Positions 1 through 64,000 of a DNA stretch of 64,000 nucleotides are shown piece by piece; positions within the stretch are counted from its first letter, which is position 1, and each line of letters opens with the position of its first letter. Position numbers and translations under genes: made by a program. The DNA comes from Salipiger pallidus. Its GTDB lineage: Bacteria > Pseudomonadota > Alphaproteobacteria > Rhodobacterales > Rhodobacteraceae. The DNA lies in the NCBI RefSeq assembly GCF_014643635.1, contig NZ_BMJV01000006.1:248001-312000 (forward strand). Direction: 5' to 3'. The notes under the pieces were generated by a model. That model ran no database searches. It worked only from the letters and a program-made list of their open reading frames with translations, and was not told where the DNA came from.

Positions 1-1
1 G

Positions 2-787
2 TCGCAAAGCTCGCTCGCGGTTTCCGGCAACGGCACCGACTGGGCGATCCTCAACGCCTCGCCCGACATCCGCACCCAGCTTGCCGTCACGCCAGAGCTG
101 CACCCGACCGGACTGCGCGAGATGCCGCTGCGCTCGGTGCTGGTGACCAATGGCGACATCGACCACGTGGCGGGGCTTCTGACGTTGCGCGAAATGCAGC
201 CCTTCCGGCTGCTCGCGACCCCCGGCATCCACGAGGTGCTGGACGCCAATCCGATCTTTTCCGCGCTGCGCCCCGAGGTGGTCACGCGCGAGACCATCGC
301 CCTCGATATGCCCTTCGAGCTGGCCCCCGGCCTCACGGCGACGCTGTTCGCGGTGCCCGGAAAGGTGCCGCTCTACCTCGAGGGCGATGAGGTGCAGACC
401 GATCTCATGGGCGACCAGACCGTGGGGGTGGAGCTGACGGCGGGCGAGGATACCGCCTTCTACATCCCCGGCTGCGCCCTCCTGAACAATGCGCTGCGTA
501 AGCGACTTCAGGGCGCGGCGCTGCTGTTCTTCGACGGTACGCTCTGGCGCGACGACGAGATGCTGCGCGAGGGGCTCGGCCACAAGACTGGCCGCCGCAT
601 GGGTCACATGTCCATGAGTGGTGAGGACGGCTCTCTAACGGCCTTCGCCGGGCTGGGGATCGCCCGCAAGGTCTACGTGCACATGAACAACACCAACCCG
701 GTGCTGCGTCCTGCCTCGCCAGAGAGGGCTGAGGCGGAGGCGGCGGGCTGGATCATCGGTAAGGACGGGATGGAGGTGACCACATGA
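2..787 (+). CDS. pqqB: PqqB, PQQ biosynthesis protein (5' end outside window)
   Basis: Metallo-beta-lactamase-fold protein of pyrroloquinoline quinone biosynthesis. The frame is open from the window edge and reads SQSSLAVSGNG, then NASPDIRTQL, LHPTGLRE and TNGDIDHVAGLLTLRE, which is the recognisable PqqB core with its degenerate metal-site motif. About 260 codons are visible; the family is about 300 residues, so roughly 40 N-terminal residues lie upstream. The family is linked to hydroxylation of the PqqA-derived intermediate (established knowledge). It overlaps pqqC by ATGA, indicating translational coupling in a pqq operon. pqqA is expected just upstream and cannot be seen. Confidence 0.96.
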   Translation, partial: SQSSLAVSGNGTDWAILNASPDIRTQLAVTPELHPTGLREMPLRSVLVTNGDIDHVAGLLTLREMQPFRLLATPGIHEVLDANPIFSALRPEVVTRETIALDMPFELAPGLTATLFAVPGKVPLYLEGDEVQTDLMGDQTVGVELTAGEDTAFYIPGCALLNNALRKRLQGAALLFFDGTLWRDDEMLREGLGHKTGRRMGHMSMSGEDGSLTAFAGLGIARKVYVHMNNTNPVLRPASPERAEAEAAGWIIGKDGMEVTT

Positions 788-1530
788 CCCAGACACGCGA
801 GGCCTTCGAGGCCCGGCTGCGCCAGATCGGCACCGAACGCTACCACGACCGCCACCCGTTCCACCACCGTCTTCACGGCGGCGACTGCACCCCCGACGAG
901 GTGCGCGCCTGGGTCATCAACCGCTACCAGTACCAGCATTGCATCCCCCTGAAGGACGCCGCGTTCATGAGCCGGGTCGAGGATCCCGACCTGCGGCGCG
1001 CCTGGCGTAGCCGGATCGAGGATCACGACGGCACCGACACCAACGAAGGCGGTATCCGCCGCTGGCTGCGGCTGGCGGATGCGGTGGGCCTCGACCGCGA
1101 TTACGTCGCCTCGCGGCAGGGCGTGCTGCCCGCGACCCGCTTCGCCGTGGAGGCCTATGTGCGCTACGTGCGCGACAAGTCCCTGCTCGAGGCGGTGGCG
1201 GCCTCGCTTACGGAACTCTTCGCGCCGAAGATCCACGCGGGCCGGATCGAAGGGCTGCTGAAGCATTACGATTTCGCCGACGACAGCGCCCTCAGCTACT
1301 TCCGCAACCGCCTGACCGAGGCTCCCAAGGACGTGGCCTTCGGCCTTGACTGGGTGCTGGGTCACGCGGACACCGCCGAAAAGCAGGACGCGGCGGCGAA
1401 TGCGCTGATCTTCAAGACAGAGGTGCTCTGGGCCCAGCTTGATGCGCTCTGGGGCGCCTATGTCGAAGGCCGCATCCCGCCGGGCGCGTGGCAGCCGGGC
1501 GAAGGCCTCGCCAGCCCGAAGGCGGCATGA
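784..1530 (+). CDS. pqqC: PqqC, pyrroloquinoline-quinone synthase
   Basis: 248-residue cofactor-independent oxidase that performs the last ring closure and oxidation of PQQ synthesis in the cytoplasm. The sequence carries the family hallmarks: an early RYHDRHPFHHRLHGG stretch, the NRYQYQ motif, EDHDGTD, and a C-terminal LGHADTAEKQDAA segment. Length matches the family (about 250). The start overlaps the pqqB stop as ATGA and the stop overlaps pqqD in the same way, so the three genes are almost certainly co-translated. Confidence 0.97.
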   Translation: MTQTREAFEARLRQIGTERYHDRHPFHHRLHGGDCTPDEVRAWVINRYQYQHCIPLKDAAFMSRVEDPDLRRAWRSRIEDHDGTDTNEGGIRRWLRLADAVGLDRDYVASRQGVLPATRFAVEAYVRYVRDKSLLEAVAASLTELFAPKIHAGRIEGLLKHYDFADDSALSYFRNRLTEAPKDVAFGLDWVLGHADTAEKQDAAANALIFKTEVLWAQLDALWGAYVEGRIPPGAWQPGEGLASPKAA

Positions 1531-1829
1531 TGGACCCGCACGCGATCCCGGTCCTGCCGCGCGGGGTGCGCCTGCACCACGACAGGGTGCGCGGCACTTG
1601 GGTGCTGCTCGCGCCCGAACGCGCCGTCACCCTCGACCAGACCGCCCACGCGATCCTGTCGGAGGTCGATGGCACCCGCAGCCTGTCGCAGATCACCGCC
1701 ACGCTCGCCGCCCGCTACAACGCCCCCGAGGCCGAGATCGCAAAGGACGCCGCAGGCTTCCTAGGAGCGCTGTGCGACCGCCGCTTTCTCGACCTCGCGC
1801 AGGAGGACGCCCCCCCGCCTGCACGCTAG
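1527..1829 (+). CDS. pqqD: PqqD, PqqA-binding peptide chaperone
   Basis: Small protein (about 100 residues) that presents the PqqA precursor peptide to the radical SAM enzyme PqqE. The sequence has the PqqD/RRE wing: LPRGVRLHHDRVRGTW, LLAPERAVTLDQTAHAIL and DGTRSLSQI. The start was placed at the tandem ATGATG at 1527/1530, which overlaps the pqqC stop, rather than at an upstream in-frame ATG inside pqqC that would add 13 unrelated residues. pqqE does not follow directly: a 117-nt gap with a repeat element lies between. Confidence 0.94.
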   Translation: MMDPHAIPVLPRGVRLHHDRVRGTWVLLAPERAVTLDQTAHAILSEVDGTRSLSQITATLAARYNAPEAEIAKDAAGFLGALCDRRFLDLAQEDAPPPAR

Positions 1830-1876
1830 CCGGGCAGAGCCGCAGGCACCGCGGCCCGAGGGACCGCGCCGCCCCG

Positions 1877-1899
1877 TCTTCTTCTCTTTCCAAATACGC
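1877..1899. repeat. Dispersed intergenic repeat, copy 1
   Basis: 23-bp element containing CTTCTCTTTCCAAATACGC in the pqqD-pqqE gap. The same 23 bp recur exactly at 20153-20175, and diverged copies (some inverted) occur at 3094, 10743, 20113 and 55691, always in non-coding DNA just after a gene. Likely a genome-wide 3'-flanking repeat; function unknown. Confidence 0.7.
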
Positions 1900-1946
1900 A
1901 CCGGCCGGTTCTCGCCAAGGTGCGCCATGCCAAGGAAGGCAGAGCC

Positions 1947-3056
1947 ATGACCCAGCCAAAGCCCCCCATCGCCATGCTGGCTGAACTCACCCACCGTTGC
2001 CCGCTGTCCTGTCCTTACTGTTCCAACCCCGTCGAGATGGCCCGCCAAGACAGCGAGCTGGCGACCCAGGACTGGATCCGCGTCTTCCGCGAGGCGGCGG
2101 ATCTGGGCGTGCTCCAACTGCACCTGTCGGGCGGAGAGCCTGCCTCGCGCCGCGATCTCGAAGAGCTTGTCGCCGCCGCCCGAGACGCGGGGCTGTATAC
2201 GAACCTCATCACGTCGGGCATCGGGCTCAGCGAACGGAGGCTGAGGGCGCTCGATGCGGCGGGGCTCGATCATGTGCAGCTCAGCCTGCAAGGCACGACC
2301 CCCGAGATGGCGGACGAGATCGGCGGCTACACCGGTGGCTTCAAGCGCAAGATGCAGGTCGCCGACTGGATCGGGCAGATCGGGTTTCCGCTGACGCTGA
2401 ACGCGGTGCTGCACCGGCGCAACCTGCACCAGCTGCCCCGCGCCATCGAGATGGCGGTCGAGATGGGCGCCCGCCGGATCGAGGTTGCCACGGTGCAGTT
2501 TCACGGCTGGGCGCTGAAGAACCGCGATGCGCTGATGCCGACGCGCGAACAGGCCGCAGAGGCGACCCGCATCGTGACCGAGGCGCGGCAGGCCCTCAAG
2601 GGCACGCTGGTGATCGACTACGTGCCGGCGGACTACCACTCGGACTATCCCAAGCGCTGCATGGGCGGCTGGGGCTCGACCGGGCTCAACGTGACGCCGG
2701 AAGGGCTGGTCCTGCCCTGCCACGCGGCGCAGACCATCACGCACCTGACGTTCCAGTCCGTGCGCGACGCGTCTTTGTCCGGGATCTGGCACGATGGCCC
2801 CGCCTTCAACGCCTACCGCGGCACCGACTGGATGCCCGAGCCCTGCGCCTCGTGCGAGCGCAAGACCGTGGATTTCGGCGGCTGTCGCTGTCAGGCCATG
2901 GCGCTGGTGGGGGATGCGTCCGCGACGGATCCGGTCTGCGTGAAGTCCCCGCACCACGTGGACCTGCAGGCCCGGGCCGAGGCGCATGCCGCAGCCGAAG
3001 CCCCCCTGGTCTACCGCACCGCGCCGGGCCGGCGGGTGGAAGAACCTGCGCAGTAG
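1947..3056 (+). CDS. pqqE: PqqE, PqqA peptide cyclase (radical SAM)
   Basis: 369-residue radical SAM enzyme that forms the Glu-Tyr C-C crosslink in PqqA, the first committed PQQ step. The CxxxCxxC cluster is visible at residues 18, 22 and 25 (HRCPLSCPYCSNP). The SPASM-type C-terminal auxiliary cluster region has CMGGWGSTGLNVTPEG, LPCHAA, EPCASCERK and GGCRCQA. The start at 1947 is preferred over an in-frame ATG 9 codons earlier because AGGAAGG (1932-1938) sits at correct spacing and the family begins close to this point. It is the last recognisable pqq gene; no pqqF peptidase follows. Confidence 0.96.
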   Translation: MTQPKPPIAMLAELTHRCPLSCPYCSNPVEMARQDSELATQDWIRVFREAADLGVLQLHLSGGEPASRRDLEELVAAARDAGLYTNLITSGIGLSERRLRALDAAGLDHVQLSLQGTTPEMADEIGGYTGGFKRKMQVADWIGQIGFPLTLNAVLHRRNLHQLPRAIEMAVEMGARRIEVATVQFHGWALKNRDALMPTREQAAEATRIVTEARQALKGTLVIDYVPADYHSDYPKRCMGGWGSTGLNVTPEGLVLPCHAAQTITHLTFQSVRDASLSGIWHDGPAFNAYRGTDWMPEPCASCERKTVDFGGCRCQAMALVGDASATDPVCVKSPHHVDLQARAEAHAAAEAPLVYRTAPGRRVEEPAQ

Positions 3057-3651
3057 CTACCGGCGCTTGCACCGCGTGGTGCGGGCGGGATGTGCGTATT
3101 TTCAAAGAGAAGGATGCCCAAGGCGCGCTCAGGGTGGGACGCGGTACGGGATGTGAGCGGTGGGTCTTGGCGGCCCGGTGGGGCGCTCATCTTCGCGAGT
3201 GTCTCATGCATGGTACCGGGCCGGGTTAGCGGTGATTTGGGGAAAGGTGGCAGTGGGATGCTTGGTGCCGTACCCCGCGGCATCTCCGGGAAAGATGTCA
3301 AAAGGCTGTCGTGGTCTGATCCGCGAGGGATTTTCCTGTCCTTCCGTGAGCCCGTCCGGAGAGAGCGGCAGATGCAACGTGGGTACATGAATGGGGAAAT
3401 ACGTGGCACGCCTCGTTGGCACTCGGAAGTTTCGTGCCCCTGGCACAGGAGGGACTGGCGCCTTTGCGCAGGAAAGCGACGATCCCAGAGGGGTGTTTTG
3501 CGACCACCACGGCAAGATGTCTTGCGACATGGGTCTGTGTTCCGGGACCGGGGTGGCTGGGCTAGGCTGATGGCATAGGGACAGATGAGGCGACAGGGAC
3601 CATGGGCGAGGGGATCGGGCCATTCGGCAGGCTGTGTGACGAGGCGGGTCG
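3057..3651. other. 595-bp stretch without a recognised gene
   Basis: Between pqqE and the DUF58-like gene. It holds one copy of the dispersed repeat (3094-3114) and an open frame at 3090-3578 whose translation shows no family resemblance or codon pattern like the neighbours. A 17-codon frame starting at ATG 3602 ends in an ATGA overlap with the next gene and could be a leader or remnant. No RNA gene was recognised. It may be the eroded remains of genes formerly preceding the DUF58 gene. Confidence 0.5.
3094..3114. repeat. Dispersed intergenic repeat, copy 2 (inverted)
   Basis: GCGTATTTTCAAAGAGAAGG, the reverse-orientation, slightly diverged form of the element at 1877, 38 bp after the pqqE stop. 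Confidence 0.6.
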
Positions 3652-4371
3652 ATGACCGCCGCGCTGGATCTTCCCGGTGCATCGGTCACCGTGGCCGAGC
3701 TGCAGGCGTTGCGAGATCTCGTGGCTTCGGGAGGGAAGGGGGCAGGCCCGGGCACGGTGCTCGTGGCGGATGTACGGCCCTCGATGCTTTGTGGGCGGAC
3801 GCGGGCTTTCCGGTCGGTTGCCGCTGCCGAGGTTCTGGCGATGGTCGGCTGGCAGGCGCTGGGCGCTGGCGGGCACATCGGGTTGATGACCGTGGGGACC
3901 GGGAGTGCGGTGATCGTCCCGCTCGGCGTTGCCGGGGACGGGGCCTGCGCCATGGACGAGGTGATCGCGGGGCTGGTGCGGGCGCATGAGGCGGCGCTGG
4001 CCCATGCCCTTGCGGGGCAGCTGGACGATGTGCCGCTGGAGCGTGGGCTCTCGGACCTCGAGAGCATCGCGCCAGAGGGGGCCACTATCGTCATCGCCTC
4101 GGGGTTCTCGGTGCCGGGGGCAGGGCTTGCTGCGCGACTGGCAGGGCTGGCGCGGCGCGGGCCATTGAAGCTTGTGCACGTGGTTGACGGCGCGCGAGCG
4201 GCGGGTGGCGCAGAGAAGGAGCTGTTTGGACAACCGGTGCAGGCCATCGACGCCTCTGCCCAGCCGCGCGATACGGCGGCGCACCTGGCTGCGCTTACCG
4301 CCGGACCGGACGTGACACGCCTTGCCGCAGACCTCTCAGGGGCGGCCCCGGGTGGGCAAGTCCGACCCTGA
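3652..4371 (+). CDS. Degenerate DUF58/MxaS-like protein
   Basis: 239-residue protein resembling the C-terminal von Willebrand A-like half of DUF58 (MxaS-type) proteins. VLVADVRPSM corresponds to the usual DxSxSM metal-site strand, followed by SVAAAEVLAMVGWQAL, HIGLMTVG, a TIVIASGF strand and LARRGPLKLVHVVD. The conserved DUF58 block with the RxY..GD..R.IDW signature, normally just upstream of this strand, is absent, and family members are nearer 300 residues, so this is a shortened or decayed member. DUF58 proteins pair with MoxR AAA+ chaperones in methanol oxidation clusters (established for mxaRS), but no MoxR is present here. Start choice is weakly supported: in-frame stops lie close upstream and the Shine-Dalgarno is poor. 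Confidence 0.55.
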   Translation: MTAALDLPGASVTVAELQALRDLVASGGKGAGPGTVLVADVRPSMLCGRTRAFRSVAAAEVLAMVGWQALGAGGHIGLMTVGTGSAVIVPLGVAGDGACAMDEVIAGLVRAHEAALAHALAGQLDDVPLERGLSDLESIAPEGATIVIASGFSVPGAGLAARLAGLARRGPLKLVHVVDGARAAGGAEKELFGQPVQAIDASAQPRDTAAHLAALTAGPDVTRLAADLSGAAPGGQVRP

Positions 4372-4470
4372 GGCCCGATACTTAGGGCTGCCTTGCCAGA
4401 GCGGCGGGCGCGGCGCACGGTTCGGGCAGGGTGCCTTGGGAAGGGGGTGGCCCTCGGAGGAGGAACAGCA

Positions 4471-5097
4471 ATGGGAATTTTCGACAAGCTTTTTGGAGGC
4501 GGTGATCCCGGCACCGTGGCGAGCTATCGCCACGTGAAGATCCACCCTTCGGTCGATAACGGCATCAAGCCCGCGACCCAGGGATTTTCCGGCGGCACGC
4601 TCAAGTGCAAGTGCCCGAGTAACAAGGTGATCGTCACCGTCGAGGCGCAGACTGCCCACAATCACGTTTGCGGCTGCACCAAATGCTGGAAGCCCGATGG
4701 CGCGATCTTCAGCCAGGTGGCGGTGGTGTCGCGGGACAAGCTCAAGGTGACCGAGAACGGCGACAAGCTGTCCATCGTCGATCCGTCCGCCGCCATCCAG
4801 CGCCATGCCTGCACCGGCTGCGGCGTGCATATGTACGGCCGCATCGAGAACACCGGCCACCCGTTCCACGGCCTTGATTTCGTCCACACGGAACTGTCGT
4901 CGCAGGGCGGCTGGTCGCCGGCGGAATTCGCCGCCTTCGTGTCCTCGATCATCGAATCGGGGGTCGATCCGGCGCGCATGGACGAGATCCGCGGCCGCCT
5001 GCGCGAGCTGGGACTGGAACCCTACGATTGCCTGTCGCCGCCGCTCATGGATGCCATCGCCACCCATTTGGCCAAACAGAGCGGTGCGCTTCGATAA
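4471..5097 (+). CDS. gfa: Gfa-like glutathione-formaldehyde activating enzyme
   Basis: 208-residue zinc protein of the Gfa family, associated with condensation of glutathione and formaldehyde to S-hydroxymethylglutathione. Paired metal-binding cysteines are visible: [18 protein letters not shown] and [10 protein letters not shown], matching the CxC, CxxC and CxxC pattern of the family. The start at 4471 (MGIFDKLF) has a strong GGAGGAGG site at 4457-4464. It supplies the substrate of FlhA (13640), so it belongs to the same formaldehyde pathway although it lies 8.5 kb away in the cluster. Whether Gfa is truly catalytic or a glutathione carrier is debated for the family. Confidence 0.93.
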
Positions 5098-5161
5098 CCC
5101 CTTGATCCTGCGGGGTCCGGCGCGCGATGCGAGGGCGCGCATGGCCGGATCCCGGTGCATT

Positions 5162-5174
5162 GAATACACGCCAT
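5162..5174 (+). promoter_or_regulatory. Candidate regulator site upstream of the response regulator gene
   Basis: GAATACACGCCAT, 82 bp before the start at 5256. It matches GAATACACACCAT at 13523-13535, upstream of flhA, at 12 of 13 positions, and both are followed within 40 bp by GGTAYG and CTGCRC blocks. Inference: a shared activator site for C1 genes, possibly autoregulatory for the response regulator. Confidence 0.4.
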
Positions 5175-5255
5175 GGTACGCTGCACCACAGCATACAATC
5201 CCGTTGCGCGAACGAAAGCTTGTGGTCTAGGCTCCTCCTCAGGGAGGACATTTCA

Positions 5256-5972
5256 ATGAAAGACCTGACCGACGCGCGACCGCGCGGCGCGATACGCTCC
5301 GTGCTGATCGTGGATGACCACCCGCTCTACAGCGATGCCCTGGCCGCCGCGTTGTCGCTGGCCTTTCCCGAATGCCACTTGGAAAAGGTGTCGACCCTCG
5401 GGGCGGCGCTGACGCTGGTGACCGGGGGGCTTGAGCCCGACCTTGTCATGTTCGACCTCAAGCTGCCGGATGTCTCCGGCATCTCCGGATTCCAGTCGCT
5501 GCGCAAGGCGCTGCCGGGCAGCCCGGTGCTGGTGATCTCGTCGCTGACCTCGGTGCAGGTGGTGCAGGCGCTGATGGAAGAGGGCGCGGCCGGGTTCCTG
5601 CCCAAGGACGCCCCCGCCCCCGTGCTGCGCGAGGCCCTGCGCGAGATCGAGGCGGGCCGTCATTACGTGCATCCGGCCTACCGGACCGAACCGCGCCCCC
5701 TGCAGGATGCCTTTGACGGTCACCCAAAGCTCGCCGAGCTGACGCCGCAACAACAGAAGATCATGAAGCTTATCTGCGCCGGCAAGCCCAACAAGCAGAT
5801 CGCCTACGAGCTGTCGCTCGCCGAGGCGACGGTGAAGGCGCATATCACCGCGCTGCTGCGCCGGCTTGGGGTGCAGAACCGCACCCAGGCGGCGGTGCTG
5901 GTCGAGAATTCCCAGCCCGCTACCGGCATTGGCGCCGGCGAGGCGGACGCCCGGGCCTTTCTGAGCCGCTGA
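5256..5972 (+). CDS. LuxR/NarL-family response regulator
   Basis: 238-residue cytoplasmic transcription regulator. The N-terminal receiver has the acidic pair D20-D21 (VDDHP) and phosphoacceptor D67 (VMFDLKLPDVSG). The C-terminal LuxR helix-turn-helix reads LTPQQQKIMKLICAGKPNKQIAYELSLAEATVKAHI in overlapping blocks. The start at 5256 follows AGGGAGGA (5241-5248); an upstream in-frame ATG adds 43 unrelated residues. Regulators of this type (FlhR in Paracoccus, ErbR/AgmR in Pseudomonas) control PQQ-dependent alcohol and formaldehyde oxidation, which matches the setting. It is followed after 4 nt by the FIST gene and then the hybrid kinase, so the three are likely co-transcribed. Confidence 0.92.
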   Translation: MKDLTDARPRGAIRSVLIVDDHPLYSDALAAALSLAFPECHLEKVSTLGAALTLVTGGLEPDLVMFDLKLPDVSGISGFQSLRKALPGSPVLVISSLTSVQVVQALMEEGAAGFLPKDAPAPVLREALREIEAGRHYVHPAYRTEPRPLQDAFDGHPKLAELTPQQQKIMKLICAGKPNKQIAYELSLAEATVKAHITALLRRLGVQNRTQAAVLVENSQPATGIGAGEADARAFLSR

Positions 5973-5976
5973 CGGC

Positions 5977-7134
5977 ATGACGCGGGACGGGGGGGCTCCG
6001 CGCTACGTCAGCATCTCGGTCTCGCGAGAGGCCGATGCCCGCGCAGCGGTGGAGGAGACGCTGCGCGGGCTTGATCTGTCCGAGGCCTGCTTCCTGCTGG
6101 CCTTCGTGCCCGTGGGGCTTGACCTCGGGGAGGTGGCGGCGGCGCTGGATGCGGGCGCGCAGGGCGTGCCGGTGTTTGGCTGCACCACCGCAGGCACCAT
6201 CACCACGCAAGGCTACGATTCCGAGGCGCTGCTGCTGCTGGCCTTCCCGCGCGAGCATTTCCGCTGTGCCTCCATGCTCATCACGCCGCTGAACCCGCTG
6301 TCCATGAAGACCATCACCCGCGACGTGCGCGCCCATGCCACCCGCTTCAGCCGAACCGCCGGGTGGAACCGGCTGGCGCTGATCCTGGCCGATGGTCTGT
6401 CGAAGCAGGAGGACCTGCTGGTCGCCACGCTTGAGGCGGCGCTGGGTGAGGTACCGGTGTTCGGTGGCTCGGCGGGGGACGACCTGTCGTTTCGCGACAC
6501 GTTCGTGCTGCACGAAGGGCGGTTCCGCCGCGATGCCGCCTTGCTGCTTCTGCTCGAGACCGACCTCGAATTCCGCGGCCTCGGGTTCGACCACTTCCTG
6601 CCCACGGACACCCAGATGGTGGTGACCGAAGCGATTCCCGAACAGCGCCTCGTGCTCGAGATCAACGGCGCGCCTGCTGGGATCGAATACGCCCGCATCG
6701 TCGGCTGCCCGGTGGATGCGCTGAGCCCGCAGGTGTTCGCCGAGAACCCGATGCTGGTGCGGCAGAACATGAATTACCATGTGCGCGCCATCCACGGCGC
6801 GCCGGGGGAGCACGCCTTGAGCTTCCTGTGCGCCATCGACGACGGGCTGATCCTGACGCTGGGGCGGGGCAAGGAAATCCTCGAGACGCTCGAGGCGGGC
6901 CTCGGCGTGCAAGGGCGCCGCGGCGAGGCACCGGATTTCGTGCTGGGCTTCGACTGCATCCTGCGCCGCCTCGAGATCGAACAGAAAAACCTTGGCGACG
7001 AGGTGTCCGAGATCTTCCGTCGGCACCGGGTGCTGGGCTTCAACACCTACGGCGAACAGCATTGCGGGGTGCATGTGAACCAGACCTTCGTGGGTGTCGC
7101 CTTCTTCGAGCCGGGCCGGAGGGACTACGCATGA
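5977..7134 (+). CDS. FIST-domain sensor protein, NosP-like
   Basis: 385-residue cytoplasmic protein with FIST_N (roughly residues 20-215, containing VPVFGCTTAGTIT and EVPVFGGSAGDDL) and FIST_C (roughly 216-375, ending in VLGFNTYGEQ and NQTFVGVAFF). FIST proteins are signal-input modules; the NosP subgroup binds haem and nitric oxide and is encoded next to the NahK kinase (established in Pseudomonas). Here the gene overlaps a NahK-like hybrid kinase by ATGA, the same arrangement. The haem ligand cannot be assigned with confidence from sequence alone, so NO sensing is inference. It lies between the response regulator and kinase genes as the middle gene of an operon. Confidence 0.88.
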   Translation: MTRDGGAPRYVSISVSREADARAAVEETLRGLDLSEACFLLAFVPVGLDLGEVAAALDAGAQGVPVFGCTTAGTITTQGYDSEALLLLAFPREHFRCASMLITPLNPLSMKTITRDVRAHATRFSRTAGWNRLALILADGLSKQEDLLVATLEAALGEVPVFGGSAGDDLSFRDTFVLHEGRFRRDAALLLLLETDLEFRGLGFDHFLPTDTQMVVTEAIPEQRLVLEINGAPAGIEYARIVGCPVDALSPQVFAENPMLVRQNMNYHVRAIHGAPGEHALSFLCAIDDGLILTLGRGKEILETLEAGLGVQGRRGEAPDFVLGFDCILRRLEIEQKNLGDEVSEIFRRHRVLGFNTYGEQHCGVHVNQTFVGVAFFEPGRRDYA

Positions 7135-9371
7135 TCGACCCCGACGAGCCGCTCGAACGGCAGGTGCAGCGGCAGGCGCGGATCATCGACGCGCTGATGC
7201 GCCGGTCCAACCGCCAGCACGAGGTGGGCGGCACCGCTTATGGCGCCTTCCAGTCGGCCATCGCCCTGCAAGGGCAAGTCTGGGCCAAGACCCGCGACCT
7301 CGAACGCACCACCGACGAGCTCCGCCATGCCCGCGACGAGGGCGAGCGCATGCGCAAGAACCTTGCCGATGCGTTGGCGGCGATGGAGGGGGGCGTGGCG
7401 CTGTTCACTGATGGGCGGCTCGAGGTGTGCAACGACATCTTCCTCAAGCTGCTGCCCGACGTGTCCGGCCGGTTGCAGCCCGGCACCGGGATCGAGCAGT
7501 GCTTTGGCGCGCTGTCGGGCAGCCGCCACGTGGTCACCGTCGAGGGCAACGTGGACGCGGCGCTGGCGCAGGCGCGCCGTGGCGGTGTGGGCACATCGGT
7601 GGTGTCGCTGGTGATCGCGCTGACCGGAGACCGCTGGTACCAGATCAACCTTCAGCGCACGAGCGACCGCAACATCGTGCTGCTGCTGACCGAGATCACC
7701 ACCATCGTGCGCCGCAACCGCTCCGAGAAGGAGCACCTGATCGACCGGCAGGCCGACTACCTGCAGGCGGTGTTCGAGAACATGACCTCGGGGGTGTGCA
7801 CCTTTTCGCCCGAGGGGGCGGTGATGATGTACAACCAGCAGTTCCGCATCCTGCTGGGACTGCCCTATACCATGCTGCAGAAGGGCACGGACCTGCACCA
7901 GCTTCTGGATTTCGTCGCCGGTCACAAGGTGATCGTCGATGCGGGCCTGTTCGAGATTGCCCAGTGGCTCGACCGGCTGGACCGGCAGGGGCGGCTGCGG
8001 CGGCGGATGCGTCACGCCACCGGCCGGATGCTCGACCTGCACGCGCACCGGCTGCCCGACGGCGGGGTGATGCTGGAACTCAAGGACGTGACGCTGGAAA
8101 CCCGCGCCACGGAGATGCTGGAAAACCGCGTGGTGGAGCGCACCGAAGAGCTGACCCGCGCCAACGACCAGCTGCGCCAGCAGTTCGACGAGATGGCCCG
8201 CGTCGAAGAGGAACTGCGCCAGGCCAAGGAGAGGGCCGAGGCGGCGGTGTCCTCCAAGACCCGCTTCCTTGCCGCCGCATCGCATGACCTGCTGCAGCCG
8301 GTGAACGCGGCCAAGCTGCTCATCGCCACCCTGCGGGAAAGCACCGAGGGCACCGGGGTCGGCGGCATGGTAGAGCGGCTCGATGGCTCGTTCAGCTCGA
8401 TTGAACAGCTGCTGCATTCGCTGCTGGACATCTCGCGGCTGGACTCCGCGGATCGGGCGCTCACGCCGTCGGACGTGGGCATCGGCAGCCTCATGCGCTC
8501 GGTCCGGGACGACCAGCTGCCGCTGGCGCAGCGCAAGGGGGTGACGCTGGACGTGGTGCCCAGCGGGGCTTTCGTGCGCTCGGACCCGGTGTATCTGCTG
8601 CGCTCGATCCAGAACCTCGTGGTGAACGCGCTGCAATACACCCCCGAGGGCGGGCGCGTGCTGGTGGGCTGCCGCCCGAGGCGTGGCCGGATCGAGCTGC
8701 AGGTCTGGGACACCGGCATCGGCATCTCGCGCAAGGACCAGAAGCGCATCTTCGAGGAATTCGCCCGCGCCGACAATGTGCCGCTTGGCTCCGGGGTGGG
8801 GCTGGGCCTGTCCATCGTCGACCGCACCTGCCGCCACCTCGGCCACAAGGTGCGGGTCCGCTCCAAGCCTGGCGTGGGGTCGGTGTTCTCCATCGAGATG
8901 GAACTGGCCGAGGGCCGCGTGGCCCAGTCCTCCGAGCCAGCCGAGGGCTGCGCCGGCCCGGTGGTGAGCGAGACCGAGATGGACCATATCGTCCTGCTGG
9001 TGGAAAACGACCCCGACGTGCTTTTCGCTTTCACCTCGAAGCTGGAGCAATGGGGCGCCAGCGTGCTGCCCGCCGGCTCGATCACCGAGGCGCTGGGGCA
9101 TGTGCGTGACATCGGCATGGCTCCGGACATCATCCTCGCCGACTACCAGCTTGATGACGGAGAAACCGGCGACCGCGCCATCGCCGCCGTGCGCGAACTG
9201 ACCGGGGTACGGGTGCCCGCGATCATCATCACCGCCGACCGCAGCACAGGCCTTGTGAGCAAGGGCGCGGTCGAGGGGTTCTCGGTGCTCACCAAGCCGG
9301 TGCAGCTGTCGCGCCTGCGCCCGCTCATCGACTGGAAGATCCGGTGGCAATCTCCCGAGGCGGCGGAATGA
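7131..9371 (+). CDS. Hybrid PAS sensor histidine kinase, NahK/FlhS-like
   Basis: 746-residue soluble kinase. Order of domains: N-terminal helical region with a coiled coil (about 1-85), two PAS-like segments (about 85-190 and 210-320; the second begins AVFENMTSGVCTFSPEGAV), then a coiled coil (about 325-375). A HisKA box with H385 (AAASHDLLQPVNAAK), a HATPase domain (NLVVNALQYTPEGG, DTGIGI, GVGLGLSIV) and a C-terminal receiver with D671 (ILADYQLDDGE) follow. No transmembrane segment is evident. The start overlaps the FIST stop, replacing a longer frame that begins inside the FIST gene. PAS-type hybrid kinases of this SHDLLQP class include NahK/ErcS' of Pseudomonas and resemble FlhS of Paracoccus. 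Likely partner: the FIST protein as input and the LuxR-type regulator as output. Confidence 0.9.
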   Translation: MIDPDEPLERQVQRQARIIDALMRRSNRQHEVGGTAYGAFQSAIALQGQVWAKTRDLERTTDELRHARDEGERMRKNLADALAAMEGGVALFTDGRLEVCNDIFLKLLPDVSGRLQPGTGIEQCFGALSGSRHVVTVEGNVDAALAQARRGGVGTSVVSLVIALTGDRWYQINLQRTSDRNIVLLLTEITTIVRRNRSEKEHLIDRQADYLQAVFENMTSGVCTFSPEGAVMMYNQQFRILLGLPYTMLQKGTDLHQLLDFVAGHKVIVDAGLFEIAQWLDRLDRQGRLRRRMRHATGRMLDLHAHRLPDGGVMLELKDVTLETRATEMLENRVVERTEELTRANDQLRQQFDEMARVEEELRQAKERAEAAVSSKTRFLAAASHDLLQPVNAAKLLIATLRESTEGTGVGGMVERLDGSFSSIEQLLHSLLDISRLDSADRALTPSDVGIGSLMRSVRDDQLPLAQRKGVTLDVVPSGAFVRSDPVYLLRSIQNLVVNALQYTPEGGRVLVGCRPRRGRIELQVWDTGIGISRKDQKRIFEEFARADNVPLGSGVGLGLSIVDRTCRHLGHKVRVRSKPGVGSVFSIEMELAEGRVAQSSEPAEGCAGPVVSETEMDHIVLLVENDPDVLFAFTSKLEQWGASVLPAGSITEALGHVRDIGMAPDIILADYQLDDGETGDRAIAAVRELTGVRVPAIIITADRSTGLVSKGAVEGFSVLTKPVQLSRLRPLIDWKIRWQSPEAAE

Positions 9372-9480
9372 AGCGCGTCGTGGCGTCTCTCCGGCAAGGC
9401 CGGGGGACGCCCCCCGGACCCCCGCGTGGTCTTTGCCCCGCGTCGCCCCGGCGTGTCACATAAGAAGCCCTGACCGCAGG

Positions 9481-9564
9481 GCGCAGTACTCGCCCCCGCA
9501 GCAGGGCGCTACGGATGGCCGCACCCGGCGAGGCGCTACCAAACGTCCCTCTGCGGCGCGCTAC
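9481..9564. repeat. Four iteron-like GCGCTAC repeats
   Basis: GCGC(AG)TAC begins at 9481 and GCGCTAC at 9506, 9533 and 9558, a 25-27 bp period, most copies preceded by a CCGCA- or CTGCG-like block. The array lies 67 to 150 bp before the start of the exported protein gene at 9631, a position suited to a multi-site operator. The flank at 9402-9415 is a GGGGGACGCCCCCC hairpin behind the kinase gene. Confidence 0.45.
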
Positions 9565-9630
9565 AGACAAAAGTCGGCAATGACAGCCGCGCTGTCGGGG
9601 GTAGGCTGATCCACAGGGAGGATTTCACAC

Positions 9631-10317
9631 ATGCGCAGGACACTTGTCATTCTCGCGTCGCTCGCCTGCCTGTCGGGCCCGACGCTTGCCGCCACGACCG
9701 ACGCCGGCCAGACCTACGATCTGCTGTTCCGGCAGGGCACGCTCGACAGTGTCGGGACCGACCGCACGCTGACCTACAGCCGCGAGGTCAGCAACACCGC
9801 GAGCGCCGAAGGGACGGAACGGGCGGACAACGACACCGGCACCATCGCGCTCAGCTTCGACGAGGGGGCGGGAGACAGGCCTCTGCAGGCTAACCTGCAG
9901 TTCCTGCAGGATGGCAAGCACCGCAACATGGGCAGCTTTCCGGCCAGTGTCGGCAACCCGATGATCATGGTATTCTATGAAAGTGTCATCCGCGACATGG
10001 CCCAGAGCGCCGGCGGCTCGCCATACTACATCCGCAACCGGGTGAAGGACGCGTTGGTGCAGCCCGCGCAGATCGAAACCGGCACGGCCGAGGTGGACGG
10101 CACCACGGTGGACACCCGCACCGTTACCCTGCGTCCGTTTGAAACCGACCCCAACCGCGACCGCATGGCCGGCTGGGCGGATCTTGAGCTCAGGGTCACC
10201 ATGTCCGAGGCGGTGCCCGGCTGGTACGTCGCGCTGGAGGCCGAAGCGCCTGATGCCGAGGGAGACGGTCCAGTCTACCTGTCGACCATGCGCTTCGACG
10301 GGCTGAGCGCGCAATGA
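9631..10317 (+). CDS. Exported protein of unknown function
   Basis: 228 residues with a clear signal peptide (RRTLVILASLACLSGPTLA, cleavage near residue 20), so the mature protein is periplasmic. The mature part is rich in beta-strand-like segments and has no cysteine pairs or known motif; SPYYIRNRVKDAL and GWADLELRVTMSEAVPGWYV are its most distinctive segments. GGGAGGA (9617-9623) sets the start. It overlaps the next gene by ATGA, so both are probably made together. Its place between the C1 two-component operon and the SoxYZ-like/FlhA genes suggests a role in periplasmic alcohol oxidation, but that is inference only. Confidence 0.82.
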   Translation: MRRTLVILASLACLSGPTLAATTDAGQTYDLLFRQGTLDSVGTDRTLTYSREVSNTASAEGTERADNDTGTIALSFDEGAGDRPLQANLQFLQDGKHRNMGSFPASVGNPMIMVFYESVIRDMAQSAGGSPYYIRNRVKDALVQPAQIETGTAEVDGTTVDTRTVTLRPFETDPNRDRMAGWADLELRVTMSEAVPGWYVALEAEAPDAEGDGPVYLSTMRFDGLSAQ

Positions 10318-10685
10318 TCCGCGTCGCCCTTCTTGCCGGCCTGTTCGCGGGCCTCGTGTCAGGCTTCGTGCCGGGGCCGGCGCTGGCGCAGGACGTGTCG
10401 GACAGGCTCAACGACTACCCGACGGAAAACCGCGCGGACTATGTCTTTGCCTGTATGGCCTCCAACGGCCAGACCCGCGAAGCGCTGCGGCAATGTTCCT
10501 GTTCCATCGACGAGATCGCGTCGATCCTGCCCTTCGAGGCCTACGTGCAGGCGGAAACGGTGCTTTCCATGCGCCTCACCGGGGGGGAGCGCATGGCGGT
10601 CTTCAACAGCGCCGCTGCCGCCAACACCCTTGTTGCGGACCTGCGCCGGGCACAGGCCGAGGCCGAGGTGATCTGTTTCTTCTGA
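10314..10685 (+). CDS. Small exported cysteine-containing protein of unknown function
   Basis: 123 residues with a signal peptide ending near ALAQ (residue 25-26). The mature part has four cysteines: FACMASNG, QCSCSID and the C-terminal VICFF. A disulfide or metal-site role is possible. No family was recognised. It is translationally coupled to the preceding exported protein (ATGA overlap at 10314). Confidence 0.8.
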   Translation: MIRVALLAGLFAGLVSGFVPGPALAQDVSDRLNDYPTENRADYVFACMASNGQTREALRQCSCSIDEIASILPFEAYVQAETVLSMRLTGGERMAVFNSAAAANTLVADLRRAQAEAEVICFF

Positions 10686-10742
10686 AACCTCGCCCGACAG
10701 ACACCAGACTGCGCCGCGCCCCCATCCCGGGCACGGCGCGCC

Positions 10743-10765
10743 CCTTCTTCTCTTCAACAATACGC
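10743..10765. repeat. Dispersed intergenic repeat, copy 3 (diverged)
   Basis: CTTCTTCTCTTCAACAATAC followed by GCCCGCCGGAGG, a variant of the 1877 element in the convergent gap after the gene ending at 10685. Confidence 0.5.
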
Positions 10766-10866
10766 CCGCCGGAGGCGTTCCGACCCCGCGGTCCGGCGCA
10801 AGGGTCAGACACGAGGGGGGGATGCAAGGGCCAGACGCAGAGGTGCGGACGGTCAGCGCCCCTGCA

Positions 10867-11676
10867 TCAGCCCTCGACCTTGGGCAAGGTCTGCTCGAAG
10901 TTGTTCCCATCCGTGTCCCGCGCTTTGACGGTCAGCGCCTCGGTGCCATTGTCGGAATAGACGAAGCGGAAGGCCGGGTTCTCTGAGATCGAGATTCCCC
11001 CCTCCATCGAGAACAGCATCTCATCCCCCTGCCAGACCTCGAGATGGTCGATGAAATGCGCGGGGATCATCAGCTGGGTGATCTGGTCGCGCTGCAATCC
11101 TGAATAGTTGGGATGCCGGATCATGATCTGCGCTTCGCGGCGGGGTGTAGACATCGCGGCAGGAACCTCGTCCCCGAAGAGGCGCAGCTTCATCCGCCCC
11201 ATCTCGGCCAGTGCCGTCTCGGGATCCTTTCCGGCCGGGGCGGAACAGCCCCCTGAGGCCTTCACGAAGGCCCCGTCCATGCGCAGCCCTTCCGGCGTCT
11301 CGGCAATGAAGCGGACGTTGGAATACTGGTTCACCCGCACCCGCAGTTCAAAATCAAGGGGCGCCATTGCAGGGCCGAAGGTGAATTCCCCGGCCACCGG
11401 CGCGGGGTTCTCGTCAATCACAAGGGTGGCGGTCTCGATGGGCGGGGCGTCCGGGGCCTGCACGATGTGGATCGGCACCGTCGCCGCGTCCTCGGCCCGG
11501 TAGGGGGCGTTCAGCGTGAACAGATCGCCTGCGGGGGCTATCTCGGCCTCGCCGACCACGTCGTAACGCAGGTCCTCCCAGGTGGGACCGTCGATCAGCG
11601 GGTTGTCTTGAGCGCCATGCAGCGGCAGCGCAAGGCTGGCGGTCAGTATGGCGGCGGTCAGGATGGTGCGGCCCAT
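10867..11676 (-). CDS. Quinoprotein dehydrogenase-associated SoxYZ-like carrier
   Basis: 269-residue exported fusion of SoxY-like and SoxZ-like domains. Signal peptide: residues 1-22. The SoxY-like part ends in the carrier motif region KASGGCSAPAG, with a cysteine in the position of the SoxY swinging-arm cysteine (SoxY itself has a C-terminal GGCGG). The SoxZ-like part follows (MIRHPNYSGLQRDQ, ISISENPAFRF). This matches the family named for its association with PQQ dehydrogenases. The start at 11676 has GGAGGG just upstream; an ATG 11 codons earlier lacks support. It is divergent from a zinc metallohydrolase (11832) across a palindromic site. The carried group is unknown. Confidence 0.9.
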   Translation of the reverse strand: MGRTILTAAILTASLALPLHGAQDNPLIDGPTWEDLRYDVVGEAEIAPAGDLFTLNAPYRAEDAATVPIHIVQAPDAPPIETATLVIDENPAPVAGEFTFGPAMAPLDFELRVRVNQYSNVRFIAETPEGLRMDGAFVKASGGCSAPAGKDPETALAEMGRMKLRLFGDEVPAAMSTPRREAQIMIRHPNYSGLQRDQITQLMIPAHFIDHLEVWQGDEMLFSMEGGISISENPAFRFVYSDNGTEALTVKARDTDGNNFEQTLPKVEG

Positions 11677-11728
11677 GCTTCCCTCCTTCGATGGACAGGG
11701 CACCATCATGCAACGAAATCGCCCACGG

Positions 11729-11754
11729 CCATACCGAGCACATGGTCGGTATGG
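11729..11754. promoter_or_regulatory. Palindromic operator candidate between divergent genes
   Basis: CCATACCGA, 8 nt, TCGGTATGG: a perfect 9-bp inverted repeat in the 155-bp gap between the SoxYZ-like carrier (leftward) and the metallohydrolase (rightward). The CGGTATG half is also seen upstream of flhA (13549-13555). Inference: binding site for a dimeric regulator acting on both genes. Confidence 0.5.
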
Positions 11755-11831
11755 ATCGCGGGTCGGCGGGGCGCGAGCCTTGGGGGGATGGGGCCGCTCC
11801 CGAGGATGCGCCGGCCCGGAAAGGACCCGCC

Positions 11832-12833
11832 ATGTTTGAAGTCGTCGTTACCCTTTGCGCGCTGTCGGGCGCCCCCTGTCGCGAGGCGCTGGTGCCCGGT
11901 TACGAGACCGCGACCCATTCCGCCTGCGAAGAGGCGCTGGCCACCCACCCGGTCGAGGCCGGCCAGTGCAAGCCGGTCGGCAAGGCGCTGGACGTGACCG
12001 AGATCGCCCCCGGCGTCTTCGTTCATGCCGGTGCCATCGCCGAGCCGGACGCGCAGAACCGGGGGGATGCCACCAACCTGGGTTTCATCATTGGCGGCAA
12101 CGCGGTGGCGGTGATCGACAGCGGCTCGGCGGCGTGGATGGGCGAGGCGCTGTGGCGCGCCATCCGCGCCCGCACGGACCTGCCGGTGGCGTGGGTGATC
12201 CTGACCCACATGCACCCGGACCATGTGCTTGGGGCCTCGGTGTTCGCGGACGCCACTGTGGTCGGCCACGAGGACCTTCCACGCGCGCTGGCGGACCGGG
12301 CGGCGGGATACCTAGACAGTTACGAGCGGCAGATCGGGATGAAGGGCTTCCTCGGGACAGTCCTCCCCACCATCGATGAGTCGGTTGCGGATGCGCGGCA
12401 GATCGACCTTGGCGGGCGGGTTCTGAGCCTCCGGGCATGGCCGGTGGCGCACACGGGCACGGACCTCACGGTGCTGGACGAGTCTACCGGCACGTTCTTT
12501 GCCGGGGACCTGGTGTTTGACGGGCACCTGCCGACGCTCGACGGCTCCCTGCGCGGCTGGCAGCAGGTGTTGTCGGAACTTCAGGGGATGACCGCTGAAC
12601 GCCTCGTGCCCGGCCATGGCGGTCCAGTGCTTGGCATGGCCGAGGCCATCGCGCCTATGCAGCGCTACCTGGATGTGTTGGCGCAGGACACGCTGGCGGC
12701 CATCGACAGCGGAGAAAGGCTGAGCGAGGCCGTGGGCCATGTCGCGGCCCAAGAGGCCAACCAGTGGCACTTGTTCGACGCCTACAACCCGCGCAATGCC
12801 ACCGCCGCCTTCACGGAGCTGGAATGGGAATGA
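11832..12833 (+). CDS. Quinoprotein relay system zinc metallohydrolase
   Basis: 333-residue metallo-beta-lactamase-fold protein. The zinc site is visible as THMHPDHVLG (HxHxDH), the AHTGTD histidine, FFAGDLVFDG (bridging Asp) and VPGHGGPV. It resembles SoxH-related proteins that co-occur with PQQ dehydrogenases and SoxYZ-like carriers (quinoprotein relay type 2). The N-terminal about 55 residues, with cysteines (TLCALSGAPCREAL, SACEEAL, GQCKP), precede the catalytic domain and are unusual. A classical signal peptide is not obvious from this start. GGAAAGGA lies just upstream of 11832. Divergent pairing with the carrier gene suggests it acts on the group bound to that carrier's cysteine (inference). 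Confidence 0.88.
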   Translation: MFEVVVTLCALSGAPCREALVPGYETATHSACEEALATHPVEAGQCKPVGKALDVTEIAPGVFVHAGAIAEPDAQNRGDATNLGFIIGGNAVAVIDSGSAAWMGEALWRAIRARTDLPVAWVILTHMHPDHVLGASVFADATVVGHEDLPRALADRAAGYLDSYERQIGMKGFLGTVLPTIDESVADARQIDLGGRVLSLRAWPVAHTGTDLTVLDESTGTFFAGDLVFDGHLPTLDGSLRGWQQVLSELQGMTAERLVPGHGGPVLGMAEAIAPMQRYLDVLAQDTLAAIDSGERLSEAVGHVAAQEANQWHLFDAYNPRNATAAFTELEWE

Positions 12834-12848
12834 CCCCCGAGGCAGCCC

Positions 12849-13466
12849 TCAGCCCTCGGTCCGAGCGGCCTCGGAAAGGATCTGAGCGATGGAATACAGC
12901 CGCTTTTCTAGCAGGGTCGGGGTTTCGCACAGGTAGGTGATGGTCTTCTGACGGTCGGAGAAGATCCGGCTGTCCCAGTCCAGCTGTTCTTCAATCGCAT
13001 CGACGCGGTCGAAATCCGGCTCGGGCACGTCCATGGCGCTGTCCATCTCGGCCCGCGCCTCGTCGATACGCTTCGAGAGGGCGATCTGGCCAAGCGAGAA
13101 GTCCCCGATCCCGTCGATGATGCGGGTCCGCCGTTTCGACAGCGAATCGAAGACGCGGGCAAAGACCTCGCCCATCACCGCCTCGTCATGGGGGTTGGCG
13201 GCGGCGAACTCGGCCACCGCCGCGCGCGCCTCGTCCAGCGTCACCCGGCGCAGCGCCAGAAGCTGCGACAATTCATCCACGGCAGGCTCTAGCGTGTCCG
13301 GAACCGGGGTTTCGGGCAGGGGTGCGGGCCACATCAGACCGGGCGACAGCCTGTCCACCTTGCGCTGGATGCAGGGCCATTCCGGGTCGGAGAAATCTGC
13401 AGATGCGGCCGGCGTTGCACAAGCGATGACCAATGCAGCCAGCACATGAAATTTATGTTTATACAT
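12849..13466 (-). CDS. Exported protein of unknown function in the C1 cluster
   Basis: 205 residues with a signal peptide ([19 protein letters not shown]). The mature protein starts [20 protein letters not shown] and is mostly helical and charged, with one cysteine near the start (EWPCIQ) and one near the end ([13 protein letters not shown]), possibly disulfide-linked. No known family recognised. It is convergent with the metallohydrolase and divergent from flhA, sharing the flhA upstream region. Confidence 0.82.
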
Positions 13467-13522
13467 GCACTTTCCTCCCCTTCATGAGTGTGGAACAGGG
13501 TGCCTGCGGAGTCCACGCCGAG

Positions 13523-13592
13523 GAATACACACCATTGGATGTATTGTTCGGTATGCCGCTGCGCACCCATACTCCGGAGCAAGCGCCGGAGT
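13523..13592 (+). promoter_or_regulatory. flhA upstream region with shared motif and inverted repeat
   Basis: GAATACACACCAT at 13523-13535 matches the site before the response regulator gene (5162). It is followed by CGGTATG (13549) and CTGCGC, then a 7-bp inverted repeat ACTCCGG/CCGGAGT at 13571-13577 and 13586-13592. The block lies 48 to 117 bp before the flhA start, suited to activator binding. Confidence 0.4.
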
Positions 13593-13639
13593 GCGTTATT
13601 GAAACGAACGTACGAGAAAGTACATTGGAGGGAGACTGC

Positions 13640-14766
<1,127 letters not shown>

Positions 14767-14767
<1 letters not shown>

Positions 14768-15591
14768 TGGAAACCGTCTCGGAAAACGCAAGCTTCGGTG
14801 GCGTTCAGGGCGTGTACAAGCACGCCTCCGAGGTGACGGGCTGCGACATGACCTTCGCGGTCTACATGCCGCCGCAGGCCAAGGACGGGCCCGTTCCCGT
14901 CCTGTGGTACCTGTCGGGTCTGACCTGCACCCACGAGAACGCCATGACCAAGGGCGGCTTCCAGGAGCATGCCGCGAAGCATGGCATCGCCATTGTCTTC
15001 CCCGACACGAGCCCGCGCGGCGAAGGTGTGGCCAACGATGACGCCTACGATCTGGGGCAGGGCGCGGGGTTCTACGTGAACGCCAAGCGTGACCCGTGGA
15101 AGCCGCATTTCCAGATGTACGATTACATCACCAAGGAACTGCGCGGCATCGTCGAGGGCATGGATGGCATCGGTGGCAAGCACGGCATCACCGGGCATTC
15201 GATGGGCGGCCACGGCGCGCTGACTATCGCGATGCGCAACCCGGACATGTACGACAGCCTCTCGGCCTTTGCGCCCATCGCCAACCCCACCGGGTCGGAC
15301 TGGGGCCGCAAGCAGTTCAGTGCCTATCTTGGCGATGACGAAGGCTGCTGGGCCGAGCATGATTCCACCCTTCTCATGGAAGAGAAGGGCTGGAAGGGTG
15401 ACCTACTGGTGGACCAGGGGGCAGCTGATCAGTTCCTCGACCTGCTGAAGCCCGAAGCGCTGTCCGCCGCCATTGCCCGGAAACGCCAGCCGGCGACCTT
15501 CCGGATGCAGGACGGCTACGATCATTCGTATTTCTTCGTGCAGAGCTTTGCGGGCGATCACGTCGCCTGGCATGCGGCACGGCTGAAGTGA
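14767..15591 (+). CDS. fghA: S-formylglutathione hydrolase
   Basis: 274-residue alpha/beta hydrolase (esterase D family) that releases formate and glutathione. The nucleophile elbow is GHSMGGHG, the acid is within LLVDQGAADQF and the histidine is in DGYDHSYFF. LSGLTCTHENAMTKGGFQ is the family's oxyanion-hole region. Translation is coupled to flhA (TGATG). A strong hairpin follows the stop. Confidence 0.97.
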
Positions 15592-15600
15592 GAAAAGGTT

Positions 15601-15632
15601 CCGGGCGCTGAAGGCTAACACTCAGCGCCCGG
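15601..15632 (+). terminator. GC-rich stem-loop after fghA
   Basis: CCGGGCGCTGA, 10-nt loop, TCAGCGCCCGG: an 11-bp perfect stem with no U-run. It lies between fghA and cycB, so it may attenuate read-through or protect the flhA-fghA message rather than stop transcription completely. Confidence 0.65.
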
Positions 15633-15716
15633 CACACCACCAGGCCCGAGGCCCCGCAAAAGCGGGCGCAGGGCAGCCGGGGAGGGGGAGACTCCCCGTA
15701 GAGGAGGACATTACAG

Positions 15717-16130
15717 ATGCTCGACAAACTGCTCGCCACGGCCTGCCTGACGGTTCTGACCGCCGGTGTCGCCTTTGCGGACGATCACGGCGACATGGCC
15801 GGCGACCCCGAAAAGGGGGAACGGACGTTCCGCAAGTGCATGGCCTGCCACGCGGTTGGAGAGGACGCCAAGGTCAAGACCGGCCCGGTGCTGAACGGCA
15901 TCGTCGGCAAGGACATCGCGTCGACCGAAGACTTCGATTATTCCGACGCGCTGATGGAGCTCGAGGGGGAATGGACCCCCGAGGCCCTCGCCGGTTTCCT
16001 CGAGAAGCCGCGTGATTATGCCAGCGGGACCAAGATGTCCTTTGCCGGCCTGCGCAAGGAAGACGAGCGCGCCGACGTGATCGCCTACCTGGCGCAATTC
16101 AACGCCGACGGAACCATGGAGGGCATGTAA
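15717..16130 (+). CDS. cycB: Class I cytochrome c, c553i-like
   Basis: 137-residue periplasmic cytochrome. Signal peptide: about residues 1-21 (cut near FAD). A single haem site, KCMACH, and a likely distal Met in TKMSFAGL are visible. It lies directly before xoxF, the order seen for cycB (c553i) in Paracoccus (established knowledge). GAGGAGGA (15701-15708) precedes the start. Probable role: electron acceptor linked to the XoxF system. Confidence 0.9.
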   Translation: MLDKLLATACLTVLTAGVAFADDHGDMAGDPEKGERTFRKCMACHAVGEDAKVKTGPVLNGIVGKDIASTEDFDYSDALMELEGEWTPEALAGFLEKPRDYASGTKMSFAGLRKEDERADVIAYLAQFNADGTMEGM

Positions 16131-16203
16131 GGCATCGCGATCTGAGGAGAGGATTTCCGGACCCGGCGGGAGGAAAAGAGGCGTCGGATCCGAACTGACC
16201 AAC

Positions 16204-16264
16204 GGCACGTGAGCCGCCAGTGGAGGGCGGTGTGCCGGGGGCAAGCCAGGCGGGGAGGCCCGCC
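16204..16264 (+). promoter_or_regulatory. Structured leader before xoxF
   Basis: Two hairpins lie in the 155-bp cycB-xoxF gap. The first is GGCAC..CCGCC/GGCGG..GTGCC at 16204-16236. The second is GGCGGG/CCCGCC with loop GAGG at 16249-16264, 10 bp before the xoxF Shine-Dalgarno region. They may stabilise the xoxF message or modulate its translation. Confidence 0.45.
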
Positions 16265-16285
16265 GTTTATCCAAGGGAGAAGGAA

Positions 16286-18088
16286 ATGACGAAGCTGACG
16301 TTGATGACGTCGGGTCTGGCACTGTGTGCCGCGACCATGGCCATGGCCAACGACGATCTCATGACCCAGATGGACAACCCCGCGCAATGGGCGATCCAGA
16401 CGGGCGATTATGCGAACCAGCGCTATTCCGAGCTTGATCAGATCAATGCCGAGAACGTGGGCGACCTGCAGGTCGCGTGGTCGTTCTCGACCGGGGTGCT
16501 GCGCGGCCACGAAGGCTCGCCGCTGGTGATCGGCGACATGATGTATGTCCATACGCCGTTCCCCAACACCGTCTATGCGCTCGACCTCAAGGAAGAGGGC
16601 AAGATCGTCTGGCGTTACGAGCCCAAGCAGGATCCGGACGTGATCCCGGTGATGTGCTGCGACACGGTAAACCGTGGCGTTGCCTACGCGGATGGCAAGA
16701 TCTTCCTGCACCAGGCCGACACCAAGGTCGTGGCGCTTGATGCCATGACCGGCGAAGTGAAGTGGGAAGTGATGAACGGTGACGCCTCGAAGGGCGAAAC
16801 CAACACCGCCACCGTCATGCCGGTGAAGGACAAGATCATCGTCGGCATCTCTGGCGGGGAATTCGGCGTTCGCGGCCATGTCACGGCCTACAACATGGAA
16901 ACCGGCGAACAGGAATGGCGCGCCTGGTCCATGGGTCCCGACGAGGACATCCTTGTTGATCCCGAAAACACCACGCATCTGGGCGAGCCTGTGGGTGAAA
17001 ACTCGGGCACCAACACTTGGGAAGGCGATCAGTGGATGATCGGCGGCGGCACCACCTGGGGCTGGTATTCCTACGATCCCGAAGCCGATCTGATCTATTA
17101 CGGCACCGGCAACCCGTCGACCTGGAACCCGGCGCAACGCCCGGGCGACAACCGCTGGTCGATGACCGTGATGGCCCGTGACCCCGACGACGGCATGGCC
17201 AAGTGGTTCTATCAGATGACGCCCCACGACGAATGGGACTACGACGGCGTCAACGAGATGATCCTTACCGATCAGGAGATGGACGGCGAAGTGCGCAAGC
17301 TGCTCACCCACTTCGACCGGAACGGCCTTGGCTACACCATGGACCGCATCACCGGCGAACTTCTGGTGGCCGAGAAATACGACCCGGCGGTCAACTGGAC
17401 CACCGGCGTGGACATGGACCCGGAGTCGGAAAACTACGGTCGTCCGGCGGTCGTGGCGGAGTACTCGACCGAGCAGAACGGCGAAGACGTGAACTCGACC
17501 GGCATCTGCCCGGCGGCGCTTGGCTCCAAGGACCAGCAGCCGGCGGCCTATTCGCCCAAAACCGAACTCTTCTACGTGCCGACCAACCACGTCTGCATGG
17601 ATTACGAGCCGTTCCGGGTAAGCTACACCGCCGGACAGCCCTATGTGGGTGCGACTCTTGCGATGTACCCGGCGCCGGACAGCCACGGCGGCATGGGCAA
17701 CTTCATCGCTTGGGACAATATCAACGGCGAGATCAAGTGGTCCCTGCCCGAGCAGTTCTCGGTCTGGTCCGGTGCGCTGGCCACTGCCGGTGACATCGTC
17801 TTCTACGGCACGCTCGAAGGCTACCTGAAGGCGGTCTCGGCCGAGACCGGCGAAGAGCTGTACCGCTTCAAGACCCCCTCGGGCATCATCGGCAACGTGA
17901 TGACCTATGAACAGGGCGGCAAGCAGTACATCGGCATCCTGTCGGGTGTCGGCGGCTGGGCGGGTATCGGCCTTGCGGCCGGTCTTACCAACCCCAACGA
18001 CGGCCTCGGCGCCGTGGGCGGCTACTCGGCCCTTTCCGACTACACCGCGCTTGGTGGTCAGCTGACGGTCTTCACCCTTCCCGACTGA
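16286..18088 (+). CDS. xoxF: XoxF, lanthanide-dependent methanol dehydrogenase
   Basis: 600-residue periplasmic PQQ eight-bladed propeller enzyme oxidising methanol (and often formaldehyde). Signal peptide: about residues 1-21. The vicinal cysteine pair C124-C125 (VMCCDTVNR) that stacks on PQQ is present. Metal ligands by family alignment are E192 (SGGEFG), N276 (GTGNPSTWN) and catalytic D318, with the extra lanthanide-coordinating D320 in DEWDYDG; the second Asp separates XoxF from calcium-type MxaF. The start at 16286 follows AAGGGAGAAGGA. No mxaF or mxaI is present, so this is the only alcohol quinoprotein visible. A hairpin separates it from xoxG. Confidence 0.97.
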
Positions 18089-18103
18089 TCAGTTGTCATC
18101 AAG

Positions 18104-18130
18104 GGGCCGGCGCACTTCCCGCGCCGGCCC
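18104..18130 (+). terminator. GC-rich stem-loop between xoxF and xoxG
   Basis: GGGCCGGCGC, loop ACTTCCC, GCGCCGGCCC: a 10-bp perfect stem without a U-run. It sits 16 bp after the xoxF stop. Likely partial terminator or 3'-end stabiliser giving more xoxF than xoxG message. Confidence 0.65.
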
Positions 18131-18166
18131 GCATCCCCCATTTCGTCATACCCAAGGACACCCCCC

Positions 18167-18697
18167 ATGAAGTTCCACCTCACCCTTCTTGCGACGGCGG
18201 CCCTCCTGGCACAGACCGGCACGGGCCTGGCTGCGGACGACGTCTCGATGGACGATCCCAACATCGCCGTGGATTACGAGGAAGACGGGCGCTACTTCAC
18301 CGAAGACGGCGTGCCCACCTTCAACGTGGCCGAAGACGGCACCGTGGACTGGCCAACCTTCTCGGGCTTCCGCCGCTACCACGCCGAATGCCACGTCTGC
18401 CACGGCCCCGATGGTGAAGGCTCGACCTATGCACCGGCGCTCAAGAATTCCGCACTCGACATGGATTACTACGATTTCGTCGACGTGGTGGTGAACGGTC
18501 GCAAGAAGGTCGGTGCCTCCGAGAATTCGGTGATGCCCGCCTTCGGCACCAACCCCAACGTGATGTGCTACCTCGACGACATCTACACCTATCTCAAGGC
18601 GCATGGCTCCGGCGCGATCGGCCGCGGTCGCCCCGCCCAGAAGGAAGCCAAGTCCGATGTGTTTGCCGAGAACGAAGATGCCTGCATGGGCTCCTGA
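18167..18697 (+). CDS. xoxG: XoxG-like cytochrome c, electron acceptor of XoxF
   Basis: 176-residue periplasmic cytochrome of the cL/XoxG class. Signal peptide ends near GLAAD (about residue 22). The haem site is ECHVCHGPDGEG; SVMPAFGTNPNVMCYLDDIYTYL is the typical C-terminal region with the distal Met. Its 3' end overlaps the next gene by 20 nt, supporting co-expression with xoxJ. XoxG carries electrons from XoxF toward the terminal oxidase pathway (established knowledge). Confidence 0.93.
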   Translation: MKFHLTLLATAALLAQTGTGLAADDVSMDDPNIAVDYEEDGRYFTEDGVPTFNVAEDGTVDWPTFSGFRRYHAECHVCHGPDGEGSTYAPALKNSALDMDYYDFVDVVVNGRKKVGASENSVMPAFGTNPNVMCYLDDIYTYLKAHGSGAIGRGRPAQKEAKSDVFAENEDACMGS

Positions 18698-19535
18698 TCT
18701 GCGCCGCCTGACGTGCCTGCCAGGGCTGGTCCTGGGGGCCGCGCTAGCGGTCTTCGGGCCGCCGGGGCAGGCGCAGACCTCGGACCTCGTGTCGGACGAT
18801 GCACTGAGGGTCTGCGCCGATCCGGCGGGTGATCCGGCCTCGATGCAGGACGGATCGGGCTACGAGAACGCACTGGCCGAACTGGTGGGCGAAAAGCTCG
18901 GGCTGCCGGTGCAGTACACTTGGTACCCGATGGCCACCGGGTTCATTCGCAACACCCTCAAGGTGGGCAAGTGCGACGTGGTGATGGGCTATGCCCAGGG
19001 CCACGAGCTGGTGTTGAACACCAACCACTACATGACCTCGACTTATGTGCTGGTGGTGCCCGAGGGCGATCTGTCCGGCGTCACGCAGCTGTCGGACGAG
19101 GCGCTGAAGGGCCGCCGCATTGGCGTGATCGCAGGGTCTCCGCCGGCAAACCACATGGCGCGGTATGGTCTGATCGGAGGGGCCAAGCCCTACAACCTCG
19201 TGGTCGACCGCCGTTACGAGAGCCCCGCTCAGGTCATGCTGGACGATCTGGCGACGGGCGCCATCGACGCGGCGGTGATCTGGGGGCCCATCGGCGGTTC
19301 GCTGGCGAAACGCGATCATCCGGAGCTGAAGGTCATTCCGCTTCTGAACGAAGCGGCCTTCCCCAAGCTCTTCTACCGCATCACCATGGGGGTGCGTCAG
19401 GGCGAGAAGGTCTGGCAGCGCAAGCTCAACTCGCTGATCCGCCGCAACCAGTCCGAGATCAACGCGCTGCTGGCCGATGCTGGTGTGCCGCTGGTGCGTG
19501 ACATGGGCGACGGGATGCTTGAGGTGACGCAATGA
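18678..19535 (+). CDS. xoxJ: XoxJ/MxaJ-like periplasmic binding protein
   Basis: 285-residue solute-binding-fold protein associated with quinoprotein dehydrogenases. The start at 18678 gives a signal peptide (PGLVLGAALAVFGPPGQAQ); the earlier ATG at 18603 lies deep inside xoxG. Features include DDALRVCADPAGDPASM, KVGKCDVVMGYAQGHE and ALKGRRIGVIAGSPPANH, as in XoxJ. The role is thought to be activation or assembly of XoxF (structure-based proposal in the literature). The stop overlaps the rhodanese-like gene by ATGA. Confidence 0.93.
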   Translation: MPAWAPDLRRLTCLPGLVLGAALAVFGPPGQAQTSDLVSDDALRVCADPAGDPASMQDGSGYENALAELVGEKLGLPVQYTWYPMATGFIRNTLKVGKCDVVMGYAQGHELVLNTNHYMTSTYVLVVPEGDLSGVTQLSDEALKGRRIGVIAGSPPANHMARYGLIGGAKPYNLVVDRRYESPAQVMLDDLATGAIDAAVIWGPIGGSLAKRDHPELKVIPLLNEAAFPKLFYRITMGVRQGEKVWQRKLNSLIRRNQSEINALLADAGVPLVRDMGDGMLEVTQ

Positions 19536-20068
19536 ACCGTGTGGCGGCGGTGCTGCTCGCGCTGCTGCCGCTCGCCGCCTTCGCGGCCCCGCCCGAGCCT
19601 GATGGTTACCGGATGGAGGACTACCGCGCCCCCGTACCCGCCACGCTGGAGGGCGCCAAGGTTGTGGACACTGCGGGTGCTTACGGTCTGTGGGAAGAGG
19701 GCGGAACGGTCTTTATCGACGTGCTGCCGCAGCCAGTGAAGCCCGCCAATTTGCCTGAAGGCACGATCTGGCGCGACAAGCCCCGCGACAGCATCCCCGG
19801 CGCAACCTGGCTTGCCAACACCGGCTACGGCGCGCTGGATCCCGCCACCGAAGCCTACTTCCTCGATAGCCTGTCTACCCTGACCGACGGAGACACGGCG
19901 CGCCCGGTGCTGTTCTTCTGCCTTGCAGACTGCTGGATGAGCTGGAACGCCGCCCGCCGCGCGATTGCCAATGGTTACAGCGCGGTGCATTGGCTGCCCA
20001 CGGGCACCGATGGCTGGATTGCGGCGGGCCACCCTGTAGAACGCGTGACCCCGGCTGCCGCACCTTGA
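19532..20068 (+). CDS. Exported rhodanese-like protein, PQQ-catabolism CxxCW-type
   Basis: 178-residue periplasmic protein: signal peptide to about residue 18, then a rhodanese-like domain. The active-loop region reads FFCLADCWMSWNAARRA, matching the family of PQQ-dependent catabolism-associated proteins named for a cysteine-cysteine-tryptophan motif, here spaced C-x3-C-W. GTDGWIAAGHPVE is the rhodanese C-terminal signature. Last gene of the xox operon. A sulfur-transfer or redox role is inferred; in the cluster it could work with the cysteine-bearing SoxYZ-like carrier. Confidence 0.87.
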   Translation: MNRVAAVLLALLPLAAFAAPPEPDGYRMEDYRAPVPATLEGAKVVDTAGAYGLWEEGGTVFIDVLPQPVKPANLPEGTIWRDKPRDSIPGATWLANTGYGALDPATEAYFLDSLSTLTDGDTARPVLFFCLADCWMSWNAARRAIANGYSAVHWLPTGTDGWIAAGHPVERVTPAAAP

Positions 20069-20112
20069 CCTGAAAACCGCCCAAGCTGAAACGGACGGCC
20101 TGCCTCCGGCGG

Positions 20113-20212
20113 GGATATTTTCAGGTCAAAGGAAACAGGGCGCCGCACCGTGTCTTCTTCTCTTTCCAAATACGCCGGGGGAGCCTCTTCAGGAGACGGG
20201 GGCAGCGCCCCC
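20113..20212. repeat. Composite dispersed repeat, copies 4 and 5
   Basis: GGATATTTTCAGGTCAAAGG (20113-) is an inverted, diverged copy. 20153-20175 is identical over 23 bp to 1877-1899 and is followed by a GGGGGCAGCGCCCCC hairpin at 20198-20212. The same A/T-rich box plus G5CAGC hairpin order recurs at 55691-55751. It fills the gap between the convergent rhodanese-like and propeller genes. Confidence 0.65.
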
Positions 20213-20225
20213 TCTGCCCTCCGGG

Positions 20226-21191
20226 CTAGGGGAGATGGCCGGGATAGAGAAATGCGCCAAAGGCGCGCGGGCCGTCGGCGGTGGCGGGGCCTTGGGTCAC
20301 CTTGAGCGTGGCGGCGTCGATGAGGCTCAGCGAATTGTCGAACCAGTTGGCAACCACGATGGTGCCGTCTTCGGTGGCCGCGATGCCTTCGGGGTATTCG
20401 CCCACGTCAAGCGTGGCGACAGGGCCGAGATCCTCGAGGCTGAGAACGCTCACGCTGTTCTGGTACTGGTTAGTGACAAAGGCGCGGCCAGCGGCGAAGG
20501 CGACGCCGTAGGGGCGCTCTCCCACGGGCACGGTGGCCAGAACCTCACCGACGCCAGGGTCGATCACCGTCACGTCGTTGCTGCCCACGTTGCCCACGAA
20601 CAGCCGTCCGTCCGGCGCGAAGCTGAGGCCGAAGGGGCGGCTGCCCACGGCGGCGGTGTGCAACACCGCGAGGCTTTCCGTATCGAACAGACTCACCCGG
20701 TCTGCATCCCGTTCTGCCACGGCAAGGAGCAACCCGTCAGGCGATAGTGCCAGCCCCGCCGGGGCGGCGGCGGTTGGCAGGGTGGTAATCACCTCCAGCG
20801 CCACCGCATCGAGCACGAAGACCCGGGCATTGTACCAGTCGGACACGAACAAGCGATCCCGGGCTGCGTCCAGCGCCACGCCGATAGGGCCTCCGTCGAG
20901 CACCGCCTCGGCGGTGACTGTGCCGGTCAGGTCGTGGCGGCGCACTGTTTTGCTGTCCGGAGACACGGTGTACACCGCGCCGCCGGGATCCACCGCCACC
21001 CCCGCCGGTTTGCCGGGCACGGACCAGCGTGCGCGCTCAAGCCCTGTGTCGAGGTCGATCACGCTCACCGTGTCGGCGTTCTGGCAGGTGACGAAGGCGA
21101 TGTCCGCAGCCGCGGGCACCGCCAGCAGGGCGGCAAGAAGCGCCCCGATCAGGTCAGGACGACGGCGCACCGAACATCTCGACCAGCGCAT
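20226..21191 (-). CDS. Exported YVTN-type beta-propeller protein
   Basis: 321-residue protein with repeating blades of about 40 residues (DTVSVIDLDTG, VYTVSPDSKTVRRHD, RLFVSDWYNARVFVLDA, RLFVGNVGSNDVTVIDPG, AFVTNQYQNSVSVLSL), seven-bladed YVTN/YncE style. A signal peptide follows the start (LIGALLAALLAVPAAAD). The ATG at 21191 overlaps the upstream gene by 38 nt; a GTG at 21170 would shorten the n-region and is an equally good start. It is the third gene of a minus-strand operon with the SRPBCC and DUF2380-like genes. The function is unknown, but it pairs with the second propeller at 23550. Confidence 0.87.
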   Translation of the reverse strand: MRWSRCSVRRRPDLIGALLAALLAVPAAADIAFVTCQNADTVSVIDLDTGLERARWSVPGKPAGVAVDPGGAVYTVSPDSKTVRRHDLTGTVTAEAVLDGGPIGVALDAARDRLFVSDWYNARVFVLDAVALEVITTLPTAAAPAGLALSPDGLLLAVAERDADRVSLFDTESLAVLHTAAVGSRPFGLSFAPDGRLFVGNVGSNDVTVIDPGVGEVLATVPVGERPYGVAFAAGRAFVTNQYQNSVSVLSLEDLGPVATLDVGEYPEGIAATEDGTIVVANWFDNSLSLIDAATLKVTQGPATADGPRAFGAFLYPGHLP

Positions 21192-21705
21192 CGAGCCCCG
21201 CTTGGTACACGCCGGACACGGCTGCGATCGCTGCCTCGTCGTTCAGCTCTTCGGGGGGATCGTTGTTGGGATAGCCGCGGTAGAACGCCCCGCGCCATTC
21301 CACCACCGATCCGCCGCCATCACGCGGCTTGACCGTAAGATGGGACGAGTAGTTGGTTACGGGGAGCACCTCGACCGCGACCTCGGTGATGCGGTAGCTG
21401 TAGGTCATCTTGTCCGCGTCATACTTGTATAGCACCTCCGAGATCATCGGCCCCTCGGCCCCCTGTTCCGACAGGTACAGATCTCGCGTCGCGTCGATCT
21501 CGTTGCCGCCCTGGCCTTCTTGCGAGACCACCGCCGGGTGCCACGTCAGGTCCTGAAAATCGCCGATGGCGGCCCAGACCTCGGACGGCTCGGCCGCCAC
21601 CTCGGTGGTCAGCGTGACCTTCTGGCGGGTCGGCCCGTGGGCCAGAGCCATTCCCGGAAGCAGCGCAAGCGCCGCCGTCATTGTCATAAAGGAACGTCGT
21701 TTCAT
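21154..21705 (-). CDS. Exported SRPBCC-family protein, MxaD-like
   Basis: 183 residues: signal peptide (FMTMTAALALLPGMALA) then a START/SRPBCC domain (VTLTTEVAAEPSEVWAAIGDFQDLTWHPAV, GGSVVEWRGAFYRG in blocks). MxaD of methanol oxidation clusters belongs to this superfamily and aids electron transfer from methanol dehydrogenase to its cytochrome (established knowledge); the xox setting makes that the best guess. The predicted mature N-terminus is histidine (HGPTRQK). Its start overlaps the preceding gene by ATGA. Confidence 0.85.
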   Translation of the reverse strand: MKRRSFMTMTAALALLPGMALAHGPTRQKVTLTTEVAAEPSEVWAAIGDFQDLTWHPAVVSQEGQGGNEIDATRDLYLSEQGAEGPMISEVLYKYDADKMTYSYRITEVAVEVLPVTNYSSHLTVKPRDGGGSVVEWRGAFYRGYPNNDPPEELNDEAAIAAVSGVYQAGLDALVEMFGAPSS

Positions 21706-22202
21706 TCTTCCTCCTCCCTGAAGAACGCGGTTTTCAAGATATACGCCATGCCCCGCCGCCAGCTGTCATCGGTGTTCGACCGGATGTCGACGACGCGGCC
21801 CCGCACCATGTCGCCGCTGGCGGCATCGCGCATCTGCAGGTTCATGGTCAGGATCAGGTTCGAGACCTTCTGAACCTCGCCCACCAGTGAATAATCGGCC
21901 CCCAGCCTTGTCGCCATACGGGTGTCGCAGCCGTAGCACTTGGCCGGGTTGACGATGCGCGCACGGTCCTCGGCCACCGGGGAAAGATCCACGAGCGTGT
22001 AGCCTTCGGCCTCGAACCGCTCGGTCACCAGCGCCTTGAGCATATCGATCCGGGCGGCCTCGGCGGGGTCCGCCCCCAGCTCAGCGGTTTGCAGGCTGGA
22101 GTCCAGAAGAGTGATCCCGAAGAAGGCGACAGACCCTTCCTGCGCCCGTGCAGCGGGTGCCGCGCAGAGTGTCAGGCCAAACAGGATCGCTTTGCCAAGC
22201 AT
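21702..22202 (-). CDS. Exported DUF2380-like protein
   Basis: 166 residues with a signal peptide ending near AARAQ. The mature part resembles DUF2380/DUF3280 lipid-free periplasmic proteins: VAFFGITLLDSSLQT, a CYGCDTRMATRLGADY segment with a CxxC pair, VSNLILTMNLQMRD, and a C-terminal SWRRGMAYILK. First gene of the minus-strand operon 22202 to 20226. Co-occurrence with PQQ dehydrogenase genes is known for the family; the biochemical role is not. Confidence 0.8.
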   Translation of the reverse strand: MLGKAILFGLTLCAAPAARAQEGSVAFFGITLLDSSLQTAELGADPAEAARIDMLKALVTERFEAEGYTLVDLSPVAEDRARIVNPAKCYGCDTRMATRLGADYSLVGEVQKVSNLILTMNLQMRDAASGDMVRGRVVDIRSNTDDSWRRGMAYILKTAFFREEEE

Positions 22203-22282
22203 CGGTGCCTTCTCAGAAAATAAGAGTCGCAGTGAATGGTGCCGCCGTTACCATCCTTCTCGCAACCGCTCCGGAAGTATAG

Positions 22283-22340
22283 GTTTCGCGTCTGGCGAAA
22301 CGGGTCTCAGGATCGGGGCGGCCCGCAGGGAGAGCGGGCC
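22283..22340. promoter_or_regulatory. Two inverted repeats in a divergent promoter region
   Basis: GTTTCGC/GCGAAAC (22283-22289, 22295-22301) and GGCCCGC/GCGGGCC (22320-22326, 22334-22340) lie in the 151-bp gap between the DUF2380-like gene (leftward) and the solute-binding gene (rightward). The first is a candidate operator. The second sits next to the Shine-Dalgarno of the rightward gene and would form an RNA hairpin. Confidence 0.4.
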
Positions 22341-22353
22341 ATGGGAGGAGACG

Positions 22354-23541
22354 ATGCCGATACCAATGAAGCCGCTCATGGCAGCGGCTGCCTTGCTGAT
22401 GAGCAGCGCCATGGCGCAGGCGCTGGACGTACGCGCCGGGGTGCTGCGGGTGGATTACGACGCCCTGCTGCCGATCTCGCGCTACGATGTGCGCCCCGAT
22501 GATCTGGCCTTCGCCGGGGCTGCCCTCGCGGACGAGGACAACGCCACCACCGGCAGCTTCCTTGGCCACACCTACGAGACGGTGACCCGCGCCGCGCCCC
22601 CCGAGGAGGCCGCCGCCGCGATGGAAGCGCTGCTGGCGGATGGTATTCGCTTCATCGCTGTGGACGCCAAGGCGTCCGAACTTACGGATCTTGCGGACAA
22701 GGCCGCCGAGGCGGGGGCGCTGGTCCTGAACACCCGCGCGCCGGACGTGGGCCTGCGCAGCGACCAGTGCCGCGCCAACCTGCTGCACATCGCCCCGAGC
22801 GATGCCATGAAGGCCGAGGCGGTGGCCCAGTTCGCGGTCTGGAAGCAGTGGAAGCGCTGGCTTCTGATCACCGGGTCGAACCCCGAGGACCGCGCGCTGG
22901 CCGATGCCTACCGCCGCGCCGCCACCAAGTTCGGCGCCACCATCGTCGAGGAGCGCGAGTTCGAGGACACGGGCGGCAGCCGCCGCACCGACAGCGGCCA
23001 TGTCATGGTGCAGCGCCAGTTGCCGACCTTCATGCAAGGCACCGAATCCCATGACGTGGTGATCGCCGCCGATGCCACCGACTATTTCGCCGCCTACCTG
23101 CCCTATCACCTCTGGACCCCGCGCCCGGTCATGGGGAGCGCCGGGCTGCGCCCGGTCACCATCCACGCCGCCCACGAGGCCTGGGGCGCGACGCAGTTCC
23201 AGAACCGCTTCGAGGCGCTCACCCGCCGCCATGTGCAGGAGGAGGACTACAACACATGGCTTGCCCTGCGGGTTCTGGGCGAGGCGGTGACCCGCGCGAA
23301 CACCACCGATCCGGCCGAGCTCGAGGCGTTCATCCTGTCGGATGCCTTCGAGTTGGCCGCCTTCAAGGGGCAGAAGGTCACCTTCCGTCCGTGGAATGGT
23401 CAGCTGCGCCAGCCGGTGCTGCTTCATGACGGGCGCATCACCGTGAGTGTCAGCCCGCAGGAGGGGTTCCTGCACCAGACCTCTCCGCTCGATACGCTGG
23501 GGCTCGATGAGCCTGAATCTGATTGCACCGCTTTCCAGTGA
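22354..23541 (+). CDS. ABC-type substrate-binding protein of PQQ alcohol dehydrogenase systems
   Basis: 395-residue periplasmic branched-chain-type binding-protein fold. Signal peptide: about residues 1-25 (LMAAAALLMSSAMAQA). Visible: ALDVRAGVLRVDYDALLPIS, AVDAKASELTDLADKA, RAPDVGLRSDQCRANLLHIAPSDAMKAEA and KQWKRWLLITG, matching the binding protein found beside PQQ dehydrogenase and propeller genes. The start at 22354 follows GGGAGGAG (22343-22350). It is followed after 8 bp by the propeller gene. The ligand is unknown; no permease of its class is in the window. Confidence 0.88.
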   Translation: MPIPMKPLMAAAALLMSSAMAQALDVRAGVLRVDYDALLPISRYDVRPDDLAFAGAALADEDNATTGSFLGHTYETVTRAAPPEEAAAAMEALLADGIRFIAVDAKASELTDLADKAAEAGALVLNTRAPDVGLRSDQCRANLLHIAPSDAMKAEAVAQFAVWKQWKRWLLITGSNPEDRALADAYRRAATKFGATIVEEREFEDTGGSRRTDSGHVMVQRQLPTFMQGTESHDVVIAADATDYFAAYLPYHLWTPRPVMGSAGLRPVTIHAAHEAWGATQFQNRFEALTRRHVQEEDYNTWLALRVLGEAVTRANTTDPAELEAFILSDAFELAAFKGQKVTFRPWNGQLRQPVLLHDGRITVSVSPQEGFLHQTSPLDTLGLDEPESDCTAFQ

Positions 23542-23549
23542 GGACCGAC

Positions 23550-24521
23550 ATGAAACACTTGGCTCTGACGACCGCCCTTCTGATGTCCGCAACCGGCGCC
23601 ATGGCCGGCAAGGCCTTTGTATCGAACGAGCGGGGCAACACGATCACCGTGGTCGATACCGAAAGCTGGGAGGTGCTGACCGAGTTCGACGGTGGCAACC
23701 GACCCCGGGGCATCACCCTGTCGCCGGACGGATCGCTCCTTTACGTCTGCGCCAGTGACGATGACACGGTGCGGGTCTTCGACACCGAAACCTACGAAGA
23801 GCTCTATACGCTGCCCTCAGGCCCGGACCCGGAGCTGTTCGTCATCCACCCCTCGGGCAGCCCGCTTTATATCGCCAACGAGGACGACAACCTCGTGACC
23901 GTGACGGATACGGAAAGCCATTCGATCCTTGCCGAGGTGCCAGTGGGGGTGGAGCCCGAGGGCATGGCGATCTCGCCGGACAGCCAGTGGGTGGTGAACA
24001 CCTCGGAGACCACCAACATGGCGCATTTCATCTCGACCGAGGATTACCAGATCAAGCACAACATCCTCGTGGATCAGCGCCCGCGCTATGCGCAGTACAC
24101 CTCGGACGGCAGCCGCCTATTCGTCAGCTCCGAGATCGGCGGCACGGTATCGGTGATTGACGTGGCCGAGGATGGCACACCGACCCTGCGCCAGAAGATC
24201 GAATTCGAGGTGCCGGGGGTGCTTCCGGAATGGCTCCAGCCCGTCGGGGTGAAGATCACCGAGGACGCCAGTCGCATCTTCGTGGCGCTTGGGCCCGCCA
24301 ACCGGGTGGCGGTGATCGATGGCGCGAGCCTCGAGGTGGTGGATTACATCATGGTGGGCCAGCGGGTCTGGCAGATGGATTTCACCCATGACCAAAAGTA
24401 CCTCGTCACGACCAACGGCAACTCCAACGACATCACGGTGATCGACGTGGAGAAGGAAGAAGCCATCAAGTCCGTGCAGGTGGGGCAGCAGCCCTGGGGC
24501 GTGGCGATCACGCCGTACTAA
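23550..24521 (+). CDS. PQQ-associated YVTN beta-propeller protein
   Basis: 323 residues: signal peptide (residues 1-19) and seven YVTN blades (KAFVSNERGNTITVVDTES, PDGSLLYVCASDDDTVRVFD, SPLYIANEDDNLVTVTDTES, FVALGPANRVAVIDGAS, LVTTNGNSNDITVIDVEK). It matches the propeller family linked with PQQ-dependent catabolism. The C-terminus is QPWGVAITPY, and its coding end is the first unit of a tandem repeat that continues past the stop. Co-transcribed with the preceding binding protein. Confidence 0.9.
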   Translation: MKHLALTTALLMSATGAMAGKAFVSNERGNTITVVDTESWEVLTEFDGGNRPRGITLSPDGSLLYVCASDDDTVRVFDTETYEELYTLPSGPDPELFVIHPSGSPLYIANEDDNLVTVTDTESHSILAEVPVGVEPEGMAISPDSQWVVNTSETTNMAHFISTEDYQIKHNILVDQRPRYAQYTSDGSRLFVSSEIGGTVSVIDVAEDGTPTLRQKIEFEVPGVLPEWLQPVGVKITEDASRIFVALGPANRVAVIDGASLEVVDYIMVGQRVWQMDFTHDQKYLVTTNGNSNDITVIDVEKEEAIKSVQVGQQPWGVAITPY

Positions 24522-24612
24522 GGAGCGCGTGGCCATCACGCCCTACTGAAGGTGCGCGTGGCGATCACGCCGTACTGACGAAGGGCGTGGCGATCTCGCC
24601 CTGCCGAGAAGA
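24499..24612 (+). repeat. Four-unit tandem repeat over the propeller 3' end
   Basis: Units of 28-29 bp begin at 24499, 24527, 24556 and 24585, each with GCGTGGCGATCACGCCGTAC or a near variant. The first three each encode VAITPY then a stop (TAA, TGA, TGA) in successive frames. The first unit is inside the propeller gene; the rest are 3' untranslated. This is tandem duplication of a gene end. Confidence 0.85.
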
Positions 24613-24754
24613 AGCAGCCGTGCCACACGTAACCATTCCAGGCGGGGCTGCCGCAACGTGAGGAGCGTCACCCCTCCTTTGGTCGGGTCGACAGCGCAGG
24701 GGGGCAGCACCCAGGATGCAAGAGCGGCCCACGTGGCCGCAGGGAGGAAAGACC

Positions 24755-25012
24755 ATGAAGACACTTGCACTTGCCGCCATCGCTGCGGTCCTTGCCGGGC
24801 CGGTTCTGGCTGATGACCACGAGGTCAGCGAAGAGGCCAAGGCGACCATCGCCGAGATGATGACCGAGATGAAATGCGAGGTTGATCCGGACGACATCGA
24901 AATGACTGACGAAGGCGGATACGACCTCGACGACGTGATCTGTCAGGGGCAGGGCCAGTTCGACATCGAACTTGACGCGGAATTCCAAGAAGTGAACCGC
25001 CGCGCTGAGTGA
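24755..25012 (+). CDS. Small acidic exported PepSY-like protein
   Basis: 85 residues: signal peptide (KTLALAAIAAVLAGPVLA) and a mature protein of about 67 residues. The mature part is extremely acidic (DDHEVSEEAK, CEVDPDDIEMTDEGGYDLDD, IELDAEFQEV). The layout (aliphatic helix, acidic turn, GGYDLDDVICQGQGQFDIELDAEF) resembles a PepSY fold with a beta-hairpin ending in a DxExG-like position. GGGAGGAAAG precedes the start at 24755. Given the lanthanide-dependent XoxF nearby, a metal-binding (lanthanide buffer) role is an attractive inference; a PepSY-type lanthanide binder has been reported in a methylotroph. No EF-hand is present, so it is not lanmodulin. Confidence 0.72.
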   Translation: MKTLALAAIAAVLAGPVLADDHEVSEEAKATIAEMMTEMKCEVDPDDIEMTDEGGYDLDDVICQGQGQFDIELDAEFQEVNRRAE

Positions 25013-25060
25013 GCCAGCAGCGCCGCCACGGGAGAGGCGGCGCATCCTTGGGAGGGGACC

Positions 25061-26023
25061 ATGAAACGATTTCTGACCGCGCTTGCGGTAAGCGCCGTGG
25101 CCGCGACCGGCACCATGGCGCAGGATTTGCCGGTGATCCGGGCGGCGACGCTCAAGATCGGCACGGTGAATTGGGAGCTTCAGACCATCGTCGATCAGGG
25201 CTTTGACGAGGCCCACGGCTTCGAGCTGGAACTGCAGCCCTACGCTGACAACGGCGCCACGCGCATCGCGGTCGAGGGCGGCGAGGCGGACATGGCCGTG
25301 GCCGACTGGATCTGGGTCGCCCGCCAACGCGCGGCGGGCAAGGACTACACGGTCATCCCCTATTCCCGCGCCGTGGGTGGCGTGGTGGTGCCTGATGGGT
25401 CGGACGCGAAGACCCTCGCGGATCTCGAGGGCGGCAAGATCGGCATCGCGGGCGGGCCTCTGGACAAGTCATGGCTGATCCTGCGGGCCTACGCGGAGCA
25501 GGAGGAAGGCTTTGACCTCAAGGCCGGGACCGAACAGGTCTTCGGCGCGCCGCCACTGATCTTCAAATCCGCGCTGGGCGGGGATTACGCCGGCGCCATC
25601 AACTTCTGGCACTTCCTTGCCAAGATGAAGGCCGAAGGCATGCGCGAGCTGATCTCGGTTGAGACCGCCGCCACGGCGCTGGGCCTCGATCCGGACGTGC
25701 CGCTGCTGGGTTACTACTTCAAGGACAGCTTCCTCGCCGAACATGAGGGTCTCGCGCAGGCGTTTTTCGATGCCAGCCGCGACGCCAAGGAGCACCTGTC
25801 GGACCCTGCCGCATGGGAGGCGATCCGCCCGATGATGAACGCGGGCAGCGACGCTCAGTTCGATCAGCTCCGTACCGATTGGCTGGCGGGCGTGCCCGAA
25901 CGTGCCCCCGTGGACTCCGAGGCGGCAGGCAAGCTTCTGGCGCTGATGGGCGAACTTGGAGGCGAAGAGCTGGTGGGGCAGGCTTCGGTCGTCCCGGACG
26001 GCCTTTTCGCGTCGGTGGAATGA
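25061..26023 (+). CDS. ABC transporter substrate-binding protein, NitT/SsuA-type
   Basis: 320-residue periplasmic binding protein. Signal peptide to about residue 20. Sequence features: IRAATLKIGTVNWELQTI, GATRIAVEGGEADMAVADWIW, LADLEGGKIGIAGGPLDKSW. The fold is that of nitrate/sulfonate/taurine-type binding proteins, but no ligand residue pattern can be assigned. GGGAGGGG precedes the start. The stop overlaps the ATPase gene (ATGA), so they are a unit; a permease gene is missing beside them. Confidence 0.87.
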   Translation: MKRFLTALAVSAVAATGTMAQDLPVIRAATLKIGTVNWELQTIVDQGFDEAHGFELELQPYADNGATRIAVEGGEADMAVADWIWVARQRAAGKDYTVIPYSRAVGGVVVPDGSDAKTLADLEGGKIGIAGGPLDKSWLILRAYAEQEEGFDLKAGTEQVFGAPPLIFKSALGGDYAGAINFWHFLAKMKAEGMRELISVETAATALGLDPDVPLLGYYFKDSFLAEHEGLAQAFFDASRDAKEHLSDPAAWEAIRPMMNAGSDAQFDQLRTDWLAGVPERAPVDSEAAGKLLALMGELGGEELVGQASVVPDGLFASVE

Positions 26024-26688
26024 CCCACGGGAGTGTCTTCATCGGGCAGCCGGTGACGCCGGTGCGCCCCGCCGGGGACGGCGCCGCGGTGCAGGTGAAC
26101 ATCCTCGCCAAGCATTTCGGCCCCACGCAGGTGCTGCGCGACGTGCATTTCACCGTGGCGCGGGGGGAAACCGTGGCGCTTGTGGGGCCTTCGGGCATCG
26201 GCAAGTCCACGGTGCTGCGCATCGTTTCGGGGCTTGATACCCGGTTCGACGGCCATGTGCAGCGCCCCGGCACCATGGCGATGGTGTTTCAGGAACCGAC
26301 CCTCCTGCCGTGGCGCAGCGCCCGGCAGAACCTCACGCTCATTCATGACGGGCTGACTGAGGCGCAGGCCGACGCCGCACTGGACCGGGTCGGCCTTGGC
26401 GGGCGCGGCGATGCCTTCCCGCGCGCGCTCAGCCTTGGCCAGCAGCGCCGCCTTGCGCTGGCGCGGGCCTTTGCCGGGCGGCCCGAAATGCTGATCATGG
26501 ACGAGCCCTTCGTGTCGCTCGACCCGGAGCTTGCAGAGCAGATGCTGTCCCTCACCGAGGAACTCATCACCGAGGCCCGCCCGGCCACGATCTTCGTCAC
26601 CCATGCCAGAGCCGAGGCAGACCGCCTTGCCAGCCGGGTGCTCGATCTGCGCGGCACACCTGCCACGCTTTCCCCTCATCTCATCTGA
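26020..26688 (+). CDS. ABC transporter ATP-binding protein
   Basis: 222-residue cytoplasmic ATPase. Walker A GPSGIGKST, Q-loop MVFQEPTLLPW, a divergent signature ALSLGQQRRLALARA (SLGQQ rather than SGGQ), Walker B MLIMDEPFVSLD and H-loop FVTHARAEA. The start at 26020 was chosen from the ATGA overlap with the binding protein. It is short for the NitT/TauT class and has no companion permease between 22 and 27 kb; the permease of the minus-strand system at 29913 is the nearest candidate partner. Confidence 0.88.
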   Translation: MTHGSVFIGQPVTPVRPAGDGAAVQVNILAKHFGPTQVLRDVHFTVARGETVALVGPSGIGKSTVLRIVSGLDTRFDGHVQRPGTMAMVFQEPTLLPWRSARQNLTLIHDGLTEAQADAALDRVGLGGRGDAFPRALSLGQQRRLALARAFAGRPEMLIMDEPFVSLDPELAEQMLSLTEELITEARPATIFVTHARAEADRLASRVLDLRGTPATLSPHLI

Positions 26689-26700
26689 AAGGACATGCCC

Positions 26701-27129
26701 ATGAAATCCATCGCTCTTGCCGCCGCCCTGTCGCTTGCAGCTATCCCCGCCGCCGCCCATGAGTTCGGCTTCGCCGGGGTGCTGTCGAACACCAACAAGG
26801 GCGAGATGCCTGGCATCACCCTGTCGGTGGGCCAGCCGCTGGCGGACGGGCCGATCACGCTCAAGTCCGGGATGCTCTACGAGCTCGAGATCGAGGCGGA
26901 CGGCACCGGCGAGCTGGCGGTCGAGGGGCCGGGGTTTTTCCGGGCGATCTGGGTCAACGAGGTGGTGATCAACGGGCTGGAAATCCGGCCCTTCGGGCTT
27001 GAGAGCCTCGAGTTCGACGAGGAAGGCACCATGGAAATCGAGTTCCTCGCCATCAAGCCGGGACAGTACCACCTGAAAATCCCGGGCTCGACCGGGGAAA
27101 GCCAGCGGGTGGATATTACCATCCAGTAA
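26701..27129 (+). CDS. Small exported beta-rich protein with mature N-terminal His
   Basis: 142 residues: signal peptide (KSIALAAALSLAAIPAAA) with predicted cleavage before HEFGFAGVLS. The mature part looks like a single beta-sandwich, cupredoxin-like in strand pattern (MLYELEIEADGTGELAVEG, TMEIEFLAIKPGQYHLKIPG), without the classical Cys-His-Met copper site. The start at 26701 is preferred over ATG 26695 because AAAGGA (26688-26693) is correctly spaced only for the former. It follows the ABC ATPase by 12 bp, so probably the last gene of the 22.3-27.1 kb operon. Function unknown. Confidence 0.78.
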   Translation: MKSIALAAALSLAAIPAAAHEFGFAGVLSNTNKGEMPGITLSVGQPLADGPITLKSGMLYELEIEADGTGELAVEGPGFFRAIWVNEVVINGLEIRPFGLESLEFDEEGTMEIEFLAIKPGQYHLKIPGSTGESQRVDITIQ

Positions 27130-27231
27130 CGCGGGCTTTCGTCGCGACCTGTTGACGAACGCGGCGGCACGGGAAAGAACCGTGGCAACAGGGGCGGCCT
27201 TGCGGGCCGTCCTTCCCCGAAAGGAGAGCCC

Positions 27232-29523
27232 ATGAAGTTCCGCTTCCCCATCGTCATCATCGACGAGGATTTCCGCTCCGAGAATTCCTCGGGCCTTGGC
27301 ATTCGCGCCCTTGCCGGCGCGCTCGAATCCGAGGGCTTCGAGGTGCTGGGCGTCACCGGCTATGGTGACCTGTCGCAATTCGCCCAGCAGCAAAGCCGCG
27401 CTTCGGCCTTCGTGCTGTCCATCGACGACGAGGAATTCACCGCCGGCCCCGATCTGGACCCCGCGATCGAGAACCTGCGCCTGTTCATCGAGGAAGTGCG
27501 CTGGAAAAACTCCGAGGTGCCGATCTACCTCTACGGCGAGACCAAGACGTCGCGCCACATCCCCAACGACATCCTGCGCGAGCTGCATGGATTTATCCAC
27601 ATGTTCGAGGATACGCCCGAGTTCGTCGCCCGGCACATCATCCGCGAGGCCAAGGGCTATCTGGAGTCCATCCAGCCGCCGTTCTTCAAGGCGCTGCTGG
27701 ATTACGCCGAGGACGGATCCTATTCGTGGCACTGCCCGGGCCATTCGGGGGGCGTCGCCTTCCTGAAATCGCCCATCGGCCAGATGTACCACCAGTTCTA
27801 CGGCGAGAACATGCTGCGCGCCGACGTCTGCAACGCGGTCGAGGAACTGGGCCAGCTCTTGGACCACAATGGTGCTATCGGCGCGTCCGAGCGCAATGCC
27901 GCACGGATCTTCAACGCCGACCATTGTTTCTTTGTGACCAACGGCACGTCGACATCGAACAAGATGGTGTGGCATCACACCGTCGCGCCGGGAGATGTTG
28001 TGGTCGTGGACCGCAACTGCCACAAGTCGATCCTGCATTCGATCATCATGACCGGCGCCATTCCGGTATTCCTCAAGCCCACCCGTAACCATTGGGGCAT
28101 CATCGGCCCGATCCAACGCTCCGAGTTCGAGCCCGAGGCCATCAAGGCCAAGATCCGCGCCAACCCGCTGCTTCAGGATTACGATGCGGACAAGGTGCAG
28201 CCGCGCATCATGACGCTGACCCAGTCGACCTATGACGGGGTTCTCTACAACACCGAAGAGATCAAGTCGCTGCTCGATGGATGGATCGAGAACCTGCATT
28301 TCGACGAGGCGTGGCTGCCCCACGCGGCCTTCCATTCCTTCTACGGCCAGTACCATTCCATGGGCCGCAAGCGGGGCCGCACCAAGAAGTCGGTGACCTA
28401 TGCCACCCAGTCGGTGCACAAGCTTCTGGCGGGCATTTCGCAGGCGAGCCATGTCCTTGTGCAGGATGCCGAGGAGGTGCCGCTGGACCGGCATCTCTTC
28501 AACGAGAGCTACCTGATGCACACCTCCACCTCGCCGCAGTATTCGATCATCGCGTCGTGCGACGTGGCGGCGGCGATGATGGAGCCGCCGGGCGGTACCG
28601 CGCTGGTCGAGGAGAGCATCGTCGAAAGCCTTGAGTTCCGGCGCGCCATGGCGAAGGTCGAAGAGGAATACGGCGACGACTGGTGGTTCCAGGTCTGGGG
28701 CCCCGAGGATTTCGACCATAATCAGGATGGCATGGGCCGCACCCGCGACTGGGTGCTCAAGCGCACCGATGCGGAAGGGGTCGAACCCACCGGGTCGGAC
28801 AGCTGGCACGGCTTCGGCGACATGGCGCCGGGGTTCAACATGCTCGACCCGATCAAGGCGACGATCATCACGCCGGGCCTGAACCTCGACGGACGGTTCG
28901 AGGACTGGGGCATCCCCGCGTCGATCGTGTCGAAGTACCTTGCCGAGCATGGCGTGGTGGTCGAGAAGACGGGGCTTTATTCCTTCTTCATCATGTTCAC
29001 CATCGGCATCACCAAGGGCCGCTGGAACACGCTTCTGACGGCGCTGCAGCAATTCAAGGACGATTTCGCCCGCAACCAGCCGCTGTGGCGGGTGATGCCC
29101 GAGTTCTGCAAGACTCAGCCCCGGTACGAAAGCATGGGGCTGCGTGATCTGTGCGATCACGTTCACGCCCAGTATGCCAAGTACGACGTGGCGGTGTTGT
29201 CGACCGAGATGTACCTGTCGGACCTGACGCCCGCGATGAAGCCCGCCGACGCCTTCGCGCATATCGCGCGCCGGACCACCGAACGGGTCAGCATCGACGA
29301 TCTCGAGGGTCGTATCACCACATCACTGGTGACGCCGTACCCGCCGGGTATCCCGCTGCTGATCCCGGGTGAGGTGTTCAATCGCAAGATCGTGGAGTAC
29401 CTCAAGTTCAACCGTGAATTCGCCCGCGAATGCCCCGGCTTCGAGACCGATATTCACGGGCTGGTGCAGGAGAAGGGGCCGGACGGCAAGATGGAGTATT
29501 TCGCCGACTGCGTGGCCGATTAA
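27232..29523 (+). CDS. Orn/Lys/Arg decarboxylase (PLP fold type I)
   Basis: 763-residue basic amino acid decarboxylase of the large inducible class. The N-terminal receiver-like wing domain (FPIVIIDEDFRSENSSG) is followed by the PLP core: WHCPGHSGGVAF, FFVTNGTSTSNKMVWHH, HFDEAW and the PLP lysine in SVHKLLAGISQASH. The C-terminal domain has LVTPYPPGIPLLIPGE. Length matches AdiA/LdcI/SpeF relatives. Substrate cannot be settled from the visible motifs; lysine, arginine or ornithine are all possible, giving a polyamine and acid-resistance function. GGAGAG precedes the start. It stands alone after the C1 block. Confidence 0.92.
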   Translation: MKFRFPIVIIDEDFRSENSSGLGIRALAGALESEGFEVLGVTGYGDLSQFAQQQSRASAFVLSIDDEEFTAGPDLDPAIENLRLFIEEVRWKNSEVPIYLYGETKTSRHIPNDILRELHGFIHMFEDTPEFVARHIIREAKGYLESIQPPFFKALLDYAEDGSYSWHCPGHSGGVAFLKSPIGQMYHQFYGENMLRADVCNAVEELGQLLDHNGAIGASERNAARIFNADHCFFVTNGTSTSNKMVWHHTVAPGDVVVVDRNCHKSILHSIIMTGAIPVFLKPTRNHWGIIGPIQRSEFEPEAIKAKIRANPLLQDYDADKVQPRIMTLTQSTYDGVLYNTEEIKSLLDGWIENLHFDEAWLPHAAFHSFYGQYHSMGRKRGRTKKSVTYATQSVHKLLAGISQASHVLVQDAEEVPLDRHLFNESYLMHTSTSPQYSIIASCDVAAAMMEPPGGTALVEESIVESLEFRRAMAKVEEEYGDDWWFQVWGPEDFDHNQDGMGRTRDWVLKRTDAEGVEPTGSDSWHGFGDMAPGFNMLDPIKATIITPGLNLDGRFEDWGIPASIVSKYLAEHGVVVEKTGLYSFFIMFTIGITKGRWNTLLTALQQFKDDFARNQPLWRVMPEFCKTQPRYESMGLRDLCDHVHAQYAKYDVAVLSTEMYLSDLTPAMKPADAFAHIARRTTERVSIDDLEGRITTSLVTPYPPGIPLLIPGEVFNRKIVEYLKFNREFARECPGFETDIHGLVQEKGPDGKMEYFADCVAD

Positions 29524-29860
29524 GCGGTTTCTGGTGGGCAGGGGTTAGAGCTCTGCCCACGCTGGCAGTCGTTCGTGCATGGCGGTAGTTTCTGGTCTGA
29601 CTTGCCCCTCTCAGGCGTAATCTTGCACGATTTTCGTCAGCTGCTGATCGGTCCTTTCCCTACCCGCGCGGAAACAAGGCGAAGCCGCCGCGCATCGCCG
29701 GCCCGCCCCCTGGGCTGGCGTTTTGGCTGATCTGGGTGAAATCTGTTTAGGTCTTCCGGACGTGGCCGGGATAAATCGAGAGGCTCGAACGCCGCATCGC
29801 CATCCCGCGGACCGGCGATGCGCGGCTACCGCTGGATCATGCAGGCCAGCGTTCAGGCAA
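29524..29860. other. Intergenic stretch without recognised content
   Basis: About 340 bp between the decarboxylase and the shared terminator. Both strands hold only short open frames without family resemblance. No promoter for the decarboxylase side is expected, since both flanking genes end here. Confidence 0.5.
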
Positions 29861-29894
29861 GAAGAAGCGCCGCCCACTGGGGCGGCGCTTCTTC
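29861..29894 (-). terminator. Strong bidirectional terminator
   Basis: A 15-bp perfect stem (GAAGAAGCGCCGCCC/GGGCGGCGCTTCTTC) with loop ACTG, followed by U-rich sequence on either strand. It lies 18 bp after the end of the minus-strand ABC operon. Confidence 0.85.
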
Positions 29895-29912
29895 TTTGAA
29901 CTTGGGACAGGC

Positions 29913-30677
29913 TCAGCCTCCGGGGCGCTCGGCCCATCCGGCAAAGATCTTCTCGAGCGCGACCACCGCGTAATAGAGAATGATCCCCAGCACAGCCAAG
30001 GCGATCAGCACCGCGAACATCAGCGGGTAGTTGCTGTTGGTCTGGCCCGACAGGAACAGCGCCCCGAGGCCCCGCCCGTGGGGCGAGATGATCTCCACGA
30101 GGTTGGTCCCGATGAAGGCCAGCGTCACCGAAACCTTCAGTGCGCCGAAGAACTCCGGCAGGGTCTTAGGCAGTGCGATCTTGCGGAAGATCGTCACCTT
30201 CGACGCCCCGAGCGAGCGCAGGATGTCGCGGTATTCCGGCTCGAGCGTCGACAGCCCGATCCCGACGGACACCGCGATGGGGAAGAACGAGATCAGGAAG
30301 GCCATCATCACGGTGTTGAAATCGTGCTGCCCGATGAAGAGCAGTGCCAGCACCGGCACCAGCGTCGCCTTGGGCACCGCGTTGAAGCCCACGAGCAGAG
30401 GGTAAAGCCCATCCCGCGCGATCCGCGAAAAGCCCATGATCATGCCAAGGCCCGTGCCCGCGACAACCGCAAGCGTGAGGCCGGCCACCGTGCGCCACAG
30501 GGTTTGCCAGCTGCCCGTCAGGAACAGCTCCCAAAACCGCGAATATGCCGCCGGCAGGTCCGAGGGCGAGGCCATGACATAGTCGGGCCAGCCGTTGACC
30601 CAGACCAGCGCCTCCCACAGGGCAACGAAGATGAGGATCGCCGCGATGGGCACGGCGACTTTCTGAAACCGCTCCAT
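29913..30677 (-). CDS. ABC transporter permease, NitT/TauT type
   Basis: 254-residue inner-membrane permease with about six hydrophobic segments (VAVPIAAILIFVALWEALVW, AGLTLAVVAGTGLGMIMGF, FNTVMMAFLISFFPIAVSVG). The BPD cytoplasmic loop reads EYRDILRSLGASKVTIFRKIALPKTLPEF, in pieces EYRDILRSLGAS and KIALPKTLPEFF. Its start shares one base with the ATPase stop, so the two are coupled. Substrate unknown. Confidence 0.92.
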   Translation of the reverse strand: MERFQKVAVPIAAILIFVALWEALVWVNGWPDYVMASPSDLPAAYSRFWELFLTGSWQTLWRTVAGLTLAVVAGTGLGMIMGFSRIARDGLYPLLVGFNAVPKATLVPVLALLFIGQHDFNTVMMAFLISFFPIAVSVGIGLSTLEPEYRDILRSLGASKVTIFRKIALPKTLPEFFGALKVSVTLAFIGTNLVEIISPHGRGLGALFLSGQTNSNYPLMFAVLIALAVLGIILYYAVVALEKIFAGWAERPGG

Positions 30678-31477
30678 CAGTGCACCTCCGGTCCGGGCTG
30701 GCGCCCCTGGGCGATCTGGATCTGCTCGCGCAAGGTGGCCAGCATCTGCGCCGCTTCGGGCGTATAAAGCCCGTCGAGCTTGCGCAGACCCTCGCCGGGA
30801 TAGTCCACGTTCATCACGTATTGCGTCGTCGCCGGGCGTCCCGACAGTACGAACACCTGATCCCCGAGGTACACGCTTTCGCGCAGGTCATGGGTGATGA
30901 GCACGGCGGTGAAGGGCTCTTTGGCGCGCAGTTCGTGCATGGTCTGCCACAGATCCTCGCGGGTGAAGGCATCGAGCGCGCCGAACGGCTCGTCCATGAT
31001 GAGCACGTCAGGCTTGTGCACGATAGCCCGGCACAGAGAGGCGCGCTGGCGCATCCCGCCCGAGAGCTCGGAGGGGCGCTTGTCCTCGAATCCAGACAGG
31101 CCGACGAGGGCCAGCAGCTCTTCGGCACGGGCCACGCGGTCCTTCCTGGGCATCGACGGTGCGACGATTTCCAGAGGCAGGATGACGTTCTGCAGGATCG
31201 TCCGCCATTCGAGCATCACGGGGTTCTGGAACGCCATGCCCACGGTTTTGCGCGGCGAGGTCACACGCTTGCCATGCAACCAGACTTCGCCGCTGTCGGG
31301 CTTCATCAGGCCCGCGACCAGCCGCGTGAGAGTGGACTTGCCACAGCCGGAAGGGCCGACCACGGCGGCGAATTCGCCCTCGGGGACGTTGATGTTGAGA
31401 TCGTCCAGAACGGGCAGGGGGCCGTTCGGGGTGCGATAGGCGTGAGTCACGCCTTTGATTTGAATGAGATCGGTCAT
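30677..31477 (-). CDS. ABC transporter ATP-binding protein, NitT/TauT type
   Basis: 266 residues. Walker A VGPSGCGKST, Q-loop MAFQNPVMLEW, signature ELSGGMRQRASL, Walker B VLIMDEPFGALD, H-loop LITHDLRESVYL; all motifs are canonical, unlike the ATPase at 26020. It is coupled to the permease and preceded by the binding protein, making a complete three-gene importer. Confidence 0.94.
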   Translation of the reverse strand: MTDLIQIKGVTHAYRTPNGPLPVLDDLNINVPEGEFAAVVGPSGCGKSTLTRLVAGLMKPDSGEVWLHGKRVTSPRKTVGMAFQNPVMLEWRTILQNVILPLEIVAPSMPRKDRVARAEELLALVGLSGFEDKRPSELSGGMRQRASLCRAIVHKPDVLIMDEPFGALDAFTREDLWQTMHELRAKEPFTAVLITHDLRESVYLGDQVFVLSGRPATTQYVMNVDYPGEGLRKLDGLYTPEAAQMLATLREQIQIAQGRQPGPEVH

Positions 31478-31525
31478 GTCAGGCAGGCCCCGGCCCGCGC
31501 GGATGCGGGGCCGGGGCGGGGCCGC

Positions 31526-32536
31526 TTACTTCAGCATGCGCGCGTCGGCGTCAGGCAGGTATTCGCTGCTGAAATAAAGCGACGCATCAGGCTCGTTCTG
31601 GAACTCGTAGACGGATTTCGTCTGCTCGATCGCGGCGGTCATGCGGTCGTCGTCAATCCCGCCAAGTCCGTTCTCGGCAACGAAATCGGTGTAGACGTTG
31701 TCGTCGATCGCCATCTGCAGGCGCTCTTTCTCAAGCTCTGCATTGGCGGCGGGGTTGCGTTCAATCAGCGCCTCGATGGCGGCCTCGGGGTCTTCCATCG
31801 CGGCCTTCCAGCCACCGGCAATGGCTGTAAGGAAACCGGTCACCGCCTCGGGGTTCTCGCCGGCGAAGTCGGTGTTGACGATAATCGCGTTGCCGTAAAG
31901 CTCCACGCCGTGATCGGCCATCAGGAGGACGCTGATGTCATCCTCTTCCACGCCCAGCCGCTTGAGGTTAAGCGTCGACGAGAACGAGAAGCCGGTCACC
32001 GATGCCACCTGACCTTCTGCCAGCATCGGCTCGCGGGTGGGGAAGCCCACCGGCTCGACGGTGATGTCTTCCATGCTGAGGTCGTTCTCTGCGGCGAAGA
32101 TCGGGAACTGCGCCCATGCGCCATCGGGCGGCGGCGCGCCCAGCACCTTGCCTGCGAGATCGGCAGGGGTTTCCACGCCCAGCGACTTGCGACCCACCAC
32201 GGCGAAGGGCGGCTTGTCGTAGATCATCATGATCGCGGTCACCGGTGCGCCGGGGTTCTGGTCGAGGAACCGCATCAGGCTGTTGATGTCGGCAAACCCG
32301 ACGGGGTAGGCGCCGGTTGCCACCTTCGGGATGGCATCGAGCGAGCCCGCACCTTCCGAGATCTCGACGGTCAGCTCCTGGTCGGCGAAGAGGCCATTAT
32401 CGAGCGCGAGGAAATAGGGGGCTGCGGGGCCTTCGAATTTCCAGTCGAGCGCGAAGGGCATGTCGGTTTGTGCATGAGCGGTGCCGGCGACGGTGCAGGC
32501 TGCGGCAAACGCCGTGGCGATGAAACGTTGGTACAA
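31526..32536 (-). CDS. ABC transporter substrate-binding protein, NMT1/THI5-like
   Basis: 336-residue periplasmic binding protein: signal peptide to about residue 22 (AFAAACTVAGTAHAQ), then ALDWKFEGPAAPYFLALDNG, AIPKVATGAYPVGFADINS and SVYEFQNEPDASLYFSSEYL. The start is a TTG (32534-32536) with GGAGG six bases upstream; the next in-frame ATG would remove the signal peptide, so TTG is favoured. The ligand is unknown. First gene of the minus-strand importer operon, divergent from the P450 gene. Confidence 0.88.
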   Translation of the reverse strand: MYQRFIATAFAAACTVAGTAHAQTDMPFALDWKFEGPAAPYFLALDNGLFADQELTVEISEGAGSLDAIPKVATGAYPVGFADINSLMRFLDQNPGAPVTAIMMIYDKPPFAVVGRKSLGVETPADLAGKVLGAPPPDGAWAQFPIFAAENDLSMEDITVEPVGFPTREPMLAEGQVASVTGFSFSSTLNLKRLGVEEDDISVLLMADHGVELYGNAIIVNTDFAGENPEAVTGFLTAIAGGWKAAMEDPEAAIEALIERNPAANAELEKERLQMAIDDNVYTDFVAENGLGGIDDDRMTAAIEQTKSVYEFQNEPDASLYFSSEYLPDADARMLK

Positions 32537-32752
32537 GGGGTGCCTCCGATAACGTGACCCGGCGGGACCCTGCGGTCCCGGATTGTTGGTGCTGAGGTCC
32601 TCGGGTCGTTGCCCGGCCTCACGCGCGGCTGGCCGTCAGCCTGCCCGCACACGGGACATGCTGCGCGAAAAACAAGCAGGAGCGCAACGGTGCATCACTT
32701 GATTGGACGTAGCGGAGCGATAGATTTTCAGGCAACCGACCAAGGAATAATC

Positions 32753-34096
32753 ATGCTCGACCAGCTGCCCCCTCGTATCGAGCCCGCGACCGAGCCTCTC
32801 GGGATGCTGGCCAGCCTCAAGGCCGCGCGCCAGAACGTGCTGCGGATCATCCCCGGCATCGCCTACACCCAGCCCATCGTCACTGGCAGCACTGGCGGCG
32901 CGCGCTGGCACATGGTGCAGGGCCCCGAGGGGATGAAGCGGATTTTCCTCGACAACGTCGTCAATTATCCAAAATCCGAGGTGATGCTGCGGATGTTGCG
33001 CCCGGCGGTGGGTGACAGCCTTTTCACCTCGGAAGGATCGCAGTGGCGCTGGCAGCGAAGGGCCATCGCGCCGGTGTTTGCCGCCCGCAATGTCGAGGCG
33101 CTGGCCCCCATGATGACCGCCACCGCCGAACGCGCCTGCGAAAGGCTCAGCCGCGGCGCGAGCGCCGAGATGGTGGCCGAGATGCTGTCCGCAACCTTCG
33201 ACGTGATCTGTGATGTCGCCCTGTCCGGGCGGGAGCACTTCGATGCAGATGCCTATGGCGATGCGATCACCAAGTACTTCCTGACGGTAGGACGGGCCTC
33301 GCTGCTCGATTTTCTTGAGGTGCCGCATTGGGTGCCGCGCCCGGCCGAGCTGTTCGGCCGGGGAGCGGTGAAGACAATGCACTCCATGGTCTCCAAGGCC
33401 ATCGAGGCGCGGCGGCGCGAGGCGACGGGCGGCGCGGACGATCTGCTCGATCACATGCTGGCGGCGAAGGACCCCGAGAGCGGGCGCACCATGTCGCCGC
33501 AAGATCTGCTGCACAACATGCAGTTCTTCATCGTCGCCGGGCACGAGACCACGGCCCTGTCGCTGGCCTGGGCGCTTTACCTGCTGGCACACGACCAACC
33601 CGCGCAGGCCCGCGCCCGCGACGAGGCGCGGTCAGTGCTTCAGGGCGGCCCCTGCGGCCACGGAGAACTGGACCGCATGCCGGGCATCACCGCCATCCTC
33701 GACGAGACCATGCGGCTTTATCCCCCCGTGGGGATGCTGGCCCGCAACGTGCGCCAGCCCGATACCATGTACGACCGTGAGATCCGCCCGCGCGAGACGA
33801 TCTTCGTCAACACATGGGCGCTGCACCGTCATGACGCGTACTGGGACCGTCCTGATGAGTTCGACCCGACCCGCTTCACCGGCCCGCAGGAGCGGGACCG
33901 TTACCTGCACCTGCCGTTCGGAGCGGGCCCCCGTGTCTGCGTCGGGGCGAATTTCGCCATGATGCAGGCGGGGATCATCCTTGCCACGCTGCTGTCGCGT
34001 TACCGCTTCGCGCCAAAGGGGCCTAAGCCCACACCGATCATGCACATGACAGTCCGCCCAGACCCGGGGGTGGAGCTGACGGTGACGCCGCTTTAG
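32753..34096 (+). CDS. Cytochrome P450
   Basis: 447-residue soluble bacterial P450. I-helix oxygen-activation motif FFIVAGHETTALSLAW, K-helix ETMR, and haem-binding loop FGAGPRVCVGANFAMMQ with the cysteine ligand. Substrate unknown. The start at 32753 follows AAGGA; the upstream in-frame ATG at 32609 adds 48 unrelated residues. No ferredoxin or reductase gene is adjacent, so electron donors must be encoded elsewhere. Confidence 0.95.
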   Translation: MLDQLPPRIEPATEPLGMLASLKAARQNVLRIIPGIAYTQPIVTGSTGGARWHMVQGPEGMKRIFLDNVVNYPKSEVMLRMLRPAVGDSLFTSEGSQWRWQRRAIAPVFAARNVEALAPMMTATAERACERLSRGASAEMVAEMLSATFDVICDVALSGREHFDADAYGDAITKYFLTVGRASLLDFLEVPHWVPRPAELFGRGAVKTMHSMVSKAIEARRREATGGADDLLDHMLAAKDPESGRTMSPQDLLHNMQFFIVAGHETTALSLAWALYLLAHDQPAQARARDEARSVLQGGPCGHGELDRMPGITAILDETMRLYPPVGMLARNVRQPDTMYDREIRPRETIFVNTWALHRHDAYWDRPDEFDPTRFTGPQERDRYLHLPFGAGPRVCVGANFAMMQAGIILATLLSRYRFAPKGPKPTPIMHMTVRPDPGVELTVTPL

Positions 34097-34209
34097 CCGT
34101 TCGTGCCGGCTTTTCACCGTTTCGTTGCGGTTTTGCGCAGCGTTGGCTTGCCCAGAGTGACCTTTTTGTGAAAACAGCGGCCAGACAGCTGCAAGAGGGA
34201 CACGCGGAC

Positions 34210-35214
34210 ATGTTCAAGACATCCATTCTGATCTCGGCTCTGACCGCGGGGGTGGCGCTGGCCTCACCGGCGCTGGCGCAGGAGTTCGTGGCCAAGATCG
34301 GCCACCTCGAAAGCACCGCCCAGAGCCGCCACGTGCACCTAGAGAAGGTGGCCGAACTGGTGAAGGAACGCACCAATGGCGCGGTGGAATTCCAGATCTT
34401 CCCGCAGGGTCAGCTGGGCAACCAGCGCCAGATGACCGAAGGCACCCAGCTTGGCACGCAAGAGGCCACGGTGGCCCCGGCGGCCTTCCTTGGCGGCTTC
34501 AACCCGGTGGTGTCGGTGCTCGACATTCCCTACCTCATCCCCGAAGGCGACGCCGCCCTGACGCTGCTTGACGGCCCGTTCGGCGAACAGCTGCTGGACA
34601 GCTTCTCGGAAAAGGGCCTTGTGGCGCTCGACCTGTGGCCCAATGGGACCAAGCAGTTCACCTCGAACCAGCCGCTGGATGACCTGGCTGCCTTCGAAGG
34701 CCAGAAATTCCGCGTCATGGACAGCTCGATCCTCATCGAGCAGTTCAACGCGCTTGGCGCATCCGCCATCGCGCTGCCGTTTGGCGAACTTTACACCTCG
34801 CTCCAGACCGGCGTGGTGGACGGCGAGGAAAACCCGCTCGACACGATCTTCAACATGAAGTTCTTCGAAGTACAGGATTACCTCGTGAAATCCGACCATG
34901 GTGCGATGGTGGACGTGGTGCTGTTCAACCCGATGTTCTGGGACAGCCTGCCGGATGAATACAAGACCGTCATCACCGACGCCTTCGCCGAGGTCATCCC
35001 CGAACTGGTCGCCCACAAGGCCGAGGCCGTGGATGCCGCGATGACCGCCATCGAGGAGGCGGGCACCAACACCCGCGTGGCCGATGATGCGGAACGCGCC
35101 GCCCTGCGCGAGGCGATGTTCGGCCCGGCCTCTGCCGCCTACGTGGAGATGGCCGGCGATGCGGGTCAGGCCGTGCTCGACACCTACGAGACGGAATACG
35201 AGACGCTGCAATAA
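34210..35214 (+). CDS. dctP: TRAP transporter substrate-binding protein DctP
   Basis: 334-residue periplasmic TRAP binding protein. Signal peptide to about residue 23 (ASPALAQ). Features: AKIGHLESTAQSRHVHLEKV, FPQGQLGNQRQMTEGTQLG, GQKFRVMDSSILIEQFNALG, the conserved LPFGELYTSLQTGVVDGEENP with the usual carboxylate-binding arginine in the preceding RVM segment. GAGGGA lies upstream, though spaced. It heads a P-Q-M operon; ligand probably an organic acid, not determinable. Confidence 0.94.
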   Translation: MFKTSILISALTAGVALASPALAQEFVAKIGHLESTAQSRHVHLEKVAELVKERTNGAVEFQIFPQGQLGNQRQMTEGTQLGTQEATVAPAAFLGGFNPVVSVLDIPYLIPEGDAALTLLDGPFGEQLLDSFSEKGLVALDLWPNGTKQFTSNQPLDDLAAFEGQKFRVMDSSILIEQFNALGASAIALPFGELYTSLQTGVVDGEENPLDTIFNMKFFEVQDYLVKSDHGAMVDVVLFNPMFWDSLPDEYKTVITDAFAEVIPELVAHKAEAVDAAMTAIEEAGTNTRVADDAERAALREAMFGPASAAYVEMAGDAGQAVLDTYETEYETLQ

Positions 35215-35343
35215 GTGCCTCCGGCGGCGTCTTTCAGGGCGCTGCCAGCACGTGCCTCGGCGGTCTCCTGACGGATGCCGTCTGCCGATGCCCACCCCTG
35301 CGGCGCCTGTGATGGGCGCCGCTTGCATATGAAGGTCCGCAAG

Positions 35344-35844
35344 ATGAAAGCCCTCGAAGTCCTGCGCACGGTGGAACGTACCGTGCTGGTCGTGCTCTTC
35401 CTGAGCATGGTGGCGCTTTACACCGGCTCTGTGGTGACGCGCGAGATCGGCGGAACCTTCGCCAGCCGTTTCGCGTGGATCGAAGAGGCGGTGCGGATCA
35501 TGAACCTGTTCCTCGTGTTTCTCGCCCTCGGCCTTGCGCTTGAGCGGGTTAAGCACGTGGGCATCACCAACCTGCGAGACCGTCTGCCCGAGGGCGTGCT
35601 GACGTGGGTGCGCCGGGTGATGGACCTCACGGGGCTGGTGTTTTCCGTCTATGTCGCGTGGCTGGCCCTCGGGCTGGTGCAGTTCGTACTGCGCTCGGGA
35701 CAAAGCTCGCCCACGCTGGGGGTGCCGATGGGGGTGATCTACATGGCGCCTATCGCGGGCTTCCTGCTGCTGGGGCTGCGCTACGGGCTCAGCCTCTTCG
35801 GCGTGATCGACAGGTTCTCGGCACAAAAGGAGTCCGAGGCATGA
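35344..35844 (+). CDS. dctQ: TRAP transporter small membrane subunit DctQ
   Basis: 166-residue integral membrane protein with four hydrophobic segments (TVLVVLFLSMVALYTGSVV, NLFLVFLALGLALE, LTGLVFSVYVAWLALGLV, APIAGFLLLGLRYGLSLFG). The start at 35344 is chosen because GAAGG (35330-35334) is suitably spaced; ATG 35329 is an alternative giving five more residues. It overlaps dctM by ATGA. Confidence 0.9.
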   Translation: MKALEVLRTVERTVLVVLFLSMVALYTGSVVTREIGGTFASRFAWIEEAVRIMNLFLVFLALGLALERVKHVGITNLRDRLPEGVLTWVRRVMDLTGLVFSVYVAWLALGLVQFVLRSGQSSPTLGVPMGVIYMAPIAGFLLLGLRYGLSLFGVIDRFSAQKESEA

Positions 35845-37121
35845 TCGTGATCGTCGTCATCCTTGCGCTGGTCCTGCTGGGCCTTGGGTTCGAGATGCTG
35901 CTGGTGCTGGGCGTGCCTGCACTGGCCTGGAAGGAACTTGCACACGGCACCCTTCCCGATGCTGCCGTGGTGCAGAAGATCGTCGGCGGCATCGACCATT
36001 CGACGCTGCTGGCCATTCCGTTCTTCATTTTCGCAGCGCACCTCATGGGATCGGGGCAGATCGCCCGGCAGCTGGTGGGGGTGGTGAAGGCCCTGATCGG
36101 CCACACGCGGGGCGGCATCGGCCACGTGGTGGTGGGCGGTTCCATGGCCTTCGGGTCGGTGTCGGGCTCGGCCCCGGCGACCGTGGCCGCGATGGGCCGC
36201 ATGGTCTACCCCGAGATGCGCGCGGCGGGCTGGTCAGACCGCACCTCGCTGGGCCTCTTGGTGGCAAGCGCCGAAACCGCGCTGCTGATCCCGCCGTCGA
36301 TCACGCTGATCGTCTATGGCTGGATCACCGGCACCTCGATCTCGCGCCTCTTCGCGGGCGGCTTGGCGGTGGGGCTGGTACTGGGGCTGGCCTTTGCCGC
36401 CTACGTGTCGTGGCAGGCCCGCAAGCAGGGCGTGACCCGTGGCCCGCGTCTTGGCTGGGGCGCGCGGGGGCGGGCGATCTGGGACGCGAAATGGGCGCTG
36501 GGGATGCCTGTCATCATCCTTGGCGGTATCTATTCCGGCACCATCACGCCCACCGAGGCCGCCGCCGTGTCGGTGGTCTATGCCATCCTCGTGGAAACGC
36601 TGGTGTTCCGCGCGCTTGACCTGCGCGGCCTCGTGAAGGTGACCGAGGACAGCGCGATCAACACCGCCATCATCTTCGTGCTGCTGGCCATCGGCGGGCT
36701 CATCAGCTTCTTCGTGACGCTGGCGCAGATCCCGGCAGGCATCATCGCGATGCTTGAGGCGGCGAACGCTGGGCCGGTCATGTTCCTGATCGCGGTCAAC
36801 GTCTGCTTCTTTATCGCGGGCATGTTCATTGACCCTAATTCGACCCTTTTGGTGCTGGTGCCGCCGCTCTATCCGGTGGCCATGTCCCTTGGCATCGACC
36901 CGGTGCATTTCGGCATGGTGGTCACGCTTAACGTCTGCATCGGGATGATCACGCCGCCCTTCGGCCTTGATATCTTTGTCGCAAGCTCGACGCTGGAGAA
37001 GCCGGTCAGCGACATCATCCGCGGCGTCTGGCCCTTTGTGCTGGTGAACATCCTCGTGCTGCTGATCATCACCTACGTGCCTGGCGTGTCGCTGCTGGTG
37101 CCGAACCTCATCTTCGGCTGA
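35841..37121 (+). CDS. dctM: TRAP transporter large permease DctM
   Basis: 426-residue inner-membrane permease with about 12 hydrophobic segments. Family motifs include PFFIFAAHLMGSGQIARQLV, MAFGSVSGSAPATVAAMG, LIPPSITLIVYGWITGTSIS, TPTEAAAVSVVYAILVE and GMITPPFGLDIFVASS. Completes the DctPQM importer. Confidence 0.96.
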   Translation: MIVIVVILALVLLGLGFEMLLVLGVPALAWKELAHGTLPDAAVVQKIVGGIDHSTLLAIPFFIFAAHLMGSGQIARQLVGVVKALIGHTRGGIGHVVVGGSMAFGSVSGSAPATVAAMGRMVYPEMRAAGWSDRTSLGLLVASAETALLIPPSITLIVYGWITGTSISRLFAGGLAVGLVLGLAFAAYVSWQARKQGVTRGPRLGWGARGRAIWDAKWALGMPVIILGGIYSGTITPTEAAAVSVVYAILVETLVFRALDLRGLVKVTEDSAINTAIIFVLLAIGGLISFFVTLAQIPAGIIAMLEAANAGPVMFLIAVNVCFFIAGMFIDPNSTLLVLVPPLYPVAMSLGIDPVHFGMVVTLNVCIGMITPPFGLDIFVASSTLEKPVSDIIRGVWPFVLVNILVLLIITYVPGVSLLVPNLIFG

Positions 37122-37205
37122 CGGGAACGTTTGAGGGCCTCGCGGGTTGGGACGATGGCGGCAGGCCCCCTGCCGTGTCTCCCCATAGCCCGAGAGCCCC
37201 CCGAT

Positions 37206-39281
37206 ATGTTCGATGTGAAATCCAAGGCCGACCCGCGCGACGTGTCCTTCGACCTCGCCGCCGGCCGCCCCGACCGGCTGGGCGCGCGCCCGGATGCGGA
37301 CGGTACGAATTTCGCCCTGTTTTCGGACCATGCCGAAAGGGTGGAACTTTGCCTCTTCGACGATGACGGTACCGAGCAGCTGGCCTGTCTCGACCTGCCC
37401 CGCAGCGAGGGTGGCGTGTGGTACGGCTACCTTCCCGGCATCCGGCCGGGGCAGGCCTACGGCTACCGCGTGCATGGGCCGTTCGATCCCGAGAACGGCC
37501 ACCGCTTCAACCCCGCCAAGCTGCTGCTTGATCCCTATGCCATGGCGATGCGCGGATATCTCGAGTGGGACGAGGCGCTGTTTGGCTACCCGGTGGGCGG
37601 CAGCGACCTTGAACTCGATGACCGCGACTCCGCGCCCTTCATGCCCAAGGCGGTGGTCGCAGACCCCGATTTCGACTGGGAAGCCACCGAAACCCCGCAG
37701 GTGCCGTGGGACAAGACGCTGATCTACGAGGCCCACGCCAAGGGCCTGACCATGCGCCATCCCGGCATCATCGAGGCCGATCGCGGCACCTTCAAGGCGC
37801 TGGCGTCCGAGCCGATCATCGAACACCTGCAGAAACTGGGTGTCACCACGATCGAACTGCTGCCGATCCACGCCATGGTGCAGGACCAGCATCTGATCGA
37901 GAAGGGGCTGCGCAACTACTGGGGCTACAACACGCTTGGATTCTTTGCACCCAACCGCAGCTACCTTGCGGGCGAGGATGTGCGCGAGGTGCGGCAAGCG
38001 GTGAAGCGTTTCCACCAGGCGGGGATCGAGGTAATTCTCGACGTGGTCTACAACCACACCGCCGAAGGGTCCGAGCTTGGGCCGACCCTGTCGTTCCGGG
38101 GCATCGACAACGCGTCCTACTACCTGCTGGCCGACGAAAAGCGGCACTGCTTCGACACCACCGGCTGTGGCAACACGCTGAACGTGGCACATCCCATGGT
38201 GCTGCGCATGGTCATGGATTCCTTACGTTACTGGGTCGAGGTCTGCCACGTGGACGGCTTCCGCTTCGATCTGGCCTCGACGCTGGGGCGCGAGCCGGCG
38301 GGGTTCGAGCGCGAAGGCACGTTCTTCAACGCCATGCGGCAGGACCCGGTCCTGTCACAGGTCAAGCTGATCGCCGAGCCGTGGGACATTGGCGACGGCG
38401 GTTACCAGGTGGGCGGCTTCCCCTGGCCGTTCCGGGAATGGAACGACAAGTTCCGCGACGACACCCGCGCCTTCTGGCGGCGGGATCCGGGCAAGACCGG
38501 GCGGCTGGCGCAGAGGCTCATGGGCAGCCCGACGCAGTTTGACCATTCGCGGCGGCCTGCAACGTCCTCGATCAACTTCCTGTCGGCGCATGACGGGTTC
38601 ACCCTGTGGGACACGCTCAGCTACGACGACAAGCACAACGAGGCCAACGGCGAGGACAACCGTGACGGCCACGACCACAACCTGTCGCACAACATGGGCG
38701 TCGAGGGGCCCACGGATGATCCCGCCATCGACGGTGCGCGACTGCGCCGGGCCAAGGCGATGCTGGCATCGCTGTTCGCCTCGCATGGCGTGCCGATGAT
38801 CCTTGCGGGCGACGAGATGGGCCAGACCCAGGGCGGCAACAACAACGCCTATTGCCAAGACAACGAGATCACCTGGATCGACTGGGATGCCGCCCGTCCA
38901 GAGCTGGTGCAGGCGGTCAGCGACATGGTGGCCTTCCGCCGCGAGTGGGTGGGCCATCTGGCCCCCGGTGGGTTCTGGCCGCGCCCCGAGGCAACCGAAA
39001 GCCACTGGCTGCACCCCGAGGGCCGCGAGATGGACGAGGGCGACTGGAATGACGAAGGGCTTCAGGTCACCGGCCTGCTGCACCGGCGCGAGGATTGCCC
39101 GGATCTGCTCATCATCGTGAATGCCGGGGACGATTGCGACTTCGCCCTTCCCGAAGGCGACTGGCAAAGACGTATCGACACCGCTCGGGACGTCGTGACC
39201 TGCGACGAGGCCGCCTCGGGCACCGTGGGTGTCGCCGGGCAGGCTGTGACCATCTTCAGCCAGCCATCGGAGGATCTATGA
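37206..39281 (+). CDS. treX: Glycogen debranching enzyme GlgX/TreX
   Basis: 691-residue GH13 enzyme cleaving alpha-1,6 branches. N-terminal CBM48-like domain (NFALFSDHAERVELCLFDDDG), then the catalytic barrel: LLDVVYNHTAEGSE-type region I (ILDVVYNHT), nucleophile region II (DGFRFDLAS), acid region III (LIAEPWD) and region IV (FLSAHDGFTLWD). GDEMGQTQGGNNNAYCQDNE is diagnostic for GlgX/TreX. The start at 37206 (MFDVKSK) was chosen because the upstream extension is unrelated. Overlap with treZ and then treY makes a TreX role in trehalose synthesis more likely than glycogen turnover alone. Confidence 0.95.
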   Translation: MFDVKSKADPRDVSFDLAAGRPDRLGARPDADGTNFALFSDHAERVELCLFDDDGTEQLACLDLPRSEGGVWYGYLPGIRPGQAYGYRVHGPFDPENGHRFNPAKLLLDPYAMAMRGYLEWDEALFGYPVGGSDLELDDRDSAPFMPKAVVADPDFDWEATETPQVPWDKTLIYEAHAKGLTMRHPGIIEADRGTFKALASEPIIEHLQKLGVTTIELLPIHAMVQDQHLIEKGLRNYWGYNTLGFFAPNRSYLAGEDVREVRQAVKRFHQAGIEVILDVVYNHTAEGSELGPTLSFRGIDNASYYLLADEKRHCFDTTGCGNTLNVAHPMVLRMVMDSLRYWVEVCHVDGFRFDLASTLGREPAGFEREGTFFNAMRQDPVLSQVKLIAEPWDIGDGGYQVGGFPWPFREWNDKFRDDTRAFWRRDPGKTGRLAQRLMGSPTQFDHSRRPATSSINFLSAHDGFTLWDTLSYDDKHNEANGEDNRDGHDHNLSHNMGVEGPTDDPAIDGARLRRAKAMLASLFASHGVPMILAGDEMGQTQGGNNNAYCQDNEITWIDWDAARPELVQAVSDMVAFRREWVGHLAPGGFWPRPEATESHWLHPEGREMDEGDWNDEGLQVTGLLHRREDCPDLLIIVNAGDDCDFALPEGDWQRRIDTARDVVTCDEAASGTVGVAGQAVTIFSQPSEDL

Positions 39282-40990
39282 GCGACGGCAAATGGGGCGC
39301 CATCCCTCAGGGTCAGGGGATCTGGCGCTTCTCGATCTGGGCCCCGGCAGCGCAGGAGGTGGCGCTGGTCCTCGACGACCAGCTTCTGGCGATGCAGGAG
39401 AGCGTCGGCCACTGGACGCTGCTCACCCGGGCCGAGCCGGACATGGCCTATTTGTTCCGCATCGACGGAGAGGACCGCGCCGACCCGGCTTCGCGCCGGC
39501 AGGTGCAGACGCTGAACGGCCCGTCAATGACGGTGGACGCGGCCGGCTTCGACTGGGGCGCGCCATGGCGGGGGCGCCCATGGAACGAGGCGGTGATCTA
39601 CGAGATGCACATCGGCTCCTATACGCCCGAGGGCACCTTCGCCGCTGCCATCGACCGCCTGCCGGAACTGGCCGACCTTGGTATCACGGTCCTCAACGTG
39701 ATGCCGGTGTCGCAGTTCGAGGGCAAATGGGGCTGGGGCTATGATGGTGTGCTCATCCGTGCGCCGCAGCCCACCTACGGCACCCCAGACGATATGCGCG
39801 CCTTCGTCCGTGCGGCGCAGGAACTGGGGATGTCGGTCATCCTCGATCTGGTGATGAACCACTTCGGACCGTGGCACAATTACCTGCCCGGCTACGCGCC
39901 CGAGTTCTACACCAAGACCCCGACGCCATGGGGGGCGGGCATCGCCTTTCACCAGCCGATGGTGCGGGCCTTCTTCCTCGAGGCGGCGCTGGGGTGGCTG
40001 GACGAGTATCGGCTCGATGGATTCCGGCTGGACGCGGTGCACCAGATCCGTGACCGGTCTGATCCGCATTTCCTGAAGCTGCTGCATGACACCATTCGCA
40101 GCACCGACCGGGGCCGGCCCATTCACCTTGTCACCGAGGACGAGCGCAACCTGCCGCATTTGCGTGATCTTGGCTATGACGCGGAATGGAACGACGATTG
40201 GCACAATGCGCTGCACGTCGCGCTAACCGGCGAAACCCAAGGCTACTACAAGCGCTTCGCCCCCGATCCGTTCGGAGACCTCGCCCACGCGCTGGCCAAC
40301 GGGCAGGTCGACGAAGGACAGGACAACCCCATCGAAGAAACCCGAGGGGCGCCCGCCGCGCACCTGCCGTGGACCTCCTTTGTCAATTCGAACCACACCC
40401 ACGACCAGATCGGCAACCGCCCCCATGGAGAGCGGCTGCTGACCCTCGTGGGCGAGGAAACAGGGCTGGTGCTGCACGCGGCGCTGATGCTCATGCCCTT
40501 CGTGCCAATGCTGTTTCAGGGCGAGGAAATCGGCTCTGAAGCGCCGTTCCCCTTCTTCTGCGATCCGCCTGACGAGGCCGCCCGCGAGGCGGTTCGCAAG
40601 GGGCGTGCGAAGGAACTGGGGCGGCTCGATTACGATATCACAGACATGCCCGACCCTACCGGCCCCAATGCCATGGACATGGCCTGCCCCTATCCGTCTT
40701 CGGACCCGGAGCGGGCCCGGCGCTGGCAGGCCCTGACGCGGCAACTTGCAAGCCTGCGTGCCAGCCACGTAGTGCCGCTGCTGGCCTCGGGCGATACCGG
40801 GCCGGGCAGTGTCACCCGCCACGGCGAAAATGCCTTCCACGCAAGCTGGGCCTTCAATGGCGGCACGCTGAACATGCTGCTCTGCCTCGGCGCGCCCGCC
40901 ACCGGCGCCACCCGGCCGGACACTCCTGTCTTCTCGCGCGGCAACCCGCTGAGCGACGACTTTGCCATCGACGTCTGGATCACCTCATGA
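39278..40990 (+). CDS. treZ: Malto-oligosyltrehalose trehalohydrolase TreZ
   Basis: 570-residue GH13 enzyme releasing trehalose from maltooligosyl-trehalose. An N-terminal beta domain (WRFSIWAPAAQEVALVLDD) is followed by VIYEMHIGSYTPEGTFAAAI, GWGYDGVLIRAPQPTYGTPDD, VILDLVMNHFGPWHNYL, nucleophile DGFRLDAVHQI, acid VTEDERN and FVNSNHTHDQIGNRPHGERL. These are TreZ signatures. It overlaps treX and treY by ATGA on both sides. Confidence 0.96.
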   Translation: MSDGKWGAIPQGQGIWRFSIWAPAAQEVALVLDDQLLAMQESVGHWTLLTRAEPDMAYLFRIDGEDRADPASRRQVQTLNGPSMTVDAAGFDWGAPWRGRPWNEAVIYEMHIGSYTPEGTFAAAIDRLPELADLGITVLNVMPVSQFEGKWGWGYDGVLIRAPQPTYGTPDDMRAFVRAAQELGMSVILDLVMNHFGPWHNYLPGYAPEFYTKTPTPWGAGIAFHQPMVRAFFLEAALGWLDEYRLDGFRLDAVHQIRDRSDPHFLKLLHDTIRSTDRGRPIHLVTEDERNLPHLRDLGYDAEWNDDWHNALHVALTGETQGYYKRFAPDPFGDLAHALANGQVDEGQDNPIEETRGAPAAHLPWTSFVNSNHTHDQIGNRPHGERLLTLVGEETGLVLHAALMLMPFVPMLFQGEEIGSEAPFPFFCDPPDEAAREAVRKGRAKELGRLDYDITDMPDPTGPNAMDMACPYPSSDPERARRWQALTRQLASLRASHVVPLLASGDTGPGSVTRHGENAFHASWAFNGGTLNMLLCLGAPATGATRPDTPVFSRGNPLSDDFAIDVWITS

Positions 40991-43227
40991 AACCGCTGTC
41001 CTCCACCTACCGCCTGCAACTGCGCCAGGGCGTGGACTTTGACCGCGCCGTAGAGCTTCTTCCGCATATCGCCGGGCTGGGGGTGAGCCACCTCTACCTG
41101 TCACCGATCTTTACCGCCGAGCCGGGGTCGACCCACGGCTATGACATTGCCGACCCGACCGAGATTGACCCCGAGCTTGGCGGGCGCGAAGGCTTCACCC
41201 GTCTGTCCCGCACTGCGCGGCATGATTATGGAATCTTGCTGGTGCTGGACCTCGTGCCCAACCACACGGTGCTGAGCCCTGAAAACCCGTGGCTGTTCGA
41301 TGCGCTGCGGCACGGGGCCAAAAGCCATTATGCCGGGTATTTCGACATCGACTGGAGCCACGGCCTGATCCTGCCGATCCTGCCCGATCCCTTCGACGAC
41401 ATGGTCGCGGCAAAGGCGTTTACGGTGAACCGCGAAGAAGAGCGGCTGGAATGGGAGGGCGGCTGGCTGCCGCTGGCCCCGGGCACAGCAAGCCTTGACT
41501 GGGACGAGATGATGCGTGCCCAAAGCTGGCAGCTGCGTTTCTGGGAGCGTGAGCGGCGCAGACTGTCGCATCGGCGGTTCTTCAACGTGACCACGCTGAT
41601 CGGGATGCGGATCGAAGAGCCGCAGGTGTTCGACGCCATGATGGCCCTGCCGATCCAGCTGGTGCAGGAAGGGCTGGTGCATGGCTTGCGCATCGACCAC
41701 GTGGACGGCTTGGCGCAGCCCGGCGAATACCTCGGTCGCCTGCGCAAGGCCGTGGGCGACGGCGTGCCCATCTGGGTCGAGAAGATCCTCACCGGTGACG
41801 AGGACATGCCTGCGGACTGGTCCACGGAAGGGACCACCGGCTACGAGACATCGGACCGCATCTCCCGGCTGCTCACTGCCCCCGAAGGGCGCGAGACGCT
41901 CGACGCCTTCTGGCGCGAGGCTACCGGGGTGCAGGGTGACTACGAGGCGCTGTGCGTCGAGACGCGGGGCCTTATCCTCGACACCGACCTCGGCGCGGAG
42001 CTGACCGAAATGACCGCCCGCGCCGCCTCGGCCCTCGCGGAACGCGGCGAGCGGGAGCGTGACGCCGACGCCCTGCGCGGGGCAATCCGCGCGCTGCTGT
42101 GCAGTTTCCCGCAATACCGCAGCTATGTGACCCCGGACGGCGCCCGCGCCGAGGACGAGGCGCTGCTGAGCCAGACCTTTAGAGGTGCGGAAAAGCTGGG
42201 CTGCGATGACGGTGCGCTGACAGCGCTGCGCGGGCTGTTCGACGGTCCGGAAGGGCCGAAGACCCTGGCCTTCGTGACCCGGTTCCAGCAAGTGACCGGC
42301 GCCGTGGTGGCCAAGGCGCAGGAGGATACGGCGTTCTTCCGTTACACTCGCAATCTCGCCGAGTGCGAGGTCGGCTCCGAGCCTGACAGCCCCACGCTGA
42401 GCCCCGAGGACCTGAACGAGTGGGCACAGGCGCGGCTGACCCGCTGGCCCGTGGCGATGAACCTGGGTTCGTCGCATGACACCAAGCGGGCCGAGGACGC
42501 CCGCGCGCGGCTTGTCGCTATAACTCATCACCCCGAGGCGCTGCGGGCGCTATGGCAACACGCCGCGCCGCTGGCCTGCACCGGTGCGCCGCCCGCGCAC
42601 CTGCGCTGGTACATCCTGCAATCGGCACTCGCACTCTGGGAGCCGGGGCGTGAGGATCTGGGCGACCGGCTGGCCGCGCATCTTGAAAAGGCGATGCGCG
42701 AGGCGCGGCAGCTGTCCACTTGGACGGACCCAGACGAAGCCGCCGAACGGCAGGCCGCCGAGTTCGGCCGCGCCCTTCTTGACAGCTGGGAGACGACGCG
42801 CCCGCAGGCGCTGCAAACGCTGGTGGAGGCCGGGCATCGGCTGTCTCTGGTCCAGTTTTGTTTGCGCTGCCTGCTGCCGGGCATCCCGGACATTTACCAG
42901 GGAACGGAGTTCGGCAGCTTTGCCCTCACTGACCCCGACAACCGTGACCCGCTGGACCCGGAGCAGGCGCTTTCGGACTTCGGGCAGGAGAAACTGGCCA
43001 AGATTCGCTGCCTGCTGCGCCTGCGCCTGCGCGATCCCGAGTTCTTCATGCGGGCCGATTGCACCATTACCGAGGACGGTTCGGAGATCGAGCTGTGCCG
43101 CAGGCTGGGCACCGCGTGGCTGAAGCTGCGCTTCCGCCGCGATGGCGGAGCGATCGGGGGCAATTCCCCCGTGGTCGTCGAAAGCGACGGGCTTGGTGCA
43201 CCGTCATTCAAACGGATGACGGTCTAA
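40987..43227 (+). CDS. treY: Malto-oligosyltrehalose synthase TreY
   Basis: 746-residue GH13 enzyme that converts the reducing-end alpha-1,4 bond of maltodextrin to alpha-1,1. Characteristic: STYRLQLRQGVDFDRAVELL, LYLSPIFTAEPGSTHGYDI, VLDLVPNHTVLSPENPW, RRFFNVTTLIGMRIEEP, GLRIDHVDGLAQPGEYL, SSHDTKRAEDARAR and GIPDIYQGTEFGSFAL. The family is often 750-900 residues, so this is compact but complete. Converges with, and overlaps by 4 nt, the minus-strand CbiX-like gene. Confidence 0.96.
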   Translation: MKPLSSTYRLQLRQGVDFDRAVELLPHIAGLGVSHLYLSPIFTAEPGSTHGYDIADPTEIDPELGGREGFTRLSRTARHDYGILLVLDLVPNHTVLSPENPWLFDALRHGAKSHYAGYFDIDWSHGLILPILPDPFDDMVAAKAFTVNREEERLEWEGGWLPLAPGTASLDWDEMMRAQSWQLRFWERERRRLSHRRFFNVTTLIGMRIEEPQVFDAMMALPIQLVQEGLVHGLRIDHVDGLAQPGEYLGRLRKAVGDGVPIWVEKILTGDEDMPADWSTEGTTGYETSDRISRLLTAPEGRETLDAFWREATGVQGDYEALCVETRGLILDTDLGAELTEMTARAASALAERGERERDADALRGAIRALLCSFPQYRSYVTPDGARAEDEALLSQTFRGAEKLGCDDGALTALRGLFDGPEGPKTLAFVTRFQQVTGAVVAKAQEDTAFFRYTRNLAECEVGSEPDSPTLSPEDLNEWAQARLTRWPVAMNLGSSHDTKRAEDARARLVAITHHPEALRALWQHAAPLACTGAPPAHLRWYILQSALALWEPGREDLGDRLAAHLEKAMREARQLSTWTDPDEAAERQAAEFGRALLDSWETTRPQALQTLVEAGHRLSLVQFCLRCLLPGIPDIYQGTEFGSFALTDPDNRDPLDPEQALSDFGQEKLAKIRCLLRLRLRDPEFFMRADCTITEDGSEIELCRRLGTAWLKLRFRRDGGAIGGNSPVVVESDGLGAPSFKRMTV

Positions 43228-43952
43228 GCGTCTGGAATGGTGGCCTCGGCCCCCTGCCGTGCGATGCTTGTCGCGATCAGGCGGGGGGTGTCGGCCCAGG
43301 ACATGAAGGCGGGCAGCATCGGCCCGTCAAAGCCCGCGGCGGCCAGCCCTGCCGGCACGTCGTCTTCCATGTGTCCCGACTGCTGGGCGAAATAGGGCAG
43401 GCAGACCGCCTGTCCCATGCCCTGTGCCACATCCTTGAGGAAAGGTGGCTGTTCGATGAACCCTGTGCGAGTGGTGGTGAACCCCATGGCCGATTGCAGC
43501 GTGCGGGCAAAGGCATAGGCGCTGTCGGCGCTGGTGCGCGACACGTTGCTGCCATGGGCGGCCACGATCAGGCCGGTCTTCGACGCCTCCCACCCATGCT
43601 GGTCCAGAAGCGCGCCAAGCTCACGCTGCGCGGACACCGCAAGGTCCGGCTCCACCCCGAACGGTTCGAGCATTCGCAGCCCCATGGCCCGCGCTTTCTT
43701 GGCCAGAACCTGCCCGGTGAACCAGCCGCGGGCCATGAAGAAAGGGTAGATCACTGGCGATCCGAGCCGCGCCACCTCGGACTCGAGCCTCCCTTTGTCG
43801 GCAAGCGTGGCGCTGCCGACCTCCCAATCGTCAAGGCGTTCGGACACGCGGGCGGCAAGATCTGCCAGCGCGGCCTCCTGTTCGGGGGGATCGGAGGGGC
43901 TGCCATGAGAGACCAGGACGGCCGAGCGGCTGAACACTGCGCTCTGAGTCAT
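43224..43952 (-). CDS. CbiX/SirB-like sirohydrochlorin chelatase-family protein
   Basis: 242-residue cytoplasmic protein with two CbiX-like halves. The first starts AVLVSHGSPSDPPEQEAAL with the chelatase SHGS strand, the second GLIVAAHGSNVSRTSADSAYAFA. Metal-binding histidines are plausible in SHGS and AHGSN. The start at 43952 is preferred; the upstream in-frame ATG (44015) adds 21 proline-rich residues. No cobalamin or sirohaem gene is adjacent, so the substrate is open. Confidence 0.83.
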   Translation of the reverse strand: MTQSAVFSRSAVLVSHGSPSDPPEQEAALADLAARVSERLDDWEVGSATLADKGRLESEVARLGSPVIYPFFMARGWFTGQVLAKKARAMGLRMLEPFGVEPDLAVSAQRELGALLDQHGWEASKTGLIVAAHGSNVSRTSADSAYAFARTLQSAMGFTTTRTGFIEQPPFLKDVAQGMGQAVCLPYFAQQSGHMEDDVPAGLAAAGFDGPMLPAFMSWADTPRLIATSIARQGAEATIPDA

Positions 43953-44157
43953 AGGGGGCACGGGCTCCTTGCATTGGGGCGACGGGTCGACGCGGCGCGG
44001 CGCCCCGGGGATCACGAGGCTATAACGATTCGCACCGGAAGGTCGCTTTTGGTCATGTAATTATTTGGCGCGTTCGGACAAGCTGCCTTCTGGCGGTCGG
44101 CGGGAACCGGCTTCGCAGGACGGGCGTTTGACCTGAATGTCCAGACAGGAGGCATCG

Positions 44158-45114
44158 GTGCCAGATCTTCCCCGCATGTGCGTGATCCTCAACGAACGCT
44201 CCGGCGATCACGCCGAGGGCGAAAGCCGCCGCGACAGGATGCAGCGACTGATGGCCGAGGCCGGGATCGACGCCGAAGTGGTCAGCCCCGGCAAGGTCGA
44301 CGACCTTGTGGCCACCTCCCGCGATGCCCTGCGCCGCACTGGCGCGGGCATGCTGGTGGCTGCTGGCGGCGATGGCACCATCGCTGCCGTCGCCGCCGCT
44401 GCCCACGACGAGGGTGTGCCCATGAGCGTCATTCCCCAGGGCACGTTCAACTATTTCGCCCGGGGTTTGGGCATTCCCGAAGAGATGGAGGGCGCCATCG
44501 AGGCGATGGCGGGCGGGCGGTTCATTGAGATGCCGCTGGGCGAGGTCAACGGCGAGGTTTTCCTCAACAACTCCAGCCTCGGGATCTACCCGCTGATCCT
44601 GCAGCGCCGAGAAGGCATCTACAGGCGTTGGGGACGGTCCCGCGTGGCGGCTTACTGGTCGGTGCTGCTGGCACTCTTCGGCTTCCGCCGCCCTCTCAGG
44701 CTTCGTATGACCATCGACGGCACCCAACACACGCTGCGCACAGCGATGGTCTTTGTCGGTAGCAGCGCCTACCAGCTTGATCTGTTCAAGCTCGACGGGG
44801 CGGATGCCGTTCGGAACGGCGGCTTTGCCATCTTCACCTCGAAGGGGCAGAGCAGCATGGATCTTGTCCGCACTGCGCTGAAGCTGGCGGGCGGCGCCGC
44901 ACGGAAGGGCGAGGATTACGAATTCTGGACTGGCCGCGACATCCGCATCGAGATGAAGCGCAAGCGCGCCCTCGTGGCCCGTGACGGCGAGAAATCCCTG
45001 ATGCAGCCCCCCATCCACATCCGCATGCGCGACCTGCCGCTGCGGGTGCTCGTGCCGCAAAGCGCCGAGATTTCCGAAACCCCCTCAAACAAGGACGCCG
45101 CCGCAGCAGAATGA
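44158..45114 (+). CDS. Diacylglycerol kinase-family lipid kinase
   Basis: 318-residue lipid kinase (DAGK catalytic domain): VILNERSGDHAEGESRRDR, nucleotide motif AAGGDGTIAAVA, VIPQGTFNYFARGLGIP, FLNNSSLGIYPLI. The start is most likely GTG at 44158, five bases after AGGAGG (44147-44152); an ATG at 44137 would put that site inside the gene. The stop overlaps the phosphoesterase gene by ATGA, suggesting a joint role in lipid-phosphate metabolism. Confidence 0.9.
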   Translation: MPDLPRMCVILNERSGDHAEGESRRDRMQRLMAEAGIDAEVVSPGKVDDLVATSRDALRRTGAGMLVAAGGDGTIAAVAAAAHDEGVPMSVIPQGTFNYFARGLGIPEEMEGAIEAMAGGRFIEMPLGEVNGEVFLNNSSLGIYPLILQRREGIYRRWGRSRVAAYWSVLLALFGFRRPLRLRMTIDGTQHTLRTAMVFVGSSAYQLDLFKLDGADAVRNGGFAIFTSKGQSSMDLVRTALKLAGGAARKGEDYEFWTGRDIRIEMKRKRALVARDGEKSLMQPPIHIRMRDLPLRVLVPQSAEISETPSNKDAAAAE

Positions 45115-45950
45115 CCCGCGTTGCCCATATATCCGACCTTCACTTCGGTCGCACCGACCTTGAACTTCTCGACCCGCTGATCGAGGCGGTAAACGGTGCG
45201 AAGCCCGACCTCGTGGCCGTGACCGGCGATTTCACCCAGCGCGCCCGGCGCAGCCAGTACGAACAGTCGCGCGCCTTTCTCGAACGGCTGAACGCGCCGT
45301 GGCTGGCGGTTCCGGGCAATCACGATGTGTCGCTGGACAACCTCTTCCTGCGGTTCTTCCGCCCCTATGGCCGTTACCGTGAGCATATCACCCGCGAGAT
45401 GTTCCCCGTTCACCATGCAGATGGGCTCGTTGCGGTGGGACTGAACACCGTGGACCGCTTCCGCTGGCAGCGAGGCAAGGTGCGCTGGCGGCAGATGCGC
45501 CAGGCGTGCAAGATCTTTTCGGAAACAGATCCGGACACCATCTGCATGGTGCTGGCGCATCATCCGTTCGAACAGGACGATGACGTCAAGAAAAGCCTCA
45601 TGCGGGACGCGGACAAGGCGATCGAACGGTTTTCGGAATGCGGCGCGCATCTCGTGCTGTCGGGCCACCTGCATCGCTGGCGGGCCGAGCCTTTCCTGTC
45701 GCGCAAAAATGGCAGAAAGGTGCTTCAGATCCACGTGGGGACGGGGTTGTCGACGCGTCTACGCGGGCAGGAGAACGATTTCGCAATCCTTGATCTCGAA
45801 GGGTCCGAGGCGCGGGTGACGCGCATGGTCGCACGCGACCGCCGCTTCGCGAGCGCCGGCACGAGGCTGTTCCGCTTCGGCGAAACCGGTTGGCGGGAAG
45901 ACGGTAAAGAAGACAGAGGTGAAGGCGACGGCCAGCGCGCCACCGGCTGA
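45111..45950 (+). CDS. Calcineurin-like metallophosphoesterase
   Basis: 279-residue cyclic-nucleotide-phosphodiesterase-like enzyme. Metal motifs: ISDLHFG (D-x-H), VTGDFTQ (GD), VPGNHDVS (GNHD), VLAHHPFE (H) and SGHLHRW (GHxH). The C-terminus is lysine/glycine/glutamate-rich and probably disordered. Coupled to the lipid kinase gene; substrate not assignable. Confidence 0.92.
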   Translation: MTRVAHISDLHFGRTDLELLDPLIEAVNGAKPDLVAVTGDFTQRARRSQYEQSRAFLERLNAPWLAVPGNHDVSLDNLFLRFFRPYGRYREHITREMFPVHHADGLVAVGLNTVDRFRWQRGKVRWRQMRQACKIFSETDPDTICMVLAHHPFEQDDDVKKSLMRDADKAIERFSECGAHLVLSGHLHRWRAEPFLSRKNGRKVLQIHVGTGLSTRLRGQENDFAILDLEGSEARVTRMVARDRRFASAGTRLFRFGETGWREDGKEDRGEGDGQRATG

Positions 45951-45971
45951 TTGCCGGGCCCGACGCGAGGC

Positions 45972-46580
45972 TCAGAACTGGATGACGCCGGTCGCGAACA
46001 GCGGTACAAGAATAGCCCCGCCGATCACGGTGCTGCCAATCAGGGCAAACAGGCCATCGCGCGCCAGAAGCGCGGTGGCCAGAAGCACCACTGCACTGCC
46101 CAGCAGAGACGAAGAGAACGGCACGAGTTCAAGGAATGGCATCGCCGCGCCGCACAGGAAGCACAGCAGTTGAAGCCACTTGCGCGCCGGGGCCGAGGTC
46201 ATCAGCCCGAACCGTGCGCGCGCCTTGCGGTCCAGCCAGTCACTCAGTTTGCGCAGCTTGCCGATGGCGTTGCGGGCTTTTTCGCCATCAATCCTGCGGC
46301 GCATCAGCAGGTCGGGCAGCCACAGGTGCCGCCGGGAGACCAGCATCTGCGCAGAGATGAAAGCAATCAGCAGTCCGCAGATCGTCGAGAAGACCGGAAT
46401 GCCCGACAGTGGTGACACCACCAGCAGAGCGGGAACCATCAGCGCCGGGAGAAAGGAGCTTTCGCCGAACTCCTCAATCACCTCGCGCAGGCTGACGCTG
46501 TCGCGCTCGGCAATGCCCGCAAGACGATCGACGATCTCGCCGACCGGGCGGGGCTGTGCCTCCACATCCTGCATTGTCAT
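45972..46580 (-). CDS. ExoD-family membrane protein
   Basis: 202-residue membrane protein of the exopolysaccharide synthesis ExoD family: EIVDRLAGIAERDSVSLREV, LPALMVPALLVVSPLSGIP, HLWLPDLLMRRRI and four hydrophobic segments, including the C-terminal GLFALIGSTVIGGAILVPLF. The start at 46580 has GGGAGA about ten bases upstream; longer starts at 46595 or 46640 are less likely. Convergent with the phosphoesterase gene. Molecular function of the family is unknown. Confidence 0.88.
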   Translation of the reverse strand: MTMQDVEAQPRPVGEIVDRLAGIAERDSVSLREVIEEFGESSFLPALMVPALLVVSPLSGIPVFSTICGLLIAFISAQMLVSRRHLWLPDLLMRRRIDGEKARNAIGKLRKLSDWLDRKARARFGLMTSAPARKWLQLLCFLCGAAMPFLELVPFSSSLLGSAVVLLATALLARDGLFALIGSTVIGGAILVPLFATGVIQF

Positions 46581-47010
46581 CTGGTGATCTCCCATCTTCC
46601 ACGGACCCAATGCACGGTGAGGCTGCCGGGTTCCAGCCACAATCGGCGTCCCTGAGCGATAGATGGGGCGCGGATGCCCACATGGAAGGGGGAGTGCGGT
46701 CGTGCTCCGTTCCGCCGCATTGTCGGCGCGGTGTGGGAATGGCCAGGGGGCGATAGACCGCCAAGATGGTCAGAGGGACCAAAAGCGCGAGATATGCGTG
46801 CGTGATGTGAGGTTTGCGGAGCCTCCAAGCCTGCGACGCGAACTGCAGGACGGCCGCAGCTTGGGCAGGAAGCCCGGATCGTCGGCATTAAAATGATCTT
46901 CAGAGCAGGTCGGGTTTGCCCGGAGCGCGCGGCGGAATACCTTGGCAATTACATTTAAGGTTTCTGAATCTCCTCAGGAACATTCCTCTCTGGAACGGAG
47001 TTCCAAAGTA
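46581..47010. other. 430-bp divergent intergenic region
   Basis: Between exoD-like and AI-2E genes, whose promoters should lie here. Short open frames on both strands have no recognisable family. The segment 46940-47000 is comparatively AT-rich (ATTACATTTAAGG) and could hold the promoter of the rightward gene. Nothing else identified. Confidence 0.4.
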
Positions 47011-48066
47011 ATGAAACGTTCTTCCGTCGTGTCCGATCCCACTGTCCGCATCGCCGCGACGATCACCGCGACTGGCGTGGTGCTTTATACGCTCATGGTC
47101 GCGCAGGACGTTTTTGCGCCGCTGGTGCTGGCCATCGTCGTGGGGATCATCTTTGCCCCCCTCGCAGACCGGCTCGAGCGGCTGAAACTGCCGCGCGGAC
47201 TTGTGGCGTTCAGCCTGATCGTGAGCATTTTCTTCCTTCTGGCGGCGCTGGCCTACCTGATCGAACCCTACATCACCGCAGTCATCGACCGGCTGCCGTC
47301 GATCAAGTACGAGATCCGCAAGCTTCTGTTCGAATACCGAGGCCTGATCCAGGGCTTTGATGCAATGAACCGCGAGGTCGAAGAAGCTCTTGGGGCTGCC
47401 GCCGACGCCGAGCGCGAGGCACTGTCGGACATGCCCAGCCTCACCGACGCGATCTTCCTCGCACCTTGGATCCTTGCCCAGGCGCTGATCTTTTTCGGGG
47501 CGCTGTTCTTCTTCCTGCTGACCCGCAACGACATCTACCACTGGGTGTCGAGCCGCATCGGCAGCGGGACCGACACGCCGATGATCCTGTCGCGCCTGCG
47601 CGCGGCAGAGGACACGGTGGCCCGCTACTTCGCAGCGATTTCGGTGGTGAACACGGGGCTTGGGTTCGGTGTCGGCGCTGCCCTGATGGCCATCGGAACG
47701 CCGGGCGCGGTGGTCTGGGGCATTGCCGCGACGCTGCTGAATTTCGTACTGTATCTGGGCCCGGTAGTGATGGCAGCGGGGCTGCTTCTGACCGGTATCG
47801 TGGCCTTTGACGGGCTGATGACCTTTGCGCCCATGGCCATTTACCTTACCTTGAATATGACCGAAGCACAGTTCGTGACCCCGGCTCTGGTGGGCCGCCA
47901 TGTGCAGATCAACCCGTTCTTGGTCTTCGTGTCGCTGGTGTTCTGGCTGTGGCTCTGGGGGCCGCTGGGCGGCATCGTTGCCATCCCGGTGACGCTGGTG
48001 ATGATGCGCCTTCTGGACATCGTGGGGGACCGGTCGGAAAGCCGCGCGGCCATCCGTACGGCCTGA
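47011..48066 (+). CDS. AI-2E family transporter
   Basis: 351-residue inner-membrane protein of the AI-2E/TqsA/PerM family with about eight hydrophobic segments. The FVTPALVGRHVQINPFLVFVS motif and WLWLWGPLGGIVAIPVTLV end are diagnostic. The start at 47011 (ATG after GGAACGGAG) is preferred over a TTG 23 codons upstream. Transport substrate in this group is uncertain; several members are ion exchangers or exporters. A UUCG-loop terminator follows. Confidence 0.92.
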   Translation: MKRSSVVSDPTVRIAATITATGVVLYTLMVAQDVFAPLVLAIVVGIIFAPLADRLERLKLPRGLVAFSLIVSIFFLLAALAYLIEPYITAVIDRLPSIKYEIRKLLFEYRGLIQGFDAMNREVEEALGAAADAEREALSDMPSLTDAIFLAPWILAQALIFFGALFFFLLTRNDIYHWVSSRIGSGTDTPMILSRLRAAEDTVARYFAAISVVNTGLGFGVGAALMAIGTPGAVVWGIAATLLNFVLYLGPVVMAAGLLLTGIVAFDGLMTFAPMAIYLTLNMTEAQFVTPALVGRHVQINPFLVFVSLVFWLWLWGPLGGIVAIPVTLVMMRLLDIVGDRSESRAAIRTA

Positions 48067-48094
48067 CCCGACATTGCCATGCAGGCTATCGATT

Positions 48095-48117
48095 GGGCGC
48101 CTTCGGGCGCCCTTTTT
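48095..48117 (+). terminator. Rho-independent terminator with UUCG tetraloop
   Basis: GGGCGCC-TTCG-GGCGCCC followed by TTTTT, 29 bp after the AI-2E gene stop. A textbook intrinsic terminator. Confidence 0.95.
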
Positions 48118-48322
48118 CATGCCCGCTGTCCGAGAGACATCCGCCCGTCACCCCATGTCCGCCGCTCGTCCGCCCAAGAAAAAGCCCCGCTCTCCAGGGA
48201 GGAAGAGCGGGGCGACCAGGTGCGTGTCACTGAGGGAAGTCGGGACAGGGACGTGACACGCTTAGGGACAGGACAACAGGCGTCCTTGAGAACAGAACCC
48301 ATGCGCGGCGGCTCAGTTCCGA

Positions 48323-49246
48323 TTAGCCGAAAATTTTCTGGTTCTTCTTGCGAATGCGCTCGATCTCACCGTTAAGCTGCGCGCCCAGAAGGGTGACCAG
48401 CGCACTCACGTAGAACCATGTGAGAAGGGCGACCACGGCACCGAGCGATCCATAGACCTCGTTGAGGCGATCGAAGTTCCGCACGTAGGTGGTCAGCGCC
48501 CAGGATCCCGCAGCCCAGCCCAGAAGGGCAAAGAGCGCGCCGGGCGTGAACCAGCGCATGCGCGCATCGCGGCGGTTGGGGCCGTAGCGGTAGAGAAGGG
48601 CGATGGCGAAGAACACTACCCCGAGCAGCACCAGCCACTTGACGATGACCACGGCAAGCTCGACCCCGCCGGGAAGCCTCAGCATATTGAGGGCGGCGGG
48701 GATGATGACCACCGCGGCGAAGGCGACCAGCGCTACCAGCACGAGCAGCGCGGTGAGCATCACCGCAACGGCCATGCGGCGGATGGCATTGCCCCGGTGA
48801 GGCGTGTCGTTGACGGCGTTCAGGCCCCGGATCAGCGCCGCGACCGAGGCGCGCGAGGACCATATCGCCAGCACGATCGACACGACCGAGGTCCATTGCA
48901 GGGTGGACCGGTTCGCTGTGATCAGCTGGCCCACTTGGTCCGAAAGCAAGCTGTAGGCATTTTCCGGCATCACTTCCTGCATCATCGCCATCTGATCGGA
49001 GATGACCGCCGGATCGGCCCAGTAACCCCAGATGGCGATCACGGCAGACACGGCGGGGAACAGCGACAGGAAGGCGTAGAATTCCACGCCGGCCGCGATC
49101 AGTCCGAGGTTGCGTTGGTCCATCTTTTGCCATGTGCCCCAAAGCGCATGCAGCCAGTCCCAGGCCGTAAGCTTGGCCGGGTCGCGGATCTCAGGAGTGA
49201 AGGGGGGCTCGGTCGTGTCCGGGCCGGTCGTGCCGGTATCAGTCAT
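48323..49246 (-). CDS. YihY/BrkB-family membrane protein
   Basis: 307-residue inner-membrane protein with six hydrophobic segments. Family features: LIAAGVEFYAFLSLFPAVSA, LAIWSSRASVAALIRGLNAV, NRRDARMRWFTPGALFA and VYGSLGAVVALLTWFYVSAL, then LLGAQLNGEIER. The N-terminus is proline/threonine-rich and the C-terminus lysine-rich. Function of the family is unresolved. Confidence 0.93.
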   Translation of the reverse strand: MTDTGTTGPDTTEPPFTPEIRDPAKLTAWDWLHALWGTWQKMDQRNLGLIAAGVEFYAFLSLFPAVSAVIAIWGYWADPAVISDQMAMMQEVMPENAYSLLSDQVGQLITANRSTLQWTSVVSIVLAIWSSRASVAALIRGLNAVNDTPHRGNAIRRMAVAVMLTALLVLVALVAFAAVVIIPAALNMLRLPGGVELAVVIVKWLVLLGVVFFAIALLYRYGPNRRDARMRWFTPGALFALLGWAAGSWALTTYVRNFDRLNEVYGSLGAVVALLTWFYVSALVTLLGAQLNGEIERIRKKNQKIFG

Positions 49247-49418
49247 GGGCTGCGATCATGGGCCGCGCTTGCCAGCCCGTCAACGCAGGGTCGGGGCAAC
49301 TGCGCTGATCGCTCCAATTAGCGGCAAATCTGCACCTCAACTGCTCTTTAAAGCGAATCCGGTGCTTTCAGACGGCAGGGAATGCCCCCTGCACCGTTTC
49401 TGCACTGGAGCACCTGAG

Positions 49419-50006
49419 ATGCCTTATCCCGTAACGGGGCGCCCCGAGCGCCCTGCGGTCCTGTTCGCCCTGTCCTCATGGCAGTCTTCATGTCTGCGTG
49501 CGCAGCTGTGCAGATGTCTGTCCGCGGGTCTCGCGTTTGCCCTTGCGCTATGTTCGGTTCTGGCCGTGGTGCCGCCCGCAAGCGCGCAGGGCTATGCGCC
49601 CTATACCGTCGTCGGCGGCACCACGGCGTCCGCCCGGGGCGGCGTGCGGGTGATCGGCAATGACAGCGGTGGCCGTCTGCGCGCCCGGTTTGCCGAGATC
49701 CGCCAGATCCGGTCCCGCGGCGACCGGATCGAGATCCGTGGCAGCTACTGCATGTCCTCGTGCACGCTTTATCTCGGCGCAGGGAATGTCTGCGTCAGCC
49801 CGGCCACCCGCTTTGGCTTTCACGGCCCAAGCTACAAGCACCGCAAGATCGGGGCCAATCAGTTCGACTACTGGTCACGCCGGATGGCCACCTACTACCC
49901 GCCGCAAATCTCGAGCTGGTTCCTGACCCGGGCGAGGTACGTCAAAAAAGGCTACCTCGAACTCAGCGGTGCCGATCTGATCCGCATGGGCGTGCGCGCC
50001 TGCTGA
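49419..50006 (+). CDS. Short exported ClpP/crotonase-like protein
   Basis: 195 residues. A long n-region precedes a signal-like hydrophobic core (LSAGLAFALALCSVLAVVPPASAQ), so the mature protein begins near residue 57. The mature part has IEIRGSYCMSSCTLYLGAG and VCVSPATRFGFHGPSY, which resemble the active-site strand and following beta-turn of periplasmic ClpP-like proteins (COG3904 type: CxSAC..FL..G, then RLGFH). Here the nucleophile position would be a serine in SYCMSSC. It is shorter than that family and catalytic status is unclear. Confidence 0.68.
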   Translation: MPYPVTGRPERPAVLFALSSWQSSCLRAQLCRCLSAGLAFALALCSVLAVVPPASAQGYAPYTVVGGTTASARGGVRVIGNDSGGRLRARFAEIRQIRSRGDRIEIRGSYCMSSCTLYLGAGNVCVSPATRFGFHGPSYKHRKIGANQFDYWSRRMATYYPPQISSWFLTRARYVKKGYLELSGADLIRMGVRAC

Positions 50007-50011
50007 GTGGG

Positions 50012-50031
50012 GCGGGCACGGCTTTGCCCGC
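50012..50031 (+). terminator. Hairpin after the ClpP-like gene
   Basis: GCGGGCA/TGCCCGC with a 6-nt loop, 6 bp after the stop; followed by a mixed, only weakly U-rich sequence. Probable terminator. Confidence 0.55.
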
Positions 50032-50090
50032 GATTGTCTGGTTCCGGTCAGTCGGGCACAGTTGCTCGCTTCTGGTCGCCCGCTCTTTAT

Positions 50091-50203
50091 CCTCTAGCCT
50101 GGTTCACTCGGCCTGAAACACTCGGTCTGCGGTCACCTGGCCTTAGACACTCGGCCCGAGTTACTCAGCATGGGTCTATCGGCCTTGGTCACTCGGTTTC
50201 GGC
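50091..50203. repeat. 14-bp minisatellite after the MORN gene
   Basis: About eight units with a 14 (once 15) bp period starting at 50091, 50105, 50119, 50134, 50148, 50162, 50176 and 50190; consensus CACTCGGCCTNNGT, with units of varying decay. The last unit overlaps the final codons and stop of the minus-strand MORN gene; the rest lie in its 3' flank. Confidence 0.75.
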
Positions 50204-51718
50204 GGCAGTGTCCTGAGCATCGGGGCCTGCATCATCCGCCTCAGTGTCAGGGGTGGTCTGCGGGGCGTCCTCATCGGTGGTGAGCACGCCATTGATCCAG
50301 TCGCCGGTGACCACCTCTCCGGTGGCATAGGTCAGGGTGCCCTGACCTTGCCGCTTGCCGTCTTCGAAGGTGCCTTCGTAGACGTCGCCATTGGAATAGG
50401 TGGCGGTGCCTTGCCCGTTGAATTCGCCGTTTTCCCACATGCCGGTGTAGGTGAAGCCGTCGGGCAGGGTGATGGTGCCGGTGCCGTGGCGCTGATCCTC
50501 ACGGAAGGCCCCGGTGTAGACAGCGCCATCGGGATAGGTCGCCGTGCCTTCGCCATGACGGCGGTTGTCCTGCCACTCCCCTTCGTAGCGATAGCCGTCG
50601 GGGTATGTGATGGTGCCCTGTCCCTCGTAATGCATGTCCGAGAAGCTGCCTTCGTAGACCGCGCCGCCGGGATAGGTGGCCCGGCCTTCGCCCTCGAACA
50701 CGCCGTCGACGAAATCACCCTCGTAGCTCGACCCGTCGGGGTAGCTGGTCTTGCCGACGCCGTTGGGCAGATCACCGCTCAGCTCACCTTCGTATACAGA
50801 CCCATCCGGGTAGACCACGCGCCCTTCGCTGGCGATGCGCCCGGCAACCCAATTGCCCTCGAGCCGGTAGCCGTCAGCCCCGATGAGAGCGCCCTGTCCA
50901 TGGCGCTGGTCATTCTCGAAGCGGCCCTCGTAGACATCGCCGCTGGCATAGGTCTCGCGGCCCTGGCCCTCGCGGCGGCCATCGACGAAATTGCCCTCGT
51001 AGGTGTCGCCGTTGGGCAGCACGAGCTTGCCTTGGCCGTCCTGCTGGCCATCGCGCCACATGCCCTCGTAGACGAGCCCGTCCGCCATGGTCAGCGTGCC
51101 CTGACCCCCGCGCTTGCCATTGGCGACACGGCCCTCGTAGACTGACCCGTCGGGGTAGGTGATGGTGGCGTTGCCTTCTTCGAGCCCGTTAACCCAGTCG
51201 CCTTCGTAACGGTAGCCCTCCGGGGTGGTGAGCACGCCGCGCCCGTGATGGCGGGCGTTGCGGAACGTGCCTTCGTACCGCGCGCCGTTTCCGTACTGGA
51301 TCGACCCGCGGCCGGTGATCTCGCCATTCTGCCAGCTGCCCTCGTAGATCGACCCGTCCACGTTGACGAGCCGCCCGACGCCGTGGGGCTTGCCCTTCTC
51401 GAACTGGCCTTCGTAAACCGCACCGCTGGGATAACGGGCGGTGCCCTCGCCGTTGATCTCGCCGTCAACCCAGGTGCCGGTGTACTCATAGCCGTTGGGC
51501 AGGGTGTAGGTGCCGGTGCCGTGGCGCAGCCCGTCACGGAAGGTACCCTCGTAGATGCCGCCGTCGTCGAACTGCTTGGTGGTCACCTCACCGTTCTGCG
51601 CGGCGAGCGTGCCGGCAAGTGCGATGAAGGCGGCGGCGATGGCCAACGTCCTTCCGGCCGGCGTCCTGCCTGCCCGATTGCCCGACCGTTTGCCCGCTGT
51701 GCTGCCTGCCCGTGTCAT
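50189..51718 (-). CDS. Exported 18-repeat MORN protein
   Basis: 509 residues. A basic n-region and hydrophobic core (TLAIAAAFIALAGTLAAQ) act as signal peptide. Then come 18 consecutive 23-residue MORN units (for example SVYEGRVANGKRGGQGTLT and DVYEGTFEDGKRQGQGTLT) from about residue 54 to 468, and a partial nineteenth. The last 25 residues are acidic (EADDAGPDAQDTAAETE). Units are regular, with YEG, G-x-G and PDG positions kept. MORN arrays form long beta-sheet ribbons and bind membranes or proteins in other systems; the target here is unknown. It is a stand-alone gene. Confidence 0.93.
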   Translation of the reverse strand: MTRAGSTAGKRSGNRAGRTPAGRTLAIAAAFIALAGTLAAQNGEVTTKQFDDGGIYEGTFRDGLRHGTGTYTLPNGYEYTGTWVDGEINGEGTARYPSGAVYEGQFEKGKPHGVGRLVNVDGSIYEGSWQNGEITGRGSIQYGNGARYEGTFRNARHHGRGVLTTPEGYRYEGDWVNGLEEGNATITYPDGSVYEGRVANGKRGGQGTLTMADGLVYEGMWRDGQQDGQGKLVLPNGDTYEGNFVDGRREGQGRETYASGDVYEGRFENDQRHGQGALIGADGYRLEGNWVAGRIASEGRVVYPDGSVYEGELSGDLPNGVGKTSYPDGSSYEGDFVDGVFEGEGRATYPGGAVYEGSFSDMHYEGQGTITYPDGYRYEGEWQDNRRHGEGTATYPDGAVYTGAFREDQRHGTGTITLPDGFTYTGMWENGEFNGQGTATYSNGDVYEGTFEDGKRQGQGTLTYATGEVVTGDWINGVLTTDEDAPQTTPDTEADDAGPDAQDTAAETE

Positions 51719-51877
51719 GCTGTCCTGTCCTTGCCGGATGGCTCTTGATTGCCTTTGAACCTACCCAAGGCACCGCGACGGGACAATCTCTTTCGGGTCA
51801 AATCGGGGTGGGGGTTCTTTCCCTCCGGCGAGGTTCTGCTATGTCGGCACGGGGTTGTGAATGAAAGGACAGGGCCC

Positions 51878-53536
51878 ATGGCCGACCGTTTCCGTCTCAC
51901 CATCGCGCAGCTGAACCCGACCCTGGGGGATCTCGCGGGCAACGCTGCGCTGGCGAAGGACGCGTGGGACAAGGCCCGCGAGGCCGGAGCCGACATGGTG
52001 GCCCTGCCCGAGATGTTCATCTGCGGCTACAACGCGCAGGATCTGCCGCTCAAGAACGCCTTCACGCTCGATTGCATGGAGGCGGTGCGCCAGCTGGCCG
52101 CCGACTGCGCCGAAGGTCCGACCCTTGCCATCGGCACCCCGTGGGTCGAGGGCACCGAGCTTTACAACGCCTATGTCATCTGCACCGGCGGCAAGCTGGT
52201 GACCCAGATCTTCAAGCACCACCTGCCCAACTACAACGTCTTCGACGAGCTGCGCATCTTCGACAGCGGCCCCGTGGGCGGCCCCTATGCCGTGGCGGGC
52301 ACCCGCATCGGCAGCCCGGTCTGCGAGGATGCCTGGTACGAGGACGTGTCCGAAACCCTTGCCGAGACCGGCGCGGAATTCCTGCTGGTCCCGAACGGGT
52401 CGCCCTACTACCGTGACAAGCAGGAAATGCGGCTCAACCAGATGGTCGCCCGCGTGGTCGAAACCGGTCTGCCACTCATTTACCTCAACATGGTGGGCGG
52501 TCAGGACGATCAGGTGTTCGACGGCGGCTCCTTCGTGCTCAACCCCGGTGGCGCGCCTGCGCTGCAGCTGCCGGTCTTCGAAGAGGCCATCGCCCATGTG
52601 GACCTTGAACGCACCGCCGAGGGCTGGCGCGCGCTCGAGGGGGATTTCACCCGCCATCCCGACATGATGGAGCAGGATTACCACGCCATGGTGCTGGCCT
52701 TGCGCGATTACTGCCGCAAGACCGGCTTCGGCAAGGTGCTTCTTGGCATGTCCGGCGGCGTCGATTCCGCGCTGGTGGCGACCATCGCGGTGGATGCGCT
52801 CGGGGCGGAAAACGTGCGCTGCGTGATGCTGCCTTCGGAATACACCTCCGAACATTCGCTCGAGGATGCCAGGGCCTGCGCCAATGCCATCGGCGCGCAT
52901 TATGACTTCGTGCCCATCGCCGAAGGGCGCGACGCCATTACCGCGACGCTTGCCCCCCTGTTCGGAGACCGCCCGGCGGATCTCACCGAAGAGAACCTGC
53001 AATCGCGGCTGCGGGGCCTGCTGCTGATGGCGCTGTCGAACAAGTTCGGGGAAATGCTGCTGACCACCGGCAACAAGTCCGAGGTGGCCGTGGGCTATGC
53101 CACGATCTACGGCGACATGGCGGGCGGCTACAACCCGATCAAGGATCTCTACAAAACCCGTGTCTTCGACATCTGCCGCTGGCGCAACGCCAACCACTGC
53201 GCCTGGATGAAGGGCAACGAGGGCGAGGTCATTCCGGTGCGCATCATCACCAAGGCTCCCTCGGCCGAGCTGCGCGAAGATCAGAAGGACAGCGACAGTC
53301 TGCCCGACTACCCTGTGCTGGACGGTATCCTGCAGATCCTTGTGGACGATGACGGCTCCATCGCCGATTGTGTGGCGGCAGGATATGACCGCGAGGATGC
53401 CAAGAAGGTGGAACACCTGCTCTACATCTCGGAATACAAACGCTTCCAGTCGGCGCCGGGTGCGCGGCTGTCGAAACGGGCCTTCTGGCTCGACCGGCGC
53501 TATCCCATTGCCAATCGCTGGCGCGACAATGGCTGA
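51878..53536 (+). CDS. nadE: Glutamine-dependent NAD+ synthetase
   Basis: 552-residue two-domain enzyme. N-terminal nitrilase-like glutaminase: catalytic E in ALPEMFICGY, K in FKHHLPNYNVFDE, C in GSPVCEDAWYED. C-terminal NAD synthetase: P-loop LLGMSGGVDSALVATIAVDA, SNKFGEMLLTTGNKSEVAVGY, KAPSAELREDQKDSDSLPDY. Start at 51878; the in-frame ATG at 51749 adds unrelated residues. Amidates nicotinic acid adenine dinucleotide using glutamine. Confidence 0.97.
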   Translation: MADRFRLTIAQLNPTLGDLAGNAALAKDAWDKAREAGADMVALPEMFICGYNAQDLPLKNAFTLDCMEAVRQLAADCAEGPTLAIGTPWVEGTELYNAYVICTGGKLVTQIFKHHLPNYNVFDELRIFDSGPVGGPYAVAGTRIGSPVCEDAWYEDVSETLAETGAEFLLVPNGSPYYRDKQEMRLNQMVARVVETGLPLIYLNMVGGQDDQVFDGGSFVLNPGGAPALQLPVFEEAIAHVDLERTAEGWRALEGDFTRHPDMMEQDYHAMVLALRDYCRKTGFGKVLLGMSGGVDSALVATIAVDALGAENVRCVMLPSEYTSEHSLEDARACANAIGAHYDFVPIAEGRDAITATLAPLFGDRPADLTEENLQSRLRGLLLMALSNKFGEMLLTTGNKSEVAVGYATIYGDMAGGYNPIKDLYKTRVFDICRWRNANHCAWMKGNEGEVIPVRIITKAPSAELREDQKDSDSLPDYPVLDGILQILVDDDGSIADCVAAGYDREDAKKVEHLLYISEYKRFQSAPGARLSKRAFWLDRRYPIANRWRDNG

Positions 53537-54593
53537 GCTTGGCGGGAGCGGGGTCGCTGGCAAGGCGGTGCTTTTCGTGGTGCCGCGCTTCCACACCAAT
53601 CTCAGTTTTGCGGTGCGCGCGCTGGTGGCGGCTGGGGCGCGCGTGGCGGTTTTCGCCTCGAACTCCGGCGGGGCTGAAGATCATGAGGTGATCGTGCCCC
53701 GGGTCTTCAACAAGCAGGACACCGAGGCTCTGGAGCAGGCATGGGCGGACTTCGCCCCCGACATCGCCTTCCTGCGCAACAGCGCCGACCTTCGGGTGCC
53801 CGCCGCCCGCATCGGGCGCCGCCACGGCACCGCACTTTGGTCCTATGATCTGCACCCGTTCCACCGCAGCGAGCCGTTGTCCCGCAAGTTCTACCTCTGG
53901 CGCAAAGGGTTGCCGGTCAGACGCGTGACCGCAAGCCTCGGCCTGTCGGACACGGTGCCCGACCGCGGGGCGCGCTACCTGCCATGGCCAGTGGTGGGCG
54001 ATCCGCCCCCGCCGATGCCGTCCCGTAGCGGTGACGGTCCTGTGCATGTGCTCTGCGTCGCCAAGCTGGGCCAGCGGCGCAAGATGCAGCATCTGGTCAT
54101 CGACGGCATGCGCGAGGCCGGCCGCGCCGGCCGTGCCCGCCTGACGCTCATCGGCTCCGACCGGGTGCTTGACACCCCAGAGGATCGCGCCCATTTCGCC
54201 CGGCTGCAGGCCGAGGACGCCGCCGAGCCGTGGGTCGACCTGCGCGGCCCGATCCCCTTCGCCGAGATGCCGGACCTCTACGCCTCCTGTGACATCTGCA
54301 TCCTTCCCAGCTTCGACGAGCCGCTGGGTTTTGCTCCGGCCGAGTCGATGGCCTATGGCTGCGTTCCGGTGATCTCGTCCGAGGCGGGCTCGGCGGGCTA
54401 CATCAGGGGCGAGGCGAACGGCCTGATCGTCGACCCGCACCGCCCCGAGACTGTGGCGCAGGCGCTGACCCGCCTCATCGACGATGCGCCGCTGCTGGCG
54501 CGCCTGGGGCAGGCGGCGCGGGACACCGCGCTGGGAGAGCTTGGCCCAAAGCGCTTTGTGCAGCGCATGGCCGGGCTCATCGTAGAAGGCTGA
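53529..54593 (+). CDS. Glycosyltransferase family 4-like protein
   Basis: 354-residue GT-B glycosyltransferase. The C-terminal domain has VHVLCVAKLGQRRKMQHLVI, FAEMPDLYASCDICILPSFDEPLGFAPAESMAYGCVPV in blocks (ILPSFDEPLGFAPAESMA carries the E-x7-E-like donor site) and EANGLIVDPHRPE. Start at 53529 overlaps the nadE stop by 8 nt. No lipopolysaccharide or capsule genes adjoin, so the acceptor is unknown. Confidence 0.88.
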   Translation: MAELGGSGVAGKAVLFVVPRFHTNLSFAVRALVAAGARVAVFASNSGGAEDHEVIVPRVFNKQDTEALEQAWADFAPDIAFLRNSADLRVPAARIGRRHGTALWSYDLHPFHRSEPLSRKFYLWRKGLPVRRVTASLGLSDTVPDRGARYLPWPVVGDPPPPMPSRSGDGPVHVLCVAKLGQRRKMQHLVIDGMREAGRAGRARLTLIGSDRVLDTPEDRAHFARLQAEDAAEPWVDLRGPIPFAEMPDLYASCDICILPSFDEPLGFAPAESMAYGCVPVISSEAGSAGYIRGEANGLIVDPHRPETVAQALTRLIDDAPLLARLGQAARDTALGELGPKRFVQRMAGLIVEG

Positions 54594-54610
54594 CAAGGGC
54601 GGAGGACCGA

Positions 54611-55000
54611 TCAGGTCCACCATTCATCGATGCTGGCGATGTCGTCGTCGGACCAGCCGAAATGATGCGCGAACTCGTGCACGACCACATGCGTCACCAG
54701 ATCCTCGAGCTCTTCATTCCCCCGTTCGTGCCATTCCGCAAGGATCGGTTCGCGGAACAGCGTCACCCGGTCGGGCCACGGTGCCGGGTCGCTGAAGGAT
54801 TTCTCGGTCATGGGCACGCCGGTATAGACCCCTGTAAGATGGAGCGGATCGTCGATTTCCATCTCGTCCAGAAGGTCGTCATCAGGCCAGTCTTCGACCT
54901 CGAGCACGACCTCCGCCGCCGCGGAGCGAAACGGCTCGGGAAGGGCGGCGACGGCGCGGCGCGCCATGGCCTCGAAGGCGGCAAGATCGGGATCGCTCAT
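54611..55000 (-). CDS. Zinicin-like metallopeptidase-family protein
   Basis: 129 residues. The C-terminal zinc motif is HVVVHEFAHHFGWSDDDI (HExxH with a third ligand D in the following SDDD). LTGVYTGVPMTEKSF and DRVTLFREPILAEW are family hallmarks of this small DUF1025/zinicin group. Peptidase activity is predicted, not shown, for the family. Confidence 0.9.
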   Translation of the reverse strand: MSDPDLAAFEAMARRAVAALPEPFRSAAAEVVLEVEDWPDDDLLDEMEIDDPLHLTGVYTGVPMTEKSFSDPAPWPDRVTLFREPILAEWHERGNEELEDLVTHVVVHEFAHHFGWSDDDIASIDEWWT

Positions 55001-55127
55001 GCCCCTGATATGGCCCGCTTCACAAGCCGCGAAAAGGGTCGTTTTCCGCCCACCTGGTCGCGAATGGATCAGCGCGGTGCGGGCCGTGCGCTAAAGCAGC
55101 GCCTCCCTTTCGTTAAGGACTGCCCGC

Positions 55128-55679
55128 ATGATTTCCGTCCATACCGTCGCCGCGGCGTTCAGCCCCGTCGATTGCGACCGCCTGATCGACATTGCCCGCA
55201 ACGCGCCCGCGTCGGACGCGCGCCTCGTCGGTCGCCAGCGCGACCACAACCAGCGCCGGTCGGATCTTGTCTGGATCGATGACGTGCCCGAGGCGGACTG
55301 GGTGATGGACCGCATCATCGACACCGTGCGCCTGGCCAACCGCGAGGTCTACGGCTTCGATCTCAACGCCTTCCATGAAAGCGCGCAGGTCGCCCGCTAC
55401 GGCGCGGAACGGCAGGGGCATTTCGACTGGCATTCGGATATCGGCGACGGTCGGCTTGCCTCGCAGCGCAAGCTGACGCTGGTGGTGCAGTTGTCGGACC
55501 CTGGGGACTACGAGGGGGGCACGCTCGAGATCATGCCCTCGGCCAATCCGATCCCCGCCAGCCGCGACCGCGGCGCCGCCACGATCTTCCCCAGCTACCT
55601 GCTCCACCGGGTGACCCCAGTGGAGCAGGGTGAACGCCATTCACTCACCATCTGGGCGCACGGCCCGGCCTTCAGATAG
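55128..55679 (+). CDS. 2OG-Fe(II) oxygenase, prolyl-4-hydroxylase-like
   Basis: 183-residue jelly-roll dioxygenase. Iron ligands: H-x-D in GHFDWHSDIGDG and the distal His in SYLLHRVTPVEQGERHSL, where the Arg after GE is the 2-oxoglutarate-binding residue. Length and layout resemble PKHD-type hydroxylases without the C-terminal extension. The substrate is unknown. It starts after GGACTGCCCGC with only a modest ribosome site. Confidence 0.9.
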   Translation: MISVHTVAAAFSPVDCDRLIDIARNAPASDARLVGRQRDHNQRRSDLVWIDDVPEADWVMDRIIDTVRLANREVYGFDLNAFHESAQVARYGAERQGHFDWHSDIGDGRLASQRKLTLVVQLSDPGDYEGGTLEIMPSANPIPASRDRGAATIFPSYLLHRVTPVEQGERHSLTIWAHGPAFR

Positions 55680-55690
55680 CCCCTGCGTTT

Positions 55691-55751
55691 GTTCTCTTTC
55701 CAAATATTCCGGGGGATGAAATGGCACAGCCAAGAAGGGGGCAGCACCCCC
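55691..55751. repeat. Composite dispersed repeat, copy 6
   Basis: GTTCTCTTTCCAAATATTCC (55691-55710) followed by GGGGGCAGCACCCCC (55737-55751), the same order as at 20153-20212. It fills the gap between the convergent oxygenase and metallo-beta-lactamase-fold genes. Confidence 0.65.
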
Positions 55752-55862
55752 TTCCGCCCTTCGAACTCTCGCAACGTCGGGCCGATGAACCGGACGTCGA
55801 GACACTGGTAACCCCGGGGGCCTGCAACCGTCGGCAAAGCAGAGCCCCCGTCCCCCCCATCC

Positions 55863-56795
55863 TTACCCGAGCATCAGCTGGTAGCTGTGCGGCACGTAGG
55901 TGAACCCGTCGCCATCGGCCACGGCGTAGCCGATCGCGGGGAAGGGCATGTGATAGCCGATGAACGGGATCTGCTCTTCGGCCAGCATTGTCAGCACTTC
56001 GCGGCGCGATTCCACGGCCTGCGCCTTGTCGGTGTCGAAGGACACTTCCCAGTCCGGGTGCTGAAGCGACCAGATGTAGTGGTTCGCGAGGTCTGCAATC
56101 AGCATGAGGCGCTGGCCGTCGCTTTCCAGCATGAAGCACATGTGCCCCGGGGTGTGGCCCGGTGCCATGCGCGCGGTGACGCCGCTGGTCAGCTCGTCAC
56201 CGTCCGCGATGAACTCGAACGCATCCGACAGTGGCGCGATCTTGTTCTCGAAGGCGTCGCCGCCGGTTTCGGACCAGTAATCGTATTCCACCTGCCCAGT
56301 GACATGCTGGGCATTGGCGAAGGTCGGGCCGTCACCGGCGGTGAGGCCGCCTACGTGGTCACCGTGCATGTGGGTAATGACCACGTGCGTCACGTCCTCG
56401 GGGGCATAGCCGGCGGCCTCGACCGCGGCGATGATGGCATCGGGGGCAAGGCCGGTATCGAAGAGGATCAGCGCCTCGCCGGTATTGACCAGCGTCGGGG
56501 TGAAGAAGAACTGGGCCTTGTCGGTGGGGATCAAGGCCGCTTCGGAGGCGGCGGCGAACTCTTCGTCCGACGCGTTCAGGCCGAAGATAGAGTGCGGATC
56601 CTCACGGGTTGCGGTGCCGGCCATCAGCGCGGTGACCTCGAAACCTCCGACCATGACGCGGTTCACCTTCGGAACCTGCTGGCCTTGCTGTTCGGCGGAC
56701 TGGGCGCTTGCGGTGCCTGCAACGGCGGCGGCAAAGGGCAGGGTCGCGGCCCCGGCAAGGGCGGCCCGGCGGCTGATGTGCTTTTCGGTCGTCAT
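55863..56795 (-). CDS. Tat-exported metallo-beta-lactamase-fold hydrolase
   Basis: 310 residues. The N-terminus has a twin-arginine-type signal (KHISRRAALAGAATLPFAAAVAG, read SRRAALAG). Zinc motifs: VVITHMHGDHVGGL (HxHxDH), APGHTPGHMCF, LIADLANH and a final IGYHMPFP. Start at 56795; longer frames are unsupported. Tat export of a folded metalloenzyme fits the fold. Substrate unknown. Confidence 0.88.
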   Translation of the reverse strand: MTTEKHISRRAALAGAATLPFAAAVAGTASAQSAEQQGQQVPKVNRVMVGGFEVTALMAGTATREDPHSIFGLNASDEEFAAASEAALIPTDKAQFFFTPTLVNTGEALILFDTGLAPDAIIAAVEAAGYAPEDVTHVVITHMHGDHVGGLTAGDGPTFANAQHVTGQVEYDYWSETGGDAFENKIAPLSDAFEFIADGDELTSGVTARMAPGHTPGHMCFMLESDGQRLMLIADLANHYIWSLQHPDWEVSFDTDKAQAVESRREVLTMLAEEQIPFIGYHMPFPAIGYAVADGDGFTYVPHSYQLMLG

Positions 56796-56930
56796 GAGTG
56801 GCGCTCCCGGTTGGTTGTACTCTGAAGCGCACATAGCGCTGCGCTGCCTCGGGGCCATCAAAGGCCCATGACTTTTGCGCGACATTAAGGGCTGGCGCGT
56901 AAGAGCCGCTGACACTGGAAGGAGAGGCAC

Positions 56931-57140
56931 ATGATTCCCGACACATCCGCGCCCTGCTGGCAGCGCGTGCTGACCAGCGAACACGACATCTCCGGCGCGA
57001 TCCTCGCGACGAAGCTGCTGGTCACGCGCCTGCGCCGCGAGGTTCGCGCCCGCCCCGCGGCCCTCAACAGCAAGATCGCCGAGCTGCGCGCCTATTTCGA
57101 AAAGAACACGTTCGCGGTGAAGGACATCGCGCTCTTCTGA
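56931..57140 (+). CDS. Small protein of unknown function (69 residues)
   Basis: Cytoplasmic, basic, largely helical (LATKLLVTRLRREVRARPAAL, SKIAELRAYFEKN), no recognised family. GGAAGGAGAGG lies just upstream, a strong ribosome site, and the next gene starts 12 bp after its stop, so it is likely real and co-transcribed with the FIST-like gene. Confidence 0.7.
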   Translation: MIPDTSAPCWQRVLTSEHDISGAILATKLLVTRLRREVRARPAALNSKIAELRAYFEKNTFAVKDIALF

Positions 57141-57151
57141 AAGGACAGCCC

Positions 57152-58150
57152 ATGAAAAATGCAATGATGTCCGTGGCAGAGGCCGCCGCCCGGATCGACG
57201 ACGGCGCGGTGCTTGTCATCGCCGGCTCCGAGGCGGCGCTGGCGCAGCTGCCCAGGGGCAACTGGATCGGTGGCACCTCGGTCTATTTCGTCACCGACAC
57301 CGGTGGGCGTATGGATACGGAGAATGTCTTCGTCACCGAGATCGAGGCCGCCACCGATGCCCGCCCGGTGTTCTACCCTGCCAAAGATCTTCCCAGCCTC
57401 ACCATGGGCCGCTACGACAACGGTCTGTCGGTCATCCTGATCCCCGCCTTCAGCGCGGCGCACGAGGCCTTCGCGATCCATGGGGCGGAATATCCGGGCC
57501 TCTTCGATCAGCCGCTCATGGGCTGGATCACCGGTGTGCCTCTGGACGAGACGGGACGGACCACGCCCAAGGTCTTCGACGGGGCCAGGGGGGAGATGCA
57601 CGCGGATGGCGCGATGCTGCTGCACGTGGCGCTGCCCGAAACGAAGATGGCCGACCTCGACATCATCAATCTTTTCGAACCGGACACCGGCGCGGACGAG
57701 ATCACCTTTGCGCACAGCGGTTTTGCCGCGCGCAGGGCGCTGATCAATGGCAAGGAACGGGATTTTGCCGCTTATCTCGCCGAGACAGCAATCGACACCC
57801 GCTGCCCTCTGGTTGCCGATTACGCGGGGGCCATGGTCAACGTGTCGGTCCAGTCGGTGGACGCCAAGGACGGGGTGACCTTCTATGCCCCGGTGATCGA
57901 AGGGCAGGTCTACCACATCGCAAAAGCCCCGGGTGATTACGCCTCGGATTTCGCGGTGCGGGCGCAAGGCCATGGCGCGCAGGAGTTGTCGTGCAACTGC
58001 ATCCTCAATTACCTCTACGGAGAGCTCGACACCAAGACCACCGGAGGCTTCACCGGGCCCGCCACCTTTGGCGAAATCGCCTACGTGCTTCTGAACCAGA
58101 CGTTGGTCCGGCTGGACCTGCGCGCGGTCGAGGCCAGCGCGGTGGCCTGA
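57152..58150 (+). CDS. Divergent FIST-like protein
   Basis: 332 residues. The layout parallels the FIST protein at 5977: an N-terminal GNWIGGTSVYFVTDTGG stretch (compare VFGCTTAGTIT), a middle VILIPAFSAAHEAF...PLMGWITGV region (compare LALILADGL and VPVFGGSAG), and a C-terminus with CILNYLYGEL, then FGEIAYVLLNQTLVRL (compare CILRRLE, then YGEQHCGVHVNQTFV). No signal peptide. Inference: a remote FIST superfamily member with a sensory or carrier role. GAAAGGA precedes the start. Confidence 0.6.
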   Translation: MKNAMMSVAEAAARIDDGAVLVIAGSEAALAQLPRGNWIGGTSVYFVTDTGGRMDTENVFVTEIEAATDARPVFYPAKDLPSLTMGRYDNGLSVILIPAFSAAHEAFAIHGAEYPGLFDQPLMGWITGVPLDETGRTTPKVFDGARGEMHADGAMLLHVALPETKMADLDIINLFEPDTGADEITFAHSGFAARRALINGKERDFAAYLAETAIDTRCPLVADYAGAMVNVSVQSVDAKDGVTFYAPVIEGQVYHIAKAPGDYASDFAVRAQGHGAQELSCNCILNYLYGELDTKTTGGFTGPATFGEIAYVLLNQTLVRLDLRAVEASAVA

Positions 58151-58154
58151 CGGG

Positions 58155-58177
58155 GGCGGCCCCCATGCGGGGCCGCC
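58155..58177. terminator. Hairpin between convergent genes
   Basis: GGCGGCCCC/GGGGCCGCC with loop CATGC, 5 bp after the FIST-like gene stop and just before the end of the PfkB gene on the other strand. Probably terminates both; no U-run. Confidence 0.6.
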
Positions 58178-58186
58178 GGCTACGGC

Positions 58187-59137
58187 TCAGGGGATTTGCG
58201 ATGCGCCGCATTGGGGCAGCATGTCATCGACACTTTGCCGCCCGCACAGGGTCGTGCCCGGCAGAGTGACAGTGGCGCTAGCCGCCGCCGCGCCAAGGGC
58301 GAGGGCGTCCGGCGCGGTCATGCCGCTGGACAGGCCATAGGCGAAGGCGCCCACGAAACTGTCCCCGGCGCCGATGGCCGACAGCACCGCGACATTGGCG
58401 GCGCTGACCTGGGTCAGCCCCTCGGGGCCGGCCATGACCGACCCGTCGGCGCCGCGCGCCACGATGACGCGGGTGGCGGCCCCCCGGGAGACAAGCTCGG
58501 CGGCGAACTCCGCCGACTCGCGGCGGGTGACAAGGGGGCGCCCTGCAAGCTCTTCGGCTTCGTGGCTGTCCATGCGCAGCACCGCAGGGGCAGGGGAGGT
58601 TCCGGCGGCAAGATGGGCCAGCGCCTCGCCGGAGGTGTCAGCGATGACCTCGGCGTCGCGCTCGGCCAGCGCGGCGCAAAGCCGGGTGGTGAAGTCGGCG
58701 GCAACCCCCGGGGGCTGGCTGCCGCTCAGGATGACGATGCCGCCGCGCGGCACGGCAGCGGCGATGGCCTGCAGCGCCTCTGCCAGGTCCTCTTCGGCCC
58801 ATGCGGGGCCGGGCAGCACGAAGCGGTATTGCTCGCCGCTCTGGCGGTCATGCACGGCAAAGCTTTCGCGGGTGTCGCCGGGCGCCTGCATCCGCACCAG
58901 CGGCAGGCCAAGGCTGGACAGCGTTTCCGACAGGCGCATTCCCACGGGACCGGCCAGCGCCACGAAGGCACGGGCGCGTCCGCCAAGTTCGGCCACCACG
59001 CGGGCGACGTTGATGCCGCCACCCCCGGGATCCACGGTGATCGGGGCACAGCGCAGCTTGGGGCCCGGGATGACCCGGTCGCTGCTGGTCGAGATGTCAA
59101 GCGCGGGGTTGAGCGTGATGGTCAGGATGTCTCTCAT
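58187..59137 (-). CDS. PfkB-family sugar kinase (1-phosphofructokinase-like)
   Basis: 316-residue ribokinase-like kinase. TLNPALDISTSSDRVIPGPK and the GGGGINVARVVAELGG motif are typical of the 1-phosphofructokinase / 6-phosphofructokinase II / tagatose-6-phosphate kinase group. Signature II is SAIGAGDSFVGAFAYGLS with the catalytic Asp. The start at 59137 (MRDILTITLN) is favoured over 59191. The exact sugar phosphate is not resolved; no PTS genes adjoin. Confidence 0.87.
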   Translation of the reverse strand: MRDILTITLNPALDISTSSDRVIPGPKLRCAPITVDPGGGGINVARVVAELGGRARAFVALAGPVGMRLSETLSSLGLPLVRMQAPGDTRESFAVHDRQSGEQYRFVLPGPAWAEEDLAEALQAIAAAVPRGGIVILSGSQPPGVAADFTTRLCAALAERDAEVIADTSGEALAHLAAGTSPAPAVLRMDSHEAEELAGRPLVTRRESAEFAAELVSRGAATRVIVARGADGSVMAGPEGLTQVSAANVAVLSAIGAGDSFVGAFAYGLSSGMTAPDALALGAAAASATVTLPGTTLCGRQSVDDMLPQCGASQIP

Positions 59138-59238
59138 ACGGTGCAGAATGTCAGCTTGCCGCAGCCGCGCCAAGAGCCGTGAACTGGACAAAGCGCCGCG
59201 CTTGTGGGAAGTGCCAGCTGCGTATGCAGGAGCCTGAA

Positions 59239-60576
59239 ATGACCGTTACCCGATTTGCCCCTTCGCCCACAGGCCACATTCACGTGGGCAACCTTCGCAC
59301 GGCACTGTTCAACTACCTGATCGCCCGCAAGGCCGGCGGCACCTTCATCCTGCGCATCGACGACACCGACGCCGAACGCAGCAAGGAAGAATATGTCGAC
59401 GGCATCAAGCGCGATCTGGAGTGGCTGGGCCTTACCTGGGACAAGACGGAGCGGCAGAGCGCGCGGCTCGAGCGCTACCACGAGGCAGGCCAGCAGCTGC
59501 GCGACATGGGCCGCTTCTACGAGGCGTGGGAAACGCCGACCGAACTGGACCTCAAGCGCAAGAAGCAGCTCAACATGGGCAAGCCGCCGGTCTACGACCG
59601 CGCCGCCCTGTCGCTGTCGGACGACGAAAAGGCTGCCCTGCGTGCCGAGCGTGGCGATGGCGTGTGGCGCTTCAAGCTGAAGCAGGAACGTATCGACTGG
59701 ACTGACGGCATCCTCGGGCCGATCTCGATCGATGCGGCCTCGGTGTCCGACCCTGTGCTGATACGTGCCGACGGTCAGCTGCTCTATACGCTGGCCTCGG
59801 TGGTCGATGACATCGACATGGGCGTGACCAACATCGTGCGCGGGTCCGACCACGTCACCAACACCGCAACGCAGATCCAGATCATCGAGGCGCTTGGCGG
59901 CACGGTTCCCGGCTTTGCCCACCATTCGCTGCTGACCGGCCCGCAGGGCGAATCCCTGTCCAAGCGCCTTGGCGTGCTGTCGCTGCGTGACATGCGCGAA
60001 GCGGGCATCGAGCCTGAGGCGCTTCTGTCGCTGATGGCGCGGCTTGGCTCGAGCCAGCCGGTGGAGCTGCGTACCTCGCTTGATGAGATCGCGGAAGGAT
60101 TTGACCTGTCGCAGTTCGGCTCTGCGCCGACGAAATTCGACGAACAGGATCTCTACCCGCTGACCGCCCGCAAGCTGCACGAGCTGCCGTTCTCCGAGGT
60201 CGCGGACGAGATCGCCGAGCTTGGCGTGCCCGCAGACAAGGCCGAGCTGTTCTGGCAGGTCGCCCGCGACAACATCACCACTCGTAAGGACATCGCCCCG
60301 TGGTGGGCGCTGTTCCGTGACGGGGCAGAGCCGCTCATCGCCGACGAAGACCGCGACTTCATCGCCGAAGCCATGGCCCTGCTGCCTGACGGTCCCTACA
60401 CGCAGGACACCTGGGGTGAATGGACCAAGGCTGTGAAAGAGGCGACGGGCCGCAAGGGCAAGGGCCTCTTTATGCCATTGCGCAAGGCGGTTACCGGCCT
60501 CGAGCGCGGGCCCGAAATGGCCGACGTCATGCCGCTGATGCAGCAGATCCCGGCGCGCAAGCTCGCCGCGGGCTGA
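59239..60576 (+). CDS. gltX: Glutamyl-tRNA synthetase
   Basis: 445-residue class I synthetase. HIGH-type motif SPTGHIHVGNLRTALFNYL, catalytic-loop region VVDDIDMGVTNIVRGSDHVTNTATQIQI, and KMSKS-type GESLSKRLG. Start at 59239 with AGGAG six bases upstream. Many alphaproteobacteria carry two gltX paralogues; which one this is, and whether it charges tRNA-Glu or also tRNA-Gln, cannot be told here. Confidence 0.95.
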   Translation: MTVTRFAPSPTGHIHVGNLRTALFNYLIARKAGGTFILRIDDTDAERSKEEYVDGIKRDLEWLGLTWDKTERQSARLERYHEAGQQLRDMGRFYEAWETPTELDLKRKKQLNMGKPPVYDRAALSLSDDEKAALRAERGDGVWRFKLKQERIDWTDGILGPISIDAASVSDPVLIRADGQLLYTLASVVDDIDMGVTNIVRGSDHVTNTATQIQIIEALGGTVPGFAHHSLLTGPQGESLSKRLGVLSLRDMREAGIEPEALLSLMARLGSSQPVELRTSLDEIAEGFDLSQFGSAPTKFDEQDLYPLTARKLHELPFSEVADEIAELGVPADKAELFWQVARDNITTRKDIAPWWALFRDGAEPLIADEDRDFIAEAMALLPDGPYTQDTWGEWTKAVKEATGRKGKGLFMPLRKAVTGLERGPEMADVMPLMQQIPARKLAAG

Positions 60577-60599
60577 ACGCCTTTTCCGAATGCAGTTTC

Positions 60600-60631
60600 A
60601 AAAGCGCCGGGCCATTTGGTCCGGCGCTTTT
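60600..60631 (+). terminator. Intrinsic terminator after gltX
   Basis: AAAAGCGCCGG..CCGGCGCTTTT, an 11-bp stem extended by GCC/GGT around an ATTT loop, ending in a short T-run; 23 bp after the gltX stop and able to act on both strands. Confidence 0.88.
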
Positions 60632-60648
60632 GCATGTCCGGATCGGGA

Positions 60649-61872
60649 CTAGCTGCGCGCCACCGCGTCGCGATCATCGCGCAGGCTCAGCACCTCCTTG
60701 GCATGGCGCAGGGCATAGCCGCGCATCGACTTCGCTTCGTTGGCCATCTCGGGCCAGTCGGACCCCTCGAGCTGCCCCAGCGCCTCGACCGCGAGGCCGA
60801 TGACCTCGGGGTGTTCTCGCCCGGCGCGGATGAGTGATGCAAAGCCGTCCTCGATCAGGTCGGCGGGGTGGAGCACTGGCACCTCGATGCGAGGAAACTC
60901 AGGTGGTGGATTGCCGGGATGGCGCAGGTCCGACAGCACCCGGCTCAGCCGATGGATCACATCAATGGCGGTGCCCGGGTCGTTGATTCCCGGCGACAGG
61001 GCGCGCACGGCTATCTCGTTCAACACGATCACCCCGAAGCGGGCGTCCTGTTCGGCGGTGCGGATCTCTCCGAAGGTGAAGGCGTTGGCCAGCTGCTCCG
61101 GGTTCGCATCTCCAAGGACGTGACCAATGACCGCGCCCTTCACCACATGTCGTCCCGGTGAGGTGGCCAGCACGATATGTGCCGAGGCGTCGCCCAGCAT
61201 GTCGTTCAGCGCGGCCATGTCGATCAGCTGGACGTAGCCGCCCCTCGGCGCCCGGACCGGCACCGTGCCCGAGGGCATTTCAGCCCCGGCCGCCAGCGGC
61301 ACGCCGCCAAGCGCGGGACGCTCGAAGATGCGAGCGAGAGTCTCGCGGGCCTGTGCCTCGACCTTGGACAGGGTGTCATCCATGCTGCCAAGGCTGCTTA
61401 GGTGGTCAATCCAGCGGATGATGGCAAGGATGATGAGCGCAATCACCACCACCGTCACACCAAAGATCACCACCGCCGCGCTTTCCGAGTAGAATCCGGC
61501 GCGGAACATCACGATCGCTGTCAGCGAGAACAGGAAGGCTCCGGTGAAGGTGGCCAGAACGGTCTGCGTCGTGGTGTCGTTGAGGTGCAGCCGGTAGGCG
61601 CGGGGGGTGGCGGAATTGGCCGCGGTCTGGAACGCCTGCACCATCACCGACAGAGAGAAGGTGGTGACCGTCAGCATGGTCGACGCAAGGATGCTGAGGA
61701 TCGGCATCACCGCGTCGCTGCCGAACCGGTCCTGCAGATCCTTGGGGATCAGCCCTTCGAACAGTGGTGCCACCAGCGCCGTGACAAAGGCGACCAGCGC
61801 CCCCAGCAGGATGCGGGCCACGAGGTTGCGGCTGACCCGCTTGAGCAGCATCAGCAGCTTGCGGGGCCTCAC
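60649..61872 (-). CDS. DUF2254 membrane protein
   Basis: 407 residues with four N-terminal hydrophobic segments (ILLGALVAFVTALVAPLFEG, AFLFSLTAIVMFRAG, VIFGVTVVVIALIILAII) and a C-terminal soluble domain (GGYVQLIDMAALNDML, ALSPGINDPGTAIDVIHRL is family-typical). The start is GTG at 61872 overlapping the upstream stop (GTGA), so it is coupled to the cyclotransferase gene. Function unknown. Confidence 0.88.
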   Translation of the reverse strand: MRPRKLLMLLKRVSRNLVARILLGALVAFVTALVAPLFEGLIPKDLQDRFGSDAVMPILSILASTMLTVTTFSLSVMVQAFQTAANSATPRAYRLHLNDTTTQTVLATFTGAFLFSLTAIVMFRAGFYSESAAVVIFGVTVVVIALIILAIIRWIDHLSSLGSMDDTLSKVEAQARETLARIFERPALGGVPLAAGAEMPSGTVPVRAPRGGYVQLIDMAALNDMLGDASAHIVLATSPGRHVVKGAVIGHVLGDANPEQLANAFTFGEIRTAEQDARFGVIVLNEIAVRALSPGINDPGTAIDVIHRLSRVLSDLRHPGNPPPEFPRIEVPVLHPADLIEDGFASLIRAGREHPEVIGLAVEALGQLEGSDWPEMANEAKSMRGYALRHAKEVLSLRDDRDAVARS

Positions 61873-62495
61873 GCGCGGATCCTCCGCGCACCAAGCGCAT
61901 CGAGCCGGGTATCGACGAAGGCGCGCTCGTCGTCGCTCAGGATCTGGGCGCGGGGATAACGGGGAGCGTCGCGGTCATCAAGGAAATGCGCCTCCCACCC
62001 GCTGGTGGTGGCGAAGAACCGGTCGGCACCCTCGGGGCCGAACTCCTGCAGGTAACCCTGCACCACCACATCGAGGTAGCTCAGCAGCACCGGCGTGTCG
62101 GCGCGTGGGGCGATGCGGCGGTCTGGCGCAATCGAATAGATCGCCAACTCGGTGGCGCCGGGGGCCTCGTGGTGGATCGCAGAGCGCGCATCGAGCCGTT
62201 CATAGGCGGCCTCGCGCAGGTCGAGCGCCGCCCAGCCATCCTCGGGGACCGGGGCGATCAGCCCCTCGATGGTGCAGTCAGGGTCCGGAACGGCGGTCAG
62301 GTAGGCCAAAGGAGAGGAGGGGACCGACTGCCACGCCCGGCGCCAGCCAGTGGCCTTGGCGGGGTAGGGAGGGGTGAAACCATGGGTCTTGCGGTTCACG
62401 AGCGAGCCGTAGCCAAAAAAGAAGGATTCCCTTATGGGTGTTTTGGCCCCTGTTTCGTTCGCGCTTTTGTAATTGATGCAAGTCAAATCATTCAT
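61869..62495 (-). CDS. Gamma-glutamylcyclotransferase-like protein
   Basis: 208 residues. The nucleotide-free GGCT fold is marked by FFFGYGSLVNRKTH at residues 26-39 and by AYERLDARSAIHHEA, which includes the expected catalytic acid region. The annotated start (62495) puts an FNR-type box inside the first codons, so the true start could be nearer FFFGYGSL, though no better ATG exists. Upstream of and coupled to DUF2254. Confidence 0.8.
   Translation of the reverse strand: MNDLTCINYKSANETGAKTPIRESFFFGYGSLVNRKTHGFTPPYPAKATGWRRAWQSVPSSPLAYLTAVPDPDCTIEGLIAPVPEDGWAALDLREAAYERLDARSAIHHEAPGATELAIYSIAPDRRIAPRADTPVLLSYLDVVVQGYLQEFGPEGADRFFATTSGWEAHFLDDRDAPRYPRAQILSDDERAFVDTRLDALGARRIRA
62473..62486. 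promoter_or_regulatory. FNR/NnrR-type box
   Basis: TTGATGCAAGTCAA matches the CRP/FNR-family consensus TTGAT-N4-ATCAA at 9 of 10 fixed positions. It is centred 72 bp before the NsrR-like gene start (62552) in the divergent region, a common activator distance. It fits oxygen- or NO-responsive control. Confidence 0.6.
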
Positions 62496-62551
62496 ATCCA
62501 GATCATGTATATCTGCCGGGGTCCCAGCATGTGATTCAAAGAGGTTGGCCC

Positions 62552-63031
62552 GTGCGCGTTACGAAAAGAACCAATATCGCCATCCGCGTCCTGATGTATT
62601 GTGCCGCGAACTCCGACCGTCTGGTGACCAAAGCCGAGATTGCGGAGCGGTGCAACGCCTCGGAAAATCACTTGGCGCAGGTCATCAACCAACTCGCGCA
62701 GCTGGGGTTCCTGCACACGCAGCGGGGCCGCAAGGGCGGACTGTCGCTGTCGCGCGGCGCCGGTGAGATCCGCGTCGGCGATGTGTTCCGCGCCCTCGAG
62801 GCGCCGGTGCCGCTGGCTGAGTGCTTTGCCGACGTGGACAACACCTGCCCGCTCATTGACGCCTGCCGCCTGCGGGTGGCGCTGACCGAAGCCGCCAACG
62901 CCTTCTACGCGACGCTCGATCCCATCACACTGGATTCGCTAATGTGCGACAATGCCGCCCTGATGGACATTCTCGCGCCGAATGGCGGGTGCCGCACCGC
63001 CGTCCCCGAGCGGGCGCTTGCAGCAGGCTGA
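62552..63031 (+). CDS. Rrf2-family regulator, NsrR-like
   Basis: 159-residue winged-helix regulator (RVTKRTNIAIRVLMYCAAN, AEIAERCNASENHLAQVINQ, GLSLSRGAGEIRVGDVFRAL). Three cysteines at 91, 99 and 105 (ECFADVDNTCPLIDACRL) form an Fe-S binding pattern as in NsrR. NsrR proteins sense nitric oxide through the cluster; NsrR identity is inferred from overall likeness, and IscR/RirA relatives remain possible. The start is GTG 62552 with AAAGAGG seven bases upstream, giving the usual NsrR-like N-terminus; GTG 62531 adds seven residues. Confidence 0.83.
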   Translation: MRVTKRTNIAIRVLMYCAANSDRLVTKAEIAERCNASENHLAQVINQLAQLGFLHTQRGRKGGLSLSRGAGEIRVGDVFRALEAPVPLAECFADVDNTCPLIDACRLRVALTEAANAFYATLDPITLDSLMCDNAALMDILAPNGGCRTAVPERALAAG

Positions 63032-63055
63032 GTTTCATCGTACCCTTGGATCACC

Positions 63056-63217
63056 GTGATGGGAGAACCGGTGCCGCTGATGTGGCCCGGTGCCGAAGGA
63101 GCAACCGCCCCGGAAACTCTCAGGCCACAAGGACCGTCATGGTGACAAGACTCTGGAGAGAGGTGCCCCGCGCACCCGCCGAAGGGATAGCGATCTCAGG
63201 CTGACGGACAGAGGGGG
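63056..63217 (+). ncRNA. Tandem glycine riboswitch
   Basis: Two consecutive glycine aptamers in the gcvT leader. Aptamer 1 (about 63056-63137) shows GGGAGAACC, GCCGAAGGAGCAACCGCC and CCGGAAACTCTCAGGC, then CAAGGACCG. Aptamer 2 (about 63140-63217) shows GACAAGACTCTGGAGAG, CGCCGAAGGGATAGCGATC and TCAGGCTGACGGACAGAGGG. Conserved gcvT-motif blocks are present in both. A long hairpin centred on GCGCGGG/CCCGCGC (about 63226-63242) follows and may be the expression platform. It would switch on glycine cleavage genes when glycine is abundant. Confidence 0.95.
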
Positions 63218-63299
63218 CATTCGGGCGCGGGTTACCCGCGCGGAATGTCCGGGGGCTTGGCCAGACGCCACATCCGGGCGAAAGGGATGTGAAGGGCGT

Positions 63300-64000
63300 A
63301 TGGACGAGCTGAAATCGACACCACTCCATGATCTGCACGTGGCGCTTGGCGCCAAGATGGTGCCGTTCGCCGGGTACGAGATGCCGGTGCAATACCCCAT
63401 GGGCGTGATGAAGGAGCATCTTCACTGCCGCGCCGCCTGCGGGCTGTTCGACGTCAGCCACATGGGGCAGGTGTTCCTGCGTCCCCATTCCGGCGACGTG
63501 GCCGATGCCGCGCTGGCGCTGGAACGGCTGGTGCCGGTTGACGTGGTGGGTCTGAAACCGGGCCGCCAGCGCTATGCCATGTTCACGAACGAGGATAGCG
63601 GCCTGCTCGATGACCTGATGGTCGCCACCTGCGCTTGGGACACCGGGCTGTTCCTCGTGGTCAATGCCGCCTGCAAGGAGGGCGACATCGCGCATCTGAA
63701 GGCGCATGTGTCGGACCTTTGCGCCGTGGAGGTGATCGAGGATCGCGCCCTGATCGCCCTGCAGGGCCCCGAGGCCGAAGCCGCCCTGGAGCGCCTTGTG
63801 CCCGGCGTTGCCGACATGCGCTTCATGGACAGCCGGGCGTTCGGAGACCTATGGATCTCGCGCTCGGGCTATACCGGCGAGGACGGTTACGAGATTTCGC
63901 TGCCCGCCGCCGATGCCGAAGCCTTTGCAAGGCAGCTTCTGGACATGGATGCGGTAGAGCCCATCGGGCTCGGGGCGCGGGATTCGCTGCGGCTCGAGGC
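63300..64000 (+). CDS. gcvT: GcvT, glycine cleavage system T protein (3' end outside window)
   Basis: Aminomethyltransferase that releases ammonia and transfers the methylene group from the H protein to tetrahydrofolate. From ATG 63300 (after GAAGGG): LKSTPLHDLHVALGAKMVPF, GYEMPVQYPMGVMKEHLHCR, GLFDVSHMGQVFL, LVPVDVVGLKPGRQRYAMFT and SRSGYTGEDGYEISLPA are GcvT signatures. About 233 codons are present of about 365. Regulation by the preceding glycine riboswitch is clear. It links C1 metabolism by folate to the window's C1 theme. Confidence 0.96.
   Translation, partial: MDELKSTPLHDLHVALGAKMVPFAGYEMPVQYPMGVMKEHLHCRAACGLFDVSHMGQVFLRPHSGDVADAALALERLVPVDVVGLKPGRQRYAMFTNEDSGLLDDLMVATCAWDTGLFLVVNAACKEGDIAHLKAHVSDLCAVEVIEDRALIALQGPEAEAALERLVPGVADMRFMDSRAFGDLWISRSGYTGEDGYEISLPAADAEAFARQLLDMDAVEPIGLGARDSLRLE

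Follow-up and report, generated by a model that had tools for sequence, protein, structure and literature searches.

The window analysed here (64,000 nucleotides of Salipiger pallidus, contig NZ_BMJV01000006.1) encodes a response regulator, a FIST protein and a hybrid histidine kinase that probably form a switch of the AfdRTS/FlhR-Orf2-FlhS kind, responding to formaldehyde and controlling its glutathione-dependent oxidation, in which the FIST protein would be an auxiliary and possibly aldehyde-binding sensor. The three genes are:

5256..5972, strand +: response regulator, 238 aa, receiver and LuxR-type helix-turn-helix; Asp67 in FDLKLPD
5977..7134, strand +: FIST protein of the NosP family, 385 aa, FIST_N and FIST_C
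7131..9371, strand +: PAS hybrid histidine kinase, NahK/ErcS relative, 746 aa; His385 in ASHDLLQP, Asp671 in LADYQL

Organization and distribution of the three-gene unit

The regulator and FIST genes are spaced by 4 nt, and the kinase ATG overlaps the FIST stop codon as ATGA. This arrangement, together with Asp67, His385 and Asp671, had been described in the earlier note and was verified throughout on the ORFs and with Pfam; the operon itself is predicted. Pfam assigned Response_reg and GerE to the regulator, and two PAS_7 stretches, HisKA, HATPase_c and Response_reg to the kinase, in which no membrane segment was visible by eye. Against the NCBIfam ErdR model the regulator scored 151 bits, under the cut-off of 390.

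The survey of the same order of bacteria gave 78 FIST places, of which the 76 foreign ones were fetched (nine shorter than 20 kb), and 60 of 62 chosen places were fetched in a survey of the phylum. Same-strand regulator and kinase genes flank the FIST gene in 73 of the 76 foreign places, so the three-gene arrangement is not due to chance. The exceptions are L071, where the regulator was undetected, L112, truncated at the end of its contig, and L113, a divergent FIST that lacks both neighbours. L112 and L113 were omitted from the FIST set and proteins of <301 or >519 aa from later counts, L113 being put back for clade letters and residue counts; FISTs outside the tree took the clade letter of the nearest tree member by identity.

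FIST relatives sit with PQQ alcohol/aldehyde oxidation genes in Rhodobacterales, Hyphomicrobiales, Sphingomonadales and Rhodospirillales, and those of Pseudomonas are likewise described among PQQ alcohol oxidation genes in the available part of one report (PMC12997753). The setting of the NosP family is thereby recast. A PQQ ethanol-type dehydrogenase lies 2.6-2.8 kb before FIST in 22/76 foreign loci, and a C1 marker is absent from the available flank in 12 of the 80 named loci. The presence of FIST goes with that of PQQ alcohol dehydrogenases: of the 50 genomes carrying such a dehydrogenase, 49 have FIST (149 genomes of the order, kinship ignored). We rejected a restriction of the unit to this genome, or to a setting beside XoxF: the same genome holds a second copy (L003) without C1 neighbours, and clade-C units adjoin PQQ ethanol-type dehydrogenases.

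The C1 block and a candidate operator before flhA

Placement of the unit in a C1/PQQ block, as first noted, is borne out by the presence of gfa, pqqC, pqqE, flhA and a PQQ methanol/ethanol-family dehydrogenase, along with a MoxJ-like gene and a CXXCW gene:

784-1530, strand +: pqqC (TIGR02111, 377 bits)
1947-3056, strand +: pqqE (TIGR02109, 565 bits)
4468..5097, strand +: gfa, S-(hydroxymethyl)glutathione synthase, ahead of the unit (TIGR02820, 338 bits)
9631..10317, strand +: hyp1, conserved ORF after the kinase; signal-peptide-like start (by eye)
10314..10685, strand +: hyp2, small ORF overlapping hyp1 (ORF conservation)
13524..13547, strand +: candidate operator, AATACACACCATTGGATGTATTGT, imperfect inverted repeat (16/22 positions) beginning 116 nt before flhA
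13640..14767, strand +: flhA, glutathione-dependent formaldehyde dehydrogenase, likely target (TIGR02818, 605 bits, cut-off 544)
14767..15591, strand +: fghA, S-formylglutathione hydrolase, one-base overlap with flhA; named from the matching place in Mameliella pKUB257
16286..18088, strand +: XoxF-type PQQ methanol dehydrogenase (TIGR03075, 776 bits; start inferred)

We take the last of these to be XoxF from its gene context. Neither hyp1 nor hyp2 had a Pfam or NCBIfam match, and both accompany the unit in 46/47 clade-A and 29/31 clade-B named loci.

The 24-bp inverted-repeat element precedes flhA in all 31 unit-bearing (clade-A) loci and in 0 of 28 control loci, the latter from 28 genomes that we chose among those without clade A (26 yielded matches, 28 in total; control L289, at just 60% identity, may not be flhA). 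In the window, the site scores 33.7 bits with the operator model and the next match 12.6; the model was trained on those same 31 promoters, and left-out scoring was used to offset the circularity. Since the candidate operator precedes flhA, we mark this gene as the likely target instead of xoxF, which had been proposed before. A strict-pattern search of the 149 genomes was insensitive, missing the window's own site and giving 16 matches against 12 in the reversed control; all three exact hits were in clade-A carriers. An operator shared by the regulator and flhA (a 15-base match at 5162 and 13523) was also considered and rejected: the pattern was itself derived from these two places, and under the full model the one before the regulator scores -1.2.

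Co-occurrence of operator and unit does not prove binding, because both lie inside one inherited block. The flhA operator might belong to another regulator travelling with the block while the unit controls something else; this would fit the window, which holds no other full operator, neither ahead of xoxF nor ahead of the regulator, and the clade B and C loci, where operator hits are no commoner than after shuffling (1 vs 1 and 3 vs 3). We nevertheless judge it unlikely, given the 31/31 versus 0/28 loci and a weaker operator copy before hyp1, downstream of the kinase gene, in six loci. A concrete candidate operator can be offered for methanol- or formaldehyde-responsive promoters.

Regarding the mechanism, we infer that the FIST protein would act as auxiliary sensor of the neighbouring kinase and carry the formaldehyde signal: when formaldehyde, or another aldehyde from PQQ alcohol dehydrogenases, accumulates, FIST would alter kinase activity, phosphate would reach the response regulator directly or through an Hpt (the genome has three Hpt matches), and the phosphorylated regulator would bind the inverted-repeat operator upstream of flhA. 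Expression of flhA-fghA, perhaps also of gfa and pqq, would be turned on and glutathione-dependent formaldehyde oxidation would start.

Candidate signals of the FIST protein and the kinase

The earlier note had read the FIST protein and the kinase as a NosP/NahK-like pair. The likeness holds as distant kinship: the FIST_N and FIST_C protein adjoins a kinase, as in NosP, and the kinase has the PAS, HisKA, HATPase and receiver domains of NahK/ErcS'. However, FIST reaches 364 bits against NosP (NF041558, curated cut-off 450) and the kinase 358 and 327 bits against NahK and ErcS' (NF041831 and NF041832, cut-offs 1500 and 400), while the NosP cut-off was passed in none of the 149 genomes of the order. 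On this kinship rests the alternative of a haem-binding FIST that would signal nitric oxide or haem status to the kinase and thereby tune methanol oxidation. NosP of several species has been reported, in the parts of the papers available, to bind haem or nitric oxide and to alter kinase activity (PMC12570481, PMC8846402, PMC11784011), and the window FIST retains Cys69, His206, Cys327 and His366, which are kept, together with Glu360, among its relatives. The covered portions of the literature name no haem ligand of NosP. Cys44, His205, Cys285 and Cys325, present in 93-100% of 15 compared NosP-over-cut-off sequences, occur in 0, 4, 4 and 0 of 98 FISTs of clades A and B; the window FIST has Cys285. 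Furthermore, the genome gave no NirK or NirS match and encodes a separate H-NOX protein, and nitrite reductases are found in 26/69 FIST genomes versus 25/80 others (p 0.49; 149 genomes of the order, kinship ignored). Nitric oxide as the main input, as first suggested, was rejected on these grounds, and the haem reading as a whole appears rather improbable. At genus level, counts tallied by hand from genome listings (21/18 versus 10/23, p 0.058) show a weak trend.

The kinase could also sense the signal through its own PAS domains, FIST merely scaffolding or stabilising it. The window kinase has two such domains, and the rfdT mutant of Rhodobacter sphaeroides has a mild phenotype, adhI expression with formaldehyde being unaltered according to the accessible part of a review (PMC4776306); this phenotype also counts against a formaldehyde switch, as do two Bradyrhizobium strains, outside our search for the unit, in which methanol is reported to affect formaldehyde dehydrogenase in the same way. 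Against PAS sensing, clade-B kinases are short (440-477 aa in 36/38) and a scan of four showed HisKA, HATPase and receiver domains without any PAS, yet FIST stands alongside in 38/38. The other two, L147 and L155, were read as 700 aa because the called start falls inside the FIST gene; L147 has 434 aa when read from the FIST end. We therefore hold PAS sensing with a structural FIST to be unlikely, and return to FIST as the auxiliary sensor.

The AlphaFold2 model of FIST (mean pLDDT 91) matches human FBXO22 by fold, with 14-18% identity in structural alignments. The aldehyde-trapping Cys326 of FBXO22 aligns with FIST Cys327 and its helper Glu362 with Glu360, thus a FIST fold with Cys and Glu in matching positions was found. 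PDB sequence searches did not find FBXO22 when started from the window FIST, from a 52-row profile of it or from one generic FIST, and reached it only with a 15-row family profile (E 1.2-1.3); the likeness rests on fold, since the sequence match by itself is not significant (E 1.2). Chorismatase and cyanuric acid hydrolase ranked below FBXO22 among the structure matches. Cys69 is present in 221/226 and Cys327 in 224/226 FIST relatives. As Cys327 and Glu360 are kept in nearly all FISTs, including NosP relatives with nitric oxide or c-di-GMP roles, the pair may be structural or serve haem.

By analogy with FBXO22 Cys326, Cys327 might form a reversible hemithioacetal, which is the least certain step of our reading and a tentative one. 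More speculatively still, FISTs beside ErcS/FlhS-type kinases might in general be aldehyde sensors, holding formaldehyde (clades A and B) or acetaldehyde (clade C and aldehyde-dehydrogenase-linked NosP relatives) as a reversible hemithioacetal on the conserved FIST_C cysteine, aided by the conserved glutamate. If so, the nitric oxide role of NosP would represent a single branch of the family, with alcohol/aldehyde oxidation as the more ancient function, and a bacterial regulator would be tied to a human drug-discovery target. Since FIST keeps two cysteines, one at the aldehyde-trapping position, the question of formaldehyde sensing can be addressed directly through a point mutation in a single protein. 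In one open library no work brings the FIST domain together with both a histidine kinase and methanol dehydrogenase, and its works on FIST domain and aldehyde with a bacterial mention concern, by title, only FBXO22 or fungi.

Comparison with known systems

FBXO22 is a ubiquitin-ligase subunit without a kinase partner, unlike the window FIST. The Pseudomonas NosP-NahK/ErcS' (PedS1) pair likewise consists of a FIST-type protein and an adjacent hybrid kinase of the ErcS family, and lies within the PQQ ped cluster as far as the report is accessible (PMC12997753); the window proteins differ in scoring under the cut-offs, in their separate FIST-tree branch and in the regulator gene immediately ahead. 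Legionella NosP-NahK-NarR and Burkholderia nosRPK, from the parts of their descriptions available, are also three-gene units of FIST, kinase and regulator, but their regulators carry c-di-GMP domains (GGDEF/EAL or HD-GYP), whereas the window regulator is of the LuxR DNA-binding type. In Pseudomonas YiaY-YiaZ (ErcA-ErcS), the partial sources likewise describe an accessory protein, presumed to direct a kinase of the ErcS family during alcohol oxidation, but it is an iron alcohol dehydrogenase with no FIST.

Clade B, which joins the window's clade A at 98 in the FIST tree, includes related units in the type-strain genera, namely Paracoccus (including P. kondratievae and P. aminovorans) and Cereibacter flavus, Cereibacter being presumably the present genus of R. 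sphaeroides. A NosP-family FIST is the middle gene of units in Paracoccus, Cereibacter, Sinorhizobium and Salipiger; 80 of 586 loci were kept, the P. denitrificans and R. sphaeroides loci not among them. The available part of the review describes afdR-afdT-afdS and rfdR-rfdT-rfdS of R. sphaeroides and flhR-orf2-flhS of P. denitrificans as formaldehyde regulators with the identical regulator-middle-kinase order (PMC4776306). The window shares this unidirectional order and the linkage to glutathione-dependent formaldehyde and methanol oxidation genes, thus the unusual link and distinct system suggested in the earlier note found no support, all the more with the Pseudomonas nosP-nahK pair in a PQQ cluster. 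A difference is the long window kinase with PAS, related clade-B kinases being short and PAS-less. By order, genus and neighbourhood, we propose that the regulator, FIST and kinase are counterparts of FlhR/AfdR/RfdR, AfdT/RfdT/Orf2 and FlhS/AfdS/RfdS, respectively. The same part of the review assigns the middle gene no family and no clear role, does not consider it as a sensor, and calls formaldehyde sensing by AfdRS and RfdRS unknown, conserved cysteines being absent from both (PMC4776306); an aldehyde-sensing FIST, if confirmed, would be the missing sensor of the AfdRS/FlhRS systems.

The three-gene unit and its neighbourhood

The gene positions, 4-nt gap, ATGA overlap and residues His385, Asp671 and Asp67 that the earlier note had assigned to a regulator-FIST-kinase unit were all confirmed on the sequence. 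The genes (domains from a Pfam scan) and the two ORFs that follow them are:

5256-5972, + strand, response regulator (receiver, LuxR-type HTH)
7131-9371, + strand, hybrid histidine kinase (PAS-PAS-HisKA-HATPase-receiver)
5977-7134, + strand, FIST protein (FIST_N, FIST_C)
9631-10317, ORF hyp1
10314-10685, ORF hyp2

The top NCBIfam models were ErdR for the regulator (151 bits, cut-off 390), NosP for the FIST protein (364 bits, cut-off 450) and NahK/ErcS' for the kinase (358 bits, cut-off 1500); since all scores lie under the cut-offs, the three proteins are relatives, not members, of these curated families. Neither hyp1 nor hyp2 matched Pfam or NCBIfam. By eye, their starts look secreted, a poor fit to a cytoplasmic sensor.

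Located 5' of the unit are pqqB (beyond the window), pqqC, pqqE and gfa. On the 3' side follow the two small ORFs, a SoxYZ-like carrier, a metallo-hydrolase, flhA (glutathione-dependent formaldehyde dehydrogenase)-fghA and a cytochrome c, and further on a PQQ dehydrogenase of the methanol/ethanol family, a MoxJ-like gene and a CXXCW gene. We call the dehydrogenase XoxF by its gene context; the labels xoxG and xoxJ for genes of this C1 block are our assumption. A second unit of the same genome (contig 1, stretch L003, 8134-12307) belongs to FIST clade C and has no C1 neighbours; a different contig holds the genome's second PQQ dehydrogenase. The genome also encodes an H-NOX domain protein, a classical NO sensor, apart from the FIST units (contig 4, 314385-314849), and the window an Rrf2-family regulator (62531-63031) scoring nearer RirA than NsrR, both under cut-off, and a DUF6976 protein (57152-58150).

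FIST clades and the candidate operator

A tree of 109 FIST sequences (quick method, SH-aLRT support) separated clade A (the window FIST, Salipiger, Sinorhizobium, Rhodovulum and others), clade B (Paracoccus, Cereibacter, Loktanella and others), clade C (FISTs linked to PQQ ethanol-type dehydrogenases or unlinked) and the NosP side. Branches at 100 separate clade A and clade B each from all other sequences; together with the single sequence L174 the two clades group at 98, in a branching order that the tree does not fix. Clade-B kinases are 440-477 aa long in 36 of 38 cases, and a domain scan of four of them gave HisKA, HATPase and receiver without PAS. The set of named loci, the best 80 of 586 matches (47 clade A, 31 clade B, two others), has both partners in 77 cases, a C1/PQQ-block marker in 68 and both hyp1 and hyp2 in 76. 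As the pair follows the kinase in 46/47 clade-A and 29/31 clade-B loci of these 80, the unit in effect amounts to five genes.

A 24-bp element (consensus AATACcCACcATtGTCt.aATTGT) recurs in the flhA promoters of 31 clade-A loci, 86-116 nt 5' of the called flhA start (101 nt in L153). In the window this candidate operator (13524-13547) scores 33.7 bits, the next-best site 12.6, and fits an inverted repeat at 16/22 positions; it is weak in L185 (13 bits). When each promoter was scored with similar sites left out, the element was the best position in 31/31 (4.7 to 38.3 bits). As controls served 28 genes, 27 of them flhA at 79-90% identity and the last a relative at 60%; they came from 26 of the 28 genomes selected among those lacking clade A. 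Here the maximum was 1.0 bits over 250 nt upstream and 9.4 bits when 1500 nt were scored on both strands. Across the full stretches of 35 clade-A loci there were 50 matches, compared with 3 after mononucleotide shuffling. Of the 50, 31 lie at flhA, six before hyp1 and eight elsewhere, one of these eight before pqqB in S. abyssi; the other five are reverse readings of the flhA site.

Association with PQQ dehydrogenases

Within the order, NosP-type FIST occurs in 69/149 genomes at 78 places, flanked by regulator and kinase at 73 of the 76 foreign ones (stretches up to 20 kb; nine shorter, 10-19 kb). PQQ alcohol dehydrogenase (TIGR03075) is found in 50/149 genomes, 49 of them with FIST (table 49/20/1/79, odds ratio 194, p 7e-22, ignoring kinship), and lies within 20 kb of FIST at 38/78 places, or 38/58 in dehydrogenase-bearing genomes. 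Counting by genus keeps the link (27/12/1/32, p 3e-9, again ignoring kinship). NirK occurs in 21/149 genomes and NirS-type in 30/149; nitrite reductases are no commoner with FIST (26/69 vs 25/80 genomes, p 0.49; by genus p 0.058; both ignoring kinship). The earlier note's nitric-oxide input is the less likely reading and found no support in the window's genome.

Across 299 genomes of the phylum, FIST occurs in 66, PQQ dehydrogenase in 67 and both in 31 (p 4e-7); the dehydrogenase lies within 20 kb at 17/70 FIST places. In the 60 stretches taken for a view of the neighbourhood, 10/18 places above the NosP cut-off have a gene for aldehyde dehydrogenase, PedF or a CXXCW protein; one large group (family code f28) has none of these in its stretches and only weak kinase matches (≤112 bits). 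Aldehyde dehydrogenase adjoins NosP/NahK-type pairs in L117, L120, L213-L216, L218, L219, L221, L222, L227 and L230, some also with DUF779, a neighbourhood that the covered passages of NosP papers do not mention.

Much of the C1 block is annotated together with the unit on Salipiger abyssi and Mameliella alba plasmids (L036, L037); on Sinorhizobium meliloti pSymB (unannotated stretch) sequence similarity located the unit together with the genes from flhA to CXXCW, and FIST also matches plasmids of Alloyangia and Sagittula. Block and unit may travel as a package. Plasmids of Paracoccus marcusii, P. sp. AK26, P. seriniphilus, Ruegeria, Pseudosulfitobacter and Shinella bear PQQ dehydrogenase and PedF close to the unit, and those of Azospirillum and Sphingobium bear aldehyde dehydrogenase with DUF779 adjoining FIST and kinase, in agreement with the FIST-PQQ dehydrogenase link.

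Relation to known formaldehyde regulators

Control of glutathione-dependent formaldehyde oxidation is the most likely role of the unit. In the covered part of a review (PMC4776306), afdR-afdT-afdS and rfdR-rfdT-rfdS of R. sphaeroides and flhR-orf2-flhS of P. denitrificans have the same layout; in the presence of formaldehyde AfdRS activates the gene for formaldehyde dehydrogenase, which RfdRS is believed to repress, both systems seemingly lack conserved cysteines, and adhI is unaffected in an rfdT mutant. Passages elsewhere describe FlhRS as governing formaldehyde genes, mxa and mau (PMC8879981), and place P. putida nosP-nahK homologues within the PQQ ped cluster (PMC12997753, a 2026 review). 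Gene order, genus and neighbourhood suggest that AfdT, RfdT and Orf2 are FIST proteins. New here are the family of the middle protein, the candidate operator and the correspondence with human FBXO22, whose aldehyde-trapping Cys326 and helper Glu362 fall on FIST Cys327 and Glu360; already known is the layout of regulator, middle gene and kinase, which the unit shares with AfdRTS, RfdRTS and FlhR-Orf2-FlhS.
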